Source: Flavobacteriaceae bacterium (GTDB lineage: Bacteria; Bacteroidota; Bacteroidia; Flavobacteriales; Flavobacteriaceae). Taken from it: a stretch of 64,000 bases of DNA. A model generated the notes under the pieces. That model saw nothing but the letters and a program-made list of their open reading frames with translations. It was not told where the DNA came from and did not search any database. This document shows, piece after piece, positions 1 to 64,000 of the stretch (position 1 is the stretch's first letter; the number at the start of each line of letters is the position of its first letter). A program made the translations under genes and the position numbers. Location of the stretch: contig JALSLK010000016.1 of the NCBI GenBank assembly GCA_026988355.1, positions 1-64,000 of the forward strand. Direction: 5' to 3'.

Positions 1-944
1 TTGGTAATACAACTGCTGCAACTGGTAAAGGTTTTGCTATTGCTTCTGCAGCATTAACTTCATTAGCACTTTTTGCTGCTTATGTAACGTTTACAGGTAT
101 TGACGGAATTAATATTTTTAAAGCACCTGTTTTAGCCATGTTATTTATTGGAGGAATGGTTCCTGTAGTATTCTCTGCCTTAGCAATGAATGCTGTTGGT
201 AAAGCGGCAATGGAAATGGTTTACGAAGTAAGACGTCAGTTTAAAGAAATTCCAGGAATTATGGAAGGAACTGGGAAACCAGAATACGACAAATGTGTAA
301 AAATATCTACCGAAGCTTCTTTAAAAGAAATGGTATTACCTGGTTTACTAACCATTGGGTTTCCTTTAGTAATTACTTTTGTACCAATGATTTTTGGTAT
401 GAATAAATTAATGATTGCTGAAATGTTAGGTGGTTATATGGCTGGTGTTACTGTAAGTGGTGTTCTTTGGGCAATATTCCAAAACAATGCTGGTGGTGCT
501 TGGGATAATGCAAAAAAATCTTTCGAAGCTGGTGTAATGATTAATGGCGAAATGACTTATAAAGGTTCTCCTGCTCACGAAGCTGCTATTACTGGTGATA
601 CTGTTGGTGATCCATTTAAAGATACTTCTGGACCATCAATGAATATTTTAATTAAATTAACTTGTCTTATCGGATTAGTAATAGCTCCTATATTAGGAGG
701 ACATTCAGAAACAGACCATAAAGCAGTTAACAATATAGAGAATATAAATACCAAATTAGTAGCATCTAATGAAGTAATTAATAAAAATATTGATAAGACA
801 GTAAAAGTTTTAATCAAAGAAGAAAATGGAGAAAAAAATGCTACGGTAATTACAACTACAACAACAGACGGAATCAAAGATGTAAAAGTAGAAACCGCTA
901 CTGGAGATAAAGTAAAAGAAATTGTAAAAGAATACAAACAATAA
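1..944 (+). CDS. hppA: Membrane-bound cation-pumping pyrophosphatase, C-terminal part
   Basis: Only the C-terminal third is present; the frame is open from the window edge (codons begin at base 3), so the start lies upstream. The family hydrolyses pyrophosphate at the cytoplasmic membrane and pumps H+ and/or Na+. The segment opens with the conserved GNTTAATGKG motif. Alanine and glycine at the positions where K+-independent enzymes carry Lys and Thr point to the K+-dependent class (family knowledge; the ion pumped is not settled by this). Several hydrophobic helices follow, with the conserved stretch NNAGGAWDNAKK and the block GDTVGDPFKDTSGPS. The last ~75 residues are a hydrophilic tail rich in Lys, Glu and Thr, beyond the usual family end. 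A hairpin terminator follows at 966-998. Confidence 0.95.
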   Translation, partial: GNTTAATGKGFAIASAALTSLALFAAYVTFTGIDGINIFKAPVLAMLFIGGMVPVVFSALAMNAVGKAAMEMVYEVRRQFKEIPGIMEGTGKPEYDKCVKISTEASLKEMVLPGLLTIGFPLVITFVPMIFGMNKLMIAEMLGGYMAGVTVSGVLWAIFQNNAGGAWDNAKKSFEAGVMINGEMTYKGSPAHEAAITGDTVGDPFKDTSGPSMNILIKLTCLIGLVIAPILGGHSETDHKAVNNIENINTKLVASNEVINKNIDKTVKVLIKEENGEKNATVITTTTTDGIKDVKVETATGDKVKEIVKEYKQ

Positions 945-965
945 TATTTTAATTCTAAAAAAAAT

Positions 966-998
966 AAAAGCTATCTTATAAAAATTAAGATAGCTTTT
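966..998 (+). terminator. Rho-independent-type hairpin after hppA
   Basis: A 13-bp perfect inverted repeat (AAAAGCTATCTTA / TAAGATAGCTTTT) with a 7-nt loop, just after the hppA stop and followed by T-rich sequence. Confidence 0.85.
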
Positions 999-1045
999 AT
1001 GGTTTTATTTTTTACTTAAAACAATTTAAAATCATTCTAAATTAA

Positions 1046-1053
1046 TATATTTG
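1046..1053 (+). promoter_or_regulatory. Probable -7 box of the YceI-like gene
   Basis: TATATTTG matches the Bacteroidota -7 consensus TAnnTTTG and lies 26 nt before the ATG at 1080. No convincing -33 TTG is visible at the usual distance. Confidence 0.55.
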
Positions 1054-1079
1054 CACTATCTATAACTAAAAGCAAAAAA

Positions 1080-1715
1080 ATGAAAAAATTAATAGTAGCA
1101 TTAAGCATTGGTTTATTCTTTATTTCATGTAAAGAAGATAAATCAAAAAAAACAGAGACCAAAGATGCCAAAGAAGTTGTTAAAACAACCTCCGATAAAA
1201 CATATAAAATAGCATCTTCAACATTAACTTGGAAAGGGTATAAACCAACAGGAAGTCATCATGGAACTTTTAATTTAAAAGAAGGAGAATTAAAATTTGA
1301 TAAACAAAATTTAATTGGAGGTAAATTTACTTTTGACATGACTAGTGTTAAAGTATTAGATATTCCAGAAACAGATGAAAACAATCAAAAATTAGTTGGA
1401 CATTTAACAAGTCCCGATTTTTTTGATGCAGCACAATTCCCAACAGGAACTTTTGAAATTACTAAAGTTACCAAAGAAGAAATTAATTCAAAAATTGAAG
1501 GAAATTTAACTTTAAAAGGAATTACAAAAAACATTTCTTTTCCAGCATCAATTATAGTTCAAAAAGATGGGACTACTTCTTTTTTAAGTAATGCCATTAA
1601 AATTGACCGAACAGATTTTGGAATTAAATACAAATCAAAAAAGTTTTTTGATAATCTTAAAGATAAATTTATTAATGATGTATTTGATATTACTTTTGAT
1701 ATAAAAGTAAAATAA
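1080..1715 (+). CDS. YceI-family lipoprotein
   Basis: 211 aa. The N-terminus is a lipoprotein signal peptide ending in FFISC (Cys17), followed by a charged linker to about residue 40. The rest matches the YceI fold, a lipocalin-like beta-barrel that binds polyisoprenoid or similar amphipathic molecules. Visible family features are the opening strand SSTLTWKGYK, the histidines in TGSHHGTF, LVGHLTSPDFFDAAQFPTGTFEI, and the closing RTDFGIKYKS segment. It probably sits in the periplasm anchored to a membrane. It is a single-gene unit with its own promoter and a strong terminator. The ligand cannot be told from sequence. Confidence 0.9.
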   Translation: MKKLIVALSIGLFFISCKEDKSKKTETKDAKEVVKTTSDKTYKIASSTLTWKGYKPTGSHHGTFNLKEGELKFDKQNLIGGKFTFDMTSVKVLDIPETDENNQKLVGHLTSPDFFDAAQFPTGTFEITKVTKEEINSKIEGNLTLKGITKNISFPASIIVQKDGTTSFLSNAIKIDRTDFGIKYKSKKFFDNLKDKFINDVFDITFDIKVK

Positions 1716-1735
1716 TAAATTCTTAATTTATTATT

Positions 1736-1779
1736 AAAAAGTCCTTTTAACTCAAACCAATTTGTTAAAAGGACTTTTT
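1736..1779 (+). terminator. Hairpin terminator after the YceI-like gene
   Basis: A 16-bp perfect inverted repeat (AAAAAGTCCTTTTAAC / GTTAAAAGGACTTTTT) with a 12-nt loop and a T-tract at its 3' end, about 20 nt after the stop codon. Confidence 0.9.
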
Positions 1780-1868
1780 TTATCTCAAAAATATTATTTA
1801 GAATTAATATAAATTACTAGTTCTTGCCTTTTATAACTATTTGTTTTAACAATGATTATGAAAAAATA

Positions 1869-1912
1869 AGTAACTTATGTTACTAATATATTAGTTTTTA
1901 TAATTATATTAG
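1869..1912 (+). promoter_or_regulatory. Crp/Fnr-type palindrome and -7-like box before the molybdoenzyme operon
   Basis: AGTAAC-TTAT-GTTACT at 1869-1884 is a palindrome with 6-bp arms. Its core GTAAC-N4-GTTAC is a form reported for HcpR-type Crp/Fnr regulators (established knowledge, recalled). TATATTAG at 1905-1912 is one base off the TAnnTTTG -7 consensus and starts 28.5 bp from the palindrome centre, nearly the spacing seen at the cco and nos promoters in this window. The ATG follows at 1935. Confidence 0.6.
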
Positions 1913-1934
1913 AGGACTAACTAAAATCAAATAA

Positions 1935-3551
1935 ATGAAGTACGGTTTTATAATTGATAATCGCAAATGTATAGGTTGTCACGCTTGTACTACTGCGTGT
2001 AAAAGTGAACATGATGTAGCAGTAGGAGTTAACAGAACTTACGTTAAACAAGTAGAAAAAGGAGAATTTCCAAACACACGCAGAATATTTTCAGTAATGC
2101 GTTGTAACCATTGTACAGATGCTCCATGTGTGGAAATATGTCCAGTAGAAGCACTATACACTCGTGAAGACGGTATTGTAGATTTTGATAACAATCGATG
2201 TATTGGTTGTAAATCATGTATGCAAGCATGTCCTTACGATGCTCTGTATATTGATCCAGACAACAATACAGCGGCAAAATGTAATTATTGTGCACACAGA
2301 ATTGAAGTTGGTCGAGAACCAGCATGTGTAACCGTTTGTCCAGAACATGCAATTATTGCAGGAGATATGGAAAACCCAAATACAGAAATATCTCAGTTAT
2401 TAGCAAGAGAAACAGTCACAGTTCGTAAACCAGAAAAAGGAACAAATCCAAATTTATTTTATATCAATGGAGATTTTTCTTCCTTAAATCCAGAAGCAAC
2501 AGATAAGTCTGGAGATTTTTTATGGAATTCACAAGCAAGAGGTGTTGGTCATTATTCAAAATATGCAGAAAAAATGATGCATACCAACGACGATGTTAAT
2601 TTATTAAAAATGACATTAGATAATGATATGCAATCAGCATATCATAAAAAAGAAACCGAAAATCCAAACTATATTGATGTTCTAAATGGAAAAGCTCGTA
2701 GAGTATACGATACACCAGATAAAGGAATACTTTGGGGCTGGGAAGTATCTGCTTATGTAATGACGAAAGCCATAGCAGCAGGAGCATTTTTAATTCCGTT
2801 TTTAGCCATGTTACTTGGATATGAAGTTTCCGATACAGCAAAATTATGGTCTGCAGGAATTTCATTAGTATTCTTATCCCTTACAGGATTATTTTTAGTA
2901 ATGGACTTAGATAGACCAGATCGCTTCTTAAATGTCTTATTAAGACCACAGTGGAAATCTTGGCTGGTTAAAGGCGGCTATATTATTACCATTTTTGGAT
3001 TATTAGCAACTGTTTTTGGAGCAATGACCTACTTTGAAATCACAGCAGGAAGCACTATTTTAATGTGGATAACTGCATTTTTCGCAGTAATGTTAGCTAT
3101 TTATACCGCGTTTTTATTTGCACAAGCAAAAGGACGAGATTTCTGGCAAAGTCCATCATTAGCTTTACACATGTTAGTACACAGCATTATGGCTGGAGCA
3201 GCTATTTTTGCATTGGTTGGTTTATTTACAAATATGGAAAACTGGGCAGGATTATTAAAAATAACTTTAATAATTGCATTAGTAGTAAATTTATTTACTT
3301 TAATAACAGAGTTAACAATGACACATCCCTCAACAGCAGCACATGCAGTTGTTGGCATGATAACTAAAGGTCGCTATAAAAATCTATTTTGGTCAGCAGT
3401 AGTATTTCTCGGCAATATAATACCATTAACACTACTAATTGTTGCACCAAGCGCTATAATGCTGGTTATAGCATCTGTATTAGTGCTTATCGGAATATAC
3501 GCAACCGAAAAAATATGGATTGAAGCACCACAAAGAATACCATTAGCATAA
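1935..3551 (+). CDS. Fused 4Fe-4S ferredoxin / NrfD-type membrane subunit of a molybdoenzyme
   Basis: 538 aa. Residues 1-170 form a DmsB/PsrB-like electron-transfer module with four cysteine clusters; the first is C12-x2-C15-x2-C18-x3-C22, and CNHC, CIGCKSC and CNYC follow. A ~100-residue hydrophilic linker leads into a C-terminal NrfD-like domain from about 270, with roughly eight to nine membrane helices and the family signature DLDRPDRFLNVLLRPQWKSW. The two parts are normally separate subunits (PsrB and PsrC, or SoeB and SoeC); here they are one polypeptide. It should pass electrons between the menaquinone pool and the catalytic subunit encoded 67 bp downstream. There is no signal peptide, so the iron-sulfur part is inferred to face the cytoplasm. 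Confidence 0.88.
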   Translation: MKYGFIIDNRKCIGCHACTTACKSEHDVAVGVNRTYVKQVEKGEFPNTRRIFSVMRCNHCTDAPCVEICPVEALYTREDGIVDFDNNRCIGCKSCMQACPYDALYIDPDNNTAAKCNYCAHRIEVGREPACVTVCPEHAIIAGDMENPNTEISQLLARETVTVRKPEKGTNPNLFYINGDFSSLNPEATDKSGDFLWNSQARGVGHYSKYAEKMMHTNDDVNLLKMTLDNDMQSAYHKKETENPNYIDVLNGKARRVYDTPDKGILWGWEVSAYVMTKAIAAGAFLIPFLAMLLGYEVSDTAKLWSAGISLVFLSLTGLFLVMDLDRPDRFLNVLLRPQWKSWLVKGGYIITIFGLLATVFGAMTYFEITAGSTILMWITAFFAVMLAIYTAFLFAQAKGRDFWQSPSLALHMLVHSIMAGAAIFALVGLFTNMENWAGLLKITLIIALVVNLFTLITELTMTHPSTAAHAVVGMITKGRYKNLFWSAVVFLGNIIPLTLLIVAPSAIMLVIASVLVLIGIYATEKIWIEAPQRIPLA

Positions 3552-3618
3552 AAAATCTTTGCGAATTTTGCAAAATTACTTTGCGAACTTTGCGTGAAAC
3601 ATAAAAACACAAAATAAA

Positions 3619-6528
3619 ATGGGATATAAAAAACCGTCTTTTATTGAAAATGTCGCAGAAAAATTAGGAATCATTCCAAATCTGCACAAAGAAAAATACC
3701 AAGAATTCGATGGCGATATGCGTCAATTTTCTGATGAAGAAGTTGCCTCTATGTATGAAAATTTTCCTCCACCAGAAAAATGGGATAATTGGGTAGAATA
3801 CAATCCGAAAGTTTGGCCAAAAAAAGAAAAAACAACCTATCAAATTGTACCAACAACCTGTTTTAATTGTGAATCTGCTTGTGGATTAACCGCATTTATT
3901 AATAAAGAAACACAAGAAGTAGTTAAATTTGAAGGTAATCCACAGCATCCAGGATCTCGTGGAAGAAACTGCGCAAAAGGACCTGCAACAATAAATCAAG
4001 TTAATGATCCTGACCGTATCTTATTTCCATTAAAACGTACTGGAAAACGTGGCGAAGGACAATGGGAACGTGTTTCATGGGACGATGTTTTAGATACAAT
4101 TGCAGCAAGAATTCGCAAAGCAATAAAAGAAGATAGACGCAACGAAATTGCATACCAAGTTGGTCGTCCAGGCCACGAAAAATTTATGAATTGGGTTTTA
4201 CAAGGTTGGGGAATTGATGGACACAATTCACACACAAATATCTGTTCTTCGGGAGCGCGATTTGGATACAATATTTGGTATGGTTACGACAGACCATCAC
4301 CAGATCATGCAGAAGCTAAATTTATATTATTGATTTCTGCACACTTAGAATCAGGACATTATTTTAATCCACACGCACAACGTATCATCGAAGGAAAAAT
4401 GAAAGGTGCAAAATTAGCAACCATGGATCCTCGATTATCAAATACAGCATCCATGTCAGATTATTGGATGCCATCGTATCCAGGAACCGAAGCAGCAGTA
4501 TTATTAGCAATGGCATTAATTATTTTAGAAGAAGGTTTATATAACAGAGATTATCTAGAAAATTGGACGAACTGGCAAGAATACTTACAAGCAAAACACA
4601 GTGATAAAGAAGTTACTTTTGAAAATTATATTGCTGAAATGATTAATGAGTATAAAGAATTTACACCAGAATTCGCAGAAGCAGAATCTGGAGTAAAAGC
4701 AGAAATGATTCGTGAAATAGCACAAAAAATTGGTGAAGCAGGAACACGGTTTGCATCGCATAACTGGCGATCTGCAGGAGCATCTAATTTAGGCGGTTGG
4801 GCGGTTGCTAGATGCTTACATTTCTTAACCGTATTAACTGGAGCAGTTGGAGCAAAAGGTGGAACATCTCCAAATTCTTGGAACAAATTTTCGCCAACAC
4901 AACCAAATCCACCAGCCCCACAAAAAGTATGGAATGAATTACATTTCCCAAAAGAATATCCGCTAGCCTTTTTTGAAATGAGTCAATTATTACCTCATTT
5001 TCTAAAAGCAGGTCGTGGCTATATGGACATGTATTTTTCACGAGTATTTAATCCTGTTTGGACGTATCCAGACGGCTTTACTTGGATGGAAATGTTCCTT
5101 AGAGAAGATAAATTCGGAATGCATGCAGCACTAACACCAACTTGGAATGAAACCGCATTTTATGCCGATTTTGTATTGCCAATGGGATTAGCATCCGAAA
5201 GGCACGATATAAATAGTTATGCAACACATGGCGGAACTTGGATTGCCTTTAGACAACCTGTTTTAAAAGAAGCTGCAAGACGTAATGGCAAAGAATTTAC
5301 CTATACATACGAAGTAAACCCAGGCGAAGTTTGGGAAGAAGATGAATTTTGGATTGAATTATCGTGGAGAATAGATCCAGACGGATCTATGGGAATTAGA
5401 AAAACATTCGAATCGCCTTATAGAAAAGGAGAAAAAATTACCGTTGACGAATACTACCAATACATTTTTGAACGTGTTGAAGGTTTAACAGAAACTGCAA
5501 AGAAAGATGGATTTACAGGTCAATTTGCAGAGTTAAACTACATGAAAAAATACGGTGCATACGAAATTGAAAAAGGAGAATCGTATCATAAAAACGAAAC
5601 CCCTTTAACCAAAGAACAACTAAAAGATACAGAAGTAGATAAAGTTACCAATGTAATTTCTAAAAACGGAAAGAAAATTGGTGTTATGGTTAACAATAAA
5701 GCAGTAGTTGGTTTTCCAACACCATCTCGTAAAAACGAATTTTATTCGCAAACTATGGTCGATTGGAAATGGCCAGAATATGCAACACCAAGATATATAA
5801 AATCACACATTCATTTAGATGCATTAGACAAATCTAAAGGAGAATATGTTTTAGTACCTACTTTTAGATTACCAACATTAATTCACTCACGCTCTGGTAA
5901 TGCCAAATGGTTAGTAGAAATCTCCAATAGAAATCCGATATGGATGCATCCAGACGATGCTGCAAAATGGGGTTTTAAAACTGGCGATTTAGTAAAAATG
6001 AATACAGATATTGGGTTTTTTATCGATAAAGTTTGGGTAACACAATCTATGAAACCAGGCGTTGTAGCTTGTTCACATCATATTGGTCGTTGGAAAAAAC
6101 CACAAGATCAAGATGGTAATCGTTGGGCAGTTAATACTGTAGATATCTCTAATAATGGAAAAGGTGTCTGGAAAATGAGTACCATTTCTGGGATTAAACC
6201 ATTTGATTCGAAAGATAAAGATTCGAAACGTATTTTCTGGAAAGATGGTGGTGTACATCAAAACATAACACATGCAGTACATCCAGATCCAATTAGTGGT
6301 ATGCATTGTTGGCATCAAAGAGTACGAATAGAAAAACCAGCTCCAGGCGAAAAATACGGAGATATTGCCGTAGATACCAATAAATCTCACGAAGTGTTTA
6401 AAGAATGGTTAGCAATGACTAGACCTGCGCCAGGACCAAATGGAGAACGAAGACCACTTTGGTTTAAACGTGCCTTTACACCAGATAAAACTGTAGGAGG
6501 AGCCTATTATATTACAGATAAAGACTAA
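3619..6528 (+). CDS. Molybdopterin (DMSO reductase family) oxidoreductase, SoeA/PsrA-like catalytic subunit
   Basis: 969 aa. A [4Fe-4S] motif C81-x2-C84-x3-C88-x29-C118 is followed by the Mo-bisPGD domains and a C-terminal dinucleotide-binding domain (about 770-930). NICSSGARFGY places Cys209 where the family puts the molybdenum ligand, suggesting Cys ligation as in polysulfide, thiosulfate or sulfite enzymes. No twin-arginine or Sec signal is visible, and length and lack of a leader resemble cytoplasmic SoeA sulfite dehydrogenases. Periplasmic Psr/Phs, Ttr and arsenate reductases carry a Tat leader. It forms an operon with the ferredoxin/NrfD fusion. The substrate is not proven; sulfite oxidation or sulfur-compound reduction are the leading options. 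Confidence 0.85.
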   Translation: MGYKKPSFIENVAEKLGIIPNLHKEKYQEFDGDMRQFSDEEVASMYENFPPPEKWDNWVEYNPKVWPKKEKTTYQIVPTTCFNCESACGLTAFINKETQEVVKFEGNPQHPGSRGRNCAKGPATINQVNDPDRILFPLKRTGKRGEGQWERVSWDDVLDTIAARIRKAIKEDRRNEIAYQVGRPGHEKFMNWVLQGWGIDGHNSHTNICSSGARFGYNIWYGYDRPSPDHAEAKFILLISAHLESGHYFNPHAQRIIEGKMKGAKLATMDPRLSNTASMSDYWMPSYPGTEAAVLLAMALIILEEGLYNRDYLENWTNWQEYLQAKHSDKEVTFENYIAEMINEYKEFTPEFAEAESGVKAEMIREIAQKIGEAGTRFASHNWRSAGASNLGGWAVARCLHFLTVLTGAVGAKGGTSPNSWNKFSPTQPNPPAPQKVWNELHFPKEYPLAFFEMSQLLPHFLKAGRGYMDMYFSRVFNPVWTYPDGFTWMEMFLREDKFGMHAALTPTWNETAFYADFVLPMGLASERHDINSYATHGGTWIAFRQPVLKEAARRNGKEFTYTYEVNPGEVWEEDEFWIELSWRIDPDGSMGIRKTFESPYRKGEKITVDEYYQYIFERVEGLTETAKKDGFTGQFAELNYMKKYGAYEIEKGESYHKNETPLTKEQLKDTEVDKVTNVISKNGKKIGVMVNNKAVVGFPTPSRKNEFYSQTMVDWKWPEYATPRYIKSHIHLDALDKSKGEYVLVPTFRLPTLIHSRSGNAKWLVEISNRNPIWMHPDDAAKWGFKTGDLVKMNTDIGFFIDKVWVTQSMKPGVVACSHHIGRWKKPQDQDGNRWAVNTVDISNNGKGVWKMSTISGIKPFDSKDKDSKRIFWKDGGVHQNITHAVHPDPISGMHCWHQRVRIEKPAPGEKYGDIAVDTNKSHEVFKEWLAMTRPAPGPNGERRPLWFKRAFTPDKTVGGAYYITDKD

Positions 6529-6541
6529 CTTTTATACTAGT

Positions 6542-6568
6542 GATACGATGATTCCAAATCATCGTATC
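6542..6568 (+). terminator. Hairpin after the molybdoenzyme operon
   Basis: GATACGATGATT / AATCATCGTATC, a 12-bp perfect stem with a 3-nt loop, 13 nt after the stop. There is no long T-tract, so it may work as a 3'-end stabiliser or weak terminator. Confidence 0.6.
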
Positions 6569-6616
6569 GCTCTAGTACAATTAAAATAATTTATGTATTT
6601 TTGAGTAAAAAATAAA

Positions 6617-9600
6617 ATGCAATTTGAAAAAGGCTACTTATATCACATTTACAATCAAGGTAATAATCAAAGGAAAATTTTCTTTAAACAAGAAAATTAT
6701 ATCTTCTTTCTAGAAAAATTAAAAAAATACATTTCGCCTTATGCAGATATTATTGCTTGGTGCTTAATGCCAAATCATTTTCATTTAATGGTTTTAGTTA
6801 AGGAAGAGGAATTACCAAATAAAGAAACTCACACCGTGACTCAAAGTCACGGTGTGAGTAAAACTTTAAAAATAAATGATTCTATTGGAATCATGTTGCG
6901 CTCTTACACAAGAGCAATAAACAAACAAGAAAATTTTAGCGGTAAATTATTTAGAGAGAAAACCAAAGCAGAATGTATAAATTGTTTCAATGGAAATACA
7001 CCTTCTTTTATTAGTAATAAAATGACTTCAATAAATTTGATCTCAGAAAAACAATATTCACAAGTTTGTTTTGATTATATTCATCAAAATCCTGTAAAAG
7101 CAGGAATGGTTAAAACAGCTATTGAGTACGAGTATTCATCAGCAAAAGATTATGCAAATTTGCGAAATAATAAATTGATAAATAAAACAATTGCTTTGGA
7201 ATATGTTGATTGTCAAAATACTCACACCGTGACTCAAAGTCACGGTGTGAGTATGACTCTTAAAAACCCCGAACTAGAACTAGCCTTAAATTTCGTAGAA
7301 AAAACCGATAGAAATATCTTTTTAACAGGAAAAGCTGGTACTGGAAAAACAACATTTCTACATCAAATAAAAAAAGAATCACTAAAAAGATTAGTAGTCG
7401 TTGCACCAACAGGCGTTGCAGCTATCAATGCAAAAGGTGTTACTATACACTCCTTTTTTCAAATGCCTTTTGGACCAATTATTCCAGGTGTAGCATCTAA
7501 AAAATCAAAATTTAAGTTTAATAAAACTAAAATTGACATCATTAGATCCTTAGATTTATTAATTATCGATGAAATTAGTATGGTACGTGCCGACTTACTC
7601 GATGGAATCGATCAAGTTTTAAGGCGCTATAAAAATAGACTGAAAGTATTTGGAGGTGTGCAAGTATTGATGATTGGCGATTTACAACAACTTTCTCCCG
7701 TTGTAAAACCGTATGAATGGGAATTACTTAAACCTCATTATAAAACTTCTTTCTTTTTTAGTAGTCATGCATTCCAGAAATCCAATACAATTAGTATTGA
7801 ACTAAAACATATATACAGACAGGATAATGAAGCGTTTATTTCTATTTTAAATGAAATTCGACATAACAAACTAAGCCTAAATTCCGCAAAAATTTTAAAT
7901 GGTAGATACCAACCTAAATTTACTCCAACAAAAGAAGATGGTTATATAACATTAACAACGCATAATAATAGAGCAAATACTATTAATGAATTAGAATTAA
8001 ATAAATTACATTCAAAAAAACATTTTTATACAGCAGTAATCAAAGGAAAATTTAATGAATATGCCTATCCAACAAAAGAAAAATTAGAATTAAAAGTTGG
8101 TGCACAAGTTATGTTTATCAAAAATGATAGCAGTCTAGACAAGCAATACTATAATGGAAAAATAGGTACTATTACCTATCTAGATAAAGATACTGTAACC
8201 ATACAATGTCCAGAAGATACATACGAAATCGAAACAACTACAGAAATTTGGGAAAATATAAGCTATTCAATACACGAAGAAACTAAAGAAATATCCGAAA
8301 ATATTGCTGGTTCATTTACACAAATTCCATTGCGTTTGGCTTGGGCAATTACAATTCATAAAAGCCAAGGATTAACTTTTGAAAAAGCAATAATTGATGC
8401 AGAAGCATCTTTTGCACACGGACAAACTTACGTCGCATTAAGTAGATGTAAATCCTTAGAAGGTATTATCTTAAAAACCCAAATTAAAGAACATAGCATT
8501 ATTAATGATAATCGAGTTACTTCATTTACCGAAAATGTTGCTAAAAATTTACCAACAGAAATAGATTTAAATAATTCACAAAAAAAATACCAATTAAATT
8601 TAATCGAAGATTTATTTAATTATAATGCATTTTTATATCCAATTAGAAGATTGATGGATATTTATTACCAAAACAAAACTTCATTTAAAGGAAATATCAT
8701 TACACCTTTAGAAATTATAAAAGACAACGGTATTGTTCCTTTATTACGGATAAGCACTAGTTTTAAAAAACAATTGACAGCTTTAAGTTTAGATGTAATA
8801 AATCTTGAAAAAGATAATATCATCCAAGATCGTATAATAAAAGCGATAAATTATTTTATAGAAAATACAAATAAATTTATTAAAAAACCGTTTAAAACGC
8901 TTACCTTCTCTACTGAAAACAAAGCTGTAAAAAAAGATTTTACCAAACAATTAGATAATTTAGAAGATGAAATAAATGTAAAATTATTCTGTTTAGAAGC
9001 TTTAATTAATGGATTTAGCATTTCTAAATATTTAGATATAAGAGCCAATGCAGTTTTAGAAAAATCAAAAAAAACAATTTCTAAAACCCATAAAGAAAGA
9101 GTAAATATTACTACAACAGAACATCCAAAGCTTTTTGAACAATTACGTGAATTAAGAAATATGCTTGCAGAATCTGAAGATTTAAATCACTACCAAATTT
9201 TCACACAAGCATCCTTATTTGAAATGTGTGAGTATTTTCCTATAAATAATAACCAATTAAATGCAATAAATGGCATGGGAAAAATAAGAGTGCAAAAATA
9301 TGGTACAGAAATTACGAATATAATACAGAATTATATTTCTGAAAACAAGCTAGATTCTAAAGAAATAAAGTTTATTGAAGTCGAAAAAAAATCAAAAAAT
9401 CCAAAAATTAACACAAAACAGACATCCTTAGAATTGTTTAAAACAGGAAAAACAATATTAGAAATTGCTACAGAAAGAGGCTTAGCAAAATCGACAATTG
9501 AAAGTCATCTAGCGCATTTTATTCCAACTGGAGAAATAAAAATTACCGATTTAATGACAATAAATAAATATAAAGAACTTAAAAAAATAATGAAGTCTAT

Positions 9601-9694
9601 TAAATACACCAGCTTTTCTGAATTAAAAAATAAGATTGATACTAAATTTACATATCCAGAAATTAGACTAATAGCATCCGAATTAGAAAAATAA
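6617..9694 (+). CDS. REP-associated tyrosine transposase fused to a Pif1-like helicase (HRDC and HTH C-terminus)
   Basis: One uninterrupted 1025-codon frame. Residues 1-201 are a complete Y1/HUH transposase of the IS200-like RAYT family: H54 and H56 in MPNHFHLMV, and the probable catalytic Y154 in DYIHQNPVKAG. Residues 213-1025 are a full-length Pif1/RecD-type superfamily 1B helicase: Walker A GKAGTGKTT at 238-246, Walker B IIDEIS at 316-321, GDLQQLSP, IHKSQGLTF and YVALSRCKSLEG. It continues into an HRDC-like segment (NAINGMGKIRVQKYG) and a C-terminal helix-turn-helix. An identical 11-residue insert, THTVTQSHGVS, occurs at 71-81 and 202-212; the second is exactly at the domain junction. The helicase could also initiate at Met213 (7253). 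Whether one or two proteins are made cannot be seen. Confidence 0.85.
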   Translation: MQFEKGYLYHIYNQGNNQRKIFFKQENYIFFLEKLKKYISPYADIIAWCLMPNHFHLMVLVKEEELPNKETHTVTQSHGVSKTLKINDSIGIMLRSYTRAINKQENFSGKLFREKTKAECINCFNGNTPSFISNKMTSINLISEKQYSQVCFDYIHQNPVKAGMVKTAIEYEYSSAKDYANLRNNKLINKTIALEYVDCQNTHTVTQSHGVSMTLKNPELELALNFVEKTDRNIFLTGKAGTGKTTFLHQIKKESLKRLVVVAPTGVAAINAKGVTIHSFFQMPFGPIIPGVASKKSKFKFNKTKIDIIRSLDLLIIDEISMVRADLLDGIDQVLRRYKNRLKVFGGVQVLMIGDLQQLSPVVKPYEWELLKPHYKTSFFFSSHAFQKSNTISIELKHIYRQDNEAFISILNEIRHNKLSLNSAKILNGRYQPKFTPTKEDGYITLTTHNNRANTINELELNKLHSKKHFYTAVIKGKFNEYAYPTKEKLELKVGAQVMFIKNDSSLDKQYYNGKIGTITYLDKDTVTIQCPEDTYEIETTTEIWENISYSIHEETKEISENIAGSFTQIPLRLAWAITIHKSQGLTFEKAIIDAEASFAHGQTYVALSRCKSLEGIILKTQIKEHSIINDNRVTSFTENVAKNLPTEIDLNNSQKKYQLNLIEDLFNYNAFLYPIRRLMDIYYQNKTSFKGNIITPLEIIKDNGIVPLLRISTSFKKQLTALSLDVINLEKDNIIQDRIIKAINYFIENTNKFIKKPFKTLTFSTENKAVKKDFTKQLDNLEDEINVKLFCLEALINGFSISKYLDIRANAVLEKSKKTISKTHKERVNITTTEHPKLFEQLRELRNMLAESEDLNHYQIFTQASLFEMCEYFPINNNQLNAINGMGKIRVQKYGTEITNIIQNYISENKLDSKEIKFIEVEKKSKNPKINTKQTSLELFKTGKTILEIATERGLAKSTIESHLAHFIPTGEIKITDLMTINKYKELKKIMKSIKYTSFSELKNKIDTKFTYPEIRLIASELEK
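6827..6859 (+). repeat. 33-nt in-frame palindrome, copy 1 (inside the transposase domain)
   Basis: Perfect 15-bp arms, ACTCACACCGTGACT and its reverse complement, with loop CAA. It is 33 nt long, starts on a codon boundary (codon 71), and so adds exactly 11 residues without shifting the frame. It lies between the HUH strand and the following helix. Confidence 0.95.
7220..7252 (+). repeat. 33-nt in-frame palindrome, copy 2 (transposase/helicase junction)
   Basis: Identical to the copy at 6827-6859, again on a codon boundary (codon 202), ending one base before an in-frame ATG at 7253. The next ~15 nt also resemble each other in the two copies (encoding K/M-T-L-K), so the repeated unit may extend past the palindrome. 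Confidence 0.95.
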
Positions 9695-9700
9695 AACATC

Positions 9701-9748
9701 TATAAGTCGCCAAAACTAGTATATTTTTAGTATATTTGGCTTCTTATA
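9701..9748 (+). promoter_or_regulatory. Imperfect hairpin containing the promoter of the AAA+ gene
   Basis: The left arm TATAAGTCGCCAAA pairs with TTTGGCTTCTTATA, with two mismatches. The right arm overlaps TATATTTG (9731-9738), a good -7 box 20 nt before the ATG at 9759. The left arm is nearly identical (15 of 16 bases) to the arm of the hairpin after the gene at 11183. Confidence 0.6.
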
Positions 9749-9758
9749 ACAACTCTTT

Positions 9759-11180
9759 ATGCCTAGACTAGTTGGTAGAAATCAAGAAAAAAAACTATTA
9801 AATGATGCATTAAATAGTAATAAATCGGAACTCATTGCAATTTACGGTAGACGAAGAGTAGGTAAGACTTTTTTAGTAAACCAAGTTTATAAAAATCGTA
9901 TTATTTTCTCATTTTCTGGACTAATAAATACAACCCTAAAAACACAATTAGAAAATTTTCATTTACTACTTAGTCAAAAAAAGAATAAACTACAAAAGCC
10001 AAAAAATTGGATTGTTGCTTTTTACAACTTACAAGAATACATTACAAAAATAAAATCGACAAAAAAGAAAGTTATATTTATTGACGAATTTCCTTGGCTA
10101 GATAGTAGAAAATCTAATTTTTTAACAGCATTCGACAATTTTTGGAACAATTACGCATCCAAAAGAGAGGATCTGGTTGTTATAATTTGTGGATCAGCGG
10201 CATCTTATATGATTAAAAATATTATACGAAGCAAAGGTGGTTTACACAATCGAATTACCAATAAAATAAATTTAAAACCTTTTAACCTCTACGAAACCGA
10301 ATTACTATTAAAAAAGAACAAAGTCAATTTAAGTCGTTATGATATTTTGCAATTGTATATGTGCTTTGGAGGAATTCCGCATTACTTAGAACGTATAAAC
10401 CCTGGAGAAAGTGTCGTTAGCATCATCAATAAACTATGTTTTGAAAAAGATGCTTTTTTACAAAATGAATTTGACAATATATTTTACTCCCTATTTGATA
10501 ACGCAAATAATCATATTACTATAATTACCGTTTTGTCTAAAGTAAAAAAAGGACTTACTAGAAAAGAAATTATTACAAAAAGTAAGTTAAAATCTGGAGG
10601 AGCGATAACCAATACTCTTAATGAACTAATAGCCTCTGGATTTCTAGAAAAACAGATTCCATTTAGTGGAAGGAAAAGTTCTTTGTACAGATTAACGGAC
10701 GAATACACCTTATTTTATCTTAAATTTATAAAAAATCAATCTCAAAATAGCACAAATACTTGGCAAACAATGTATTCTAAAAATTCATATAAAATTTGGT
10801 CAGGATTCAGTTTTGAAAATATTTGTTTAAAACACATAAATCAGATAAAAGAAGGTTTAAAAATAACTGGTATCTATACAAAAACTGGTAGTTGGGTTGA
10901 AAAAAATGAAGAGAAAGGAACACAAATAGATTTATTAATCGATAGAGCAGATAATACCATAAATTTATGTGAAATAAAATTTTACAATAGTGAATTTACT
11001 CTAACAAAATCTTATGTAGATATCTTAAGAAATAAAATTTCGGTTTTTAAAGAAAAAACCAAAACTAAAAAAAATATTTTTACAACTTTGATAACAACTT
11101 ATGGTATAAAAATCAATAAATACAGTACACAATACATCCAAAATGAATTATTAATCGATGATTTATTTATAGATGTATAA
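9759..11180 (+). CDS. AAA+ ATPase with winged helix and DUF234/PD-(D/E)XK-like C-terminus
   Basis: 473 aa. The N-terminus matches the ATPase_2 group: VGR at 5-7, Walker A GRRRVGKT at 30-37, and Walker B IFIDEFPWLD near residue 110. The middle contains a winged-helix-like region (about 260-310). The C-terminal part holds GTQIDLLIDRADNT followed by LCEIKF, the D...ExK spacing of restriction-like nuclease folds found at the end of DUF234-type ATPases. These single-gene ATPases are patchily distributed and often lie in accessory regions; their cell function is not established. The gene is monocistronic and framed by related hairpins at 9701-9748 and 11183-11230, which hints at a cassette. Confidence 0.8.
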   Translation: MPRLVGRNQEKKLLNDALNSNKSELIAIYGRRRVGKTFLVNQVYKNRIIFSFSGLINTTLKTQLENFHLLLSQKKNKLQKPKNWIVAFYNLQEYITKIKSTKKKVIFIDEFPWLDSRKSNFLTAFDNFWNNYASKREDLVVIICGSAASYMIKNIIRSKGGLHNRITNKINLKPFNLYETELLLKKNKVNLSRYDILQLYMCFGGIPHYLERINPGESVVSIINKLCFEKDAFLQNEFDNIFYSLFDNANNHITIITVLSKVKKGLTRKEIITKSKLKSGGAITNTLNELIASGFLEKQIPFSGRKSSLYRLTDEYTLFYLKFIKNQSQNSTNTWQTMYSKNSYKIWSGFSFENICLKHINQIKEGLKITGIYTKTGSWVEKNEEKGTQIDLLIDRADNTINLCEIKFYNSEFTLTKSYVDILRNKISVFKEKTKTKKNIFTTLITTYGIKINKYSTQYIQNELLIDDLFIDV

Positions 11181-11182
11181 TT

Positions 11183-11230
11183 TATAAGTAGCCAAAACAA
11201 TATAAAAAATAAACGTTTTGGCTACTTATA
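11183..11230 (+). terminator. 16-bp hairpin after the AAA+ gene
   Basis: TATAAGTAGCCAAAAC and its perfect reverse complement, separated by 16 nt, immediately after the stop codon. It is a probable transcription terminator and shares its arm with the hairpin before the same gene. Confidence 0.75.
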
Positions 11231-11272
11231 TTTAAAAATATATTTTTAAATCGAACAAAAAAAGTAATAATA

Positions 11273-12982
11273 ATGAATAAAATATTTCCATTCTTAAACT
11301 GGTTACCACTAGCAAAAAAAACGTGGAAAGATGATTTAATTGCTGGAATTACTGGAACCATAATTGTAATTCCACAAGCTGTAGCTTTTGCCATGATTGC
11401 TGGAATGCCTCCAATTTACGGATTTTATACTGCCATGCTAACTCCTGTAATTGCAGCTATTTTTGGATCATCTTACCATTTAGTTTCTGGCCCAACAACA
11501 ACCAGTTCTATCGTTTTATATTCTATAATTAGCAAATATTACCATCCAGATACAGATCTTGAAGCTTTTGTTTCTTTGGCGATTCTCTTATCTTTTATGG
11601 CTGGTTTATTAAAACTTTTTATGGGAATTGCCAGAATGGGAAAACTCGTAAACTTTGTTTCCAATTCTGTTATCATCGGCTTTTCTGCAGGTGCAGGTGT
11701 ACTCATTGCATTCAAACAATTAAAACATATTTTTGATATTAAAGTACCACAAGGAAGTACTTTTTATCAGATTATCTCCTATATAGCTAACCATATTGCC
11801 GAAACAAATTGGTATGCATTTGGTGTGGCTGCAGCTACACTTACCATCGCTTTATTAATTCGAAAAGTTAAAAAAATATCTCGACTATATATGCTTGTCG
11901 CCATGGTTTTAGGTAGTTTCTTTGCATATTGGCTCAGTGTAAAATTTATGGTAAACATTCAAACCGTAGGAAAAATACCTTCAAATCTTCCTCCTTTTAG
12001 AATGCCTGACTTTGATTATGGCAACATGAAAATGTTGACTTCTGGTGCTATTATTTTAGCAACTTTAGGCTTGGTAGAAGCTGCTGCAATTTCTCGTTCT
12101 ATTGCTTTACATACACATCAAAAGCTAAATACAAACCAAGAATTTATTTCGCAAGGTATTTCTAACACCATTTCTAGTTTCTTTTCTTGCTATACTAGTT
12201 CTGGTTCTTTTACTCGTTCTAGCATTAATTATCAAGCTGGTGCAAAAACACCAATGTCGGCAATAATATCTGCTATTGGATTAATGCTTGTCGTTTTATT
12301 ATTTGCAAAATACGCAGCATTTTTACCGAAACCTGCTATGGGCGGAATTATTTTATTAGTCGGTTACAATCTTATCGACTTTAAACACATCAAACAAATA
12401 ATATCTAGCAGTAAAAGAGAATTAATCGTTTTTGGTGCAACCTTTTTAGGAACTTTATTTTTAGATTTAGAACAAGCATTAATCATAGGTATCTTTTTAT
12501 CATTATTCTTTTATTTGGAAAGAACTTCCAAACCAAATATTGCGCAATTAGGTCTTAATGAAGAAAATAGATTTGTAAATATCATTAGAAATAAAGACAC
12601 GAAAGAATGCTCTAATTTAAAAGTTATTAGAATTGATGGTTCTATTTATTTTGGTGCAATTGAAGAAATTTCGGATTACTTTACTAAACTTTATGAAGAA
12701 AATAATACCAACCATTTATTGGTAATTGCAGAGGGAGTTAATTTTATTGATTTAGCAGGTTCAGAATGGCTAATGCATGAAGTTTTAAAATGGCAAGAAA
12801 ATCGAGGAGGTATTTATTTTAGTGGCATGAAATTAGTAAGTCAAGATGTTCTTAAAAAGGGTGGTTTTCTTAAAAAAATGGGGTACGGTATTTTCTTTAC
12901 AGATAAAAAAACAGCTATTGCAACAATTCATAAAAAAATAGATATTCCTTGCGAAATAAAAGCTTTTAAAGAGTGTAATTAG
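11273..12982 (+). CDS. SulP-family anion transporter with STAS domain
   Basis: 569 aa. The first ~410 residues are strongly hydrophobic, with the SulP/SLC26 landmarks IPQAVAFAMIAGMPPIYGFYTA, the SGPTTT loop and GSFTRSSINYQAGAKTPMS. The C-terminal ~130 residues are a cytoplasmic STAS domain ending its core with VNFIDLAGSEWL. Members move sulfate, bicarbonate or other anions across the inner membrane, by proton or sodium symport or by exchange. The substrate cannot be decided here; no carbonic anhydrase or assimilatory sulfate gene is adjacent. It is a single-gene unit between the hairpin at 11183 and the kbl promoter. Confidence 0.9.
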   Translation: MNKIFPFLNWLPLAKKTWKDDLIAGITGTIIVIPQAVAFAMIAGMPPIYGFYTAMLTPVIAAIFGSSYHLVSGPTTTSSIVLYSIISKYYHPDTDLEAFVSLAILLSFMAGLLKLFMGIARMGKLVNFVSNSVIIGFSAGAGVLIAFKQLKHIFDIKVPQGSTFYQIISYIANHIAETNWYAFGVAAATLTIALLIRKVKKISRLYMLVAMVLGSFFAYWLSVKFMVNIQTVGKIPSNLPPFRMPDFDYGNMKMLTSGAIILATLGLVEAAAISRSIALHTHQKLNTNQEFISQGISNTISSFFSCYTSSGSFTRSSINYQAGAKTPMSAIISAIGLMLVVLLFAKYAAFLPKPAMGGIILLVGYNLIDFKHIKQIISSSKRELIVFGATFLGTLFLDLEQALIIGIFLSLFFYLERTSKPNIAQLGLNEENRFVNIIRNKDTKECSNLKVIRIDGSIYFGAIEEISDYFTKLYEENNTNHLLVIAEGVNFIDLAGSEWLMHEVLKWQENRGGIYFSGMKLVSQDVLKKGGFLKKMGYGIFFTDKKTAIATIHKKIDIPCEIKAFKECN

Positions 12983-13028
12983 CGGTAATGTTTTTATTTA
13001 AAATCAATTCCAAAACATTTTTTTAACT

Positions 13029-13036
13029 TACTTTTG
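13029..13036 (+). promoter_or_regulatory. -7 box of kbl
   Basis: TACTTTTG matches TAnnTTTG and sits 20 nt before the ATG at 13057. Confidence 0.55.
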
Positions 13037-13056
13037 CAAGTATAAAATTCAAACGT

Positions 13057-14250
13057 ATGTACGGAAGTATTCAAGAACATTTACAGAAAGAATTACAAGA
13101 TATTAAAGACGCTGGTTTGTATAAATCGGAACGTATTATAACCTCATCACAAGATGCAGTTATTAAAGTTTCTACTGGCGAAGAAGTAATTAATTTTTGT
13201 GCGAATAACTATTTGGGACTATCGAATAATAAAACCGTTATCCAAGCAGCAAAAGACACTATGGATTCTCATGGGTACGGCATGTCTTCGGTTCGTTTTA
13301 TTTGTGGAACGCAAGATATTCACAAAAAATTAGAGCAAAAAATAGCAGATTTTTTTCATACCGAAGATACCATTTTATATGCTGCTGCTTTCGATGCTAA
13401 CGGTGGAGTTTTTGAGCCTTTACTAACTAAAGAAGATGCTATTATTTCCGATTCACTAAACCATGCATCTATTATTGATGGTGTTCGTTTATGTAAAGCT
13501 GCTCGTTATCGCTATGCAAATAATAATATGACTGCTTTAGAAGAACAACTAATCGAAGCGAACAAACAAAACCACCGTTTTAAAATTATTGTTACTGATG
13601 GTGTTTTTTCTATGGATGGCATTGTAGCACAACTTGATGAAATTTGCAATTTAGCAGATAAATACGACGCCTTAGTAATGGTCGACGAATGCCATGCTGC
13701 TGGTTTTATCGGCAAAACTGGTAGAGGCTCTATAGAACTTAAAAATGTTTTAGGCAGAATTGATATTATTACTGGTACTTTAGGTAAAGCTCTTGGTGGA
13801 GCTATGGGCGGTTATACTACTGGAAAAAAAGAAATTATCGAAATTTTACGTCAACGTTCTAGACCTTATCTATTTTCAAACTCTTTAGCTCCTGCAATTG
13901 TTGGTGCTTCTTTAAAAGTTTTTGAAATGATAAGCAGCGATACTTCGCTACGTGACAAACTAGAATGGAACACAAATTACTTCCGTAAAGGAATGGAAAA
14001 AGCTGGTTTTGATTTAGTTGGTGCAAATGCTGCCATTGTTCCTGTGATGCTGTACAATGCCAAATTATCGCAAGACATGGCAAATGCTTTATTGAAAGAA
14101 GGTATCTATGTTATTGGTTTTTTCTTTCCTGTTGTACCAAGAGATAAAGCAAGAATTAGAGTGCAATTATCTGCCGCACATACACAAAAACATTTAGACA
14201 AAGCAATTGCTGCTTTTACTAAGGTAGGAAAACAATTTAAAGTAATCTAA
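13057..14250 (+). CDS. kbl: Glycine C-acetyltransferase (2-amino-3-ketobutyrate CoA ligase)
   Basis: 397 aa, the normal length. It is a PLP-dependent fold-type I alpha-oxoamine synthase. Landmarks are [12 protein letters not shown], the glycine-rich [33 protein letters not shown] with the cofactor-contacting Asp and His, and the PLP lysine in [13 protein letters not shown]. It cleaves 2-amino-3-oxobutyrate with CoA into glycine and acetyl-CoA, the second step of threonine catabolism, in the cytoplasm. Threonine dehydrogenase is not in this window. Serine palmitoyltransferase and BioF are related, but the N-terminus and overall match favour Kbl. Confidence 0.93.
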
Positions 14251-14361
14251 ATAAGTAAGACAAAAGACTTTAAAATTAATAGACAAAATAACAAAGCCAA
14301 ATAAAATAAAAATCTTTACGTACCTTGCGAAAAACTTAGCGACCATTGTGGTTAAAAAATT

Positions 14362-14808
14362 ATGAAAATAAGAATTACCAAACATTTTGACTTTGAAGCT
14401 GCACATGCCTTACATGGTTATGACGGAAAATGTAAAAACATTCACGGTCATAGCTACCAACTGTATGTGACTATTATTGGAACTCCTATTAACGACAATT
14501 CGCATCCTAAAAACGGAATGGTTCTCGATTTTGGCGATCTAAAAAAAATAGTTAAAACTGAAATTGTAGCTATTTTTGACCACTCTATCGTATTAAATAA
14601 AAATTCGGAACATTTAGAATTGGCAAAAAAAATAGCAGATTATTCGCATCGAATCGTAATGACAGACTACCAACCTACAAGCGAATTAATGTTAATTGAC
14701 TTTGCTCAAAAAATTAGTGCTAAATTACCAAACGATGTCAAACTACATTCCTTAAAATTATACGAAACGAATAATTCGTATGCAGAATGGTTTGCCTCAG
14801 ATCAATAA
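14362..14808 (+). CDS. queD: 6-carboxytetrahydropterin synthase (QueD/PTPS family)
   Basis: 148 aa. Zinc-binding histidines are H15, H28 and H30 (EAAHAL and HGHSY). Cys24, four residues before the HGH motif, is the family catalytic cysteine, and the C-terminal LYETNNSYAEW provides the substrate-binding Glu. The enzyme converts dihydroneopterin triphosphate to 6-carboxytetrahydropterin in queuosine precursor synthesis. Some members instead make 6-pyruvoyltetrahydropterin; the CxxxHGH form favours QueD. The next gene, lpxH, begins 15 nt after the stop, so the two are probably co-transcribed. Confidence 0.9.
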   Translation: MKIRITKHFDFEAAHALHGYDGKCKNIHGHSYQLYVTIIGTPINDNSHPKNGMVLDFGDLKKIVKTEIVAIFDHSIVLNKNSEHLELAKKIADYSHRIVMTDYQPTSELMLIDFAQKISAKLPNDVKLHSLKLYETNNSYAEWFASDQ

Positions 14809-14823
14809 AATGAGAAACTAAAC

Positions 14824-15579
14824 GTGTCGAAAACTAAAAAAATATACTTCGCATCCGACCAACATTTTGGTTTGCCAAATCACACTAAAAGTTTAGTTCG
14901 TGAAAAAAAATTTATTACTTGGCTAGACGAAGTGAAACAAGATGCTGAAGCTATTTTTTTACTTGGCGATTTGTTTGATTTGTGGATGGAATATAAAACT
15001 GTTGTTCCAAAAGGTTTTGTACGCGTTTTAGGTAAACTTGCTGAAATTAGCGATAGCGGAATTCCAATTCATTTTTTTGTCGGAAATCACGATTTATGGA
15101 TGCGAGATTATTTTCAAAAAGAATTAAATATTCCTGTCTATACCAAACCAACAGAATTTACTTTTAACAACAAAACTTTTTTAATTGGTCATGGCGATGG
15201 TTTAGGTCCTGGAGATAAGGGATATAAAATGATGAAAAAAGTATTTACTAATCCTATTTCTAGATGGTTGTATCGTTGGTTACATCCAGATTTTGGTGTC
15301 GCACTTGCACAACGCTTATCTTTAAAAAACAAATTGATTTCTGGAGAAGAAGATATTAAATTTTTAGGAGAAGAAAACGAATGGTTAGTACAATATTGTA
15401 AACAAAAATTAGAAACAAAACATTATGATTTTTTCTTATTTGGCCATCGACACTTACCAATGGATATTTCTTTAAAACATAGTAAATACATCAATACTGG
15501 CGATTGGATTTCCCATTTCACTTATGCTGTTTTTGATGGCGATAATTTGGAATTAAAAACGCATAAATCAAATAATTGA
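14824..15579 (+). CDS. lpxH: UDP-2,3-diacylglucosamine diphosphatase
   Basis: 251 aa with a GTG start. It is a calcineurin-like metallophosphoesterase with all five metal motifs: D12-x-H14, GDLFD, GNHD, GHGD and GHRH. It hydrolyses UDP-2,3-diacylglucosamine to lipid X in lipid A synthesis at the inner face of the cytoplasmic membrane. The helical insert KVFTNPISRWLYRWLHPDFG between GHGD and the last His motif is typical of LpxH and absent from general phosphodiesterases. It follows queD by 15 nt. The GTG is chosen because the coding signal starts there and no in-frame ATG is nearby. Confidence 0.9.
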   Translation: MSKTKKIYFASDQHFGLPNHTKSLVREKKFITWLDEVKQDAEAIFLLGDLFDLWMEYKTVVPKGFVRVLGKLAEISDSGIPIHFFVGNHDLWMRDYFQKELNIPVYTKPTEFTFNNKTFLIGHGDGLGPGDKGYKMMKKVFTNPISRWLYRWLHPDFGVALAQRLSLKNKLISGEEDIKFLGEENEWLVQYCKQKLETKHYDFFLFGHRHLPMDISLKHSKYINTGDWISHFTYAVFDGDNLELKTHKSNN

Positions 15580-15602
15580 AAAGATACTAAATTGGCTTTT
15601 AA

Positions 15603-15732
15603 AACCAACTCAACATCAAAATACGCTATAAATTATTTATCTTTTCACGTTTTACTGCACTTGAAATTTCAAGATTGTAAAACATAAAAATATTTTAAAT
15701 CTATTTAGTGCATTTTAAAATTGAATTGGTAT
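15603..15732 (+). repeat. Dispersed palindromic repeat, copy A (130 bp)
   Basis: It opens with ACCAACTCAACATCAAAATA and closes with AAAATTGAATTGGTAT, which are imperfect inverse complements. Compared with copies B and C it lacks about 30 bp from the centre, so it is an internal-deletion form. Its right end supplies a TTG (15726-15728) at -33 distance from the radA -7 box. Confidence 0.85.
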
Positions 15733-15757
15733 AATAATAGCAATTAACGTATTTTTG
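15726..15757 (+). promoter_or_regulatory. radA promoter, partly inside repeat copy A
   Basis: The -7 box TATTTTTG at 15750-15757 and a -33 TTG at 15726-15728 are separated by 21 bp, within the Bacteroidota range. The TTG belongs to the terminal repeat of copy A. The radA ATG follows at 15775. Confidence 0.65.
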
Positions 15758-15774
15758 CTTTTCAGAAATTATCT

Positions 15775-17157
15775 ATGGCGAAACAACAAATAAAATATTA
15801 TTGTCAAAATTGTGGTGCTCAACATGCTAAATTGTTGGGAAAATGTACTACTTGTAACGAATGGGGAACTGTTGTTGAAGAAATTATACAAAAAGAAACC
15901 AAAAATACAAGGTCTTGGCAAGGTACTTCTAAAGCAAAAAAAGTAACCAAAGCTATAAAAATTAAAGACATTTCTTTACTAGATGAAGATCGATACAAAA
16001 CCAATAATAAAGAGCTAGATAATGTGCTTGGTGGCGGAATCGTAAAAGGTTCTGTAATCTTACTTGGCGGAGAACCTGGCGTTGGCAAATCTACCCTAAT
16101 ATTACAAATTGCCTTACAAATACCTCAAAAAGTATTGTATGTTTCTGGGGAGGAAAGTAAAAATCAGATTAAAATGCGTGGCGAACGATTGTCTATAAAA
16201 GGATATAAGTTGAATCAACTGGATTCCGATTGCCTTATTTTAACCGAAACCAAAACACAAAATATTTTTAAAGCTATTGAAGAACATCAACCAGAAATTG
16301 TGGTTATAGATTCCATACAAACGTTACATACCGATTATATCGAATCTTCTCCTGGTAGTATTTCTCAAATACGAGAATCTGCTGCCGAACTTATTAAATT
16401 TGCTAAAGAAACGGCTACACCTGTTTTATTAATTGGACATATTAATAAAGAAGGCAGTATTGCTGGACCTAAAATTTTAGAACACATGGTAGATGTTGTA
16501 CTACAATTTGAAGGCGATCGAAATCATACGTACCGTATTTTACGCGCTAATAAAAACCGATATGGCTCTACTGCTGAGTTAGGTATTTACGAAATGCTTG
16601 GTACTGGTTTACGCGAAATTGAAAATCCGAGTGAAATTCTAATTTCCGAAAAAGATGCTAGTTTAAGCGGAACTGCAATTGCCGCAACTTTAGAAGGTAT
16701 GCGTCCTTTAATGATTGAAGTCCAAGCCTTAGTAAGTACTGCTGTTTATGGAACGCCACAACGTTCTGCTACTGGTTATAACATTAAAAGATTACACATG
16801 ATATTGGCCGTTTTGGAAAAACGTGCAGGTTTTAGACTTGGCGCAAAAGATGTTTTTCTAAATATTGCTGGTGGAATTAAAGTAGACGATCCTGCTATTG
16901 ATTTGGCTGTGGTTTGTGCTATTTTATCTTCTAATGAAGATGAAGCTATTCCGCAAAATTATTGTTTTGCTGCCGAAGTTGGTTTGGCTGGAGAAATTAG
17001 AGCCGTAAATCGTGTTGAACAGCGTATTTTAGAAGCCGAAAAATTAGGTTTTGATACCATTATCGTTTCTAAATACAATAAAATACCTCAAAAAAATTAT
17101 ACTATTGATGTGGTTAAAGTTTCTAAAATTGAAGAAGTTTTTAATCGATTGTTTTAG
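15775..17157 (+). CDS. radA: DNA repair protein RadA/Sms
   Basis: 460 aa, the normal length. The N-terminal zinc ribbon has C10-x2-C13 and C24-x2-C27. The RecA-like core holds Walker A GGEPGVGKST and the diagnostic RadA motif KNRYGS (in RANKNRYGSTAELG). The C-terminal third is the Lon-protease-like domain without the catalytic serine context. RadA is a branch-migration helicase that acts with RecA in recombinational repair and transformation. It stands alone, with its promoter overlapping repeat copy A and repeat copy B directly after it. Confidence 0.96.
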   Translation: MAKQQIKYYCQNCGAQHAKLLGKCTTCNEWGTVVEEIIQKETKNTRSWQGTSKAKKVTKAIKIKDISLLDEDRYKTNNKELDNVLGGGIVKGSVILLGGEPGVGKSTLILQIALQIPQKVLYVSGEESKNQIKMRGERLSIKGYKLNQLDSDCLILTETKTQNIFKAIEEHQPEIVVIDSIQTLHTDYIESSPGSISQIRESAAELIKFAKETATPVLLIGHINKEGSIAGPKILEHMVDVVLQFEGDRNHTYRILRANKNRYGSTAELGIYEMLGTGLREIENPSEILISEKDASLSGTAIAATLEGMRPLMIEVQALVSTAVYGTPQRSATGYNIKRLHMILAVLEKRAGFRLGAKDVFLNIAGGIKVDDPAIDLAVVCAILSSNEDEAIPQNYCFAAEVGLAGEIRAVNRVEQRILEAEKLGFDTIIVSKYNKIPQKNYTIDVVKVSKIEEVFNRLF

Positions 17158-17205
17158 GTAAATTAAAAAAATGAATCTAATTTAAAAAACTTTATATTCG
17201 TATTT

Positions 17206-17366
17206 ATACCAACTCAACATCAAAATACGCTATAAATTATTTATCTTTTCACGGTTTTACTGCACTTTAAATTTAATCCATAGCTATGCTATGCTTGAAA
17301 TTTCAAGATTGTAAAACATAAAAATATTTTAAATCTATTTAGCGCATTTCAAAATTGAATTGGTAT
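17206..17366 (+). repeat. Dispersed palindromic repeat, copy B (161 bp)
   Basis: The fullest copy, starting ATACCAACTCAACATCAAAA and ending AAAATTGAATTGGTAT. Nested inverted segments are visible: the termini, GTTTTAC against GTAAAAC, and a central CTTGAAATTTCAAG. It lies between the convergent radA and the gene ending at 17382. Confidence 0.9.
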
Positions 17367-17381
17367 TATCTCTACAATATT

Positions 17382-18485
17382 TTAATTTAATTTAATTTCA
17401 TATGGCAATTTTTCATCTAATTGTCTATAATCATTGTATTTAAATATTTGAAACTTTATACCTGAATCCGAAATTTTATATCTTATTTTTTTAGATTTTA
17501 TACTAACATTTTTTTCTTTTTTATTAGAGTATAGAGTTTCTCCAATAGTTAAGTCAATCGATTCTCTATTTTTAAAATCTATTATGAGGCAGTTATTCTT
17601 AAAATCTACTCCAATCTCTATGTGGTTTATTGGAAACATTCCCATTTCGGATTGATTCGTAGTGGTAACATATTTTTTTGGAATATTTAGATAAGCATCA
17701 CCTTCATATAAACCTATTGTTATTTTTGGTTGAAGAACTTTCGTTTCTATTTCTTCAATAATATTCTTATTTTCAAATATTTGTACTAATTTTTCTTTGG
17801 TTTTTTCTCTATCATTCTTGTTTAAAATAAAATATTTAAAAAGTTGCAGAGTAATATCTTCATATTCAGTCTCATCAAGAATGGCATCTAACATTATTTC
17901 TTCAACTTCAGTATTGGTAAGTGATTCTTTTTCTTCGTTAGTAATCATTTGATTAAATTCTGGGATTCTGTCGAGTCTTAAAGCAGTTGATAATTCTTCA
18001 AAAAATCGAATACGTTTGGTTTCGTAATCAATCGAAGGTTTATAATTATTTATTATTTTTTCAACTAATCGATACTCATCCAACTTGTAGTATTTTGCAG
18101 CTAAATTGAAAATTGAAGATAATGAGAATGTTGAATCGTTCAATATAAACTCATCATAATAAAGTGCATATTTAAAATCATAATCTACATGAAATGTATA
18201 ATTATTTACACGTTTTTTTGTCTTAGTATCAAAAAAACTTATAAAAATATCCTCATTTAGTGATAGTTTAAAGTCTACCTCTTTTTTCGATTTTATTTCA
18301 AATTGATAGTGACTTCCGCTATGTATAAAGTCATATATTAAAATATCAGAACAAGTTTCTTCTATAAATTTTTTACTTTTCTGCATTTCTTTTGGAAAAC
18401 TCTCTAGGTTATACAAACTTTTAAGAAAGTTTTGAGCATTAAGAGGAGTTACAGAAAACACAATTACAATTACAATGATTTTCAT
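17382..18485 (-). CDS. Hypothetical exported protein
   Basis: 367 aa, not recognised. The first ~17 residues (MKIIVIVIVFSVTPLNAQ) form a Sec signal peptide with an NAQ cleavage site. The mature protein is hydrophilic with alternating beta-rich and helical stretches and many Lys, Glu, Ile and Asn residues. It has no cysteine cluster, lipobox or sorting domain. It probably lies in the periplasm. It stands alone between a repeat copy and the exonuclease-like gene, and a spaced 200-bp gap upstream suggests its own promoter. Confidence 0.75.
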   Translation of the reverse strand: MKIIVIVIVFSVTPLNAQNFLKSLYNLESFPKEMQKSKKFIEETCSDILIYDFIHSGSHYQFEIKSKKEVDFKLSLNEDIFISFFDTKTKKRVNNYTFHVDYDFKYALYYDEFILNDSTFSLSSIFNLAAKYYKLDEYRLVEKIINNYKPSIDYETKRIRFFEELSTALRLDRIPEFNQMITNEEKESLTNTEVEEIMLDAILDETEYEDITLQLFKYFILNKNDREKTKEKLVQIFENKNIIEEIETKVLQPKITIGLYEGDAYLNIPKKYVTTTNQSEMGMFPINHIEIGVDFKNNCLIIDFKNRESIDLTIGETLYSNKKEKNVSIKSKKIRYKISDSGIKFQIFKYNDYRQLDEKLPYEIKLN

Positions 18486-18687
18486 TCTTTATTTCGTTAA
18501 ATTAATGTTGGTATTTTCTTCACATTGTGTATTATAAAAACGTATGATTTGTCTAATTTTAAAAATTTTATCATCCATTTTTATAAACTAGTTCTATATC
18601 ATTATCACTTTGACTATATGTAAAAAGAATGAAACAACTAAATATTAGTAATAATATATTTTTTTATTAATTAATTTTAAAAATTCT

Positions 18688-19755
18688 CTACCCTTTCTCT
18701 TTCAATAGATAAACATATACAGGATAATGATCGCTATAACCACCTGTAAAAGTAGCTCCAGACCAACTTCGGTATGGATACCCTTTATAACGCCCTTTCT
18801 TTTGTGTTAAGTAACGTGGATTATAAATATTTGCTTTGTACAATTTATATGTACTGTAATCTTTTTTTGCAGTTACTAATGGCGATGTTAATAAAATTTG
18901 ATCAAACAAATTAATATTATCACGATATCCTAAAGTACTTAAACCTCGTCTAAACATATCATCCATTGGATTATATATTGCTCCATTTGCTAGACCTGCT
19001 TTTTTAGATTTTGCATGTAAAATATTTTTTACACTTGTATTGGTAGGATCGTCATTCAAATCTCCCATTATTATTACTTTTGGATTTGGATATTCTTCTT
19101 TTAATTCTTTAATAATTTGCATGTTTAAAGCCGCAGCTTTTTCTCTAGAAGGTCTACTTTTCTGTTCTCCTCCTCTACGTGAAGGCCAGTGATTTACAAT
19201 GATATGGACTACTTCATCATCTAACAAACCTGTAACTAACAGTTGATCTCTTGTTGCATAAGGTTTACCATCCTTACCTAACAACTCTAAAGTGTATGAT
19301 TTGTGATTTATTGGTTTAAAATATCGTTTTTGATACAATAAAGCAACGTCTATACCTCTAACATCTGGAGATTCGTAATGAATGATTCCATAACGCTTAT
19401 TTTTTAAATGTTTATTTGCTATTAAATCTTCTAATACCATTTTATTTTCAATTTCGGAAACACCTAATATCGCAGGACTTGTTTTTGCTTTTTTTGTTCC
19501 TATTTCAGAAATAACTTTTGCCATATTATCAATTTTTAACCAATATGCTTTTGCTCTATTTCCTTCTTTAATGTCCATTATCGGACTTCTTTCGTCTAAT
19601 TTTTTAGGATCGTTAATCGTATCAAAAAGGTTCTCTAAATTATAAAAAGCTACCGTTCTTATTTGAAATGCTCTATTTTTAGATGATTTTGATTTTTGAG
19701 CATTGCTATTTGCAAAGAACAAAACACTTAGGAAAAATGTGTATATAAATTTCAT
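18688..19755 (-). CDS. Secreted endonuclease/exonuclease/phosphatase-family protein
   Basis: 355 aa. A signal peptide ending SNAQ is followed by the EEP fold: FYNLENLFDT with the metal-site Asn and Glu, GVSEIEN, RGIDVALLY, VNHWPSRRGGE with the catalytic His, MGDLNDDP with the Asp/Asn pair, and a closing GYSDHYPVYVYL with the final His. All catalytic landmarks are present. Members hydrolyse phosphodiester bonds in nucleic acids or other phosphate esters. It is divergent from the TonB receptor at 19970; this EEP, receptor and DUF5689-type lipoprotein set suggests a shared role in extracellular nucleic acid or phosphate use (inference). Confidence 0.88.
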   Translation of the reverse strand: MKFIYTFFLSVLFFANSNAQKSKSSKNRAFQIRTVAFYNLENLFDTINDPKKLDERSPIMDIKEGNRAKAYWLKIDNMAKVISEIGTKKAKTSPAILGVSEIENKMVLEDLIANKHLKNKRYGIIHYESPDVRGIDVALLYQKRYFKPINHKSYTLELLGKDGKPYATRDQLLVTGLLDDEVVHIIVNHWPSRRGGEQKSRPSREKAAALNMQIIKELKEEYPNPKVIIMGDLNDDPTNTSVKNILHAKSKKAGLANGAIYNPMDDMFRRGLSTLGYRDNINLFDQILLTSPLVTAKKDYSTYKLYKANIYNPRYLTQKKGRYKGYPYRSWSGATFTGGYSDHYPVYVYLLKEKG

Positions 19756-19914
19756 TTAATTATTGTTTTAAATTTTTAGGCTAAATTAACTATAATTTCT
19801 GATGCAGAAAAACGAATTAACATATCCCTTAATTTATGTTATACCAAAATCATACCTTTTTTTGTTTTTACCTCAAAAAATTAAATTTTAACATTAAAAA
19901 AGAAACAAAAACCT

Positions 19915-19922
19915 TATTTTTG
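19915..19922 (+). promoter_or_regulatory. -7 box of the TonB-dependent receptor
   Basis: TATTTTTG matches TAnnTTTG, 47 nt before the ATG at 19970. It sits inside the small palindrome CCTTATTTTTGCAAGG. Confidence 0.55.
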
Positions 19923-19969
19923 CAAGGTTATAACCCAATATAAAAATAATTAACATTTTAATTTAAAAT

Positions 19970-22744
19970 ATGAAAAAAAATATTATTGTAACCTTACTTT
20001 GTATCTTTTCATTTTACAGTGTTTTTGCGCAACATACCGTCAAAGGTAAAGTAATAAATTCTGCATCAGAAAAAGGAATGGCAAATGTAATGGTTTCTGT
20101 TTTAGGCACATCCATTTCACAAAAAACGACCGCAAATGGCGTTTTTGAATTGAAAAATGTTCCTAGTGGAAAACAAATTGTTAAAATCGCCTTAGATGGC
20201 TATGAAACGCAACAATTCCCTTTAAACATTTCGAAAGAAATAGATCTAGAAACTATTTTCTTATATGAAGACATGAGACAAGAAGATGATATTAATACCA
20301 TTTCTCTTTCTGATGATGAACTATCGGACGATGAGGGTGGAGCTGATAATACAGCTGGTTTATTACAATCTTCTAGAGATGTATTCTCAAGAGCAGCTGC
20401 ATTTAATTTTCCTTGGTTTAGAGCTAGAGGTTACGATTCAGAAAATGCCAACGTATTAATGAATGGTATTAAAATGAATAAAGTTTCGAATGGTAGACCG
20501 CAATGGTCCGATTGGGGAGGACTTAACGACGTGTTACGTAACCAAGAATTTGCAAATGGTTTGGCTCCTTCCGAAAAAACATTTGGTGGTGTTTTAGGTG
20601 CTACTTTAATTAGTACAAGAGCATCCGAACAACGTAAAGGCTCTCGTATATCTGCCGCATCAACTAACAGAAATTATTACGGTAGAGTAATGGTTACGCA
20701 TAACACAGGCATGACCGAAAAAGGTTGGGCTTTAAGTATTTCTGGTTCTAGAAGATATGCCAAAGAAGGATATAACGAAGGAAGTTCTTACAATGCTTGG
20801 TCTGGATATATTTCGGCCGAAAAGAAATTAAATGACAAACACAGTATTAACCTTACTGCATTTCATACGTTTAATCGTAGAGGAAAATCTTCTCCAAACA
20901 CACAAGAAGTATACGATTTAAAAGGTTTAAAATACAATTCTTATTGGGGAACTCAAGACAGTCGAAAAAGAAACTCTAGAATTAGAGAAATCTCGGAACC
21001 AATGGCAATTTTAAGCCATTATTGGACCATGAATAGCAAAACCACATTAAATACCAATGTTTCGTTTCAAACTGGTCATATAGGTAATAGTCGCTTAGGT
21101 TATTTTAGAGCTAACAATCCAGATGCTACGTATTACCAAAAATTACCTAGCTATGCTTTGGCTCATAATTCTGGACCTAATTACACAGAATATTATGATA
21201 AACTGACTGCTTTTAATAATTACGGACAAATAAATTGGGAAGAAATGTATGCTGCAAATAGTGTAACTGGAGCTGGTGCAACTCCTGGCAATGCAGCTTA
21301 TTATTTGTATGAAGATAGAAACGACGATACTACATTAACTTTTAATACGAATTTAACAACGGAATTAAGTAGTAATATTACATTAAACGGACGGTTAAAT
21401 TACAGCAAACTAGATTCTAAAAACTATGCTTCTATGCTTGATTTATTAGGAGCTACGCATTTTGAAAATGTTAGTGCTTATGAAAGTGGAGATGCTGGTC
21501 AATTTGATTTGAATAATCCAAATAGATTCATTAAAGAAGGAGATAAATTTAACTACGATTACAATATTGAATCTACTAATATGGAGGCTTTTGCTCAATT
21601 ACAATTTGCCTACGATAAAGTAGATTTCTTTGTTGCTGGAAATTTTGTTAATACGTCTCACTTACGTGAAGGTTTAGTTCGTAGTGGATTATATGCAGAC
21701 GATAATGAGTCTTTTGGTAAAGGAGAAGAACAAACTTTTAGTGATTTTAGCTACAAAGGCGGTTTAACCTATAAAATAACTGGTAGACATTTATTAAATG
21801 CAAATGCTGGTTTATTATCTGTAGCTCCAAATTTAAGAGGTACTTTTGCTAACTCTCGAACAAACAATTCGATAGTTCCAAACTTAAAAAGTCAAAAAAT
21901 AACTTCCTTTGATGCGAGTTATATATATAGAGGTCCTGGCGTTAAAGCTCGTTTAACAGGATACATGACCGATTTTAAAGATGGTGTAGAAACTGCATTT
22001 TACTTTGCTGAAGGAATTGGCTCTAACGGCGGAGATGATTCTGACTTTGTTGGAGAAGTTACTACTGGTGTTGCTAAAAAAAATATAGGTATCGAGTTTG
22101 GTATGGAAGTACAAGCAACTCCTACTATTAAAATTACTGGTGTTGCCTCTATCGGTAATTTTGAATATGGCGATAATGCACATTTATATTTAACTTCAGA
22201 TAATGAATCTTTTGAAGATGGTTTTAATGATTTAGGAACTACATATCTTAAAGGATTAAAAATTGGAGGAACATCACAACAGGCATATTCTTTAGGATTT
22301 GAATATAGAGATCCTAACTATTGGTGGTTTGGTGTAAATGGAAATTACATTACCGATAATTATTTAAACGTATCGAGAGTAATGAGAACCGACAATTTCT
22401 ATAAAGATACGGATGGATTACCTGTAATAAATCCTGAAACAGGAAATCAAGTTACACAAGAGGAAGTAGACGCATTATTAACTCAAGAAAAATTTGAAGC
22501 TGCTTTTTTAGTAAATATCGTTGGAGGGAAATCTTGGAAAATTGGCAACAAATATATTGGTCTTTTTGCAAATATTAGTAATGTTCTTGGAAGAGAATAT
22601 AAAACAGGAGGTTTTCAACAAGCTAGAAATGCTAACTTTTTACAATTACAAGAAGATAGATCTAAACCTCAACCAACTTTTGGGCCAAAATATTGGTACG
22701 GAAATTTAACAACCTATTACTTAAACTTATACTTACGATTCTAA
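19970..22744 (+). CDS. TonB-dependent outer-membrane receptor with carboxypeptidase-like regulatory domain
   Basis: 924 aa. A signal peptide (cleavage after FAQ) is followed by a CarboxypepD-reg-like beta-sandwich (about 22-100), an acidic linker, a plug region (about 125-220, with WFRARGYDSENANVLMNGIKMN) and a long beta-barrel ending in aromatic NLYLRF. This is the flavobacterial SusC-like layout; the receptor imports a substrate across the outer membrane using TonB energy. The lipoprotein encoded 23 nt downstream is its probable surface partner, and the divergent exonuclease-family gene hints at a phosphate- or nucleic-acid-derived substrate. That link is inference. Confidence 0.9.
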   Translation: MKKNIIVTLLCIFSFYSVFAQHTVKGKVINSASEKGMANVMVSVLGTSISQKTTANGVFELKNVPSGKQIVKIALDGYETQQFPLNISKEIDLETIFLYEDMRQEDDINTISLSDDELSDDEGGADNTAGLLQSSRDVFSRAAAFNFPWFRARGYDSENANVLMNGIKMNKVSNGRPQWSDWGGLNDVLRNQEFANGLAPSEKTFGGVLGATLISTRASEQRKGSRISAASTNRNYYGRVMVTHNTGMTEKGWALSISGSRRYAKEGYNEGSSYNAWSGYISAEKKLNDKHSINLTAFHTFNRRGKSSPNTQEVYDLKGLKYNSYWGTQDSRKRNSRIREISEPMAILSHYWTMNSKTTLNTNVSFQTGHIGNSRLGYFRANNPDATYYQKLPSYALAHNSGPNYTEYYDKLTAFNNYGQINWEEMYAANSVTGAGATPGNAAYYLYEDRNDDTTLTFNTNLTTELSSNITLNGRLNYSKLDSKNYASMLDLLGATHFENVSAYESGDAGQFDLNNPNRFIKEGDKFNYDYNIESTNMEAFAQLQFAYDKVDFFVAGNFVNTSHLREGLVRSGLYADDNESFGKGEEQTFSDFSYKGGLTYKITGRHLLNANAGLLSVAPNLRGTFANSRTNNSIVPNLKSQKITSFDASYIYRGPGVKARLTGYMTDFKDGVETAFYFAEGIGSNGGDDSDFVGEVTTGVAKKNIGIEFGMEVQATPTIKITGVASIGNFEYGDNAHLYLTSDNESFEDGFNDLGTTYLKGLKIGGTSQQAYSLGFEYRDPNYWWFGVNGNYITDNYLNVSRVMRTDNFYKDTDGLPVINPETGNQVTQEEVDALLTQEKFEAAFLVNIVGGKSWKIGNKYIGLFANISNVLGREYKTGGFQQARNANFLQLQEDRSKPQPTFGPKYWYGNLTTYYLNLYLRF

Positions 22745-22767
22745 TTAAAAAACAAATACATACAATT

Positions 22768-24183
22768 ATGAAAACAATGAAAATAATTAAACTAACCTTA
22801 AGTTTCCTACTAATTTTAGGAACTTTTACTGCTTGTGTAGAAGATACCGACTTTGAAACTCCACAAGTTGCATGTAATGATTCTGCATATCAAATGATTC
22901 CAGAAGCGTCAAAAACAACATTTCAAAATGTATTGAATAGCTATACTGGAAGTATTTCCGATTTTGCTGATGAAAATGAAGATTCTATATATTTAGAAGG
23001 ATACGTAACTTCTAACGATTTAAAAGGTAATTTTTATAAAGAAATGTTTATACAAGATGCTTTCGAAAATCCAACTTATGCCTTAAAATTAGGTATTGAT
23101 ATTAGAGGTTTATACACTAAATATCCTGTTGGAAGTAAAATCTTAATTCGTTTAAACGGATTATCAATAGACAATAATCGTGGAGAAATGACAATTGGCG
23201 AAAATAGTAATGGATCAATTGATGAAATGCGTGAAAAAATAGCGGCTTCGCATATTATGAGAAGTTGTACTACAGAAACTATTGTTCCTGTTCAAGTTAA
23301 TGCTTCTTCTGAAATAAATAATAGCATGCTAGGCAAGTTCATTCAATTAAATAATGCACAATTCGACTTAACTCTTTTTGATGCAAATCATAAAGGATTC
23401 CCTTTTGTTGATCCTAACGATAATTTTGATTCGCAAAGAACGATTGTTTTTTGTGAAGACGATTCGACACTCAAATTAGAAACAAGTACGTTTGCTGCAT
23501 ATGGAAATACTTCGTTACCTTATGAGAAATTTACTATTTCTGGAGTACTAAGTAGAGATTATGGTGATGATAACTATGTATTAAAATTAAATAGTACGGA
23601 TGATATTATTACAAATAATGATTCTAGATGCGATCCTGTAATTTTAGATTGTGGTGCTGGTACTGTTGGAGGAAGTAATGTAGTCTTCACTCAAAATTTT
23701 GAAAGTATTTCTGATGAATCTGACTTAATTGGTTTAGGTTGGACAAATACTAATGTAAATGGCGGAAGTCATGTTTGGATTGATAGAACTTTTTCTGGAA
23801 ATAGATACATGCAGTTAGGAGCTTATAATACCAATGAAAATCCTTTAGAATCATGGTTAGTTACTCCTGCTATTAATATGGACTCTTCTACTGATGAGGC
23901 ATTTACCTTTGATGTAAATGTTGGTTATTACAGAGGTGCGGCTTTAAGTGTTTATGTTTCTAGAGATTTTGCTGGAGATATTTCTACTGCTACTTGGGAA
24001 TTAATTGATAACGTTAATTTACCTACTGGTCCTTCTAGTGGATATGGTAGTTTCGCTACTGCTGGAGATATTAATGTTTCTTGTTTAGATGGCGATGTTT
24101 ATTTTGCTTTTAAATATGTTGGTGAAGATGGTGGTGTAACAACTACTTTTCAAATAGATAATATTAAAGTAAGTGGTAATTAA
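22768..24183 (+). CDS. DUF5689-type lipoprotein with C-terminal choice-of-anchor-J-like domain
   Basis: 471 aa. The start is placed at the ATG at 22768 because the next residues form a lipoprotein signal ending in TFTAC; the longer frame back to 22693 overlaps the receptor gene and has no function. The N-terminal half matches the DUF5689 pattern (ISDFADENEDSIYLEGYVTSND; FIQDAFENPTYALKLGID), an OB-like substrate-binding domain. The C-terminal half is a jelly-roll beta-sandwich (NFESISDESDLIGLGWTNTN ... SWLVTPAINMDSS). It is probably surface exposed and acts with the receptor just upstream. A repeat copy and a hairpin follow. Confidence 0.85.
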   Translation: MKTMKIIKLTLSFLLILGTFTACVEDTDFETPQVACNDSAYQMIPEASKTTFQNVLNSYTGSISDFADENEDSIYLEGYVTSNDLKGNFYKEMFIQDAFENPTYALKLGIDIRGLYTKYPVGSKILIRLNGLSIDNNRGEMTIGENSNGSIDEMREKIAASHIMRSCTTETIVPVQVNASSEINNSMLGKFIQLNNAQFDLTLFDANHKGFPFVDPNDNFDSQRTIVFCEDDSTLKLETSTFAAYGNTSLPYEKFTISGVLSRDYGDDNYVLKLNSTDDIITNNDSRCDPVILDCGAGTVGGSNVVFTQNFESISDESDLIGLGWTNTNVNGGSHVWIDRTFSGNRYMQLGAYNTNENPLESWLVTPAINMDSSTDEAFTFDVNVGYYRGAALSVYVSRDFAGDISTATWELIDNVNLPTGPSSGYGSFATAGDINVSCLDGDVYFAFKYVGEDGGVTTTFQIDNIKVSGN

Positions 24184-24190
24184 CATTTTT

Positions 24191-24349
24191 ATACTAATTC
24201 AATTTTAAAATGCGCTAAATAGATTTGAACTATTTTTATGTTTTACAATCTTTAAATTTCAAGCATGGCATAGTTATAGTTTAAATTTAAAGTGCAGTAA
24301 AACGTGAAAAGACAAATAATTTATAGCGTATTTTGATGTTGAATTGGAT
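24191..24349 (-). repeat. Dispersed palindromic repeat, copy C (159 bp, inverted)
   Basis: Its reverse complement aligns end to end with copy B, including the central segment missing in copy A. It lies in the intergenic space between two convergent genes. Confidence 0.88.
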
Positions 24350-24374
24350 TACTACCAATCCATAATTAAATAAA

Positions 24375-24400
24375 AAAGAGGTGCAAAATTGCACCTCTTT
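24375..24400. terminator. Bidirectional hairpin terminator
   Basis: AAAGAGGTGCAA / TTGCACCTCTTT, a 12-bp stem with a 2-nt loop, flanked by A-rich and T-rich runs between convergent genes. It could serve both. Confidence 0.85.
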
Positions 24401-24435
24401 CCTTTCTTTTGCCTTTTCATCCGCCTTCAAAAATT

Positions 24436-26568
24436 TTATTCAATCATTATTTTCTTCATTACGGTTTCTAAATTCGTACTAATTCTAAGTATATATAACC
24501 CTTTTGATATATTTAATGCTTTTGCATTAAAATCAAATTTAGATGTATTTACATTAAAGGTTTTTACTACTTCTCCTCTATCATTTAACAGCTCTACTTT
24601 ATTAATAGTTTCTTTCGTAATACTGTTTATTGTTATTTTATTTGCTGTTGGATTTGGATATACATCTATCGAAAGTGATCCAACTCGTTTTGCTTTATTA
24701 TCATTATTCTCTACTACAGAAACATCTTTCATTCTAATCTCTTTTTTAACATAAAAAGAGCTTACTATATTTCGAGAAAGCAATACATCTCCTTTTTCTG
24801 AAATAGCTTCAATACGTAATGAATATGTACTTCCTGGAGTTAAATTCTCAAAAGACATTGCATAAATTCCTTTTTTTGAAGTTGGTTTAAATACATAGTT
24901 CTTAGCAACAACTTTATCCATTTTAATTGGTGTATTTTCGTCTAAAGCAACCATAGACAAGGTAGCATTTACTTTTACACTGCTAAAATCAATTCCATCA
25001 TTTTCATTAGCTATACCTACTTCCATTGTTTCTCCATCGTATCCTCTCTCTGCATCAAAATTTAAGTTTACAGCAAATGCTGTAGAAGTTTCTTTGTTAT
25101 TTGCAACAACTAAAAAGTCTTTTTCATCCACTATTAAATCGTAACTTCCTTTCTCTAAGTTTGAAGCATTAGCAACTGTAATTGCTGCTTTTGAAAAAGT
25201 ATCTTCATTAGATCCTATTATCTCAATTTTAGTTTCTTTTCCTGTTTCTTTATTTATCAAAACTAAATCTCTTATTTCATTTTCGCCATAAATAACAAAT
25301 TCAATCATTTTATTGCTTTCTTCTACAATGAAATTAGTTTTTCCATCTTTTCCATAATATAGATTACCACTACTTGCCAAGATAGAAGATTTTTTTGCTT
25401 TTACAGGATCTTTAGCGCTTATTGCATTTTCTCTCGCTGCATTTGTGCTAGGTCTTGCTGCTCCGCCATTATATAATCCATAATGTAAATATGGTGCTGC
25501 TTCTCTTGTAAAATGATTTTGTCCTTTTTCCCATAACGAAGTATGGTTTGCATCTTGCATTGTTCTATAGTTTGAATCTCCTGCTCCTGGTGTGTAGCTT
25601 GGACTAGCATTTGTATTTACCACTCTTTTTGCTCTGTATTCTGAAATAAATCCATCGCTATTAGAATGCCAGTTTCTCCAACCAGAATTAAATCCAGCCC
25701 ATTGCCAATATGCATCTATATACGCACCTACAGAATGTTGAAATGGTCTTCCAACATAACAAAATACCCATTCTACTGCATTACTTCCAGCAGCAGTTTT
25801 ATAACATTCGTCATTAGATTGGTGTGCCCACCATCTCGTTGTATTATCTTCGCTTAAATTAATTCTACTATAAGATCTTCCGTTCTGATTATAGTAATTT
25901 TTAAAGGTTGTGTTAGAATTTATACGCCATCCTCTTGCCCAATTATGAAAAGAATTAACATTTCCACTCGTTAATGACCATCCGTTTGTGTACCACATCG
26001 TAGCCCAAACTACTCCAGAAAACCAAGACAGTGTAGAACCAACATCTGCAACTCTTGCTCCTCTTACTGGCGAACTAAATGTATACACTCCATCTACCTT
26101 TTCGTATTTAAAACTTGGTAAATTGGTACTTGTGTATGCATTTTGTCCATACAATGCTCTTTCGGTATCCATTCCTCCTTTACTGTGAGCAACGATACTA
26201 ACAGTTTCTGAATTATAATGCCAACGTACACGATCTATCATTTTTGATAGTAGTTTTCCATTTTCGATGGTAGAGCCTAGCGGTTTTAATTGTACAAATG
26301 CTGCTTTTAAATTGTAACGTTTTACTTGATCGATATTTGCTTCGTAAGAATTAGACATTTTTCCAGTAATTCCATGTACAAATATAACTGGTGTTTTAGA
26401 ACTGTAATTTGAATAACCTGTTGGATACACTATTTTACCTGGACTATCGTACCAAGTTGAAATCGTAGATCCACTAGATGCATTGTAATTATACTCTCTA
26501 ATTGTTTGTGAATACATCACAGATGTAAACACACTTAATACTAAAATAAGTAATTTTCTTTTAATCAT
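24436..26568 (-). CDS. T9SS-exported lipase-like alpha/beta hydrolase
   Basis: 710 aa. A signal peptide (cleavage near MYSQ) is followed by an alpha/beta hydrolase domain (about 45-380): FVHGITGK as the oxyanion-hole motif and IVAHSKGGMD with the nucleophile Ser. Asp and His candidates lie in the later half of the domain (SDGFISEY; DANHTSLW). Beta-rich segments fill 400-620. The last ~75 residues are a type A T9SS sorting domain (VYPNPTANKITI ... ISKGLYILRIST). It resembles triacylglycerol lipases and esterases. The substrate is unknown and cell-surface attachment or release is inferred. Confidence 0.88.
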   Translation of the reverse strand: MIKRKLLILVLSVFTSVMYSQTIREYNYNASSGSTISTWYDSPGKIVYPTGYSNYSSKTPVIFVHGITGKMSNSYEANIDQVKRYNLKAAFVQLKPLGSTIENGKLLSKMIDRVRWHYNSETVSIVAHSKGGMDTERALYGQNAYTSTNLPSFKYEKVDGVYTFSSPVRGARVADVGSTLSWFSGVVWATMWYTNGWSLTSGNVNSFHNWARGWRINSNTTFKNYYNQNGRSYSRINLSEDNTTRWWAHQSNDECYKTAAGSNAVEWVFCYVGRPFQHSVGAYIDAYWQWAGFNSGWRNWHSNSDGFISEYRAKRVVNTNASPSYTPGAGDSNYRTMQDANHTSLWEKGQNHFTREAAPYLHYGLYNGGAARPSTNAARENAISAKDPVKAKKSSILASSGNLYYGKDGKTNFIVEESNKMIEFVIYGENEIRDLVLINKETGKETKIEIIGSNEDTFSKAAITVANASNLEKGSYDLIVDEKDFLVVANNKETSTAFAVNLNFDAERGYDGETMEVGIANENDGIDFSSVKVNATLSMVALDENTPIKMDKVVAKNYVFKPTSKKGIYAMSFENLTPGSTYSLRIEAISEKGDVLLSRNIVSSFYVKKEIRMKDVSVVENNDNKAKRVGSLSIDVYPNPTANKITINSITKETINKVELLNDRGEVVKTFNVNTSKFDFNAKALNISKGLYILRISTNLETVMKKIMIE

Positions 26569-26618
26569 AATTATAAGATTTTGGTTAATTTCTCAAAACT
26601 AATGATTATTTTAATCAA

Positions 26619-26646
26619 AAAAAATACCTACTTATAGGTATTTTTT
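26619..26646 (-). terminator. Hairpin terminator after the small cytochrome c gene
   Basis: AAAAAATACCTA / TAGGTATTTTTT with a 4-nt loop. On the minus strand it ends in a T-tract, 49 nt after the cytochrome stop. Confidence 0.85.
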
Positions 26647-26694
26647 ATTGTAAAAAGAACGATTTGTTCTAATTTTTAAAAAAATTGCGCTTTT

Positions 26695-27087
26695 TTATTT
26701 TAAAGTTCTAACATAATTAACTAAATCCCAACGTTGTTTTTTATTTAAAATTGGTCCCCATTTAATCATGTCGTTTCTTCCATTAGTTATTTTCCAAAAT
26801 AGCTCTCCATCTGTTTGATTTTGAACTAATTTTGTCAATAAACTTTCTGGTTTTGGTACAAGCGCTTTACCTCCTGGACCATCTCCTAAACCTGTTCTTC
26901 CATGACAAACTGCACATCTTGAGCGGTATAATTTTTTTCCTCTTATTGTAGACGCTTTCTTATCTATTACTGGATTTTTAATCTTTTTGGCTGCAACTGG
27001 TGCTTTCCAAATATCGTCTTGAAAACCAATAAATCCAAATAGAAATATGGATGTTATAATTAATAGTATGTTTTTAGTTTTCCCCAT
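26695..27087 (-). CDS. Small c-type cytochrome
   Basis: 130 aa. The N-terminal hydrophobic segment (about 5-24) may be a signal peptide or an uncleaved anchor. One heme c site, CAVCH, follows SRGKKLYRSR-like sequence, and the later NGRNDMIKWGP supplies the likely distal Met. The pattern GxxLYxxxCAxCHGRTGxGDGPGG is typical of monoheme cytochromes with a membrane anchor that carry electrons in the periplasm. It is a single-gene unit; it could feed the cbb3 oxidase or NosZ encoded 10-17 kb away, but no linkage proves that. Confidence 0.88.
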   Translation of the reverse strand: MGKTKNILLIITSIFLFGFIGFQDDIWKAPVAAKKIKNPVIDKKASTIRGKKLYRSRCAVCHGRTGLGDGPGGKALVPKPESLLTKLVQNQTDGELFWKITNGRNDMIKWGPILNKKQRWDLVNYVRTLK

Positions 27088-27184
27088 CTTTTTTAACTTT
27101 ATTTAACTGCAATATAAATAATTATTAATTAACTACTTAAATGTCAACCATTATTTTTCAATTATTGTGCCAAAATAAAACTAT

Positions 27185-27215
27185 AAAGCCCTTTAGTTAT
27201 TCTTTAAAGGGCTTT
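27185..27215 (-). terminator. Hairpin terminator after the aldehyde dehydrogenase gene
   Basis: AAAGCCCTTTA / TAAAGGGCTTT with a 9-nt loop, starting 9 nt beyond the stop codon on the minus strand. Confidence 0.8.
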
Positions 27216-27223
27216 TTAGGCGA

Positions 27224-28774
27224 TTATAAATCAAACTTTATTCCTTGCGCCAAAGGCAATTCTGCTGTATAGTTGATTGTATTTGTTTGTCTTCTCATGT
27301 AAGCTTTCCATGCATCTGAACCTGATTCTCTTCCTCCTCCTGTTTCTTTCTCTCCTCCAAATGCTCCTCCTATTTCTGCTCCAGATGTTCCTATATTTAC
27401 ATTTGCTATTCCACAATCGGAACCTGCTTGTGATAAGAATTTTTCTGATTCTCGCATGTTATTTGTCATAATAGCAGAAGACAATCCTTGTACTACTCCA
27501 TTTTGTAATTCGATTGCATTTTCTAAATCTCCTGAATACTTAATTAAAAATAATAATGGTGCAAAAGTTTCGTGCTGTACAATTTTATAATGATTTTCTA
27601 CTTCTGCAATACTTGGCGACACATAACAACCACTCTCATAACCATCTCCTGTTAATTGTTTTCCTTCGACTAACATTTTTCCTCCTTGGTCTTTTACTTG
27701 TTGAATTGCATTCAAATAAGTTGCAACCGATTCCTTATCAATTAATGGTCCTACGTGATTTGTTTCATCTAATGATGATCCTATTTTTAATTGTCCATAA
27801 GCTGCTACTAATTTATCACGTACTACATCGTAAACATCTTCGTGTATTATTAATCTTCTTGTAGAAGTACAACGTTGCCCACATGTTCCAACTGCTCCAA
27901 AAGCTGCTCCTATAATGGTCATATCTAAATCCGCACTTGGTGTGATTATAATTGCATTATTTCCTCCTAACTCTAACAAACTTCTTCCTAAACGACTGGC
28001 TACTTGTTGTGCTACAATTTTTCCCATTCTCGTAGATCCTGTTGCTGATATTAATGGTACATTTTTATTTGATGTTAACATTTCTCCTACTTTATAATCG
28101 CCATTTACAATACAAGAAATACCTTCTGGTAAATTATTTTCTTTTAATACATCGGTAATGATATTTTGACAAGCGATACTACATAATGGTGCTTTTTCAG
28201 ATGGTTTCCAAATACATACATCTCCTGCAATCCAAGCTAAAGCTGTATTCCAAGCCCAAACTGCTACTGGAAAATTAAATGCGGATATAATTCCTACAAT
28301 TCCCAATGGATGATATTGATCATACATTCGATGTCCTGGTCTTTCTGAATGCATTGTAAATCCATATAACTGGCGAGATAATCCAACTGCAAAGTCACAG
28401 ATATCTATCATTTCTTGTACTTCTCCTAAACCTTCTTGTAAAGATTTTCCCATTTCATAAGAAACTAATTCTCCTAATGGTTGCTTTAATTCTCTTAATT
28501 TATCTCCAAATTGACGAACATATTCTCCTCTTTGTGGCGAAGGTATTTGTCTAAACTCTTTAAATGCCGTTTTTGCTGTTTCTATTACTTTATCAAAATC
28601 TTCTTGTGTTGCTGTTGAGACTTTTGCAATAAATTCTCCATCTACTGGCGAATACGATTCGATCATTTCTCCATTTCCAAAACTAGTTGAACCTGTTGAA
28701 ACGCCATTATTTATTTCTTTTACGCCTAGTTTTTCTAGAACACTTTTTATATCAAATTTTGTAGCTGTTGCCAT
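27224..28774 (-). CDS. Aldehyde dehydrogenase, ALDH7 (alpha-aminoadipate semialdehyde) type
   Basis: 516 aa. It is a full NAD(P)+-dependent aldehyde dehydrogenase: FNFPVAVWAWN, KPSEKAPL, ATGSTRMGK, the general base Glu in LELGGNNA, and the catalytic Cys in FGAVGTCGQRCTSTR. The segments GFTMHSERPGHRM and the C-terminal TINYTAELPLAQGIKF are characteristic of the antiquitin/ALDH7 group, which oxidises alpha-aminoadipate semialdehyde (piperidine-6-carboxylate) in lysine breakdown. It is divergent from the LuxE-like gene; the two share a perfectly symmetric promoter region. Confidence 0.9.
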   Translation of the reverse strand: MATATKFDIKSVLEKLGVKEINNGVSTGSTSFGNGEMIESYSPVDGEFIAKVSTATQEDFDKVIETAKTAFKEFRQIPSPQRGEYVRQFGDKLRELKQPLGELVSYEMGKSLQEGLGEVQEMIDICDFAVGLSRQLYGFTMHSERPGHRMYDQYHPLGIVGIISAFNFPVAVWAWNTALAWIAGDVCIWKPSEKAPLCSIACQNIITDVLKENNLPEGISCIVNGDYKVGEMLTSNKNVPLISATGSTRMGKIVAQQVASRLGRSLLELGGNNAIIITPSADLDMTIIGAAFGAVGTCGQRCTSTRRLIIHEDVYDVVRDKLVAAYGQLKIGSSLDETNHVGPLIDKESVATYLNAIQQVKDQGGKMLVEGKQLTGDGYESGCYVSPSIAEVENHYKIVQHETFAPLLFLIKYSGDLENAIELQNGVVQGLSSAIMTNNMRESEKFLSQAGSDCGIANVNIGTSGAEIGGAFGGEKETGGGRESGSDAWKAYMRRQTNTINYTAELPLAQGIKFDL

Positions 28775-28803
28775 TTTATATTGTATTTAATTTATTTGGT
28801 CTA

Positions 28804-28859
28804 CAAAATTACAAATTAATACTTAATTAATAATCATTAAGCTTTAATTTGTAATTTTG
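28804..28859. promoter_or_regulatory. Symmetric divergent promoter region
   Basis: CAAAATTACAAATTAA (28804-28819) and its exact reverse complement TTAATTTGTAATTTTG (28844-28859) are separated by 24 bp. Each outer end carries TAATTTTG, a -7 box facing its own gene: minus for the dehydrogenase, plus for the LuxE-like gene. The 16-bp arms could also bind a shared regulator. Confidence 0.65.
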
Positions 28860-28864
28860 CACTA

Positions 28865-29842
28865 ATGAATAACCAATCTATTTTTAACATACAGAACGAT
28901 ATTGATTTTAATAAAATTGCTTTAGATACATTTCGTTTTCAAGCTAAAAACAATACTGTTTATCGTGAGTTCATTCATCATTTGAATATTGACATCGATA
29001 GTGTTTCTTCTATAAATGACATTCCTTTTTTACCTATTTCATTTTTTAAAACACATAAAATTTTATCGAATACTAAAAAAATAGAACAAACTTTTTTTAG
29101 TAGTGGTACTTCTGGAACTAATCTAAGTACGCATTTTATAAGTGATTTAAATATTTATATAAATAGTTTTTCTAAAGGGTTTCGTTATTTTTATGGTAAT
29201 ATTGAAGAGTATACTATCCTTGCTCTACTTCCAAATTACTTGGAACGAGAAGGCTCTTCTTTAGTATATATGGTTTCCAATTTAATTAAAAAATCCAATA
29301 AAAAAGAGAGTGGTTTTTACCTTAATAATTTAGATGTTTTGGCAGAAAAATTAAATCATTTGGATAAAAAAGGAGAAAAAATACTGCTTATTGGTGTTTC
29401 GTTTGCTTTATTAGACTTAATCGAAAACTATCAATTTCGACTAAAAAACACCATTATTATGGAAACTGGCGGTATGAAAGGCAGACGTAAAGAAATTATT
29501 CGAGAAGATTTACATCGAGTATTAGGCAATGGTTTTGGTGTCAAAAAAATCCATTCGGAATATGGCATGACCGAACTTTTAAGTCAAGCGTATTCTATAG
29601 GTAATGGTATTTTTAAAACACCTCCTTGGATGAAAATTAAGATTCGAGATACCGAAGATGCTTTATGTATTTTCCCACATCAAAAAGCTGGAGGGATTAA
29701 TGTTATTGATTTGGCTAATATTAATTCTTGTTCCTTTATTGCTACACAAGATTTAGGAAAAACTTATAATGATACCTCTTTTGAGGTTCTTGGTCGTTTT
29801 GATAATAGTGATATTAGAGGTTGTAATTTGATGGTGGTTTAA
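28865..29842 (+). CDS. LuxE/acyl-protein synthetase-like protein
   Basis: 325 aa. It matches the LuxE group of the adenylate-forming superfamily: FLPISFFKTHKIL, the nucleotide-binding FFSSGTSGT, ETGGMKGRR and the HSEYGMTELLSQAY motif that corresponds to the A5 region. The family activates an acyl group with ATP. In Bacteroidota, lux-independent homologues are common and their substrate is unknown. The short 5' leader and the shared divergent promoter suggest coordination with the ALDH7-type dehydrogenase. The stop is 8 nt from the convergent tyrS end. Confidence 0.82.
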   Translation: MNNQSIFNIQNDIDFNKIALDTFRFQAKNNTVYREFIHHLNIDIDSVSSINDIPFLPISFFKTHKILSNTKKIEQTFFSSGTSGTNLSTHFISDLNIYINSFSKGFRYFYGNIEEYTILALLPNYLEREGSSLVYMVSNLIKKSNKKESGFYLNNLDVLAEKLNHLDKKGEKILLIGVSFALLDLIENYQFRLKNTIIMETGGMKGRRKEIIREDLHRVLGNGFGVKKIHSEYGMTELLSQAYSIGNGIFKTPPWMKIKIRDTEDALCIFPHQKAGGINVIDLANINSCSFIATQDLGKTYNDTSFEVLGRFDNSDIRGCNLMVV

Positions 29843-29850
29843 TTTCTAAA

Positions 29851-31143
29851 TTAAACCACTTTTAACAAAAAGTAATTTCTTTTACCTCGTTGTAATAAAA
29901 TAAATTTATCTGCTATTAAATCATTTGTAGAAAGTACCATTGTTTCCTTTACTTTTTCTTTATTTACCGAAATCGAATTCTCTTTTAAGGCTCTTCTTGC
30001 TTCTCCATTTGACTTTAAAAATCCTGATTTCTCATTTAATGCAGTAATAATATCGATACCTTTTTCTAAATCCGCTTTACTAATTTCTGCTTGTGGCACT
30101 CCTTCGAATACATCTAAGAATGTTTGTTCATCCAATGTTTTTAAATCACTTGTTGTAGATTTTCCAAAAAGAATATTTGATGCTTTTAATGCATTTTCAT
30201 AAGCCTCTTTTCCATGCGTCATTATAGTAACTTCTTCACCTATTTTCTTTTGTAACAATCGTAAATGCTCGTTTCCTTTATGTTCTTTTATTAGATTTTC
30301 TATGGTTTCTTTATCTAAAAAAGTGAATTTTTTAATGTAGTTTTCTGCGTCTTCATCTTTTGCATTAAACCAAAATTGGTAAAATTTATATGGCGACGTT
30401 CTATTTGCATCTAACCATATATTTCCTCCTTCGGTTTTACCAAATTTTGTACCATCTGCTTTGGTTATTAATGGGCAAGTTAGCGCATAAGCTTTACCTT
30501 TTGCTATTCTTCTTACCAATTCGGTTCCTGTAGTGATATTTCCCCATTGATCGGAACCTCCTATTTGTAATTTACAATTCTTCTCTTTATATAAATGTAA
30601 AAAATCATACCCTTGCACCAATTGGTATGTAAACTCGGTAAAACTCATACCTACATTAGATTCCGAACTCAAACGTTTTTTTACGGAATCTTTTGCCATC
30701 ATATAATTTACCGTAATGTGTTTTCCGATATCACGTGCAAAGTCTAAGAATGTCAAATTCTTCATCCAATCGTAATTATTTACAAGTTCTGCAGCATTTT
30801 TTGTATTGGATGAAAAATCTAAAAATCGTTCTAATTGACTTTTAACTCCTGCTATATTTTTTGCTAAAGTTTCTTCGTCTAACAAATTTCGCTCTGACGA
30901 TTTTCCTGATGGATCTCCAATCATTCCTGTTGCTCCTCCAATTAATGCAATTGGTTTATGGCCGTGTTTTTGGAAATGCATCAATAAAATAATTTGTACC
31001 AAACTACCAATATGTAATGAATCTGCTGTTGGATCAAATCCAATATATGCCGAAGTTACTTCTTTTGCCAATTGTTCTTCTGTTCCAGGCATAATGTCAT
31101 GTAACATTCCTCTCCAACGTAATTCTTCTACAAATTTTTTCAT
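29851..31143 (-). CDS. tyrS: Tyrosyl-tRNA synthetase
   Basis: 430 aa, a class I aminoacyl-tRNA synthetase of TyrRS type. The HIGH-like motif is HIGS at 44-47 within [13 protein letters not shown]. The tyrosine pocket appears in YQLVQGYDF and [11 protein letters not shown], the KMSKS equivalent is KFGKTEGG, and an S4-like RNA-binding domain ends the protein (about 360-430). It charges tRNA-Tyr in the cytoplasm. It has its own -7 box at 31167-31174. Confidence 0.96.
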
Positions 31144-31166
31144 TAGTATTCTTTTTATTTAGGTTG

Positions 31167-31174
31167 CAAATATA
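31167..31174 (-). promoter_or_regulatory. -7 box of tyrS
   Basis: On the minus strand the bases read TATATTTG (TAnnTTTG), 23 nt before the start codon. Confidence 0.55.
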
Positions 31175-31198
31175 TAAAAAGACAAAAGGAGAAAAGAG

Positions 31199-31250
31199 AA
31201 AAGAGAAAATAAAATTAGTTAAATCGATAATCTAGCCTATTTTCTCTTTT
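31199..31250 (-). terminator. Stem-loop after the Fic gene
   Basis: AAAAGAGAAAATA / TATTTTCTCTTTT, a 13-bp stem with a 26-nt loop, just beyond the Fic stop codon on the minus strand and ahead of tyrS. Confidence 0.6.
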
Positions 31251-31256
31251 TGATAT

Positions 31257-32327
31257 TTATTTTGCTAATGCAATATGTTCTTGTAAGGATTCTATTGTTG
31301 TATTAATTATTAAACTGTGAAAATCTTCGGCGCTATGTTTCGTTTGTATATTTTCTAATGCTTTATAATAATTTAACCTCGATGTATCATTACCTTTTAG
31401 GTTTGCAATTGTATAACCATTTTGCAATAGAATTAGATTCATAATTAAACGACAAGTTCTACCGTTTCCGTCGATAAATGGGTGTACTGTTACCACTTTT
31501 TGATGCATTTCACTAGCTAACAAAACTGGATGCATTTTATTTTTATTACTATTATAAAATACAAAAATATCTTCCATTTGTTTATCTATTAAATATGGCT
31601 GTGGTGGTTTATGCGCAGAACCACTAATTAATACTGGCACTTTTCTATATACTCCTGCATTTCCTCTATCGATTCCTTTTAATATTAAATAATGTATCTC
31701 CTTTAAGATTCTTTGTGTAAAAGGTTCTTTGTTTTTTACCAATTCCATAATAAAATCTATTGCTTCGTAGTGATTTACAGCTTCTAAATGTTCTTTCATA
31801 CTTTTACCAGAAATAGTTAAACCTTTATTAACAACCAAATGTGTCTCTTGAAGTGTTAGTGTATTTCCTTCGATAAGATTAGATTCGAAAGTATAATTTA
31901 ACATAAAATACTCTCGCATTTTTTCTAATTGAATTTTATTTAATGGTTTTAAATCTTCCCATTTTTTTTGTAATTGAGAAGCTCTATCTAAAAGAACTGC
32001 TATATTTTTATCTATTTTAACATCCTTTTTTGATGATTTTATTTCGTATCTAATTTGCGCTTCGGCAACTTTAAATGCTTCTAAAGCATAAGTCTCATTT
32101 TGTAAATCGTATATTATTTTATCGCTTAACCATCTTGAAAAAGCTTCTTTCTCATCTAAATGTAAAAATACCACAAACTGCGCTACTTGTTTTCGTGTTG
32201 CTGTACGTTTTCCATTTTCAATTTTACTAATAATAGCAGTATCTATTCGCAATGCAATTGATACATCTATTAATTTCTTGTTTTGTAGCTTTCTATTTTC
32301 TTTTATGAATTTACCAAAAGCGCCCAT
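31257..32327 (-). CDS. XRE-type DNA-binding protein fused to a Fic domain
   Basis: 356 aa. Residues 1-65 are an XRE helix-turn-helix (KKLIDVSIALRIDTAIISKIE). A helical linker leads to a Fic core with the complete motif HPFIDGNGRTCR, carrying the catalytic His. The inhibitory-helix motif S-x3-E-G/N lies upstream as SNLIEGN, which makes this a class II self-inhibited Fic enzyme. Such enzymes transfer AMP from ATP to a Ser, Thr or Tyr of a target protein. The fused HTH suggests autoregulation; a palindrome overlaps its promoter. No separate antitoxin is adjacent. The target is unknown. Confidence 0.9.
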   Translation of the reverse strand: MGAFGKFIKENRKLQNKKLIDVSIALRIDTAIISKIENGKRTATRKQVAQFVVFLHLDEKEAFSRWLSDKIIYDLQNETYALEAFKVAEAQIRYEIKSSKKDVKIDKNIAVLLDRASQLQKKWEDLKPLNKIQLEKMREYFMLNYTFESNLIEGNTLTLQETHLVVNKGLTISGKSMKEHLEAVNHYEAIDFIMELVKNKEPFTQRILKEIHYLILKGIDRGNAGVYRKVPVLISGSAHKPPQPYLIDKQMEDIFVFYNSNKNKMHPVLLASEMHQKVVTVHPFIDGNGRTCRLIMNLILLQNGYTIANLKGNDTSRLNYYKALENIQTKHSAEDFHSLIINTTIESLQEHIALAK

Positions 32328-32347
32328 TGTATTTTGACTTTTATCTG

Positions 32348-32366
32348 ATTGACAAATATAGTCAAT
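32348..32366 (-). promoter_or_regulatory. Candidate XRE operator over the fic -7 box
   Basis: ATTGAC-N7-GTCAAT is a 6-bp-arm palindrome whose interior holds TATATTTG on the minus strand (32353-32360), the likely -7 box of the XRE-Fic gene. A repressor bound here would block RNA polymerase, which fits autoregulation by the protein's own HTH. Confidence 0.5.
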
Positions 32367-32421
32367 TATTTTGATTTTAAAAATAACATTCTATTATTTC
32401 ACAAATTTGTATTTTAGCCAA

Positions 32422-33423
32422 ATGATTTTAGTTACTGGAGGAACTGGCTTAGTAGGTTCACATTTATTAGTGCAACTTTCTTTTACGGAAGAAAAAATAA
32501 TAGCAATTCATAGAAAAAACAGCAATTTGGATGCTGTAAAACGTGTCTTTAGTTATTATGGAAATGATTTTGAAAAACAGTATCAAAAAATTGAATGGAT
32601 GGAAGCCAATATAACCGATGTTCCTTCTTTAGAAAGTGCATATAAAGGAATAACACATGTTTATCATTGCGCTGCAATTGTATCTTTTAATAAAAAAGAC
32701 TACCAACAAATGCGAAAAATAAATATTGAAGGTACTGCTAATATGGTAAATTTAGCCATTATTAATAATATCGAAAAATTCTGTTTTGTAAGTTCTATTG
32801 CTACTATTGAAAAAAATTTAAACAATACTCTAATTGATGAATCTAACGAGTGGAATACCGAAACTAATAATTATGGCTATGCTATTACAAAATATGGTGC
32901 AGAAATGGAAGTTTGGCGTGCTACTCAAGAAGGTTTAGACGTTGTTATTGTAAATCCTGGTGTAATACTTGGATCTGGTTTTTGGCATAGTGGTCCTGGA
33001 GAATTATTCACGAAATTTTACAATGAATTCAAATTTTACACCGAAGGCATAACTGGTTTTGTTGGTGTAAAAGATGTTGTTAAAGTAATGGTTAAATTAA
33101 TGCTAAGTAATGTTGTAAATGAACGCTTTATTTTAGTTTCAGAAAATAGTTCTTTTAAAAGTGTATTTTTTAAAATTGCAGATACATTCCATAAAAAAAG
33201 ACCTAGCATTAAAGTTACTAAAGCATTAAGTGCTATTGCTTGGCGATTAGAATGGGTAAAAAGCATCGTAACAAGAAAACCTCCATTAATTACAAAACAT
33301 TCTGCAAATGCTTCTTTGAGTACTTATAAATATTCTTCTCAAAAAATAAAAAAAGCTATTGCGTTTAATTTTGAAAGTTTGGATAGTACAATTAAGAATA
33401 CTTGTAACGATTATAACAAATAA
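32422..33423 (+). CDS. NAD-dependent epimerase/dehydratase (extended SDR)
   Basis: 333 aa from the ATG at 32422; the frame extends back to 32371, but the extra 17 residues precede the Rossmann strand and look non-coding. It begins MILVTGGTGLVGSHL, the NAD(P) glycine motif. It has the active-site pattern SSIAT followed by YGYAITKYGAE (YxxxK), and NPGVILGSGFW. Extended SDRs act on nucleotide sugars, sterols or flavonoid-like ketones; the product here is not identifiable. It is divergent from the Fic gene and 40 nt upstream of the orphan lipoprotein. Confidence 0.87.
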   Translation: MILVTGGTGLVGSHLLVQLSFTEEKIIAIHRKNSNLDAVKRVFSYYGNDFEKQYQKIEWMEANITDVPSLESAYKGITHVYHCAAIVSFNKKDYQQMRKINIEGTANMVNLAIINNIEKFCFVSSIATIEKNLNNTLIDESNEWNTETNNYGYAITKYGAEMEVWRATQEGLDVVIVNPGVILGSGFWHSGPGELFTKFYNEFKFYTEGITGFVGVKDVVKVMVKLMLSNVVNERFILVSENSSFKSVFFKIADTFHKKRPSIKVTKALSAIAWRLEWVKSIVTRKPPLITKHSANASLSTYKYSSQKIKKAIAFNFESLDSTIKNTCNDYNK

Positions 33424-33463
33424 CTATTATTAACTCAAAATAGACTCAAAAAATTAACACCTA

Positions 33464-34108
33464 ATGAAAAATTTAATTTTATTCGGATTTTTTATGATTA
33501 CTCTTTTTAGCTGTAACCCTAAAAGTGTTCAATTACCGACAAATACTATAAAAGGAATTCAAGATACTATCTATAATAATAGTAAAATTTGGATTTTTTT
33601 TCAAGAAAAAAATACAGACACAATAGCGCTATGTAACAGAAATAACAAATTAATAAATACACATTATATTTTTAATATTGACAAGCGACTAAGATTAAAG
33701 CATATTATTGATAATGTAAATAAAATTCAATTTAAAAAAGAACAACCTAATATGCATTCTAATGGCAAATATATGCACAGCTACTTGAGTTATGTTGACA
33801 ATAAAACAAATAAATTATCGATGGTTTTGTTCGATTCGGTAAAATTTTTCCCTTTAAAGGAATTAAAAGCTAGTAAAAATCCGTTACTACTTAACTTTGC
33901 AACAGATAACATAAATCTAAATAGGAAAAAAATTACTTTAAAAAATTTAGAGATCGAGTTAAAAAAGTATACAGATTCTAGTAATAGAACACTTAATCTT
34001 GTTTTGAATAAAAACATTACTTATGACGAATATTTAAAATTAAAAGCAAGTTTACAACTACTAAAAAAAGAAACTTTTGATATTAATTGGAAAGAATATT
34101 ATTACTAA
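33464..34108 (+). CDS. Hypothetical lipoprotein
   Basis: 214 aa, not recognised. The N-terminus is a lipoprotein signal (MITLFSC, Cys17) followed by a Lys- and Asn-rich mature chain with no further cysteines. The predicted pattern alternates strands and helices with no repeats. It starts 40 nt after the epimerase and may be co-transcribed. The low-complexity codon use is like the neighbours. Confidence 0.72.
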   Translation: MKNLILFGFFMITLFSCNPKSVQLPTNTIKGIQDTIYNNSKIWIFFQEKNTDTIALCNRNNKLINTHYIFNIDKRLRLKHIIDNVNKIQFKKEQPNMHSNGKYMHSYLSYVDNKTNKLSMVLFDSVKFFPLKELKASKNPLLLNFATDNINLNRKKITLKNLEIELKKYTDSSNRTLNLVLNKNITYDEYLKLKASLQLLKKETFDINWKEYYY

Positions 34109-34194
34109 CCTGAGTATTCTATGATTTAAAAAAGCACTTTTCTTGTAAGTTATTAACAATTTTTATGCTGCATATTTCATAATATCAACAACTC

Positions 34195-34233
34195 ATACCA
34201 ACTCAACATCAAAATACGCTATAAATTATTTTT
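34195..34233 (+). repeat. Fragment of the dispersed palindromic repeat (copy D)
   Basis: The first ~37 bp match the left end of copy B (ATACCAACTCAACATCAAAA and on through CTATAAATTATT). The rest of the element is missing and unrelated sequence follows, so this is a truncated copy. Confidence 0.8.
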
Positions 34234-34250
34234 TTCATAGTCGAAGATGA

Positions 34251-34397
34251 ATTTTAGAAGGATTAGCGAGATATCTTAAAGAAATTTGGCTAGATTATGA
34301 GAGAAATAATCAAACCCAAAGGAAAAACAAAGAAATGGCAATCTTAGTCGAACTCGGGTTACTAATTACAAAATTTAGCATTCGTACTAATATGTAA
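34251..34397 (+). other. Short open remnant of unclear origin
   Basis: 48 codons are open in frame after a TGA, encoding a helical, charged stretch (for example RYLKEIWLDYERNN). It overlaps the end of the convergent gene at 34362. It follows the truncated repeat copy D directly and could be debris of a former gene. No function is claimed. Confidence 0.25.
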
Positions 34398-35066
34398 TTT
34401 GACATCCGAAGGTGAAATATAAGGAATTCCTAATCCCAAACCTCGAAGAATAAAAAGTAATCCTATTATTACAATAAAAATTGGAATCGCTTTTTGGATT
34501 TTATTTCGTAATGAAACTTTTAAAAAATTTCCTGCATAAACGGCCAAAGCCATCATTGGTACAGTTCCTAATCCAAATAAAAACATATACGATGCTCCTA
34601 AAATTGCATTAGATGTTGCGATAGAACCTATTAATGCCATATATACTAAACCACAAGGTAAAAATCCATTAAAAAAACCGATGAGAAAAATAGATTTATT
34701 GGATTTTTTATGAAGATACAATCCTAATTGTTGTTTTACTTTTCCTATTAGTTTGTAGATAGGTTTCGTTATATTAAATCTATTAAAAATCGAAATAGGA
34801 ATAATTACAGTAATTATCATTATAATTCCCATTAAAATAGATAATCGTTGTTGAAATCCTGCTAGATATAGTCCTTTTCCTATTACACCAAATAGAACAC
34901 CAATCAGCGAATAGGTAATTAATCTACCTAAATGATACAACATGGTTTGAAATATCATTTTTCCTTTACTCGTTCTATCTATGGGCAATGCAAAAGCAAT
35001 TGGACCGCACATACCAATACAATGAAAACTTCCTAATAGTCCTAATATAAAAGCTGTATATAACAT
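34362..35066 (-). CDS. SafE/TauE-like membrane protein of the cbb3 locus
   Basis: 234 aa with about six membrane helices. The first helix contains GSFHCIGMCGPI, a Cys/His motif typical of the DsbD-transmembrane-like 'sulfite exporter TauE/SafE' (UreH-like) proteins that sit at the end of ccoGH operons and are linked to copper handling for cbb3 assembly. The gene begins 10 nt after ccoH on the minus strand, so it is co-transcribed. A direct role as a copper carrier is inference; true sulfite export is not supported by context. Confidence 0.85.
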   Translation of the reverse strand: MLYTAFILGLLGSFHCIGMCGPIAFALPIDRTSKGKMIFQTMLYHLGRLITYSLIGVLFGVIGKGLYLAGFQQRLSILMGIIMIITVIIPISIFNRFNITKPIYKLIGKVKQQLGLYLHKKSNKSIFLIGFFNGFLPCGLVYMALIGSIATSNAILGASYMFLFGLGTVPMMALAVYAGNFLKVSLRNKIQKAIPIFIVIIGLLFILRGLGLGIPYISPSDVKLHISTNAKFCN

Positions 35067-35076
35067 CTTCTTTTAT

Positions 35077-35517
35077 CTAATAATTGTATTTATCGCTAAA
35101 TTGGTATTTGGTATTATTTGCTTGCCAAATTATTCTAACATTGTACATGCCTTTTACCAACTTTTTAGTACTAATATACATGATGTGATTTTCTAATTTA
35201 ATTGGCATTTCAAAATCTAAATTTACATTAGATGCTCTTTGAAATCTTATCGTACCTTCAGTTATTTTATATTCTGATGGAAATGTAACACGTATTCCTT
35301 TATCTGTATTTTCTAACTTTACATTGGTTTTTAACAACTTTGCATTATCCATAGCATCTATTTCTTGCTGATAATTCATTTCGTCTTTATAGTATTCTTT
35401 ACTTACCAAATGATGATCGTATTTATCATTAGTAAATGTCTTATACACAAATGATAAAATAAATACGATAAATGCAAACATAAAAATTGCTATTCCTGTT
35501 CCCCAATTTATTTTCAT
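35077..35517 (-). CDS. ccoH: FixH/CcoH-family cbb3 oxidase assembly protein
   Basis: 146 aa. One N-terminal membrane helix (about 7-25) is followed by a periplasmic beta-sandwich. The segment VSKEYYKDEMNYQQEIDAMDNA is the usual FixH coiled region, and the C-terminus has GMYNVRIIWQANN. FixH/CcoH stabilises assembly intermediates of cbb3 oxidase. The gene lies between ccoG and the SafE-like gene with about 20 nt and 10 nt spacing. Confidence 0.9.
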   Translation of the reverse strand: MKINWGTGIAIFMFAFIVFILSFVYKTFTNDKYDHHLVSKEYYKDEMNYQQEIDAMDNAKLLKTNVKLENTDKGIRVTFPSEYKITEGTIRFQRASNVNLDFEMPIKLENHIMYISTKKLVKGMYNVRIIWQANNTKYQFSDKYNY

Positions 35518-35536
35518 AATACACTTTGTTTATTGA

Positions 35537-36946
35537 TTATTTTATTGGCCCTGGAAAGTTTGTTATAACCGTTTCTATTAACTTTCCTTTTGAATATACA
35601 CCAATTTTAATTTTCTCTTTAGAGGATTTTAATTCTTTCTTTGGTATTAATACAAATATAGTTCCTTCTGTTAAATCTTGTTTTTTAATTACCGAATTTC
35701 CTCCAATCATGGTAATTTCTCCTTCATGATTTATTAATTTTAACGCAACATCATCTATTTGATTTATGGTTTTATTTATAACTTTAAAGGTATATACATT
35801 TTTTATATTATCTCCTTCGGTATAAAACATTTTTCCTGGTAATCTTACAATTGTTGCATCTACATCGTTTCTAACAAACAATAAAGACACTAAAAGACCT
35901 ATTAATAATAAAAGTACTGCTGAATAAAATTTTAATCTTCCTGTGAGTTTAAATTTTTCCCCTTTTGCAATGCTATCTTCTGATGCATATCTGATTAGTC
36001 CTTTTTCATAACCTATTCTATCCATTACCTCATCACATGCATCTATACAAGCTGTACAATTCACACATTCTAATTGCGTTCCGTTTCTAATATCAATTCC
36101 TGTCGGACATACTACTACACATTGGTTGCAATCTATACAATCTCCATGTCCTAATGCGTTTCTATCTTCATTTTTTCGGAATTTTTTTCTTCCTTTTTCA
36201 TGTTCTCCTCGTTTGTAATCGTATGCAACATTAATAGATTTATTATCTAGTAATACACCTTGTAATCTTCCGTATGGACAAACAATAATACATGCTTGTT
36301 CTCTAAACCAAGCAAATACAAAATAGAATACTCCAGTAAATACCAAAAGTTTTATAAAAGTTCCTATTTGCATAAATGGTCCTTCTTTTACATGTTGTAT
36401 CAATTCATCTCCTCCAATAAAATAAGCCAAAAATACATTTGCAATGATAAATGAAATAATAAAAAAGAGACTCCATTTTAAAGTTTTCTTCCTTATTTTT
36501 TCTGTTGTCCAACCTTGTTTATTTAATTTTATTTGTTTATTTCTATCTCCTTCTATTGCAAATTCTATTTTCCGAAAAACCATTTCTAAAAATATAGTCT
36601 GTGGACACATCCATCCACAAAAAATACGTCCAAAAATTACGGTAAACACAATTATAAATACAATTCCTACCAATAAAGATATTACCAATAAGTAAAAATC
36701 TTGTGGCCAAAAAGGATAACCAAAAATATTAAATTTTCGATCTGATAAATTAAACAACATAAATTGATTTCCATTTATTTTTATAAACGGAAAAGACAAT
36801 AACATTCCTAATAAAACCCAAGACACGTAGGTTCTATAATTTGTAAACTTACCTTTCGGTTTTTTCGGATAAATAAAATTTCTTTTTCCCGAATCATTTA
36901 TAGTTCCGATGGAATCTCTAAATATTTCTTTTTCTTGACTCGCCAT
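35537..36946 (-). CDS. ccoG: Cytochrome oxidase accessory protein CcoG
   Basis: 469 aa. An N-terminal hydrophilic part leads to several membrane helices with IFCGWMCPQTIFLE and EQACIIVCPYGRLQGVL. Two ferredoxin-type motifs then occur: CIDCNQCVVVCPTG and CVNCTACIDACD. A C-terminal helix and an Ig-like beta-sandwich complete the protein. CcoG is a copper(II) reductase supporting cbb3 assembly. It heads the ccoG-ccoH-safE operon with its own promoter (TATTTTTG at 36963-36970) and a Crp/Fnr-type site 29.5 bp upstream of it. Confidence 0.95.
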   Translation of the reverse strand: MASQEKEIFRDSIGTINDSGKRNFIYPKKPKGKFTNYRTYVSWVLLGMLLSFPFIKINGNQFMLFNLSDRKFNIFGYPFWPQDFYLLVISLLVGIVFIIVFTVIFGRIFCGWMCPQTIFLEMVFRKIEFAIEGDRNKQIKLNKQGWTTEKIRKKTLKWSLFFIISFIIANVFLAYFIGGDELIQHVKEGPFMQIGTFIKLLVFTGVFYFVFAWFREQACIIVCPYGRLQGVLLDNKSINVAYDYKRGEHEKGRKKFRKNEDRNALGHGDCIDCNQCVVVCPTGIDIRNGTQLECVNCTACIDACDEVMDRIGYEKGLIRYASEDSIAKGEKFKLTGRLKFYSAVLLLLIGLLVSLLFVRNDVDATIVRLPGKMFYTEGDNIKNVYTFKVINKTINQIDDVALKLINHEGEITMIGGNSVIKKQDLTEGTIFVLIPKKELKSSKEKIKIGVYSKGKLIETVITNFPGPIK

Positions 36947-36962
36947 AATCTATTTATAATAA

Positions 36963-37006
36963 CAAAAATAACACTAAATAATGAAGTAATAAGTAACTTT
37001 TATCAC
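36963..37006 (-). promoter_or_regulatory. Crp/Fnr-type site and -7 box of ccoG
   Basis: On the minus strand, GTGAT-AAAA-GTTAC (36993-37006) is centred at 36999.5. The -7 box TATTTTTG (36970 to 36963) begins exactly 29.5 bp away. One half (GTGAT) is Fnr-like; the other (GTTAC) matches the molybdoenzyme site at 1869. Confidence 0.7.
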
Positions 37007-37041
37007 TCATAAATTATTAATAATAAGATTATTAATAAAAA

Positions 37042-37074
37042 AAGTCAAGTAACTTTATACAATTTACTTGACTT
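37042..37074 (-). terminator. Terminator between ccoP and ccoG
   Basis: AAGTCAAGTAA / TTACTTGACTT, an 11-bp stem with an 11-nt loop. On the minus strand it is followed by a run of T. It separates the ccoSNOQP unit from the ccoG promoter. Confidence 0.85.
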
Positions 37075-37103
37075 ACATTTCTAACTAAAATCTATTTTTA
37101 AAT

Positions 37104-37751
37104 TTATTTACCATTCCAAATAATATCTCCTTCAGCTGCTTTAGGATTTGCAGTTTTCTTTCCTTGCAAAGATATAATATAACTTGCTAGTAACTGTCTT
37201 TCTTCTTTTGAAATAGAATTTTCCCAAGCTACCATTCCTTTCCCTGGTCTGCCTCCTTTAGTAATGGTATTAAATATATTTTTAACTCCTCCTCCTAAAA
37301 TCCATTTATCATCTGTTAAATTTGGACCAATTCCTCCTCCTCCATCAACTGCATGACAAGCAAAGCAGGTTTTAGAAGCAAACAATTCTTTTCCTTTTGC
37401 TAAATGTGCGGCATCGGTATACGCTTTTGCTTCTGTATATTTTTCTGGATGGGCTTTTTTATCTTGTGCTATCCATGCTTCTACTTCTTTTTTTCCTTCT
37501 TCTACAGAATCTGCATATTCTTTTTCTTGATTATAATTACCCATAAAAACCATGATATAGTAAAATATACTAATTGCAATCGTTATATAAAATCCATACA
37601 ACCACCAAGGTGGTAATACATTATCTAATTCACGAATACCATCGTAATCATGATCGGTCATTATATCTTCTTCTTTTCCTATCTCATTGGCTTTTGTCAT
37701 TTTTTTTATGAACTTCTGCCAAGCGGATAAATTCTCTATATTGTTACTCAT
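37104..37751 (-). CDS. ccoP: cbb3 oxidase subunit CcoP, single-heme form
   Basis: 215 aa. An N-terminal CcoP-type segment (HDYDGIRELDNVLPPWWLYGFYIT, residues ~33-56) includes the membrane helix. A linker follows, then one cytochrome c domain with CFACH, GGIGPNLTDDKW and a later Met in KGMVAWENS. Proteobacterial CcoP has two heme c sites and about 300 residues; this one has a single site and is correspondingly short. It transfers electrons from periplasmic donors into CcoO/N. Last gene of the ccoS-ccoNO-ccoQ-ccoP operon. Confidence 0.92.
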   Translation of the reverse strand: MSNNIENLSAWQKFIKKMTKANEIGKEEDIMTDHDYDGIRELDNVLPPWWLYGFYITIAISIFYYIMVFMGNYNQEKEYADSVEEGKKEVEAWIAQDKKAHPEKYTEAKAYTDAAHLAKGKELFASKTCFACHAVDGGGGIGPNLTDDKWILGGGVKNIFNTITKGGRPGKGMVAWENSISKEERQLLASYIISLQGKKTANPKAAEGDIIWNGK

Positions 37752-37805
37752 TTTTTATTTTTTTTACAGGTTTTTCACTTCCTATTATACAAGTATCCTA
37801 AATTC

Positions 37806-37973
37806 TTAGTCTTCTAAAGGTAAATTTTCTAATTCTTTAAATTTACTTTTTTTCATTCTGAAAACAATTATTAACATTGTCACAAAAACTATAAAAAATA
37901 ACACTAAAGAAATTATTGGATAAATGGATACTCCATCTATACTTTCTAAATTATGTTTAATAAATTTTAACAT
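37806..37973 (-). CDS. ccoQ: CcoQ-like small membrane protein
   Basis: 55 aa, translated directly from the sequence. It starts MLKFIKHNLESIDGV, has one membrane helix (about 18-38), and ends with a basic then acidic tail (RMKKSKFKELENLPLED). It lies 4 nt after ccoNO and upstream of ccoP, the standard CcoQ position. CcoQ stabilises the cbb3 complex. Sequence conservation in this family is low, so the call rests on size, topology and position. Confidence 0.85.
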   Translation of the reverse strand: MLKFIKHNLESIDGVSIYPIISLVLFFIVFVTMLIIVFRMKKSKFKELENLPLED

Positions 37974-37977
37974 GATA

Positions 37978-40140
37978 TTATTTATTTTTGATATCCGTTC
38001 CTAATCGCTGTAAATATGCAATTACTGCGATTACTTCTTTTTTCTCTATCTGACTATTACCATAATTAGTAACATATTCTGGATCTTGTCGTAATTCATT
38101 TTCAATCTCTTTGGCTTGTTCTTCTACTGCATATGGAGCATATTGTATTTCTGCATTTGTGTATGGTACGCCAACAGCTCTCAACCCTTCCATTTTACCT
38201 TTAATATTACTATAATCCAAATCGTTGGAAATAAACCAAGTATATTTTGGCATAAAGTTACGTGTTGTTCCTAAAATTTTATCTTCCATTGGCGAAGTAT
38301 TCATTGGATCTATAAAATGATTAAAATGCCAGTTACTATTATATTTTTTACCGATACGATGTAAGTCTGGCCCTGTTCTACGAGATCCCCAAAGAAATGG
38401 ATGATCGTATACATACTCTCCTCCTTTAGAATATTCGCCATATCGTTCTACCTCACTACGAAATGGTCTAATCATTTGTGAGTGACAGTTATTACAACCT
38501 TCTCTAATATATATATCACGACCTTCTAACTCTAGCGGTGTGTATGGTTTTACAGAAGATATTGTTGGTATATTTGATTTTACTAATAGTAATGGTACAA
38601 ATTCTACCAATCCTCCAATTAATATTGCAACTGTGGTTAATACTGTAAATAATATCGTACGTCTTTCTAACCAAGAGTGCCAATGTTCTCCTGCTATTCG
38701 TTTTGAACTTATTGGTTTTAATGGTATTGCTTCTGCCAATTCATCTTCTACTTCCGAGCCTTGTTTTGCTGTCATTACTAAGTTATATGCTAAAATACAA
38801 AAACCTGTAAAATATAGCGTTCCTCCTAATGCTCGCATCCAGTACATTGGTAAAATTGCTGTTACTGTTTCTAAAAAGTTACCATATACTAATGTTCCGT
38901 CTGGATTAAACTCTTTCCACATTAATGCTTGTTGAAACCCTGCTATATATAAAGGAATTGTATAAAACAAAATACCTATTGTACCTATCCAAAAATGAGT
39001 ATTTGCTAATTTTTCTGAATACAATTTTGTTTTAAATATTTTTTCTGCTAACCAATACAACATTCCTGCAATAATAAAACCGTTCCAAGCTAATGCTCCA
39101 ACATGAACGTGAGCTACAATCCAATCTGTATAATGTGCAATTGCATTTACATTTTTAAAAGACAACATTGGTCCTTCAAAAGTAGCCATACCATAACCTG
39201 TAATTGCAACAACAAAGAATTTTAGTATTGCACTTTCTCTAACTTTATCCCAAGCACCACGAAGTGTTAACAAACCGTTAATCATACCTCCCCAAGATGG
39301 AAATATTAACATGATTGAAAATACAGTTCCTAAATTTTGTGCCCAACTTGGTAATGCGGTATATAATAAATGATGTGGTCCTGCCCAAATATAAATAAAA
39401 ATTAAAGACCAAAAATGTATAATGGATAATCGGTAAGAATAAACTGGTCTATTTGCTGCTTTTGGAACAAAATAATACATTAATCCTAGCATCGGTGTCG
39501 TTAAGAAAAATGCTACTGCATTATGACCATACCACCATTGAATTAGTGCATCTTGTACTCCTGCGTATACCGAATAACTTTTAAAAGCAGATACTGGCAT
39601 TTCTAAATTATTAAATATATGTAAGACTGCAATAGTTATAAATGTGGCTATATAAAACCAAATTGCAACATATATATGTCGTTGCCTTCTTTTAATCATC
39701 GTACCAATCATATTTATTCCCATTACAACCCAAATAAGTGTAATAGCTATATCGATAGGCCATTCTAATTCTGCATATTCTTTAGATGAAGTTAATCCTA
39801 AAGGCAGCGTAATTGCTGCTGCAACAATAATTAACTGCCATCCCCAAAAGTGAATTCTACTTAACGTATCACTAAACATTCTTGTTTTTAATAATCTTTG
39901 CATGGAATAATACATTCCAACAAAAAAACCATTCCCTACAAAGGCAAAAATTACTGCATTCGTATGTAATGGACGTAAACGTCCAAAACTCAACCAAGAA
40001 ATTCCCTCCATATAATTTGGAAACAAAAATAAGAAGGCAACCATTAACCCAACGGTCATTCCAATAATTCCCCATAGAACCGTTGCCCATAAAAATAGCT
40101 TCACTATTTTATTATCGTAATAAAATTGTTCTTTCTCCAT
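37978..40140 (-). CDS. ccoNO: Fused cbb3 oxidase subunits CcoN and CcoO
   Basis: 720 aa. Residues ~1-480 are the CcoN heme-copper subunit with about twelve helices and heme/CuB histidines (WWYGHNAVAFF; GPHHLLYT; HYTDWIVAHVHVGALAWNG). Residues ~520-720 are the CcoO cytochrome: one helix, then heme site CNNCHSQM, RYGEYSKGGEYVYDHPFLWGSRRTGPDLHRIG, and a Met region. Reduces O2 to water with high affinity and pumps protons in the inner membrane. The CcoN-CcoO fusion is the normal Bacteroidota arrangement. Operon order is ccoS, ccoNO, ccoQ, ccoP. Confidence 0.96.
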   Translation of the reverse strand: MEKEQFYYDNKIVKLFLWATVLWGIIGMTVGLMVAFLFLFPNYMEGISWLSFGRLRPLHTNAVIFAFVGNGFFVGMYYSMQRLLKTRMFSDTLSRIHFWGWQLIIVAAAITLPLGLTSSKEYAELEWPIDIAITLIWVVMGINMIGTMIKRRQRHIYVAIWFYIATFITIAVLHIFNNLEMPVSAFKSYSVYAGVQDALIQWWYGHNAVAFFLTTPMLGLMYYFVPKAANRPVYSYRLSIIHFWSLIFIYIWAGPHHLLYTALPSWAQNLGTVFSIMLIFPSWGGMINGLLTLRGAWDKVRESAILKFFVVAITGYGMATFEGPMLSFKNVNAIAHYTDWIVAHVHVGALAWNGFIIAGMLYWLAEKIFKTKLYSEKLANTHFWIGTIGILFYTIPLYIAGFQQALMWKEFNPDGTLVYGNFLETVTAILPMYWMRALGGTLYFTGFCILAYNLVMTAKQGSEVEDELAEAIPLKPISSKRIAGEHWHSWLERRTILFTVLTTVAILIGGLVEFVPLLLVKSNIPTISSVKPYTPLELEGRDIYIREGCNNCHSQMIRPFRSEVERYGEYSKGGEYVYDHPFLWGSRRTGPDLHRIGKKYNSNWHFNHFIDPMNTSPMEDKILGTTRNFMPKYTWFISNDLDYSNIKGKMEGLRAVGVPYTNAEIQYAPYAVEEQAKEIENELRQDPEYVTNYGNSQIEKKEVIAVIAYLQRLGTDIKNK

Positions 40141-40170
40141 GTTTAAATTGATTAATTTAATTTGATATAG

Positions 40171-40335
40171 TTAATTCTTTTTTTTCTCTTTTACTAGTTC
40201 GTCTTCAAATAGCATGCGTACCGAAGGTGTATACATATCGTCATATTGACCTGATTTAACAGATTTAATGAAGATAATTAAAAACAATACTGCTATCGCA
40301 ATACTCACTCCTATCATAATATAAATCACATTCAT
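40171..40335 (-). CDS. ccoS: cbb3 oxidase assembly protein CcoS
   Basis: 54 aa, translated directly from the sequence. It starts MNVIYIMIGVSIAIAVLFLI with a single helix, followed by FIKSVKSGQYDD and a short basic tail. The GQYDDMYTPSVRMLFEDE stretch matches the CcoS signature (GQFDDxxxPxxRxLxDD). CcoS is needed for cofactor insertion into cbb3 oxidase. It is first in the operon, 30 nt before ccoNO, downstream of a -7 box at 40357-40364 and a Crp/Fnr-type palindrome. Confidence 0.9.
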   Translation of the reverse strand: MNVIYIMIGVSIAIAVLFLIIFIKSVKSGQYDDMYTPSVRMLFEDELVKEKKKN

Positions 40336-40356
40336 TTAATGATTTTTTTATTAATG

Positions 40357-40400
40357 CAAATGTAGGATATATATGTAATACGTTTTATGATATTTATCAT
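40357..40400 (-). promoter_or_regulatory. Crp/Fnr-type site and -7 box of the ccoSNOQP operon
   Basis: ATGATA-TT-TATCAT (40387-40400) is a 14-bp perfect-arm palindrome centred at 40393.5. On the minus strand TACATTTG (40364 to 40357) is the -7 box, starting exactly 29.5 bp from the centre. The arrangement is that of a class II activator site. Confidence 0.75.
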
Positions 40401-40523
40401 TTTTTAACTTTAACAAATATACATATAAACCTTTACTTTTTCTCACTTTGAGTGTAACAAACATTACATTTTATTTTCTTTTTTTTAGTAGATAATTATA
40501 AAAAAGATAAAATAGTCTTTTGT

Positions 40524-40567
40524 ATGATAAAAATCATTTTTTTTAACTAATGCATGCCCTAATTTTG
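40524..40567 (+). promoter_or_regulatory. Crp/Fnr-type site and -7 box of the nos operon
   Basis: ATGAT-AAAA-ATCAT (40524-40537) is a perfect palindrome of Fnr form (TGAT-N4-ATCA) centred at 40530.5. The -7 box TAATTTTG (40560-40567) begins exactly 29.5 bp downstream, placing the palindrome near -42. Confidence 0.78.
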
Positions 40568-40603
40568 CGTTATTATAGAAATAAATTATCTAAAATATTA
40601 ACA

Positions 40604-41179
40604 ATGAAATCAAACTATTACAAATTATCGGTTCTAGTAGTTCTTTTTTTATTTTCATGTAAAAATGAAGTTCAAAATACTACTAACAAAAAACAAACTA
40701 AAACCAAAACAGAATACAAAGGTCAATCTGCTGTAAAAGCTGGAAAAGGAGAAGATGCTAATATATTACAAGTAGCAATGTCATTGCCAGATTTTTCAAC
40801 ATTAGTTACAGCCGTCAAAGCTGCAGGTGTTGAAGATGCTTTAGTAAATGCTGGTCCATTAACTGTATTTGCACCTACAAATGCTGCTTTTAATAAATTA
40901 CCAAAAGGAACTGTGGAGACTTTGGTTAAACCAGAAAACAAAGTAAAGTTAGGTTTTATACTAAAAAATCATGTTGCTCCTGCAAACTATCCAATGAAAC
41001 AATTAAAAAAGGAAGCAAAAAAAGGACGCAAATTATATATGGCATCTGGGAAATATTTAGTTGTTGAAAAGAAAGAGGATGGTATATATGTTGGAGGTAC
41101 AAAAATTCTAAAATCCGTAAAAGTAAGTAATGGTTGGATTCACGTTATTGAAGACGTTCTAGTGCCTTCAGACAAATAA
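40604..41179 (+). CDS. Fasciclin-domain lipoprotein, first gene of the nos operon
   Basis: 191 aa from the ATG at 40604. The longer frame from 40550 overlaps the -7 box and adds residues ahead of a complete lipoprotein signal (VVLFLFSC). After a Lys/Thr-rich linker, residues ~55-190 form one FAS1 domain: FSTLVTAVKAAGVEDAL, LTVFAPTNAAFNKLP, LGFILKNHVAPANY and GWIHVIEDVLVP. FAS1 domains mediate adhesion or protein contacts. Fasciclin-like proteins recur in clade II nos loci; a role in donor or copper-protein contact at the membrane is inference. Confidence 0.88.
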   Translation: MKSNYYKLSVLVVLFLFSCKNEVQNTTNKKQTKTKTEYKGQSAVKAGKGEDANILQVAMSLPDFSTLVTAVKAAGVEDALVNAGPLTVFAPTNAAFNKLPKGTVETLVKPENKVKLGFILKNHVAPANYPMKQLKKEAKKGRKLYMASGKYLVVEKKEDGIYVGGTKILKSVKVSNGWIHVIEDVLVPSDK

Positions 41180-41226
41180 AACAAACTTAATTTAAAAAAT
41201 ATTATTAACTAAAAACAACAAATGAA

Positions 41227-41736
41227 ATGAATTTCAAAATTTTAATAATTACAACAATAGCCACTCTATTTCTTTGGAGTTGTGGAGAAAGCAAAAAAAA
41301 AGATAATCCTGTTAAATCTACTACTAAAAAAGAAGTAAAAGTAGAAACTCAAAAAAAGGAAGAAGTAACGACAAATTCTACTAAACTTGATTTAATGAAA
41401 CCTACCTTAGATAATAAAGGTATTGGTCCTATTAAAAGTGTAAAACTTGAAGCAATAGACGATAAAATGGTCGCAAAAGGAAAAGTACTATTTAAAACGA
41501 ACTGTACGGCTTGTCATAAAGTTAAAAAAAAATACATAGGACCTGCTCTAAAAGGAGTTACAAAGAGGCGTTCTCCAGAATGGATTATGAATATGATTTT
41601 AAATTCGGAGGAAATGCTACAAAAAGATCCTGTTGCGAAAGCATTAATTGCAGAATATAATGCTCCAATGGCTCAACAACATATTACCAAAGAAGAATGC
41701 CGATCTATTTTAGAATATTTACGTACAAAAAGTTAA
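41227..41736 (+). CDS. Cytochrome c lipoprotein of the nos operon
   Basis: 169 aa. It has a lipoprotein signal ending FLWSC, a Lys/Glu-rich linker to about residue 80, and one class I cytochrome c domain: heme site CTACHK, KYIGPALKGVTKRRSPEWIMNMILN, and the distal Met in YNAPMAQQH. It is the likely electron donor to NosZ in the periplasm, replacing the NosC-type cytochromes of other clade II loci. It lies 47 nt after the fasciclin gene and 31 nt before nosZ. Confidence 0.9.
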   Translation: MNFKILIITTIATLFLWSCGESKKKDNPVKSTTKKEVKVETQKKEEVTTNSTKLDLMKPTLDNKGIGPIKSVKLEAIDDKMVAKGKVLFKTNCTACHKVKKKYIGPALKGVTKRRSPEWIMNMILNSEEMLQKDPVAKALIAEYNAPMAQQHITKEECRSILEYLRTKS

Positions 41737-41767
41737 TCAACTAAACGATAATTTAAAATTTAATACC

Positions 41768-43759
41768 ATGAATACATATATCAAAAGTCTATTTTTATTT
41801 GTAATTACTACCTTCTTTTTAATAAGTTGTGGTCCTCCTACAAGTAAAAAAAATAGTAATAGTAAAGGAGCAATTGCTGGTAATGCAGCAGAAAAGGTTT
41901 ATGTAGCTCCAGGAGATCACGACTCGCATTATGCATTTATTTCAGGTGGATTTAGTGGTCAATTAGCCGTTTATGGTCTACCTTCTGGTAGGTTATTTCG
42001 AGTAATTCCTGTTTTTTCTCAAGATCCAGAAAAAGGTTATGGTTATAGCGAAGAAACCAAACCCATGTTAATGACATCTCATGGTTTCGTGCCTTGGGGA
42101 GACTCTCACCATCCAGATATTTCTCAAACGCAAGGTTCTGTAGATGGTCGTTGGGTATTTATTAATGAAAACAATACACCTCGTATTGCGCGTATCAGTT
42201 TAAAAACTTTTGAAACAGAAGAAATCATTGAAATTCCTAATTCAGCAGGTAATCACTCTTCTTCATTTGTTACAGAAAATTCTGAATATGTAGTAGCAGG
42301 AACTCGTTTTTCTGTACCATTTCCTCAAAGAGACATGTCAATTAAAGATATGAAAGGAAACTTTAGTGGCGCTTTGTCTTTCTTAAAAATTAACCAAGAG
42401 ACTGGTCGTATGAACATTGATTTCCAAATTAAAATGCCAGGTTTTAACTATGATCTATCTCACCCTGGTCGTGGAAAATCTCATGGATGGTTTTTCTTCT
42501 CTACTTACAATACAGAAGAAGCGAACTCTTTAATGGAAGTAAATGCATCTCAAAATGATAAAGATTTTATTGCAGCAATCAATTGGAAGAAAATTGCCGA
42601 ATATGTAAAAAATGGAGGTGGTAAAAAAGTACCTGCAAGATATACACATAATGTATGGAATGATGATACTCATAATGCAACCTCAACAATGGAAAAAGAA
42701 GTATTGGTGGTAGAACCGAAAGATGTACCAGGCGCTATTTTCTTTTTACCAACAGCAAAATCTCCTCATGGTTGCGATGTTGATCCAACTGGAGAATACA
42801 TTATTGGTAATGGTAAATTAGCAGCGCAAATGACAATACATTCATTTACAAAAATGTTAAAAGCAATAGAAGATAAAGCGTTTGATGGCGATGCGTACGG
42901 AATTCCAATTATTAAATTTGATGCTGTTAATTATGGCACATTAGATCAACCTGGCTTAGGTCCATTACATACCGAATTTGATACTAGAGGTAATGCTTAT
43001 ACTACATTTTTTATCTCATCCGAAGTTGTAAAATGGAATGTTAAAGACTTAAAAGTTATCGATAGGCATAAAGTGTATTACTCGGTAGGACATTTAATGA
43101 TTCCAGGAGGAAACTCAAGAACTCCAGATGATAAATATTTAGTTGCAATGAACAAAATTACAAAAGACCGTTATTTACCAACAGGTCCCGAAGTTTGTCA
43201 ATCTGCTCAATTATTTGATATTTCTGGTGAAAAAATGGAATTACTATTGGATTTTCCAACTATTGGAGAACCACATTATGCCGCTGGTATAGCTGCTGAT
43301 AAAATTGCACCAAAAACAACTAAAATATATAAACTAGAAGATAATAAACATCCTTATGGTGTTAAAAGTGAGGCAGAAACTAAGGTTGTTCGTAAAGGGA
43401 AAGAAGTTCATATTTATATGACTATGATTCGCTCTCATTTCTCTCCTGATAATATTGAAGGTGTAAAAGTTGGGGATAAAGTATTCTTTCACGTAACAAA
43501 TTTAGAACAAGATTACGATGTACCTCATGGTATCTCTATGATTGGCGCACAAACTTCGGAATTATTAATTATGCCTGGTAGAACTACGACATTTACTTGG
43601 GAACCTAAAAACGTTGGAGTTTGGCCTTTCTATTGTACCGATTTCTGTTCTGCATTACATCAAGAAATGCAAGGATATGTTCGTGTTTCTCCAAGCAATT
43701 CAAATATCAAAATATCGTACACTTTGGATGGTGATATTCCAGGTGAAGATGATTTATAA
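41768..43759 (+). CDS. nosZ: Nitrous oxide reductase, clade II
   Basis: 663 aa. A Sec-type lipoprotein signal (LISC, Cys21), not a Tat leader, marks clade II. The beta-propeller provides the CuZ histidines, seen in DHDSHYAF, SHGFVPWGDSHHPD and KSPHGCDVDPTG. The C-terminal cupredoxin carries CuA as CTDFCSALHQEMQGYV near 625. It reduces N2O to N2 in the periplasm. The lipobox implies it is tethered to a membrane. The operon also has a dedicated cytochrome, and the accessory genes nosL, nosD, nosF and nosY; no nosR is present, as expected for clade II. Confidence 0.97.
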   Translation: MNTYIKSLFLFVITTFFLISCGPPTSKKNSNSKGAIAGNAAEKVYVAPGDHDSHYAFISGGFSGQLAVYGLPSGRLFRVIPVFSQDPEKGYGYSEETKPMLMTSHGFVPWGDSHHPDISQTQGSVDGRWVFINENNTPRIARISLKTFETEEIIEIPNSAGNHSSSFVTENSEYVVAGTRFSVPFPQRDMSIKDMKGNFSGALSFLKINQETGRMNIDFQIKMPGFNYDLSHPGRGKSHGWFFFSTYNTEEANSLMEVNASQNDKDFIAAINWKKIAEYVKNGGGKKVPARYTHNVWNDDTHNATSTMEKEVLVVEPKDVPGAIFFLPTAKSPHGCDVDPTGEYIIGNGKLAAQMTIHSFTKMLKAIEDKAFDGDAYGIPIIKFDAVNYGTLDQPGLGPLHTEFDTRGNAYTTFFISSEVVKWNVKDLKVIDRHKVYYSVGHLMIPGGNSRTPDDKYLVAMNKITKDRYLPTGPEVCQSAQLFDISGEKMELLLDFPTIGEPHYAAGIAADKIAPKTTKIYKLEDNKHPYGVKSEAETKVVRKGKEVHIYMTMIRSHFSPDNIEGVKVGDKVFFHVTNLEQDYDVPHGISMIGAQTSELLIMPGRTTTFTWEPKNVGVWPFYCTDFCSALHQEMQGYVRVSPSNSNIKISYTLDGDIPGEDDL

Positions 43760-43780
43760 AGATTTTTAGTTAGTAGTAGT

Positions 43781-43818
43781 GAAAACGAGTAATTTCATCA
43801 ATAAAATTGCTCGTTTTC
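43781..43818 (+). terminator. Stem-loop between nosZ and the accessory genes
   Basis: A 15-bp stem (43781-43795 with 43804-43818, one G-T pair) and an 8-nt loop, just after nosZ and followed by TCTAATAAAAC rather than a T-tract. It may act as an attenuator or an mRNA-stabilising processing site, giving more NosZ than accessory protein. Confidence 0.6.
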
Positions 43819-43926
43819 TAATAAAACAAAAGGGTTTTCGTAAGTTTTATTACTATTTTTTAATTAAAAATTTGAAATCAATACTAATTAACATTTCCAA
43901 ATTATCGGAAATAAATAAAACACATT

Positions 43927-44511
43927 ATGAAAAAATCAAATATATTAATGATTGTTGGCTCATTGTTACTACTGGGATTATTTATTTTTCCTTTATGGAA
44001 CATTACTTTAGAAGCACCACAATATCCTATTCCTTTAGGAATGGATATTTATATCAATAAATTTGCCGATACCCATGAATTTGATATTAAAAACATCAAT
44101 TTAATGAACCATTATGTTGGTATGCAATTCATACCAAAAACCATACCTGAATTCAAAATTTTTCCTATTACTATTGGAATTATGGTTGCATTTGGAGTTT
44201 TAATTGGTTTTAAAATGAACTACAAATGGTTTTTAGGTTGGTTTATTTTAATGTCTGTTTTAGGAATTGTAGGAATGTATGATTTTTACTTATGGGAATA
44301 CGATTATGGACATACGCTAGATCCTAACGCAATTATGAAGTTTACTAATCCTGATGGTTCTATCATGGGATTTCAACCTCCTTTATTTGGTTCTAAAGAT
44401 ATTTTAAATTTTACAGCACATTCCTATCCTATGATGGGAGCATGGCTAATGTTTATAGGAATGATGTTGACATTTCTCTCTTTTTTTGTTGGTAAAAAAG
44501 AAGCCAAATAA
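43927..44511 (+). CDS. nos-locus membrane protein
   Basis: 194 aa with about four membrane helices (7-26, 75-95, 105-120, 165-188). It starts MKKSNILMIVGSLLLLGLF. A periplasmic loop after the first helix holds YPIPLGMDIYINKFADTHEFDIKNINLMNHYVGM, and another loop holds FQPPLFGSKDILNFTAHSYP. Proteins of this pattern are part of clade II nos clusters between nosZ and nosL in Bacteroidota; the Met and His rich loops would suit copper or electron handling (inference). The exact role is not established. Confidence 0.82.
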   Translation: MKKSNILMIVGSLLLLGLFIFPLWNITLEAPQYPIPLGMDIYINKFADTHEFDIKNINLMNHYVGMQFIPKTIPEFKIFPITIGIMVAFGVLIGFKMNYKWFLGWFILMSVLGIVGMYDFYLWEYDYGHTLDPNAIMKFTNPDGSIMGFQPPLFGSKDILNFTAHSYPMMGAWLMFIGMMLTFLSFFVGKKEAK

Positions 44512-44574
44512 ATTTTGAATGGATATTAAAAACATCTAAACTCTATTATCTAAATTTACAAAACTACTACTAAA

Positions 44575-45018
44575 ATGAAACGTAAATTACCACTATTCTT
44601 CTTTACATTATTATTTACCATAATTTCTTGCAAAGTCGAACCGAAAAAAATTAATTACGGCAAAGATCACTGCCTAAATTGTGATATGACCGTTGTAGAT
44701 AAAAGTCATGTCGCACAATATGTAACCAAAAAAGGGAAAGCTTTTATGTTCGATGCTGTCGAGTGTTTAATAAAGACTCTCCTAAAAGAAAACAATGAAG
44801 ATCAAATGGCATTTATCTTAGTTGCAGATTATGGAAATCCCGATAACTTAGTAGATGCAAAAACTGCCTCCTTTTTAATTAGTAAAAAAATTAAAAGCCC
44901 AATGGGAGCAAATCTCTCTGCTTTTAGCTCTATCGAAACCGCTAAAAAAGCACAGTCTATGCATGGCGGAAAATTATACACTTGGAGTGAATTGAAAATT
45001 AAATTATCGGAACAATGA
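44575..45018 (+). CDS. nosL: NosL-family copper-binding lipoprotein
   Basis: 147 aa. A lipoprotein signal (TIISC) is followed by the NosL core: CLNCDMTVVDKSHVAQYV, with the Cys and Met thought to bind Cu(I), GKAFMFDAVECL, and MGANLSAFSSIETA. NosL supplies copper to apo-NosZ in the periplasm. The stop overlaps the nosD start by 4 bp (ATGA), giving translational coupling. Confidence 0.9.
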   Translation: MKRKLPLFFFTLLFTIISCKVEPKKINYGKDHCLNCDMTVVDKSHVAQYVTKKGKAFMFDAVECLIKTLLKENNEDQMAFILVADYGNPDNLVDAKTASFLISKKIKSPMGANLSAFSSIETAKKAQSMHGGKLYTWSELKIKLSEQ

Positions 45019-46310
45019 ATGCTTTTATTCCCATTTTTAGTCCTAAAAATTTCATTAAAAATGAAGTAAAGCTCTTTTTAATATTTTTGTTATTCTTACT
45101 AACTATACAAATTAATTCTCAAACAAAAACAATTCAAGTTTGTACTACATGTGATGTTAAAACAATTAAAAAAGCAATAACATTAGCAAACGATAGAGAT
45201 ACCATTTTTGTAAAAAAAGGCATTTATAAAGAAACAAAAATTTACATTAACAAAGGTATTCATTTAATTGGTGAAGATTTTCCTGTAATTGATGCTGAAA
45301 ACAAAACGGATAGTGTTTTTGCAATAAAAGCAGATAATTTTAGTATCTCTGGTTTTAAAATTAAAAATGTTGGCATGAGTTATACCAAAGAAATTGCTGG
45401 AATTTTTGTTTCTCATTCTAATAATTTTGTTATAAAAAACAACCGTATGGAAAATGTATTTTATGGGTTTATCTTACAAAGAACAAAATATGGCTTACTA
45501 TCAAACAACAAGATTATTGGGGAATTTAAAACAGAGGCAACTTCTGGAAATGGATTTCATCTGTGGAAATGTGAAAATATGCGAATAGAAAAAAATATTG
45601 TTTCTGGTATGCGAGATGGAATTTACCTAGAATTTGTTACTAATAGTCACATTTCAAACAATACTAGTGCAAATAATATTCGCTATGGATTGCATTTTAT
45701 GTTTTCACACAAAAACGAATACCATCATAATGAATTTAAAAAAAATGGAGCTGGAGTGGCTGTAATGTTTTCTAAATTTATAAAAATGCACCACAATACA
45801 TTTCATTATAATTGGGGAACTGCTTCTTACGGATTACTACTCAAAGAAATTAATGATGCAGAAATTGTCGATAATATTTTTGAACAAAATACTATTGGAA
45901 TTAATATTGATGGTTGCAATCGAATAAACTATAAAAACAATCATTTTATTAGAAATGGTTGGGCTTTAAAATTTACTGGAGGCTGCTATACGAATATTTT
46001 TGAATATAACAACTTTATGCATAACGCTTTTGATTTATCTTACAATAGTAGATTAAACGACAATAAATTTGAAGCAAATTATTGGAGCGAGTACAATGGT
46101 TACGATATTGACAAAAATGGCATTGGAGACATTGCGCACAGACCCGTTAAATTATTTTCTTATGTTGTAAATAAAACACCTGAAACTTTGGTGCTTTTGA
46201 GAAGTCTTTTTGTGGATATTATTAATTTTTCTGAAAAAGTTTCTCCAGTTTTTACTCCTAATAATTTAAAAGACAATAAACCTTTGATGAAACCTATAAA
46301 TCCTTTATAA
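45015..46310 (+). CDS. nosD: NosD copper-assembly protein
   Basis: 431 aa. A long N-terminus leads into a hydrophobic export segment (about 20-38, ending NSQ). The rest is a right-handed parallel beta-helix of CASH/PbH1 repeats: SGFKIKNVG, NNRMENVFYGF, NTSANNIRYGLHFMFSHKNEYHHN. NosD works with NosF and NosY to build the CuZ cluster of NosZ in the periplasm. The start overlaps nosL by 4 bp and nosF begins 39 nt later. Confidence 0.93.
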   Translation: MNAFIPIFSPKNFIKNEVKLFLIFLLFLLTIQINSQTKTIQVCTTCDVKTIKKAITLANDRDTIFVKKGIYKETKIYINKGIHLIGEDFPVIDAENKTDSVFAIKADNFSISGFKIKNVGMSYTKEIAGIFVSHSNNFVIKNNRMENVFYGFILQRTKYGLLSNNKIIGEFKTEATSGNGFHLWKCENMRIEKNIVSGMRDGIYLEFVTNSHISNNTSANNIRYGLHFMFSHKNEYHHNEFKKNGAGVAVMFSKFIKMHHNTFHYNWGTASYGLLLKEINDAEIVDNIFEQNTIGINIDGCNRINYKNNHFIRNGWALKFTGGCYTNIFEYNNFMHNAFDLSYNSRLNDNKFEANYWSEYNGYDIDKNGIGDIAHRPVKLFSYVVNKTPETLVLLRSLFVDIINFSEKVSPVFTPNNLKDNKPLMKPINPL

Positions 46311-46349
46311 GAATTTAGACGTTGTATGCTACATTTAAAACTATAAAAT

Positions 46350-47045
46350 ATGATACAAATAAAAAATTTACATAAAAAATTTGGAAGACTAACCGTTTTG
46401 GATGGTTTGGATTTAGAAATTGACAAAGGTGGTGTTTTTGCTATTCTAGGACCAAATGGCTCTGGAAAAACAACTTTAATAAAGTGTTTATTAGGTATGG
46501 TAATTCCAAATAAAGGAAGTATTTTTATTGACAATCAAAGTATTTTAAAAAAATGGAATTATAGAAATAACCTTAATTATTTACCACAAATTGCAAATTT
46601 TCCTACCAATCTTTCGGTTAAAGAATTAATTAATATGGTTAAGAACCTAAGGCCTAAAAAAGCAAATGAAAAGGAATTGATAGGACTATTTGGTTTAAAA
46701 CCTTTTTTAAATAAAAAATTAAGAAACCTTTCTGGAGGAACAAAGCAAAAGGTAAATCTAGTTTTAACTTTTATGTTTGACAGCGAACTAATTATTTTAG
46801 ACGAGCCAACAACTGGTTTAGATCCAATCGCATTAATTCATTTAAAAAAACAAATTCAAAAAGAAAAAGAAAATGGAAAAACCATTTTAATTACGACACA
46901 TATTATGAGTGTTGTAGATGAGATTGCAGATGAAATTGTCTTTTTACTTGATGGAAAAATTTATTTTAAAGGAAGTGTTGATGCTTTAAAAAAACAAACA
47001 AAACAAAACAATTTAGAACATGCAATTGCAGAATTAATGATGTAA
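46350..47045 (+). CDS. nosF: NosF ABC-transporter ATPase
   Basis: 231 aa. It is a complete ABC ATPase: Walker A GPNGSGKTT, the signature LSGGTKQKV, Walker B LIILDEPTTGLD and the H-loop ITTHIM. Together with NosY it powers the sulfur or sulfur-copper delivery needed by NosD and CuZ assembly. Cytoplasmic. Its stop is followed by a 141-bp gap with a small hairpin before nosY. Confidence 0.94.
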   Translation: MIQIKNLHKKFGRLTVLDGLDLEIDKGGVFAILGPNGSGKTTLIKCLLGMVIPNKGSIFIDNQSILKKWNYRNNLNYLPQIANFPTNLSVKELINMVKNLRPKKANEKELIGLFGLKPFLNKKLRNLSGGTKQKVNLVLTFMFDSELIILDEPTTGLDPIALIHLKKQIQKEKENGKTILITTHIMSVVDEIADEIVFLLDGKIYFKGSVDALKKQTKQNNLEHAIAELMM

Positions 47046-47186
47046 TTAGATCTATGACAACTTCGCTATAAAACCGAAAAAAAATAGACGTTTATAAGTA
47101 GCCTTAAAATTTATTTTGGCAAATAATTATTTAGTGAAAATGAGTGTAATTCGTAAAAGAATACACGATTAAACAATATATTAAAA

Positions 47187-47969
47187 ATGTTAAAAATATT
47201 AAAATACAGTATATTCGATTTATTGCGTAGTCGCTGGAGTTACGTATATTTCTTTTTTTATTTATCTCTTGGTTTTGTACTACTATTCTTAAATAGCGAC
47301 ATTAACAAAGCAATTATTACTTTAATGAATATTATTATTGTATTAACGCCGCTTATTGGAACAATTTTTGGCGTTATGTATTACTATAATTCAAAGGAAT
47401 TTACAGAGCTTTTACTTGCACAACCCATAAAGAGAAGTAAAATATTTATGGGACAATATTTAGGCATTGCTCTATCCTTAACCTTGAGTTTATTTATTGG
47501 ACTGGGAATTCCATTTGTATTCTATGGATTATTTAAGTCCGCAGCAATATTTGATTTTAGTTTACTAATTTTAGTTGGTATATTTCTTAATTTTATTTTT
47601 GTTGCATTGGCATATAACATTGCTTTATCTACCGAAAATAAAATTAAAGGTTTTGGTTATGCCATTTTAATGTGGCTATTTTTAGCTGTGATATACGATG
47701 GTTTTTTTATGATTTCATTAATCTTATTTAATGCTTATCCATTAGATAAATTTTCGTTAGTTGCAACCATGTTTAATCCAATAGATTTATCGCGTATTTT
47801 GATCTTACTTAAACTTGATATTTCTGCATTACTTGGCTATACTGGCGCTGTCTTTAAAGATTTTTTTGGAACTGCAATTGGTTTTATATTTTCGATACTT
47901 ATTCTCTTTCTTTGGGTTTTTATTCCTGTTTTAAGAATGAAGTTTAAATTAAAAATGAAAGATTTTTAA
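47187..47969 (+). CDS. nosY: NosY ABC-transporter permease
   Basis: 260 aa with six membrane helices. N-terminal MLKILKYSIFDLLRSRWSY and the loop YNSKEFTELLLAQPIKRSKIF match NosY/ABC-2 permeases. It pairs with NosF and NosD. Last gene of the nos unit; it ends 6 nt before the convergent ccoI stop, and no clear terminator is visible between them. Confidence 0.93.
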   Translation: MLKILKYSIFDLLRSRWSYVYFFFYLSLGFVLLFLNSDINKAIITLMNIIIVLTPLIGTIFGVMYYYNSKEFTELLLAQPIKRSKIFMGQYLGIALSLTLSLFIGLGIPFVFYGLFKSAAIFDFSLLILVGIFLNFIFVALAYNIALSTENKIKGFGYAILMWLFLAVIYDGFFMISLILFNAYPLDKFSLVATMFNPIDLSRILILLKLDISALLGYTGAVFKDFFGTAIGFIFSILILFLWVFIPVLRMKFKLKMKDF

Positions 47970-47975
47970 AGCTAA

Positions 47976-50345
47976 TTACTCTATTTTCCGAGCAATAAAA
48001 TTAGTCATTAAGGTAACAAAAACAACTACAGAGATAGAACTCAAAGGCATTAATATTGCTGCAACCAATGGAGATAATTGACCTGTTATTGCAAAAAACA
48101 TTCCGATAGAATTATAAATTAAAGACAACATAAAACTCGCACGAATTATTCGTATTGTTTTTCTTGCCAATGTTAAAAATTGAGGTAATTTATTAAAATG
48201 AGCTGCATCTAATATGGCGTTACTTGCAGGTGAAAACACATTTGTATTTTCGGAAACAGAAACCCCAAAGTCACTTTGTACCAATGCTCCTGCATCGTTT
48301 AACCCATCACCTACCATCATTACTTTTAAACCCTTTTGCTGTAACTTGCTTATATAATTTAGTTTATCTTCTGGCTTTTGATTAAATAGAATTGTAGTTT
48401 CCTTTGGTACAATTTTATTTAAAGTTTCTTTTTCGCCTTCGTTATCTCCAGATAAAATAACTAATTTATAGTCCAATTTTAGTTTTTTAAAAAAAGAGGA
48501 TACGTTATTTCGATATTTATTTTTAAAAACAAATTTTCCTTTTACACTATCATTAATTGATACAAAAATAACAGTCTCGATTTTATTTTGATTTTTAACC
48601 TTTAAAAATGGTGCTGATCCTAATTTAATTTTGGTATCCTTTATTGTAGCTATGATTCCTTTACCAATAATTTCTTTAAACTCTTTTACTTCTATTTTTT
48701 CTATTTCTGGTAAAAACCCGTACAACATTCTATTTAATGGATGGCTTGAATTTCGAATTACATTTTTAATATATGACAATTCATCTTTAGATAAATCTAT
48801 TCCATCGTATGTAATATTAGACATTGCATTTGTCGTTATTGTTCCAGTCTTATCAAATATTATTGTATTTATTTTAGCTGCATATTCAATACTATTTGCA
48901 TCTTTTAAATAGAATTTATTATAACCAAATATTCGCAATATATTCCCAAATGCAAAAGGTCCAGAAAGTGCTAATCCACAAGGGCATGCAATAATTAACA
49001 CAGCCGATGCAATATTAATTGCCTTTGAAATACTGGTAAATGACCATACGATACCTGCGACTAAAGCAATTCCTAATATCATAAATGTAAAGTATTTACT
49101 AATTTTATCGGTTGTAGATTTAATTGTATCGTTATCTTCTTTAGCAAAAGCTTTATTAGACCACAATTGTGTAAGGTAACTTTGTTCGATGGTGTGAAGT
49201 ACATCCATTTCGATTGCTCCTGCAATTTGTTTTCCTCCTGCAAAAATTTTATCTCCAGATTTTTTAGTTACTGGCAAAGATTCTCCTGTTACAAAACTAT
49301 AATCTATGGATGCTTTTCCGTTAATTAAAATACCATCTACTGGTATTAATTCTTGATTTCTAATTAATATCCGATTTCCTTTTCTTATTTTATTAACTTC
49401 TACTATTTCTTCTTTATTATCGGTTATTTTAGTGACTGCAATTGGAAAATACGATTTATAATCGCGTTCAAAAGATAAATAATTATAGGTTCGTTGCTGA
49501 AATATTTTACCTAACAATAAGAAAAAAATTAAACCTGTAAGCGAGTCAAAATATCCTGAACCTAAATTAAAAAACACTTCGATTGTTGATCTTATAAATA
49601 ACACAAAAATTCCTAATGTTAAAGGAACGTCAATATTAATAATCTTATTTCTTAATCCTTTTATTGCACTTACATAATAATCTCTTGCAGAATAAAAAAC
49701 AACTGGTATGGCAAAAGCAAACATTAAATATCGAAATAAATATTTGTATTTTTCTAACCAAAAGCCTTCTTCTTGAAAATATTCTGGAAAAGAAAGTAAC
49801 ATCACATTACCAAAAGCAAAACCAGCAATTGCTAGTTGATAAATTATTTTTTTATTATTTTCTTTTTTATCATTCGAAACATCATCTAAGCTAATATATG
49901 GCTCGTAGGCAATTGCTGTTAATAATTCAACCACTTCTTTTAATGAAACCTTGTCTTTCTTAAAGGTAATTCTTATGTTTTTTTTTGGAAAGTTTACACT
50001 CGAAGTTAGAATTCCATTATGTAATTTATTTAAGTTTTCCAAAACCCAAATGCAAGAACTACAATGTATGCTTGGTGTATAAAAAGAAACTACTGCTGTT
50101 TTTTCATCGTTAAATTCTAGTAATCTCTCAACAATTTCTTGGTTCTCTAAATAATTATATTTCCCTTTTATTTCATTTGGTATTGTTCCTGGATTTTTTT
50201 CAAAATCATAGTAACAACCTAATTCATTTTGATGTAAAATTTCGTAAACAGTTTTACAACCATTACAACAAAAAAATGCATCATTTAATCTAAAAGTATC
50301 GCTTTTACAATCTAATCCACAATGAAAACATGTTTGTTTTTCCAT
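47976..50345 (-). CDS. ccoI: CcoI/FixI-type copper P1B-ATPase
   Basis: 789 aa. It has an N-terminal Cys-rich metal-binding domain (CFHCGLDCKSD; FFCCNGCKTVYE), an HMA-like domain with HCSSCIWV, and eight helices. CPC is in ACPCGLALSG, phosphorylation motif DKTGTITT, the TGES loop, and MVGDGLNDAG. It exports copper to the periplasm for cbb3 assembly, and here possibly for NosZ. It is monocistronic, divergent from the Crp/Fnr gene at 50441, with a Crp/Fnr-type site 29.5 bp from its -7-like box. Confidence 0.95.
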   Translation of the reverse strand: MEKQTCFHCGLDCKSDTFRLNDAFFCCNGCKTVYEILHQNELGCYYDFEKNPGTIPNEIKGKYNYLENQEIVERLLEFNDEKTAVVSFYTPSIHCSSCIWVLENLNKLHNGILTSSVNFPKKNIRITFKKDKVSLKEVVELLTAIAYEPYISLDDVSNDKKENNKKIIYQLAIAGFAFGNVMLLSFPEYFQEEGFWLEKYKYLFRYLMFAFAIPVVFYSARDYYVSAIKGLRNKIINIDVPLTLGIFVLFIRSTIEVFFNLGSGYFDSLTGLIFFLLLGKIFQQRTYNYLSFERDYKSYFPIAVTKITDNKEEIVEVNKIRKGNRILIRNQELIPVDGILINGKASIDYSFVTGESLPVTKKSGDKIFAGGKQIAGAIEMDVLHTIEQSYLTQLWSNKAFAKEDNDTIKSTTDKISKYFTFMILGIALVAGIVWSFTSISKAINIASAVLIIACPCGLALSGPFAFGNILRIFGYNKFYLKDANSIEYAAKINTIIFDKTGTITTNAMSNITYDGIDLSKDELSYIKNVIRNSSHPLNRMLYGFLPEIEKIEVKEFKEIIGKGIIATIKDTKIKLGSAPFLKVKNQNKIETVIFVSINDSVKGKFVFKNKYRNNVSSFFKKLKLDYKLVILSGDNEGEKETLNKIVPKETTILFNQKPEDKLNYISKLQQKGLKVMMVGDGLNDAGALVQSDFGVSVSENTNVFSPASNAILDAAHFNKLPQFLTLARKTIRIIRASFMLSLIYNSIGMFFAITGQLSPLVAAILMPLSSISVVVFVTLMTNFIARKIE

Positions 50346-50355
50346 ATATCAAGTA

Positions 50356-50399
50356 CAAAAGTTCACAAATTTATTGTAAAATTATAAGATATTTATCAT
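50356..50399 (-). promoter_or_regulatory. Crp/Fnr-type site and -7-like box of ccoI
   Basis: AAGATATTTATCAT (50386-50399, one base off the site before ccoS) is centred at 50392.5. On the minus strand AACTTTTG (50363 to 50356) is a TAnnTTTG-like box exactly 29.5 bp away. The leader would be only about 5 nt. A plus-strand -7 box for the regulator gene (TATATTTG, 50408-50415) lies 15.5 bp on the other side, where a bound protein would tend to repress. Confidence 0.55.
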
Positions 50400-50440
50400 A
50401 AAATCTATATATTTGGAATGGCTATCCTAAAAATAGATTC

Positions 50441-51124
50441 ATGAATTGTAATCAATGTATTATAAGAGAATTAAACACACTCAGTATTCTTTCTGATAAA
50501 GAATTAAATGAGATTTCTAAAAAAAAAACTGCTTTACAATTTAAAAAAGGAGAAATTATTTTTGAAGAAGGAACAAAATTAAATGGTGTATTTTGTTTGA
50601 GAAATGGAAAATGTAAGGTAACAAAATTATCGCCTAATGGAAACGATCAAATTGTTCGCTTTATTCAAAAAGGGGAACTTATTGGACATCGATCTGTTTT
50701 GAGTAGTAGCGCTGCACACCTTACGGTTACTGCACTAGAAGATATGGAGGCTTGTTATATACCTAAAGAAGAAATTTATAATAAATTTAAAAATAATACT
50801 GAATTTTCTTTAAATATTACAAAGTCAATATGTAATGACTTAGATAATGCAAATATTTCCATTACAAATATGGCTCAAAAGAGTGTAATGGAACGTTTAG
50901 CGGACTCGTTGCTGTTTTTTGAAAAAACTTTTGGAGTTGACAAAGATGGTTTTTTAAACATTTTACTTAGTCGTGAAGAAATTGCCAATTCTATTGGTAC
51001 TGCAACCGAATCTAGCATTCGTCTTTTATCGCAATTAAAAAAAGAAAAAGCAATTGAATTAAAAGGAAAACGAATAAAAATTTTGGACAAGATAAAACTA
51101 GAACATATTACAAATGGCTACTAA
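50441..51124 (+). CDS. Crp/Fnr-family transcriptional regulator
   Basis: 227 aa. A cyclic-nucleotide-binding-like domain (about 20-130) is followed by a dimerisation helix and a C-terminal winged helix with LSREEIANSIGTATESSIRLLSQL. In the recognition helix the Glu and Arg that contact the G of TGAT in Fnr are kept (ESSIR). The N-terminus has C3 and C6 in a CxxC pair, and several other Cys are present, so an oxygen- or NO-sensing iron-sulfur cluster is possible but not proven. It probably controls the cco and nos promoters of this island (inference from TGAT-type sites), and may regulate itself. Confidence 0.88.
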   Translation: MNCNQCIIRELNTLSILSDKELNEISKKKTALQFKKGEIIFEEGTKLNGVFCLRNGKCKVTKLSPNGNDQIVRFIQKGELIGHRSVLSSSAAHLTVTALEDMEACYIPKEEIYNKFKNNTEFSLNITKSICNDLDNANISITNMAQKSVMERLADSLLFFEKTFGVDKDGFLNILLSREEIANSIGTATESSIRLLSQLKKEKAIELKGKRIKILDKIKLEHITNGY

Positions 51125-51130
51125 ATAATT

Positions 51131-51646
51131 ATGAATAAACCAATTCATGGAAATAAATTAAATACGGTTTTATTAAAACCTAGGTTTGCTTTTAACATTG
51201 ATGAAAGTCAAGAATTTATCTTAAATAAATTTAAAACAATTCTTAAAAATGAGAACTGTAAATATTGCTCAAAAATTTCGGGAAATCATATTTTTTTAGA
51301 TATTCCTAAAGAGGAAGGTCATTTTTGGTCGCCTCAGCTACAAATTGAAATTGATAAAGACGAGAATAACAAAACACTTATTAAAGGAATTTTAGGACCT
51401 AAACCTCAAGTTTGGACCTTTTTTATGTTTTTACATTTTGTTGTTGCTCTTTTTTTTATCATTGCCTTTGTTTGGTTTTATGTGAATTGGAGTTTAGAAA
51501 AAGATTTTCAAATCCAAAAATATATTTTAATTGCATTACCTATAATTTGGATTAGCTTATACTTTTTTGGACAATCTGGTAAAAAATTAGGTTATAATCA
51601 AATGGTTGAATTGGATGATTTTTTGATGCAGACGCTTGGCAAATAA
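51131..51646 (+). CDS. Hypothetical membrane protein after the Crp/Fnr gene
   Basis: 171 aa, not recognised. The first ~95 residues are a soluble alpha/beta region with HFWSPQLQIEIDKDE and a KGILGPKPQVW segment. Two membrane helices (about 97-120 and 134-152) and a short tail follow. Homologous small proteins with this layout often accompany Crp genes in flavobacteria (recalled loosely). It begins 6 nt after the regulator stop and is in the same operon. Confidence 0.72.
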   Translation: MNKPIHGNKLNTVLLKPRFAFNIDESQEFILNKFKTILKNENCKYCSKISGNHIFLDIPKEEGHFWSPQLQIEIDKDENNKTLIKGILGPKPQVWTFFMFLHFVVALFFIIAFVWFYVNWSLEKDFQIQKYILIALPIIWISLYFFGQSGKKLGYNQMVELDDFLMQTLGK

Positions 51647-51797
51647 TATTTTTTTATAACTTATCTATTCATTATAAATTTCAATCGTTTTTCTTTCTTG
51701 AAAACTAGGTAACAAAATTATATATTTCACTCTATTTAACAAGGCGATACCTGAAAAGCCGAATATTAAATAGAGTAAGGGGAAAATTATATCGAAA

Positions 51798-53981
51798 ATG
51801 AAAAAAATATTACAATTTTTATTATTTATGATGTTAATGTATACAAATTCATCCTATGCTGATGGAATTTGCGAAATATTTCATCCATCATATACATATA
51901 TAGGACAGTCTATAACTTTACAAGTTGATGAATGTGAAGAATGTGATAATTGTTATGAAACTTATGGAGTATGGACAATTGATGGCTCTGGTGAAATTAA
52001 TGTAAATGGAACAACATACGGACTTCCATATACCACTTCAGCAAATCCTGGACAACTTTCTTTTACAGCAAGCTATACTGTTGCAGGAGAACACTCCATA
52101 CAGTATTCTACAAATGGAAATTGTAATTTTGATGAATGCAATGAAGTTATAACAAGTAGTTTTACAGTTAAAACGCCTCTACCTAGCTTATTTCATCCTC
52201 CATCAAATTCAATCGTATCTCATAATTTAATAAGACAATGGAATAAAGCTGGATATGACAAATCTAGATTGCCAGCAACCAAAGACTGTAAACCAATATA
52301 TTGGTGTAAATGGACTAGAAGTCCTTTAAAACCTTTTAGAGATGGTTATTTAGTAAATGTAACAGATCTAAACACCATAATAAATAATACAGCAAATTCT
52401 AACCAATTAAAAGTTATATACTTTCCTACTGGACATTATTATTTCGACAAAGGAGATACCATCATAATGAATCGAAAAAATGTTGTAATTAGTGGAGCTG
52501 GAGCTAATAATACTAAGTTTCATATCATTGCTAACACTACAAATAAAGCGGCAGTTGCAAAAGATTTTATTCAAATTAAAAAACCTTTTTGTGGTGTTAC
52601 CTGTTTGAGTATTGACACTTTTCAAGCATTTAACTTTAACAGCTATCACAATGTAAGTAGCAACGGTTTATTTAAAAATAAATCTATAATTAAAATTTCT
52701 GGACAAACGAATTGTTGGGTAGAAAACGTAAAAATAAGAAGAGGATATGGCTGTACCGTTCAAATATCTGGAGGAAATCACAATAGCATATTAGGATGTG
52801 ACTTTTTTGACCAATGGACACTTGGTGGAACATCATGGAAAAGATGGCACTTCCCTTTTGGACCAGTAGGAGATTTTCTATTTGGTTTCCTTAGTGTTAA
52901 TAATGGAGGAACTCAAGGTTATGGAGTTCAAATAACAAACTCAGATTATAACTTAATTGAAAATAATAGAATTGGACTTAATAGACACGCTGTAGTTATT
53001 CAAGGAGCTGAAGACAACTCTTCGCTTGGAACAAAAGTAAGCTCTTTTAATATTGTTTCTTATAATAATTTATATGCTGGCGCAGCAAAGAACACAAATG
53101 AATTCAGTGGCAACGGAACTACATCAATAACCTTAAACCATCCATATAATATTACATTACATGGTGTTGGAAAAAATTATGCCAACTTAGTAGAAGGGAA
53201 TTTATGTGAAGATAAAATATCCGTAGATGATGATCATGGAGCAAATGGAATGAATAATACTTTTTATAGAAATATCTCTAAAACACAAATTGAAGTGCAA
53301 AAAATTGATGGTTGTACAGGAAACTCTGGACAAAGATTTGTCCTCAATAAAGTTTTTAGAAGATTAGGTCATGACAGATGGCAAATAAAAGCAAAAAACC
53401 ATGTAATACGTGGAAACAGCAAATGTAATTCATCAGGTAATAATTGTGATACTAGTTTTTCGGCTGGATACTGTGGAGTTTGGCCTTTTGGCACAAACAA
53501 TTATAGTAACTCATTAAACTCAGGCCAAGGACAAACTTGTTACTTAACATCTGTACCTAGTTTTATGTCTTCTTTACCTGTATTTAATGGTACAAATAAT
53601 AATTCAGCATCAAATAGAAGTGGTGTGGCATCTAATAATGTAAATTGTTATTCTTGTCGTATACCTCATTGCATAGGTATAATAAATTCAGATACATCCA
53701 AAGAAAAAGCAATGAATAACGATAGTCCATTCTTTAAAAGTAAGATTTATCCTAATCCATTTACAATAAGCTCTACTCTAGAAATAAATACATCTTCTAA
53801 AGGCATACTAAACATGTCTATTTATAGTGTTGAAGGAAGATTAATTAAAAACAAAAATGTTAATATTAGCAAAGGAAATAATAAAATAACTCTTTCTAGA
53901 AATAATATGAATGTAGGAGTTTATTTTATTAATCTTAGAATGAAAGATAAAATAGAAACAATTAAATTTATTATTAAATAA
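51798..53981 (+). CDS. T9SS-exported beta-helix protein
   Basis: 727 aa. The signal peptide (cleavage near SSYA) is followed by a Cys-rich, Ig-like N-terminal domain (about 25-120). A right-handed parallel beta-helix fills about 190-560 (YYFDKGDTIIMNRKNVVISG; NHNSILGCDFFDQWTLGG; NYNLIENNRIGLNRHAV), as in pectate-lyase-like polysaccharide-active or adhesin proteins. The last ~75 residues are a T9SS sorting domain (KIYPNPFTISSTLEI ... NVGVYFINLRM). No catalytic residues could be assigned, so enzyme activity is unproven. Exported and surface linked by inference. Confidence 0.85.
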   Translation: MKKILQFLLFMMLMYTNSSYADGICEIFHPSYTYIGQSITLQVDECEECDNCYETYGVWTIDGSGEINVNGTTYGLPYTTSANPGQLSFTASYTVAGEHSIQYSTNGNCNFDECNEVITSSFTVKTPLPSLFHPPSNSIVSHNLIRQWNKAGYDKSRLPATKDCKPIYWCKWTRSPLKPFRDGYLVNVTDLNTIINNTANSNQLKVIYFPTGHYYFDKGDTIIMNRKNVVISGAGANNTKFHIIANTTNKAAVAKDFIQIKKPFCGVTCLSIDTFQAFNFNSYHNVSSNGLFKNKSIIKISGQTNCWVENVKIRRGYGCTVQISGGNHNSILGCDFFDQWTLGGTSWKRWHFPFGPVGDFLFGFLSVNNGGTQGYGVQITNSDYNLIENNRIGLNRHAVVIQGAEDNSSLGTKVSSFNIVSYNNLYAGAAKNTNEFSGNGTTSITLNHPYNITLHGVGKNYANLVEGNLCEDKISVDDDHGANGMNNTFYRNISKTQIEVQKIDGCTGNSGQRFVLNKVFRRLGHDRWQIKAKNHVIRGNSKCNSSGNNCDTSFSAGYCGVWPFGTNNYSNSLNSGQGQTCYLTSVPSFMSSLPVFNGTNNNSASNRSGVASNNVNCYSCRIPHCIGIINSDTSKEKAMNNDSPFFKSKIYPNPFTISSTLEINTSSKGILNMSIYSVEGRLIKNKNVNISKGNNKITLSRNNMNVGVYFINLRMKDKIETIKFIIK

Positions 53982-54015
53982 AAAAATCTTTAAAAGATTA
54001 AATTTATATAAATAA

Positions 54016-54049
54016 AAACCGTTGAAAATCAAAAGATTAACAACGGTTT
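54016..54049. terminator. Hairpin between the beta-helix gene and the tRNAs
   Basis: AAACCGTTG / CAACGGTTT with a 16-nt loop. On the minus strand it is followed by TTTTTATTTATA after tRNA-Leu, so it most likely ends the tRNA transcript; it may also serve the beta-helix gene. Confidence 0.75.
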
Positions 54050-54052
54050 AAG

Positions 54053-54136
54053 TACTCGAGACGGGACTTGAACCCGTACGGACTTGCGTCCATTGGATTT
54101 TAAGTCCAACGTGTCTACCAATTCCACCACTCAAGC
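54053..54136 (-). tRNA. tRNA-Leu (anticodon TAA)
   Basis: 84 nt on the minus strand. It has a 7-bp acceptor stem (GCTTGAG with CTCGAGT, G-T wobbles at the ends), a D-arm, an anticodon loop ACTTAAAAT with TAA, a long variable arm (class II) and GGTTCAAGTCC in the T-arm. CCA is not encoded. Downstream of tRNA-Gly. Confidence 0.92.
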
Positions 54137-54186
54137 ATGATGTATTGAAATTTTAGCTAAAAGCTATGTCAATTTCAAAAACTCAG

Positions 54187-54258
54187 AGCGAAAGACGGGA
54201 TTTGAACCCGCGACCTCCACCTTGGCAAGGTGATGCTCTACCCCTGAGCTACTTTCGC
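54187..54258 (-). tRNA. tRNA-Gly (anticodon GCC)
   Basis: 72 nt on the minus strand. The acceptor is GCGAAAG with CTTTCGC, the anticodon loop is CTTGCCAAG with GCC, and the T-arm contains GGTTCAAATCC. No CCA is encoded. First of a two-tRNA cluster with tRNA-Leu 50 nt downstream. Confidence 0.94.
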
Positions 54259-54378
54259 AAAACAAGTTATTCTAAACAAACAACTAAAATTGCGAGTGCA
54301 AATTTAATACATTTTTTAAATAACCAAAACATTTTTTAATATTTTTATTTATCTCTATGCTCAATTACGAATAAGTAA

Positions 54379-54386
54379 TATATTTG
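54379..54386 (+). promoter_or_regulatory. -7 box of the ctaB operon
   Basis: TATATTTG (TAnnTTTG) lies 24 nt before the TTG start at 54411. Confidence 0.55.
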
Positions 54387-54410
54387 CAGACCTAAACTAA
54401 AACATTTTTT

Positions 54411-55286
54411 TTGGATAAGAAAACATCATTTTTAACCGATTTTAAACAGCTTACTAAATTTGGATTATCCGTTAGTGTAGTTATATCATCCATTGCTGGA
54501 TATTTACTTGCTGTAGAAACAGTAGATTATAAAATTTTATTCCTTTTGGCTTTCGGAGGTTATTGTATGGTTGGAGCATCAAATGCATACAATCAAATAA
54601 TAGAAAGAGTACCAGATAGTGTAATGCCTAGAACGCAGAACAGACCACTACCTGCAAAAAGAATGACTGTTAATACCGCAATGATAATTGCTATTCTGCT
54701 AACCATATTAGGAATTATATCGCTCTATGTAATAAATCCAAAAACAGCAATGTTTAGTGCAATATCTGTATTTTTATACACAAGTGCATATACACCTTTA
54801 AAGCCTATAACTCCATTAAGTGTTTTTGTAGGAGCAATACCTGGAGCAATTCCATTTATGTTAGGATGGGTTGCTGCTACGAATCAGTTCGGAATAGAAG
54901 CTGGTGTCTTATTTATGATTCAGTTTTTTTGGCAATTTCCACATTTTTGGGCAATTGGTTGGTTGCAGTTCGATGCATACAAAAAAGCTGGATTTAATAT
55001 GATGCCAACTGGTAAGAAAAATCAAGTAGCAACAAGGTTAACCATAATTTATACTATTTTTATGATTGCTGTTTCAATAATTCCAGTATTTAGAAAAACT
55101 GGAAGTTTATACCTATTACCAGGTACAGCAATAGTAATTTTCGTCTTAGGATTAATCATGTTATTTTATGGTTTTAAATTACATAAAGAACAAACAGACA
55201 AAGTAGCTAGAAAACTAATGTTATCTAGTGTTTTATACATCACATTAATACAAATCATCTTCGTAATAGATAAATTTTTACATTAA
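54411..55286 (+). CDS. ctaB: Protoheme IX farnesyltransferase
   Basis: 291 aa with a TTG start. It is a UbiA-type prenyltransferase with about eight helices and both aspartate motifs: NAYNQIIERVPDSVMPRT (N-D-x3-D-type) and a DAYKKAG region (second, FDAYKKAGFNMMP). It farnesylates heme b to heme o, the precursor of heme a for oxidases. First gene of a cytochrome oxidase assembly run. The TTG start is inferred from coding onset and the -7 box 24 nt upstream. Confidence 0.93.
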   Translation: MDKKTSFLTDFKQLTKFGLSVSVVISSIAGYLLAVETVDYKILFLLAFGGYCMVGASNAYNQIIERVPDSVMPRTQNRPLPAKRMTVNTAMIIAILLTILGIISLYVINPKTAMFSAISVFLYTSAYTPLKPITPLSVFVGAIPGAIPFMLGWVAATNQFGIEAGVLFMIQFFWQFPHFWAIGWLQFDAYKKAGFNMMPTGKKNQVATRLTIIYTIFMIAVSIIPVFRKTGSLYLLPGTAIVIFVLGLIMLFYGFKLHKEQTDKVARKLMLSSVLYITLIQIIFVIDKFLH

Positions 55287-55289
55287 ATT

Positions 55290-55850
55290 ATGGATTTACT
55301 AAAAAGAGAAAAAACGTTCAAACAAATGCTTTATTTTGCATTAGTTTCATTAACGATGTCATTTGCAGGTTTAACAAGCGCATACATTATAAGTAGGAAA
55401 CGTGAAGATTGGGTGTCTTTTGACTTGCCAAAAATATTTTACATAAGTACCTTATTAATCTTATTAAGTAGTGTTAGTTTTTATTTTGCAAAAAAAGCAA
55501 TGCAAAAAGAAAATAAAGCAAAAACAGCATCTTTATTAATAACTTCATTAATTCTAGGAATAACTTTTGTAATTTGTCAATACCAAGGGTATCTTGCATT
55601 AACTAAAGCAGGACTATTCTTTACGGGAGAACAAAGTAATGTTGCATCATCATTATTTGATATTGTAGCGTTTGCACATGTAACACACGTAATTATTGGA
55701 TTGGTTGTTATTTTAGTATTATTGTATAATAATGCAAAAGAAAAATATAATGCTACCGATATGTTAGGAATAAAATTAGGAGAGATTTTTTGGCATTTTT
55801 TAGGAGGACTTTGGCTATTCTTATTTTTATTTTTTCTTGCAGTACTTTAG
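55290..55850 (+). CDS. Heme-copper oxidase subunit III (short)
   Basis: 186 aa with five membrane helices. Landmarks are ALVSLTMSFAGLTSAYII, the segment FTGEQSNVASSLFDIVAFAHVTHVIIGLVV with the helix-III His pair, and a closing WHFLGGLWLFLFLFFL. COX3-type subunits support the catalytic core of aa3-type oxidase. It begins 4 nt after ctaB and is followed by a second, longer subunit III gene. The window lacks subunits I and II, which are presumably elsewhere in the genome. Confidence 0.88.
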   Translation: MDLLKREKTFKQMLYFALVSLTMSFAGLTSAYIISRKREDWVSFDLPKIFYISTLLILLSSVSFYFAKKAMQKENKAKTASLLITSLILGITFVICQYQGYLALTKAGLFFTGEQSNVASSLFDIVAFAHVTHVIIGLVVILVLLYNNAKEKYNATDMLGIKLGEIFWHFLGGLWLFLFLFFLAVL

Positions 55851-55872
55851 GGATATTTCAATAAGATTTTTT

Positions 55873-55904
55873 TATATTTGCTGACTTTATGATTTTTTTC
55901 ATAA
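55873..55904 (+). promoter_or_regulatory. -7-like box and TTATGA-N6-TCATAA palindrome
   Basis: TATATTTG at 55873-55880 is followed by the palindrome at 55887-55904, before the subunit III gene at 55931. The palindrome is downstream of the box, so it would be a repressor site or a leader hairpin. Confidence 0.4.
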
Positions 55905-55930
55905 TCAAATTCTAATTAAACACAAAAACA

Positions 55931-56908
55931 ATGGAAGTAACAGTACCAAATCAGACAACTGGCACCACATGGACAGGTGGAGGTGATAAACCTTTTAATG
56001 CTAGTTATGGTAAAATGATGATGTGGTTTTTCTTAATTTCTGATGCATTAACTTTTGCAGGATTTTTAGGAGCATACGGATTAATGCGTTTTAAACACTT
56101 AGAAAGTTGGCCAATCGCCGACGAAGTTTTTACACACGTACCATTTACGCATCAATCGCTGCCTATGATTTATGTAGCATTTATGACTTTTGTACTTATT
56201 TTTTCTTCGGTAACAATGGTATTTGCTGTCGATGCTGGTCATCAAATGAAAAAAAAGAAAGTAGCCTTTTATATGGTTCTTACAATTATTGGAGGAATTA
56301 TATTTCTAGGCTCTCAAGCTTGGGAATGGAAAAATTTTATTCAAGGAGACAAAGGAGCTATTGTTCTTAATAGTGGAGAAATTGCTCAATTTGTAAACAA
56401 AGAAGGCAAACAAGTTAGCTTAGCAAGTTTTGCTTCGGTAGCACATAATCAAAGAGCACAACATACCAGAAGTAACGGAATATGGTTCAAAAAAGAAGCA
56501 ACAGTACCTTCGGTTACTTTACAACAAGTATTAGATGGATTTAAAAATCATCCAGAATTATCGGTACGAACTCAAAGGATTGATAAAGCAACAAAATCGA
56601 AAGTTATATTAAGTAGAAGTGATGCAACAAAATTACTTGCATCCTCAAAACAAGTAGTTATAGGAGCTAATCTTAAAGTAAACGAATATGGTAAAACTTT
56701 ATTTGGAGATTTCTTTTTCTTTATTACTGGTTTTCACGGATTTCACGTTTTTTCAGGAATTCTAATTAACATTATTATTTTATTTAACGTATTAGTAGGA
56801 ACATACGAAAAAAGAGGACATTATGAAATGGTCGAAAAATCAGGTTTATATTGGCACTTTGTAGATTTAGTATGGATTTTTGTATTTACATTCTTTTACT
56901 TATTTTAA
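55931..56908 (+). CDS. Heme-copper oxidase subunit III (long)
   Basis: 325 aa. It resembles COX3: SYGKMMMWFFLISDALTFAGFLGAYG and the C-terminal GFHGFHVFSGILINI and YWHFVDLVWIFVFTFFYL. About 120 hydrophilic residues (roughly 140-255) are inserted in the middle, between helices IV and V, an extension found in Bacteroidota subunits III. The 80-bp gap before it contains a TATATTTG box (55873-55880) and a TTATGA-N6-TCATAA palindrome. Confidence 0.9.
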   Translation: MEVTVPNQTTGTTWTGGGDKPFNASYGKMMMWFFLISDALTFAGFLGAYGLMRFKHLESWPIADEVFTHVPFTHQSLPMIYVAFMTFVLIFSSVTMVFAVDAGHQMKKKKVAFYMVLTIIGGIIFLGSQAWEWKNFIQGDKGAIVLNSGEIAQFVNKEGKQVSLASFASVAHNQRAQHTRSNGIWFKKEATVPSVTLQQVLDGFKNHPELSVRTQRIDKATKSKVILSRSDATKLLASSKQVVIGANLKVNEYGKTLFGDFFFFITGFHGFHVFSGILINIIILFNVLVGTYEKRGHYEMVEKSGLYWHFVDLVWIFVFTFFYLF

Positions 56909-56926
56909 TAAACTAAAAACAATAAA

Positions 56927-57280
56927 ATGGCACACACACAATCACATAAAGCGCTAATTTGGAAAGTGTTTATTATACTAACCATTATTACACTTGTAGA
57001 AGTAATTCTAGGTATATATAAACCAGAGCCTTTACACTTAAGTAAAGTTTTAGGTACAAGTCCATTAAATTGGATATTTTTAATATTAACACTGGTTAAA
57101 GCATATTATATTGCATGGTTTTTTATGCATTTAAGTGGAGAAAAAAAATGGTTTAGACGTTCTATTGTATGGACACTCGTTATGTTTATTTTATATTTGT
57201 CTTTTTACCTCATAGTAGAAGGAGGTTCGATTGGCAGAACATTTAGTGGCGTATTTGAATCCCTTACCACTTTCAACTAA
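56927..57280 (+). CDS. Cytochrome oxidase subunit IV
   Basis: 117 aa with three membrane helices. N-terminal HTQSHKALIWKVFIILTIITLVEVILG and FLILTLVKAYYIAWFFMHL are typical of prokaryotic COX4 subunits (CyoD/CtaF type). It is 18 nt after the long subunit III gene. Small stabilising subunit of the oxidase. A T-rich hairpin-like stretch (GATTGTTT...AAACAATC, about 57301-57339) follows. Confidence 0.88.
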   Translation: MAHTQSHKALIWKVFIILTIITLVEVILGIYKPEPLHLSKVLGTSPLNWIFLILTLVKAYYIAWFFMHLSGEKKWFRRSIVWTLVMFILYLSFYLIVEGGSIGRTFSGVFESLTTFN

Positions 57281-57300
57281 ATTTTTTAAATTTAAAAAAA

Positions 57301-57345
57301 GATTGTTTGAAAAATGGATTAATTTTTTAAACAATCTTTTTTTAT
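57301..57345 (+). terminator. Hairpin after the subunit IV gene
   Basis: AAAAGATTGTTT and AAACAATCTTTT pair around a loop of about 17 nt and are followed by a T-run. Typical Rho-independent structure; 14 nt before the next start at 57359. Confidence 0.75.
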
Positions 57346-57358
57346 ACATTATATATTT

Positions 57359-58033
57359 ATGAAAAAATTTTGGCTACTCATTGCATTACTCATTGGTCCA
57401 TTAGCATTTTATCTATTTATACTAACTGGAAAAAATGATTTTAGAAGATTGCCTATTTTACAAAATAACATTATTGATATTGTAAATATAGAACCTGATC
57501 AGAAAATAGCCTTTAAAAATCATATAAGTATCTTGTGTTTTTTTGGAGAAGATATACTAAATCATAAAACAAATGCATTAAATCTAAACGAGAAAATTTA
57601 CAAACACTTTAACGGGTTTACAAGTTTTCAAATTGTAGTTGTGCTTCCTTTGGGAACAGAAAACAAAAGCAATCAATTAAAAAAAGAACTCGCCTTTAAT
57701 ACAGATATTAAAAATTGGAAATTTGTACATACAACTAAAGAAAATATTCAAACGCTTTTTAATAGCTTACATACAAACCTAAATATTGATACCAATAGTT
57801 ATACTTCTAAAGCCTTTATAGTTGATAAAGATGTGTCTTTAAGAGGCCGAAATAAAGACGAAGATATTAAGGACGGAATACTATATGGATATAATACAGA
57901 ATCTGTTTCAGAAATTCATCAAAAAATGGTTGACGATGTTAAAATACTATTAGCAGAATACCGATTAGCTTTAAAAAAGAATAAGAAAAAAGAAGTATTT
58001 AAAAATCCATATAAGGATAAAAAAACAAAATAA
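57359..58033 (+). CDS. Thioredoxin-like membrane protein without CxxC
   Basis: 224 aa. One N-terminal membrane helix (about 5-23) is followed by a soluble alpha/beta domain with an apparent thioredoxin-type order: HISILCFFGEDI in the place of the active-site strand and helix, and SKAFIVDKDVSLRGR near the cis-Pro region. The usual CxxC is absent; only one Cys remains. It precedes SCO1 by 17 nt and resembles other flavobacterial membrane proteins of this slot. A degenerate SCO/thioredoxin partner is inferred. Confidence 0.72.
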   Translation: MKKFWLLIALLIGPLAFYLFILTGKNDFRRLPILQNNIIDIVNIEPDQKIAFKNHISILCFFGEDILNHKTNALNLNEKIYKHFNGFTSFQIVVVLPLGTENKSNQLKKELAFNTDIKNWKFVHTTKENIQTLFNSLHTNLNIDTNSYTSKAFIVDKDVSLRGRNKDEDIKDGILYGYNTESVSEIHQKMVDDVKILLAEYRLALKKNKKKEVFKNPYKDKKTK

Positions 58034-58050
58034 ACTCTAAAATTACCAAT

Positions 58051-58743
58051 ATGAAAAATAAATCATATATCGGAATTGCTTTTATCATACTTATATTCGG
58101 AATTTATGCACTGCCAAAAATTGTTAATGCAATTAAAAATAAGGATGTTGTAAAAACAAAAAAAGAATTGGAAGTGCTGGATGCAAAAAAAGGCGCAGCT
58201 AATTTGTTGAAATTTGAACACATTCCAAACTTTAGTTTTACCAATCAAGACAATAAAATAATTACAAACAAAGAGTATGAAAATAAGGTGTTTGTTGTAG
58301 AGTTTTTCTTTACAAACTGTCCAACTATTTGTCCAATAATGAATACAAATATGGTAAAAATTCAAAATACTTTTTCTAAAAATAAAAATTTTGGAATCCT
58401 ATCCTTTAGTATAGACCCAGAAAGAGATAATCCAGAACAATTAAAAAAATATGCCTTAAAAAAAGGAGCTGTAATGGATAATTGGCACTTTTTAACTGGA
58501 GATATCGAAGCCATTTACGAAATATCAAATAAAGGGTTTAAATTATATGCTGGAGAAAATGAAGCTGCCGAAGGTGGCTTCGAACATTCTGGCTTATTTG
58601 CTCTAATAGATAAAAATGGTTTTATAAGATCTCGGAAAATTGAAGTTGGTGGTATTGAGAATCCAATAAAATTTTACGATGGTTTAGACGATAAACAAGT
58701 AGAAATGATAAAAGAAGATATTGCTTTATTACTTAACGAATAG
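58051..58743 (+). CDS. SCO1/SenC copper chaperone
   Basis: 230 aa with an N-terminal helix anchor and a thioredoxin-like SCO domain. The copper-binding CPTIC (C-x3-C) is in FFTNCPTICPIMNTNM, and the third ligand His is in GGFEHSGLFALID. It delivers copper to the CuA site of subunit II in the periplasm. Between the thioredoxin-like gene and the DUF420 gene; same operon. Confidence 0.92.
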   Translation: MKNKSYIGIAFIILIFGIYALPKIVNAIKNKDVVKTKKELEVLDAKKGAANLLKFEHIPNFSFTNQDNKIITNKEYENKVFVVEFFFTNCPTICPIMNTNMVKIQNTFSKNKNFGILSFSIDPERDNPEQLKKYALKKGAVMDNWHFLTGDIEAIYEISNKGFKLYAGENEAAEGGFEHSGLFALIDKNGFIRSRKIEVGGIENPIKFYDGLDDKQVEMIKEDIALLLNE

Positions 58744-58777
58744 TACCAAATACTATTCTTAACAATTCAAAATAAAA

Positions 58778-59296
58778 ATGGAAACAACTAAAAATTACGA
58801 CAAATTTATAATACTACTTTCCATATTGGTTCCTGTTATAGTATTTGCATTATTTAATATTAAATTAGATATTAAGTTACCTGTCTTTTTACCACCAATT
58901 TATGCAACCATAAATGCATTTACAGCAACCATACTGATAATCGCTATTTGGGCAATTAAAAATAAACGAAAAAAGTTGCACGAAAAATTAATGAAAATTG
59001 CCATCGGTTTGTCTGTTCTTTTTTTAATTTTATATATCTTACATCATGCAACCTCAGGAGACACTTCGTTTGGAGGAGAAGGAACTATTCGATATGTCTA
59101 TTTTTTCATATTAATAACACATATTATTTTATCCATTATTGTAATTCCATTTGTATTAATTACCTTCGTAAGGGCTTTAAAAGGAGATTTTGTAAAACAT
59201 AAAAAAATAGCCAGAATTGCATTTCCATTATGGCTTTATGTAGCCATAACAGGAGTAATTGTTTATATAATGATCTCTCCATATTATACACATTAG
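58778..59296 (+). CDS. DUF420-family membrane protein
   Basis: 172 aa with five membrane helices. Family landmarks are LPPIYATINAFTATILI, IKNKRKKLHEKLMKIAI, YILHHATSGDTSFGGEG and HKKIARIAFPLWLYVAITGVIVY. The conserved His residues suggest heme or metal contact. DUF420 genes lie beside SCO1 and COX genes in Bacteroidota and Firmicutes (CtaM group) and support aa3-type oxidase assembly. 34 nt after SCO1. Confidence 0.88.
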   Translation: METTKNYDKFIILLSILVPVIVFALFNIKLDIKLPVFLPPIYATINAFTATILIIAIWAIKNKRKKLHEKLMKIAIGLSVLFLILYILHHATSGDTSFGGEGTIRYVYFFILITHIILSIIVIPFVLITFVRALKGDFVKHKKIARIAFPLWLYVAITGVIVYIMISPYYTH

Positions 59297-59298
59297 AC

Positions 59299-59514
59299 AT
59301 GAAAAAAATAAAATTCATATTTAGTTTTCCCATTATATTAATAACACAAACAACCTATTCTCAATGTGCAATGTGCAAAGCAGTTGTAGAAAATGGCGAT
59401 AATAAAATGGCAGAAGGTATTAATGGAGGCATTATCTATTTGATGATTTTCCCTTATCTGTTTCTAGCCCTCGGAATCTATTTTTTATATAGAAAATTTA
59501 AAACAAAAAAATAA
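59299..59514 (+). CDS. Small CxxC membrane protein
   Basis: 71 aa from the ATG at 59299; the longer frame from 59230 overlaps DUF420 and has no leader. A signal-like segment ends TTYSQ, then CAMCKAVVENG and one membrane helix (about 46-63) with a basic tail. It closes the oxidase assembly run, 2 nt after DUF420. The CxxC may bind copper or heme, but this is not proven. Confidence 0.75.
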   Translation: MKKIKFIFSFPIILITQTTYSQCAMCKAVVENGDNKMAEGINGGIIYLMIFPYLFLALGIYFLYRKFKTKK

Positions 59515-59716
59515 ATTTCACTCTTTTATTTTCGTATTAAAAAATAGCATTCACAGAAAACAAATAAACGGCAATTTCGACACCTTCAAACGAATAAAAT
59601 ATCTAATGAAATAACGTGATGTTTTGATACTATTTCCTAAAAAAATTATTTCCAATACTATTTTTATGGAATTTTCTATTAAAAGATACTTGAATTGATG
59701 TATTTTTATAAGTGGT

Positions 59717-59739
59717 AACTAATAAATTATATATTAGTT
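59717..59739 (+). promoter_or_regulatory. Hairpin before the TolC-like gene
   Basis: AACTAATA / TATTAGTT with a 7-nt loop, about 50 nt before the ATG at 59789. It could be a leader structure or an operator. The rest of the 274-bp gap 59515-59788 shows no gene. Confidence 0.4.
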
Positions 59740-59788
59740 GTAACATTTAATAGAATTAAACGTCTTATTATTATAAATTTTATGCAAA

Positions 59789-61108
59789 ATGACTAAATTA
59801 ATAATTGCCATAATTATATATATCTTGAGTTTGAGCGTCGGACACGCTCAAAAAAAATGGTCTTTACAAGAATGTGTAGACTACGCATTAGAAAATAATG
59901 TTTCGCTAAAAAGGGCAAAATTAAATACCGATTATTCTAAAGAAGAAATTACTATTGCAAAAGCAAGATTATTACCTAATGTGTCTGCTTCTGCAGCACA
60001 AAATTTTAATGTAGGCTATAAATACGATCATACAAACCCTTCAAACAATATTGGGATTTCTGCATCTATGCCATTATATACTGGAGGAAGAAACAAGTTG
60101 TTAATTAAACAAACAGAAAAAAATATAGAACTAAATAACCTAAATTTAGAAACCTTACAAAATAATATCTCATTACAAATAGCAAATAATTATTTGAATG
60201 CATTATTTAATAAAGAAAATATAAAATTAGCAAAAGAACAAATAGCAATTACCAAAATTCAGTTAAATCAAATGAAAGAATTGATTGATGCAGGTGTTAA
60301 TCCAAGAGCAGATTTATTTGATATTAAAGCTACACTTGCTTCTAATAATGAGCGATTGACAACCTCTAAAAATGCATTGGATTTATCGCTATTAAATTTA
60401 GCACAACTCATACAAGTACCTTCTTTTAATTTTGATATTCAAGATGTAAGTATTAATTTAGATAAAGCAATTCTAACCTACAGTAATTCTAACAATGTTT
60501 ACCAAAAAGCATTTGAAACTCGACCAGAAATCAAAAAAGCAAAATTAGATATCGAATATGCAGACCTTGGAATTAAAATTGCCAAAACCAACTTAAAACC
60601 TAGTATAAATCTTAGTTATGGATTAAATACAAACTATGCTTATGCATCAAGAGATTTTTTTGGTAATAAAAATATCATCAATAATTTTGGAAATCAATAT
60701 TATAGAAATTATGGGCATAGTTTAGGAATATCTGCTCGATATACCATTTTTGATGGAAAAACAAACCTAACAAACATTAGCAAAGCAAAAATAAATAAAG
60801 AAATAATCGAACAGAATTTAGAAGATGAAAAATTACGCCTTAGAGAAACCATTGAAAGAGCATTCTTAGATGCAAAAGCGTCTTTAAAACAATACGAATC
60901 TTCGATAAGTTCTTTAAAAGCACAAGAAGAATCCTTTAAAATATCGCAAGAAAAATACCAATTAGGTGCAATGAATTCTTTTGATTTTGACTTGGTAAAA
61001 AATCGCCTTTTTAACTCCAAAATTGCAGTAATAAATGCCAAATATAATTTCGTTTTTAAAACAAAAGTATTGGATTTTTATTATGGAATTCCAATTGTAA
61101 TTGAATAA
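59789..61108 (+). CDS. TolC-family outer-membrane efflux protein
   Basis: 439 aa. The signal peptide ends VGHAQ, followed by two OEP repeats (about 25-200 and 225-430): WSLQECVDYALENNVSLKRA, LLPNVSASAAQNFNVGY, GVNPRADLFDIKATLAS and the closing EESFKISQEKYQLGAMNSFDFDLVKN. TolC forms a trimeric duct for efflux pumps or type I secretion. The membrane-fusion protein and pump genes are not next to it here. Confidence 0.92.
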   Translation: MTKLIIAIIIYILSLSVGHAQKKWSLQECVDYALENNVSLKRAKLNTDYSKEEITIAKARLLPNVSASAAQNFNVGYKYDHTNPSNNIGISASMPLYTGGRNKLLIKQTEKNIELNNLNLETLQNNISLQIANNYLNALFNKENIKLAKEQIAITKIQLNQMKELIDAGVNPRADLFDIKATLASNNERLTTSKNALDLSLLNLAQLIQVPSFNFDIQDVSINLDKAILTYSNSNNVYQKAFETRPEIKKAKLDIEYADLGIKIAKTNLKPSINLSYGLNTNYAYASRDFFGNKNIINNFGNQYYRNYGHSLGISARYTIFDGKTNLTNISKAKINKEIIEQNLEDEKLRLRETIERAFLDAKASLKQYESSISSLKAQEESFKISQEKYQLGAMNSFDFDLVKNRLFNSKIAVINAKYNFVFKTKVLDFYYGIPIVIE

Positions 61109-61369
61109 TAAACAACTAATAATACTAAGACAACAATATACACGATACCAAACAAAGAAATTATTAAGCGTAACCAAAGGTAATGCCGCTAAGAGCAAGA
61201 AGCATTTAGAGTTTTTTTGTGGGAATAAAAAATAAAAAAAGGAAGATTTAAAAAATAGAAATACTAGATATTTACAAAATCAGTTTATACTCTTTAGTAA
61301 TCAAAATACACTTGCGCCAAACAAGTTACATTGGTTTTAAAGTAATGGACTATTTTTTTTCATAAAGGC

Positions 61370-61404
61370 AAGACCTCAACGATTTTTAAAAGCGTTGAGG
61401 TCTT
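61370..61404 (+). terminator. Hairpin before dgt
   Basis: AAGACCTCAACG / CGTTGAGGTCTT, a 12-bp perfect stem with an 11-nt loop and a following T-run; about 260 nt after the TolC-like stop. Confidence 0.85.
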
Positions 61405-61419
61405 TTCAATTTAATAATC

Positions 61420-61427
61420 TATCTTTG
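61420..61427 (+). promoter_or_regulatory. -7 box of dgt
   Basis: TATCTTTG matches TAnnTTTG, 23 nt before the ATG at 61451. Confidence 0.55.
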
Positions 61428-61450
61428 AAAAAATTAAAATTACCTTAATT

Positions 61451-62791
61451 ATGCATTGGGAAAAGTTACTATCACTTAAAAGATATGGAGATACCACAAA
61501 GAGATTAAGAATTGATCAAGACGAAACTCGTTTGGGCTTTGAAGTGGACTTTGATCGTATTATTTTCTCCGATTCATTTCGCAGTTTACAAGATAAAACA
61601 CAGGTCATACCTTTATCCAAAACAGACTTTATACATACTCGGTTAACACACAGTTTAGAAGTCTCTAGTGTTGCGCGTTCTCTTGGTAGAATTGTTGGAA
61701 AACAATTACTTAAAAAGTATCCAAATCTAAAAGAAAAAGGATACCAAATAAACGATTTTGGAGCTATTGTTGCTGCTGCTGCCCTTGCGCATGATATTGG
61801 AAATCCACCATTTGGTCATAGCGGTGAAAAAGCTATTGGCGAATACTTTAAAACTGGAAATGGTTCGCAATTTCAATCGCAATTAACAAAAAAGCAATGG
61901 CAAGATATTGTAGATTTTGAAGGAAATGCAAATGGTTTACAAATTCTTACCGAAAATCGAGAAGGTGTGCAAGGTGGTTTGCGATTATCCTATGCAACTT
62001 TAGGTGCTTTTATGAAATATCCGAAAGAATCTTTACCTAAAAAACCAAGTAAACACATTGTCGATAAAAAATTTGGCTTTTTCCAATCGGAGAAAAATGC
62101 ATTTATGGATGTTGTAAACGAACTTGGTTTAAGTAAATTGAGAGAAGATAACGACATTGCTTTTAACAGACATCCATTGGCTTTTTTAGTAGAAGCTGCA
62201 GATGATATTTGCTATACCATTATTGATTTTGAAGATGGTATAAATTTAGGTTTGGTAGAAGAAGATTTTGCTTTGGAATACTTAATTAAATTAGTAAAAG
62301 ATACCATTAATACAAAAAAATATTATGCCCTTACTACGAAAAAAGATCGCCTTAGCTACCTTAGAGCTTTAGCTATCGGAACACTTATACAAGAAGCAGC
62401 AAATATTTTTATTGTACATGAAGAGGCTATTTTAAAAGGCCAGTTTTCGCATTCTTTACTCGATAAAAGTAAATACGAAGCACAAATAAATGATATTATT
62501 AAAATTAGTATTGCTAAAATTTATAAGAGTAAAGAAGTTGTAGAAAAAGAAATTGCTGGTTACCACCTAATATCTAATTTATTGGATGTATTTATTATTG
62601 CAAAAAATAAAGTTTTTAATAATAACCCTTCCAATTACGACAAGTTAATATTGCGTTTATTGCCTGAAAAATACCAAACTACAAAAGAATCTCTTTACGA
62701 TAGAATTCTACAAATATGCAGTTTTGTTTCTAGCTTATCGGATCGTGCAGCCATATTATTACACAACAAATTAAAAGGAATGGATTTTTAA
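61451..62791 (+). CDS. dgt: Deoxyguanosinetriphosphate triphosphohydrolase
   Basis: 446 aa, HD-superfamily. It has DSFRSLQDKTQVIPL, the metal-binding THSLEVSSVARSLGR, the HD pair in LAHDIGNPPFGHSGEKAI, and a later Asp in EAADDICYTIIDFED. It removes triphosphate from dGTP (and other dNTPs) in the cytoplasm, controlling dNTP pools. Bacteroidota Dgt proteins of this length are usual. Its stop is 9 nt from the convergent dxs end. Confidence 0.94.
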   Translation: MHWEKLLSLKRYGDTTKRLRIDQDETRLGFEVDFDRIIFSDSFRSLQDKTQVIPLSKTDFIHTRLTHSLEVSSVARSLGRIVGKQLLKKYPNLKEKGYQINDFGAIVAAAALAHDIGNPPFGHSGEKAIGEYFKTGNGSQFQSQLTKKQWQDIVDFEGNANGLQILTENREGVQGGLRLSYATLGAFMKYPKESLPKKPSKHIVDKKFGFFQSEKNAFMDVVNELGLSKLREDNDIAFNRHPLAFLVEAADDICYTIIDFEDGINLGLVEEDFALEYLIKLVKDTINTKKYYALTTKKDRLSYLRALAIGTLIQEAANIFIVHEEAILKGQFSHSLLDKSKYEAQINDIIKISIAKIYKSKEVVEKEIAGYHLISNLLDVFIIAKNKVFNNNPSNYDKLILRLLPEKYQTTKESLYDRILQICSFVSSLSDRAAILLHNKLKGMDF

Positions 62792-62800
62792 GATCTCCGC

Positions 62801-64000
62801 TTAAAATGTATCTATTGTTTTTTTAATGGATGTAATATCCAAACCAACTTGTTTGTATAATTCAGAAATTTTTCCGTGCTCTATAAAATTATCTGGAATT
62901 CCCAATCGTTTTATTTGGATATTTTTATAGTCGTTCTCTTGAATAAATTCTAATATTGAAGAACCAAAACCTCCAATTAATACACCGTCTTCTATCGTAA
63001 TTATTTTATCAAATTTTTGACAAATTTGATGTAATAATTCTTCATCTAATGGCTTTATAAATACTAAATTATAATGTGCTATTCTGTTCGAGTATTCTTG
63101 CGATTTACAAATTTCTAAAATGGTATTTCCAATAGTTCCAATAGTCAAAACTGCTATTTTATTTCCATAAGAAATTTGTTTTCCTTTTCCGATTTCTACT
63201 TTATTAAAATTGGAAATAGCATACTGTACTTTTTTATTTTCTTCGACGTTTCCTCGTGGATAACGGATTGCAATAGGTAAATCTAGCGACAATTGTGCTG
63301 TATATAACAAATTTTGGAATTCTGAAACATTCATAGGAGCAGCAATTATGAGGTTCGGAATCAATCGCAAATACGATATATCAAAAACACCGTGATGTGT
63401 AGCGCCATCTTCGCCAACTACTCCTGCTCTATCCACACAAAAAATTACAGGTAACTTTTGTAACGCTACATCATGAATTATTTGATCGTATGCACGTTGT
63501 AGAAATGTAGAATAAATCGTGCAAAATGGTATAAAACCTTGTGTTGCCATCCCAGCAGCTAAAGTAACTGCATGTTGTTCGGAAATTCCAACATCGAAAG
63601 CTCTTTGTGGAAATTCTTCCATCATATATTTTAAAGAACTTCCTGTTGGCATTGCTGGTGTTATTCCAATAATTTTATCATTATGTTTAGCTAATTCTAA
63701 CAATGTAAATCCAAATACATCTTGATATTTTACAGTATTTTTAGTAGATTTAGCTACTAATTCTCCTGATTTTTTATCAAATTTTCCTGGTGCATGATAG
63801 GTAACTTGATTTTCTTCCGCTTTAGCTAAACCTTTTCCTTTTGTTGTGATAATGTGCACTATTTTTGGTCCTTTTACTCTTTTTAATCGTTCTAATTCTG
63901 CAATTAATTTAGGAAGGTCATGTCCATCTATTGGCCCTGAATAATCGAAATTTAATGCGTCAAAAATAGTAGTATCGCAATTTGCCGTATCTTGCTTTAA
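62801..64000 (-). CDS. dxs: 1-deoxy-D-xylulose-5-phosphate synthase, N-terminus beyond the window
   Basis: 400 codons are present, and the reading frame stays open to the right edge (63860-64000 encodes DALNFDYSGPIDGHDLPKL and leads on in frame). It is a transketolase-like TPP enzyme, including the middle Pyr domain with VGEDGATHHGVFDISYL and the C-terminal domain ending VLIGGFGSSILEFI. It condenses pyruvate and glyceraldehyde-3-phosphate into DXP, the first step of the MEP isoprenoid route. A GTG at 63859 is not the real start. Confidence 0.95.
   Translation of the reverse strand, partial: LKQDTANCDTTIFDALNFDYSGPIDGHDLPKLIAELERLKRVKGPKIVHIITTKGKGLAKAEENQVTYHAPGKFDKKSGELVAKSTKNTVKYQDVFGFTLLELAKHNDKIIGITPAMPTGSSLKYMMEEFPQRAFDVGISEQHAVTLAAGMATQGFIPFCTIYSTFLQRAYDQIIHDVALQKLPVIFCVDRAGVVGEDGATHHGVFDISYLRLIPNLIIAAPMNVSEFQNLLYTAQLSLDLPIAIRYPRGNVEENKKVQYAISNFNKVEIGKGKQISYGNKIAVLTIGTIGNTILEICKSQEYSNRIAHYNLVFIKPLDEELLHQICQKFDKIITIEDGVLIGGFGSSILEFIQENDYKNIQIKRLGIPDNFIEHGKISELYKQVGLDITSIKKTIDTF

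Follow-up and report, generated by a model that had tools for sequence, protein, structure and literature searches.

The window analysed here, a 64,000-nucleotide stretch of a Flavobacteriaceae genome, carries an open reading frame that fuses a RAYT (TnpAREP) transposase to a helicase and contains two identical 33-nt palindromes. We consider it very probable that these palindromes are two copies of a REP-like element likely mobilised by the RAYT of the same gene, of which the first (site 1) is a tolerated insertion into the transposase domain and the second (site 2) is a 3' REP that was turned into a linker. The features on which this reading is based are the following.

6539..6571, + strand: 33-nt palindrome of 15-3-15 build located just 5' of the RAYT gene and belonging to a different sequence family, AGTGATACGATGATT-CCA-AATCATCGTATCGCT.
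6617..9694, + strand: RAYT (TnpAREP)-helicase fusion gene of 1025 aa, composed of a Y1-HuH transposase, a PIF1/RecD2-like helicase, HRDC and HTH_40; the same fused ORF is found in three independent assemblies (G203, G200 and G205/L077).
6617..7219, + strand: RAYT domain, residues 1-201, with the HuH motif NHFH (53-56) and the Tyr motif YIHQNP (154-159) both intact; supported by NF047646, the Foldseek match to 4ER8 and dN/dS.
6827..6859, + strand: copy 1 of the REP-like palindrome (site 1), residues 71-81, between the HuH and Tyr motifs; coinciding exactly with AlphaFold2 pLDDT <50.
7220..7252, + strand: copy 2 of the REP-like palindrome (site 2), residues 202-212, the translated linker between RAYT and helicase; directly abutting the helicase start KNPELEL in L077.
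7253..9694, + strand: helicase part (PIF1-like, HRDC, HTH_40) with the Walker A motif GKAGTGKT; unfused orthologs occur in G204/L081, G202/L038 and L078-L156.

Hereafter G000 denotes the genome under study (3.14 Mb, 94% complete), G203 its sister species and G200 a genus-mate. Both palindromes have the sequence ACTCACACCGTGACT-CAA-AGTCACGGTGTGAGT, with a perfect 15-bp stem and a CAA loop; both lie in phase 0 of the ORF and encode the peptide THTVTQSHGVS, and in copy 2 the stem extends to 17 bp (7218-7254). The coordinates and frame given in an earlier sequence-only reading are thereby confirmed, as is its placement of one copy within the transposase domain and of the other at the helicase junction. 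The same reading treated the alignment of the palindromes to codon boundaries as a special property. However, any insertion phase keeps the frame because 33 is a multiple of three; the 33-mer is stop-free in two of its three phases, and the same type of palindrome is read in phase 2 in other RAYT genes, which rules out a specially codon-aligned element.

The N-terminal domain belongs to the Y1-HuH RAYT/TnpAREP proteins by its fold and by its combination of HuH with a single Tyr motif. It matches the NF047646 profile with an E value of 2.4e-14, yet under the curated cut-off of this family. The only PDB match of the RAYT profile search, 4ER8, is also the best Foldseek match of the domain (E 2.6e-7); it is the E. 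coli TnpAREP with a REP hairpin. In the RAYT alignment NHFH and Y154 are invariant or nearly so, and purifying selection acts on the RAYT part (dN/dS 0.10-0.25 in all pairwise comparisons made) as well as on the helicase part (0.14-0.21). The AlphaFold2 model has its lowest confidence at residues 71-81, 134-141 and 201-212, with pLDDT falling below 50 exactly at site 1 and also within the third of these segments, which holds site 2.

Further copies of the element were revealed by genome-wide pattern searches allowing up to 3 mismatches: the 33-mer occurs 3 times in G000 (once outside the fused gene), 30 times in G203, 4 times in G205 and once in G201. These copies bear out the idea of the sequence-only reading that the palindrome is a repeat of the RAYT-linked kind. 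At the same threshold none was found in G202, G204 and G403, which do not have this RAYT, or in G200, where the fused gene holds other palindromes; G201, also without this RAYT, has only a single shared copy. The third copy of G000 is intergenic, has another loop, precedes a gene for a heavy-metal P-type ATPase by 14 nt and is common to G201 and G203. Since it is the sole outside copy in G000, current mobility of the element in this species is doubtful.

The G203 genome is more informative on dispersal. Just 2 of its 30 copies lie in a gene body, both of them in the orthologous RAYT-helicase gene, which also has a REP upstream of RAYT and another after the helicase; the others all lie in AT-rich DNA between genes, each as an exact 33-nt unit, and have no flanking sequence in common. 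Variants among the G203 copies show 9 paired changes in both arms vs 1.9 expected with independent arms. At the sites that could be aligned, the G203 copies are absent from the orthologous regions of G000, G201 and G204, although the species share only ~75-80% nucleotide identity and their intergenic DNA is not alignable base by base, which leaves exact empty sites undefined. Thus, a RAYT gene flanked by REP palindromes that are also dispersed in the genome is observed in G203, and G000 has one dispersed copy only. Dispersal, turnover and linkage to RAYT characterise the 33-mer as a small REP-like element of the RAYT-linked kind. We use the term “REP-like” because the element lacks the GT[AG]G foot that classical REPs have, and no conserved foot or flank was found in the 30 G203 copies. 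Neither G203 nor G000 has gene-body copies outside the RAYT-helicase gene, and on this ground we reject a protein-coding palindromic element of the Rickettsia kind, with which the 33-mer had been compared.

The association of such palindromes with RAYT genes is general in Flavobacteriaceae. We analysed 33 RAYT ORFs, most of which represent separate genera of this family, with 350 nt on each side, defining a palindrome as a 15-bp stem with at most 2 mismatches and a 3-nt loop, and found 55 palindromes of the 15-3-15 build vs 0.35 in shuffles. In-frame palindromes between HuH and Tyr are present in other genera as well (L009, L010, L014 and L016). In RAYTs lacking an internal palindrome HuH and Tyr are mostly 62-72 residues apart, compared with 86-101 in those that carry one; the exceptions are L006 and L008 (79 residues), which may contain decayed inserts, and the divergent L032 (86 residues without a palindrome). 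RAYTs without any internal palindrome are common, and many have flanking copies only. In addition, each 15-nt arm is itself near-palindromic (mean 5.0 of 7 self-pairs vs 1.8 in shuffles; 7 arm groups; L005-L036, L197-L226), so that the element represents a palindrome of palindromes.

Presence, replacement and decay of the insert are all visible within one genus. The fused gene is present in G000, G203, G200 and G205/L077, and a comparison of these relatives for the 11-residue insert, as the sequence-only reading had proposed, revealed sequence variation. At site 1 the palindrome has decayed in L077 (2 stem mismatches) and is replaced in G200 by a different one, AGTGAGGGTTTCACT-CCA-AGTGAAGCCCTCACT, whose family is also found in the 5' flank of the G200 gene and elsewhere in that genome. 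At site 2 the loop is reversed in G203 (TTG for CAA), L077 has one mismatch, and G200 holds a decayed copy of another family with 3 stem mismatches.

These data bear directly on the question of whether selection retains the inserts for their peptide, THTVTQSHGVS, the palindrome being incidental. In G000 both sites encode this one peptide, and in G203 nearly so, as selection at the protein level would predict. However, site 1 of G200 encodes SEGFTPSEALT and its site 2 holds a decayed, unrelated sequence, the peptides of other RAYTs differ and are read in other phases, and the low-confidence segments of the AlphaFold2 model (pLDDT <50) fall exactly on residues 71-81 and within 201-212. We regard this explanation as extremely improbable, and the palindrome replacement in G200 largely refutes it. 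Since the two sites hold different palindromes in the relatives, the amino acids are not the conserved thing; a permissive place repeatedly holds some 33-nt palindrome, with neither the peptide nor the exact DNA being kept.

Another explanation is a putative self-recognition or autoregulation, in which the RAYT product would bind the hairpins of the gene or mRNA that encodes it, limiting its own synthesis or seeding the spread of the element, and the hairpins would be retained for this purpose. The hairpins are indeed strong: the 33-mer folds at -25.6 kcal/mol as RNA (z -7.8; none of 200 shuffles equals it) and at -17.3 kcal/mol as single-stranded DNA (z -8.4). Moreover, the RAYT fold is nearest to a structure with a bound REP hairpin, and site 1 shows no differences in 33 nt between G000 and G203, the remaining RAYT sequence differing by 11.6%. 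Nevertheless, difference-free 33-nt windows occur elsewhere in the gene too, many RAYTs are flanked by palindromes but have none inside, and the orthologs show decay of internal copies, as at site 1 of L077 and site 2 of G200. Self-recognition is therefore not a general requirement, and we consider it an unlikely reason for the presence of the hairpins.

Two side observations concern the RAYT region in the relatives. In L077 a third place in the RAYT domain, at ~3815-3850 (fused-protein residues 125-136), is occupied by a decayed in-frame REP of another family, CTAAGTCAGGGTTTTACTTGGAGTGAAGCCATGACT, around the low-confidence segment 134-141. Upstream of the G200 RAYT (L036, ~940-1500) there are duplicated fragments of the RAYT gene, including the internal palindrome, with the intact fused gene downstream.

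The origin of site 2 becomes apparent when the fused gene is compared with the unfused helicase. In G204 the helicase gene has no RAYT and starts with ATG AAA AAT CCA GAA (ATGAAAAATCCAGAA), while in L077 the palindrome runs straight into AAA AAC CCA GAA, i.e., the helicase start, and the helicase ATG is missing in both G203 and L077. The SulP gene downstream of the helicase is common to G204, G203 and L077. Unfused helicase genes are widespread, L077 being the only fused one among the best 80 named loci. As far as can be read from these junctions, site 2 represents the 3' REP of RAYT, read in frame and joining RAYT to a host helicase. An assembly artefact is ruled out by the presence of the fusion in four independent assemblies. 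The fused ORF is presumably made as one protein, and the helicase may also be initiated internally, at the ATG at 7253 or at a GTG inside the palindrome. A partial copy of the 6539-6571 palindrome was noticed within the fusion junction of G200 (L036).

The same type of junction occurs with a different host gene. In about 15 flavobacterial genomes (L197-L217; G036, G266, G154, G254, G390, G140 and others) RAYT forms an in-frame fusion with coproporphyrinogen III oxidase (HemF); this figure is a count of ORFs, not of independent fusion events. PF01797 and PF01218 were found within one ORF in all four fusions examined. A translated palindrome is located at the junction in 13 of the 15 (up to 4 mismatches; 6 are perfect), giving a linker peptide such as DLSGFENLTGL, and the start Met of HemF is missing in 10 of the 15. 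Intermediates are also available, in which RAYT and hemF adjoin as separate ORFs, often with palindromes between them.

One might suppose that the helicase fusion is kept because a PIF1-like helicase and a HuH transposase would work better when coupled. The Helitron Rep-Hel and conjugative relaxase-helicases likewise combine, within a single protein, a HuH nuclease with an SF1B/PIF1-like helicase behind it. Our fusion has this domain order, but its HuH domain is of the Y1 RAYT type, and the joining through a REP was apparently a recent event confined to one small clade. The motifs are intact and purifying selection acts in both domains, the fusion is kept in four genomes, and in a profile search the helicase part matches the Ti-type TraA relaxase. 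However, RAYT is likewise fused to HemF, for which a role on DNA is not plausible, and the unfused helicase is widespread. The HemF parallel suggests that the fusion may reflect gene position rather than being formed for a function, which weakens the coupled HuH-helicase reading; we consider this reading improbable.

The history that we prefer, with the palindromes as REP-like copies of the gene's own RAYT, may be outlined as follows. The RAYT encoded by the gene is the likely mobiliser of the 33-nt element: its Y1-HuH transposase would cut and join single-stranded REP hairpins as the known TnpAREP does, and we infer from this analogy that this RAYT moves this REP. The single outside copy in G000, the different family of its 5' flanking palindrome and the missing GT[AG]G foot speak against this reading. 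At site 1 a REP would have inserted into the loop between HuH and Tyr; this was probably tolerated, as the 33 nt introduce 11 residues and no stop into a permissive loop. Site 2 would correspond to the REP usually found on the 3' side of a RAYT gene. Most likely, RAYT with its REPs came to sit directly upstream of the helicase gene and, after loss or bypass of the RAYT stop, the frame, open throughout the REP, connected the two coding regions, so that the palindrome may now serve as a translated linker; this order of events is presumed from the present arrangement. A bolder extension is that RAYT-REP modules have repeatedly acted as a device for gene fusion in Flavobacteriaceae, with the 3' REP as a stop-free 33-nt linker through which RAYT becomes the N-terminal domain of any downstream gene, and that the helicase case is a new HuH-PIF1 enzyme, convergent with the Helitron Rep-Hel domain order and acting on REP hairpins. 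We consider this extension speculative and rather unlikely.

The accessible parts of the REP literature allow us to place the element among the described systems. In-frame REPs inside the gene, generally between HuH and Tyr, were described for TnpAREP subclass 2.4 by Quentin et al. 2018 (PMC6006769), who set aside unusually long fusion proteins, and many intragenic REPs were catalogued by De Nocera et al. 2013 (PMC3733652). Therefore, the claim that palindromes are read in frame inside a RAYT gene stands for our gene, but its principle had already been published for subclass 2.4 (PMC6006769). In-frame palindromes between HuH and Tyr (here residues 71-81, between 53-56 and 154), flanking copies and the occurrence in Bacteroidetes are shared with this subclass. 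Nevertheless, we do not assign the gene to it because the Tyr motif differs (YIxNNP with a W(Q) motif there, YIHQNP with GKLFREK here) and the GT[AG]G foot is absent; a further difference is the second in-frame copy joining RAYT to a host helicase.

With subclass 2.6, as presented in the available text of the same paper (PMC6006769), the gene shares its occurrence in Bacteroidetes, the Tyr motif YIH[QN]NP and atypical flanking structures with copies elsewhere, but the HuH motif is NH[LIV]H there and NHFH here, and internal REPs are not reported for 2.6 in that text. The intragenic REPs (PMC3733652, as far as accessible) and the Rickettsia palindromic elements are likewise short palindromes read in frame inside protein genes; those occur in many unrelated genes, while gene-body copies of ours were seen in the RAYT gene only. 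We found no report of a RAYT-helicase or RAYT-HemF fusion via a REP in the open-licence literature, including the accessible parts of the REP papers, and the REP-linked fusion to the helicase together with the HemF parallel seems to be previously undescribed.

The system offers a clear natural example of a tiny palindromic repeat becoming part of proteins. Host genes, including that for an enzyme of heme synthesis, are encoded here in fusion with a domesticated transposase, the transposase's own repeat forming the joint. The RAYT-REP coupling can be tested in culturable flavobacteria, and the fusions are directly detectable by proteomics. Finally, an ATPase_2/DUF234 gene lies between the helicase and SulP at window positions 9759-11180; it is missing from that place in G203, L077 and G204 and is therefore probably a local insertion.
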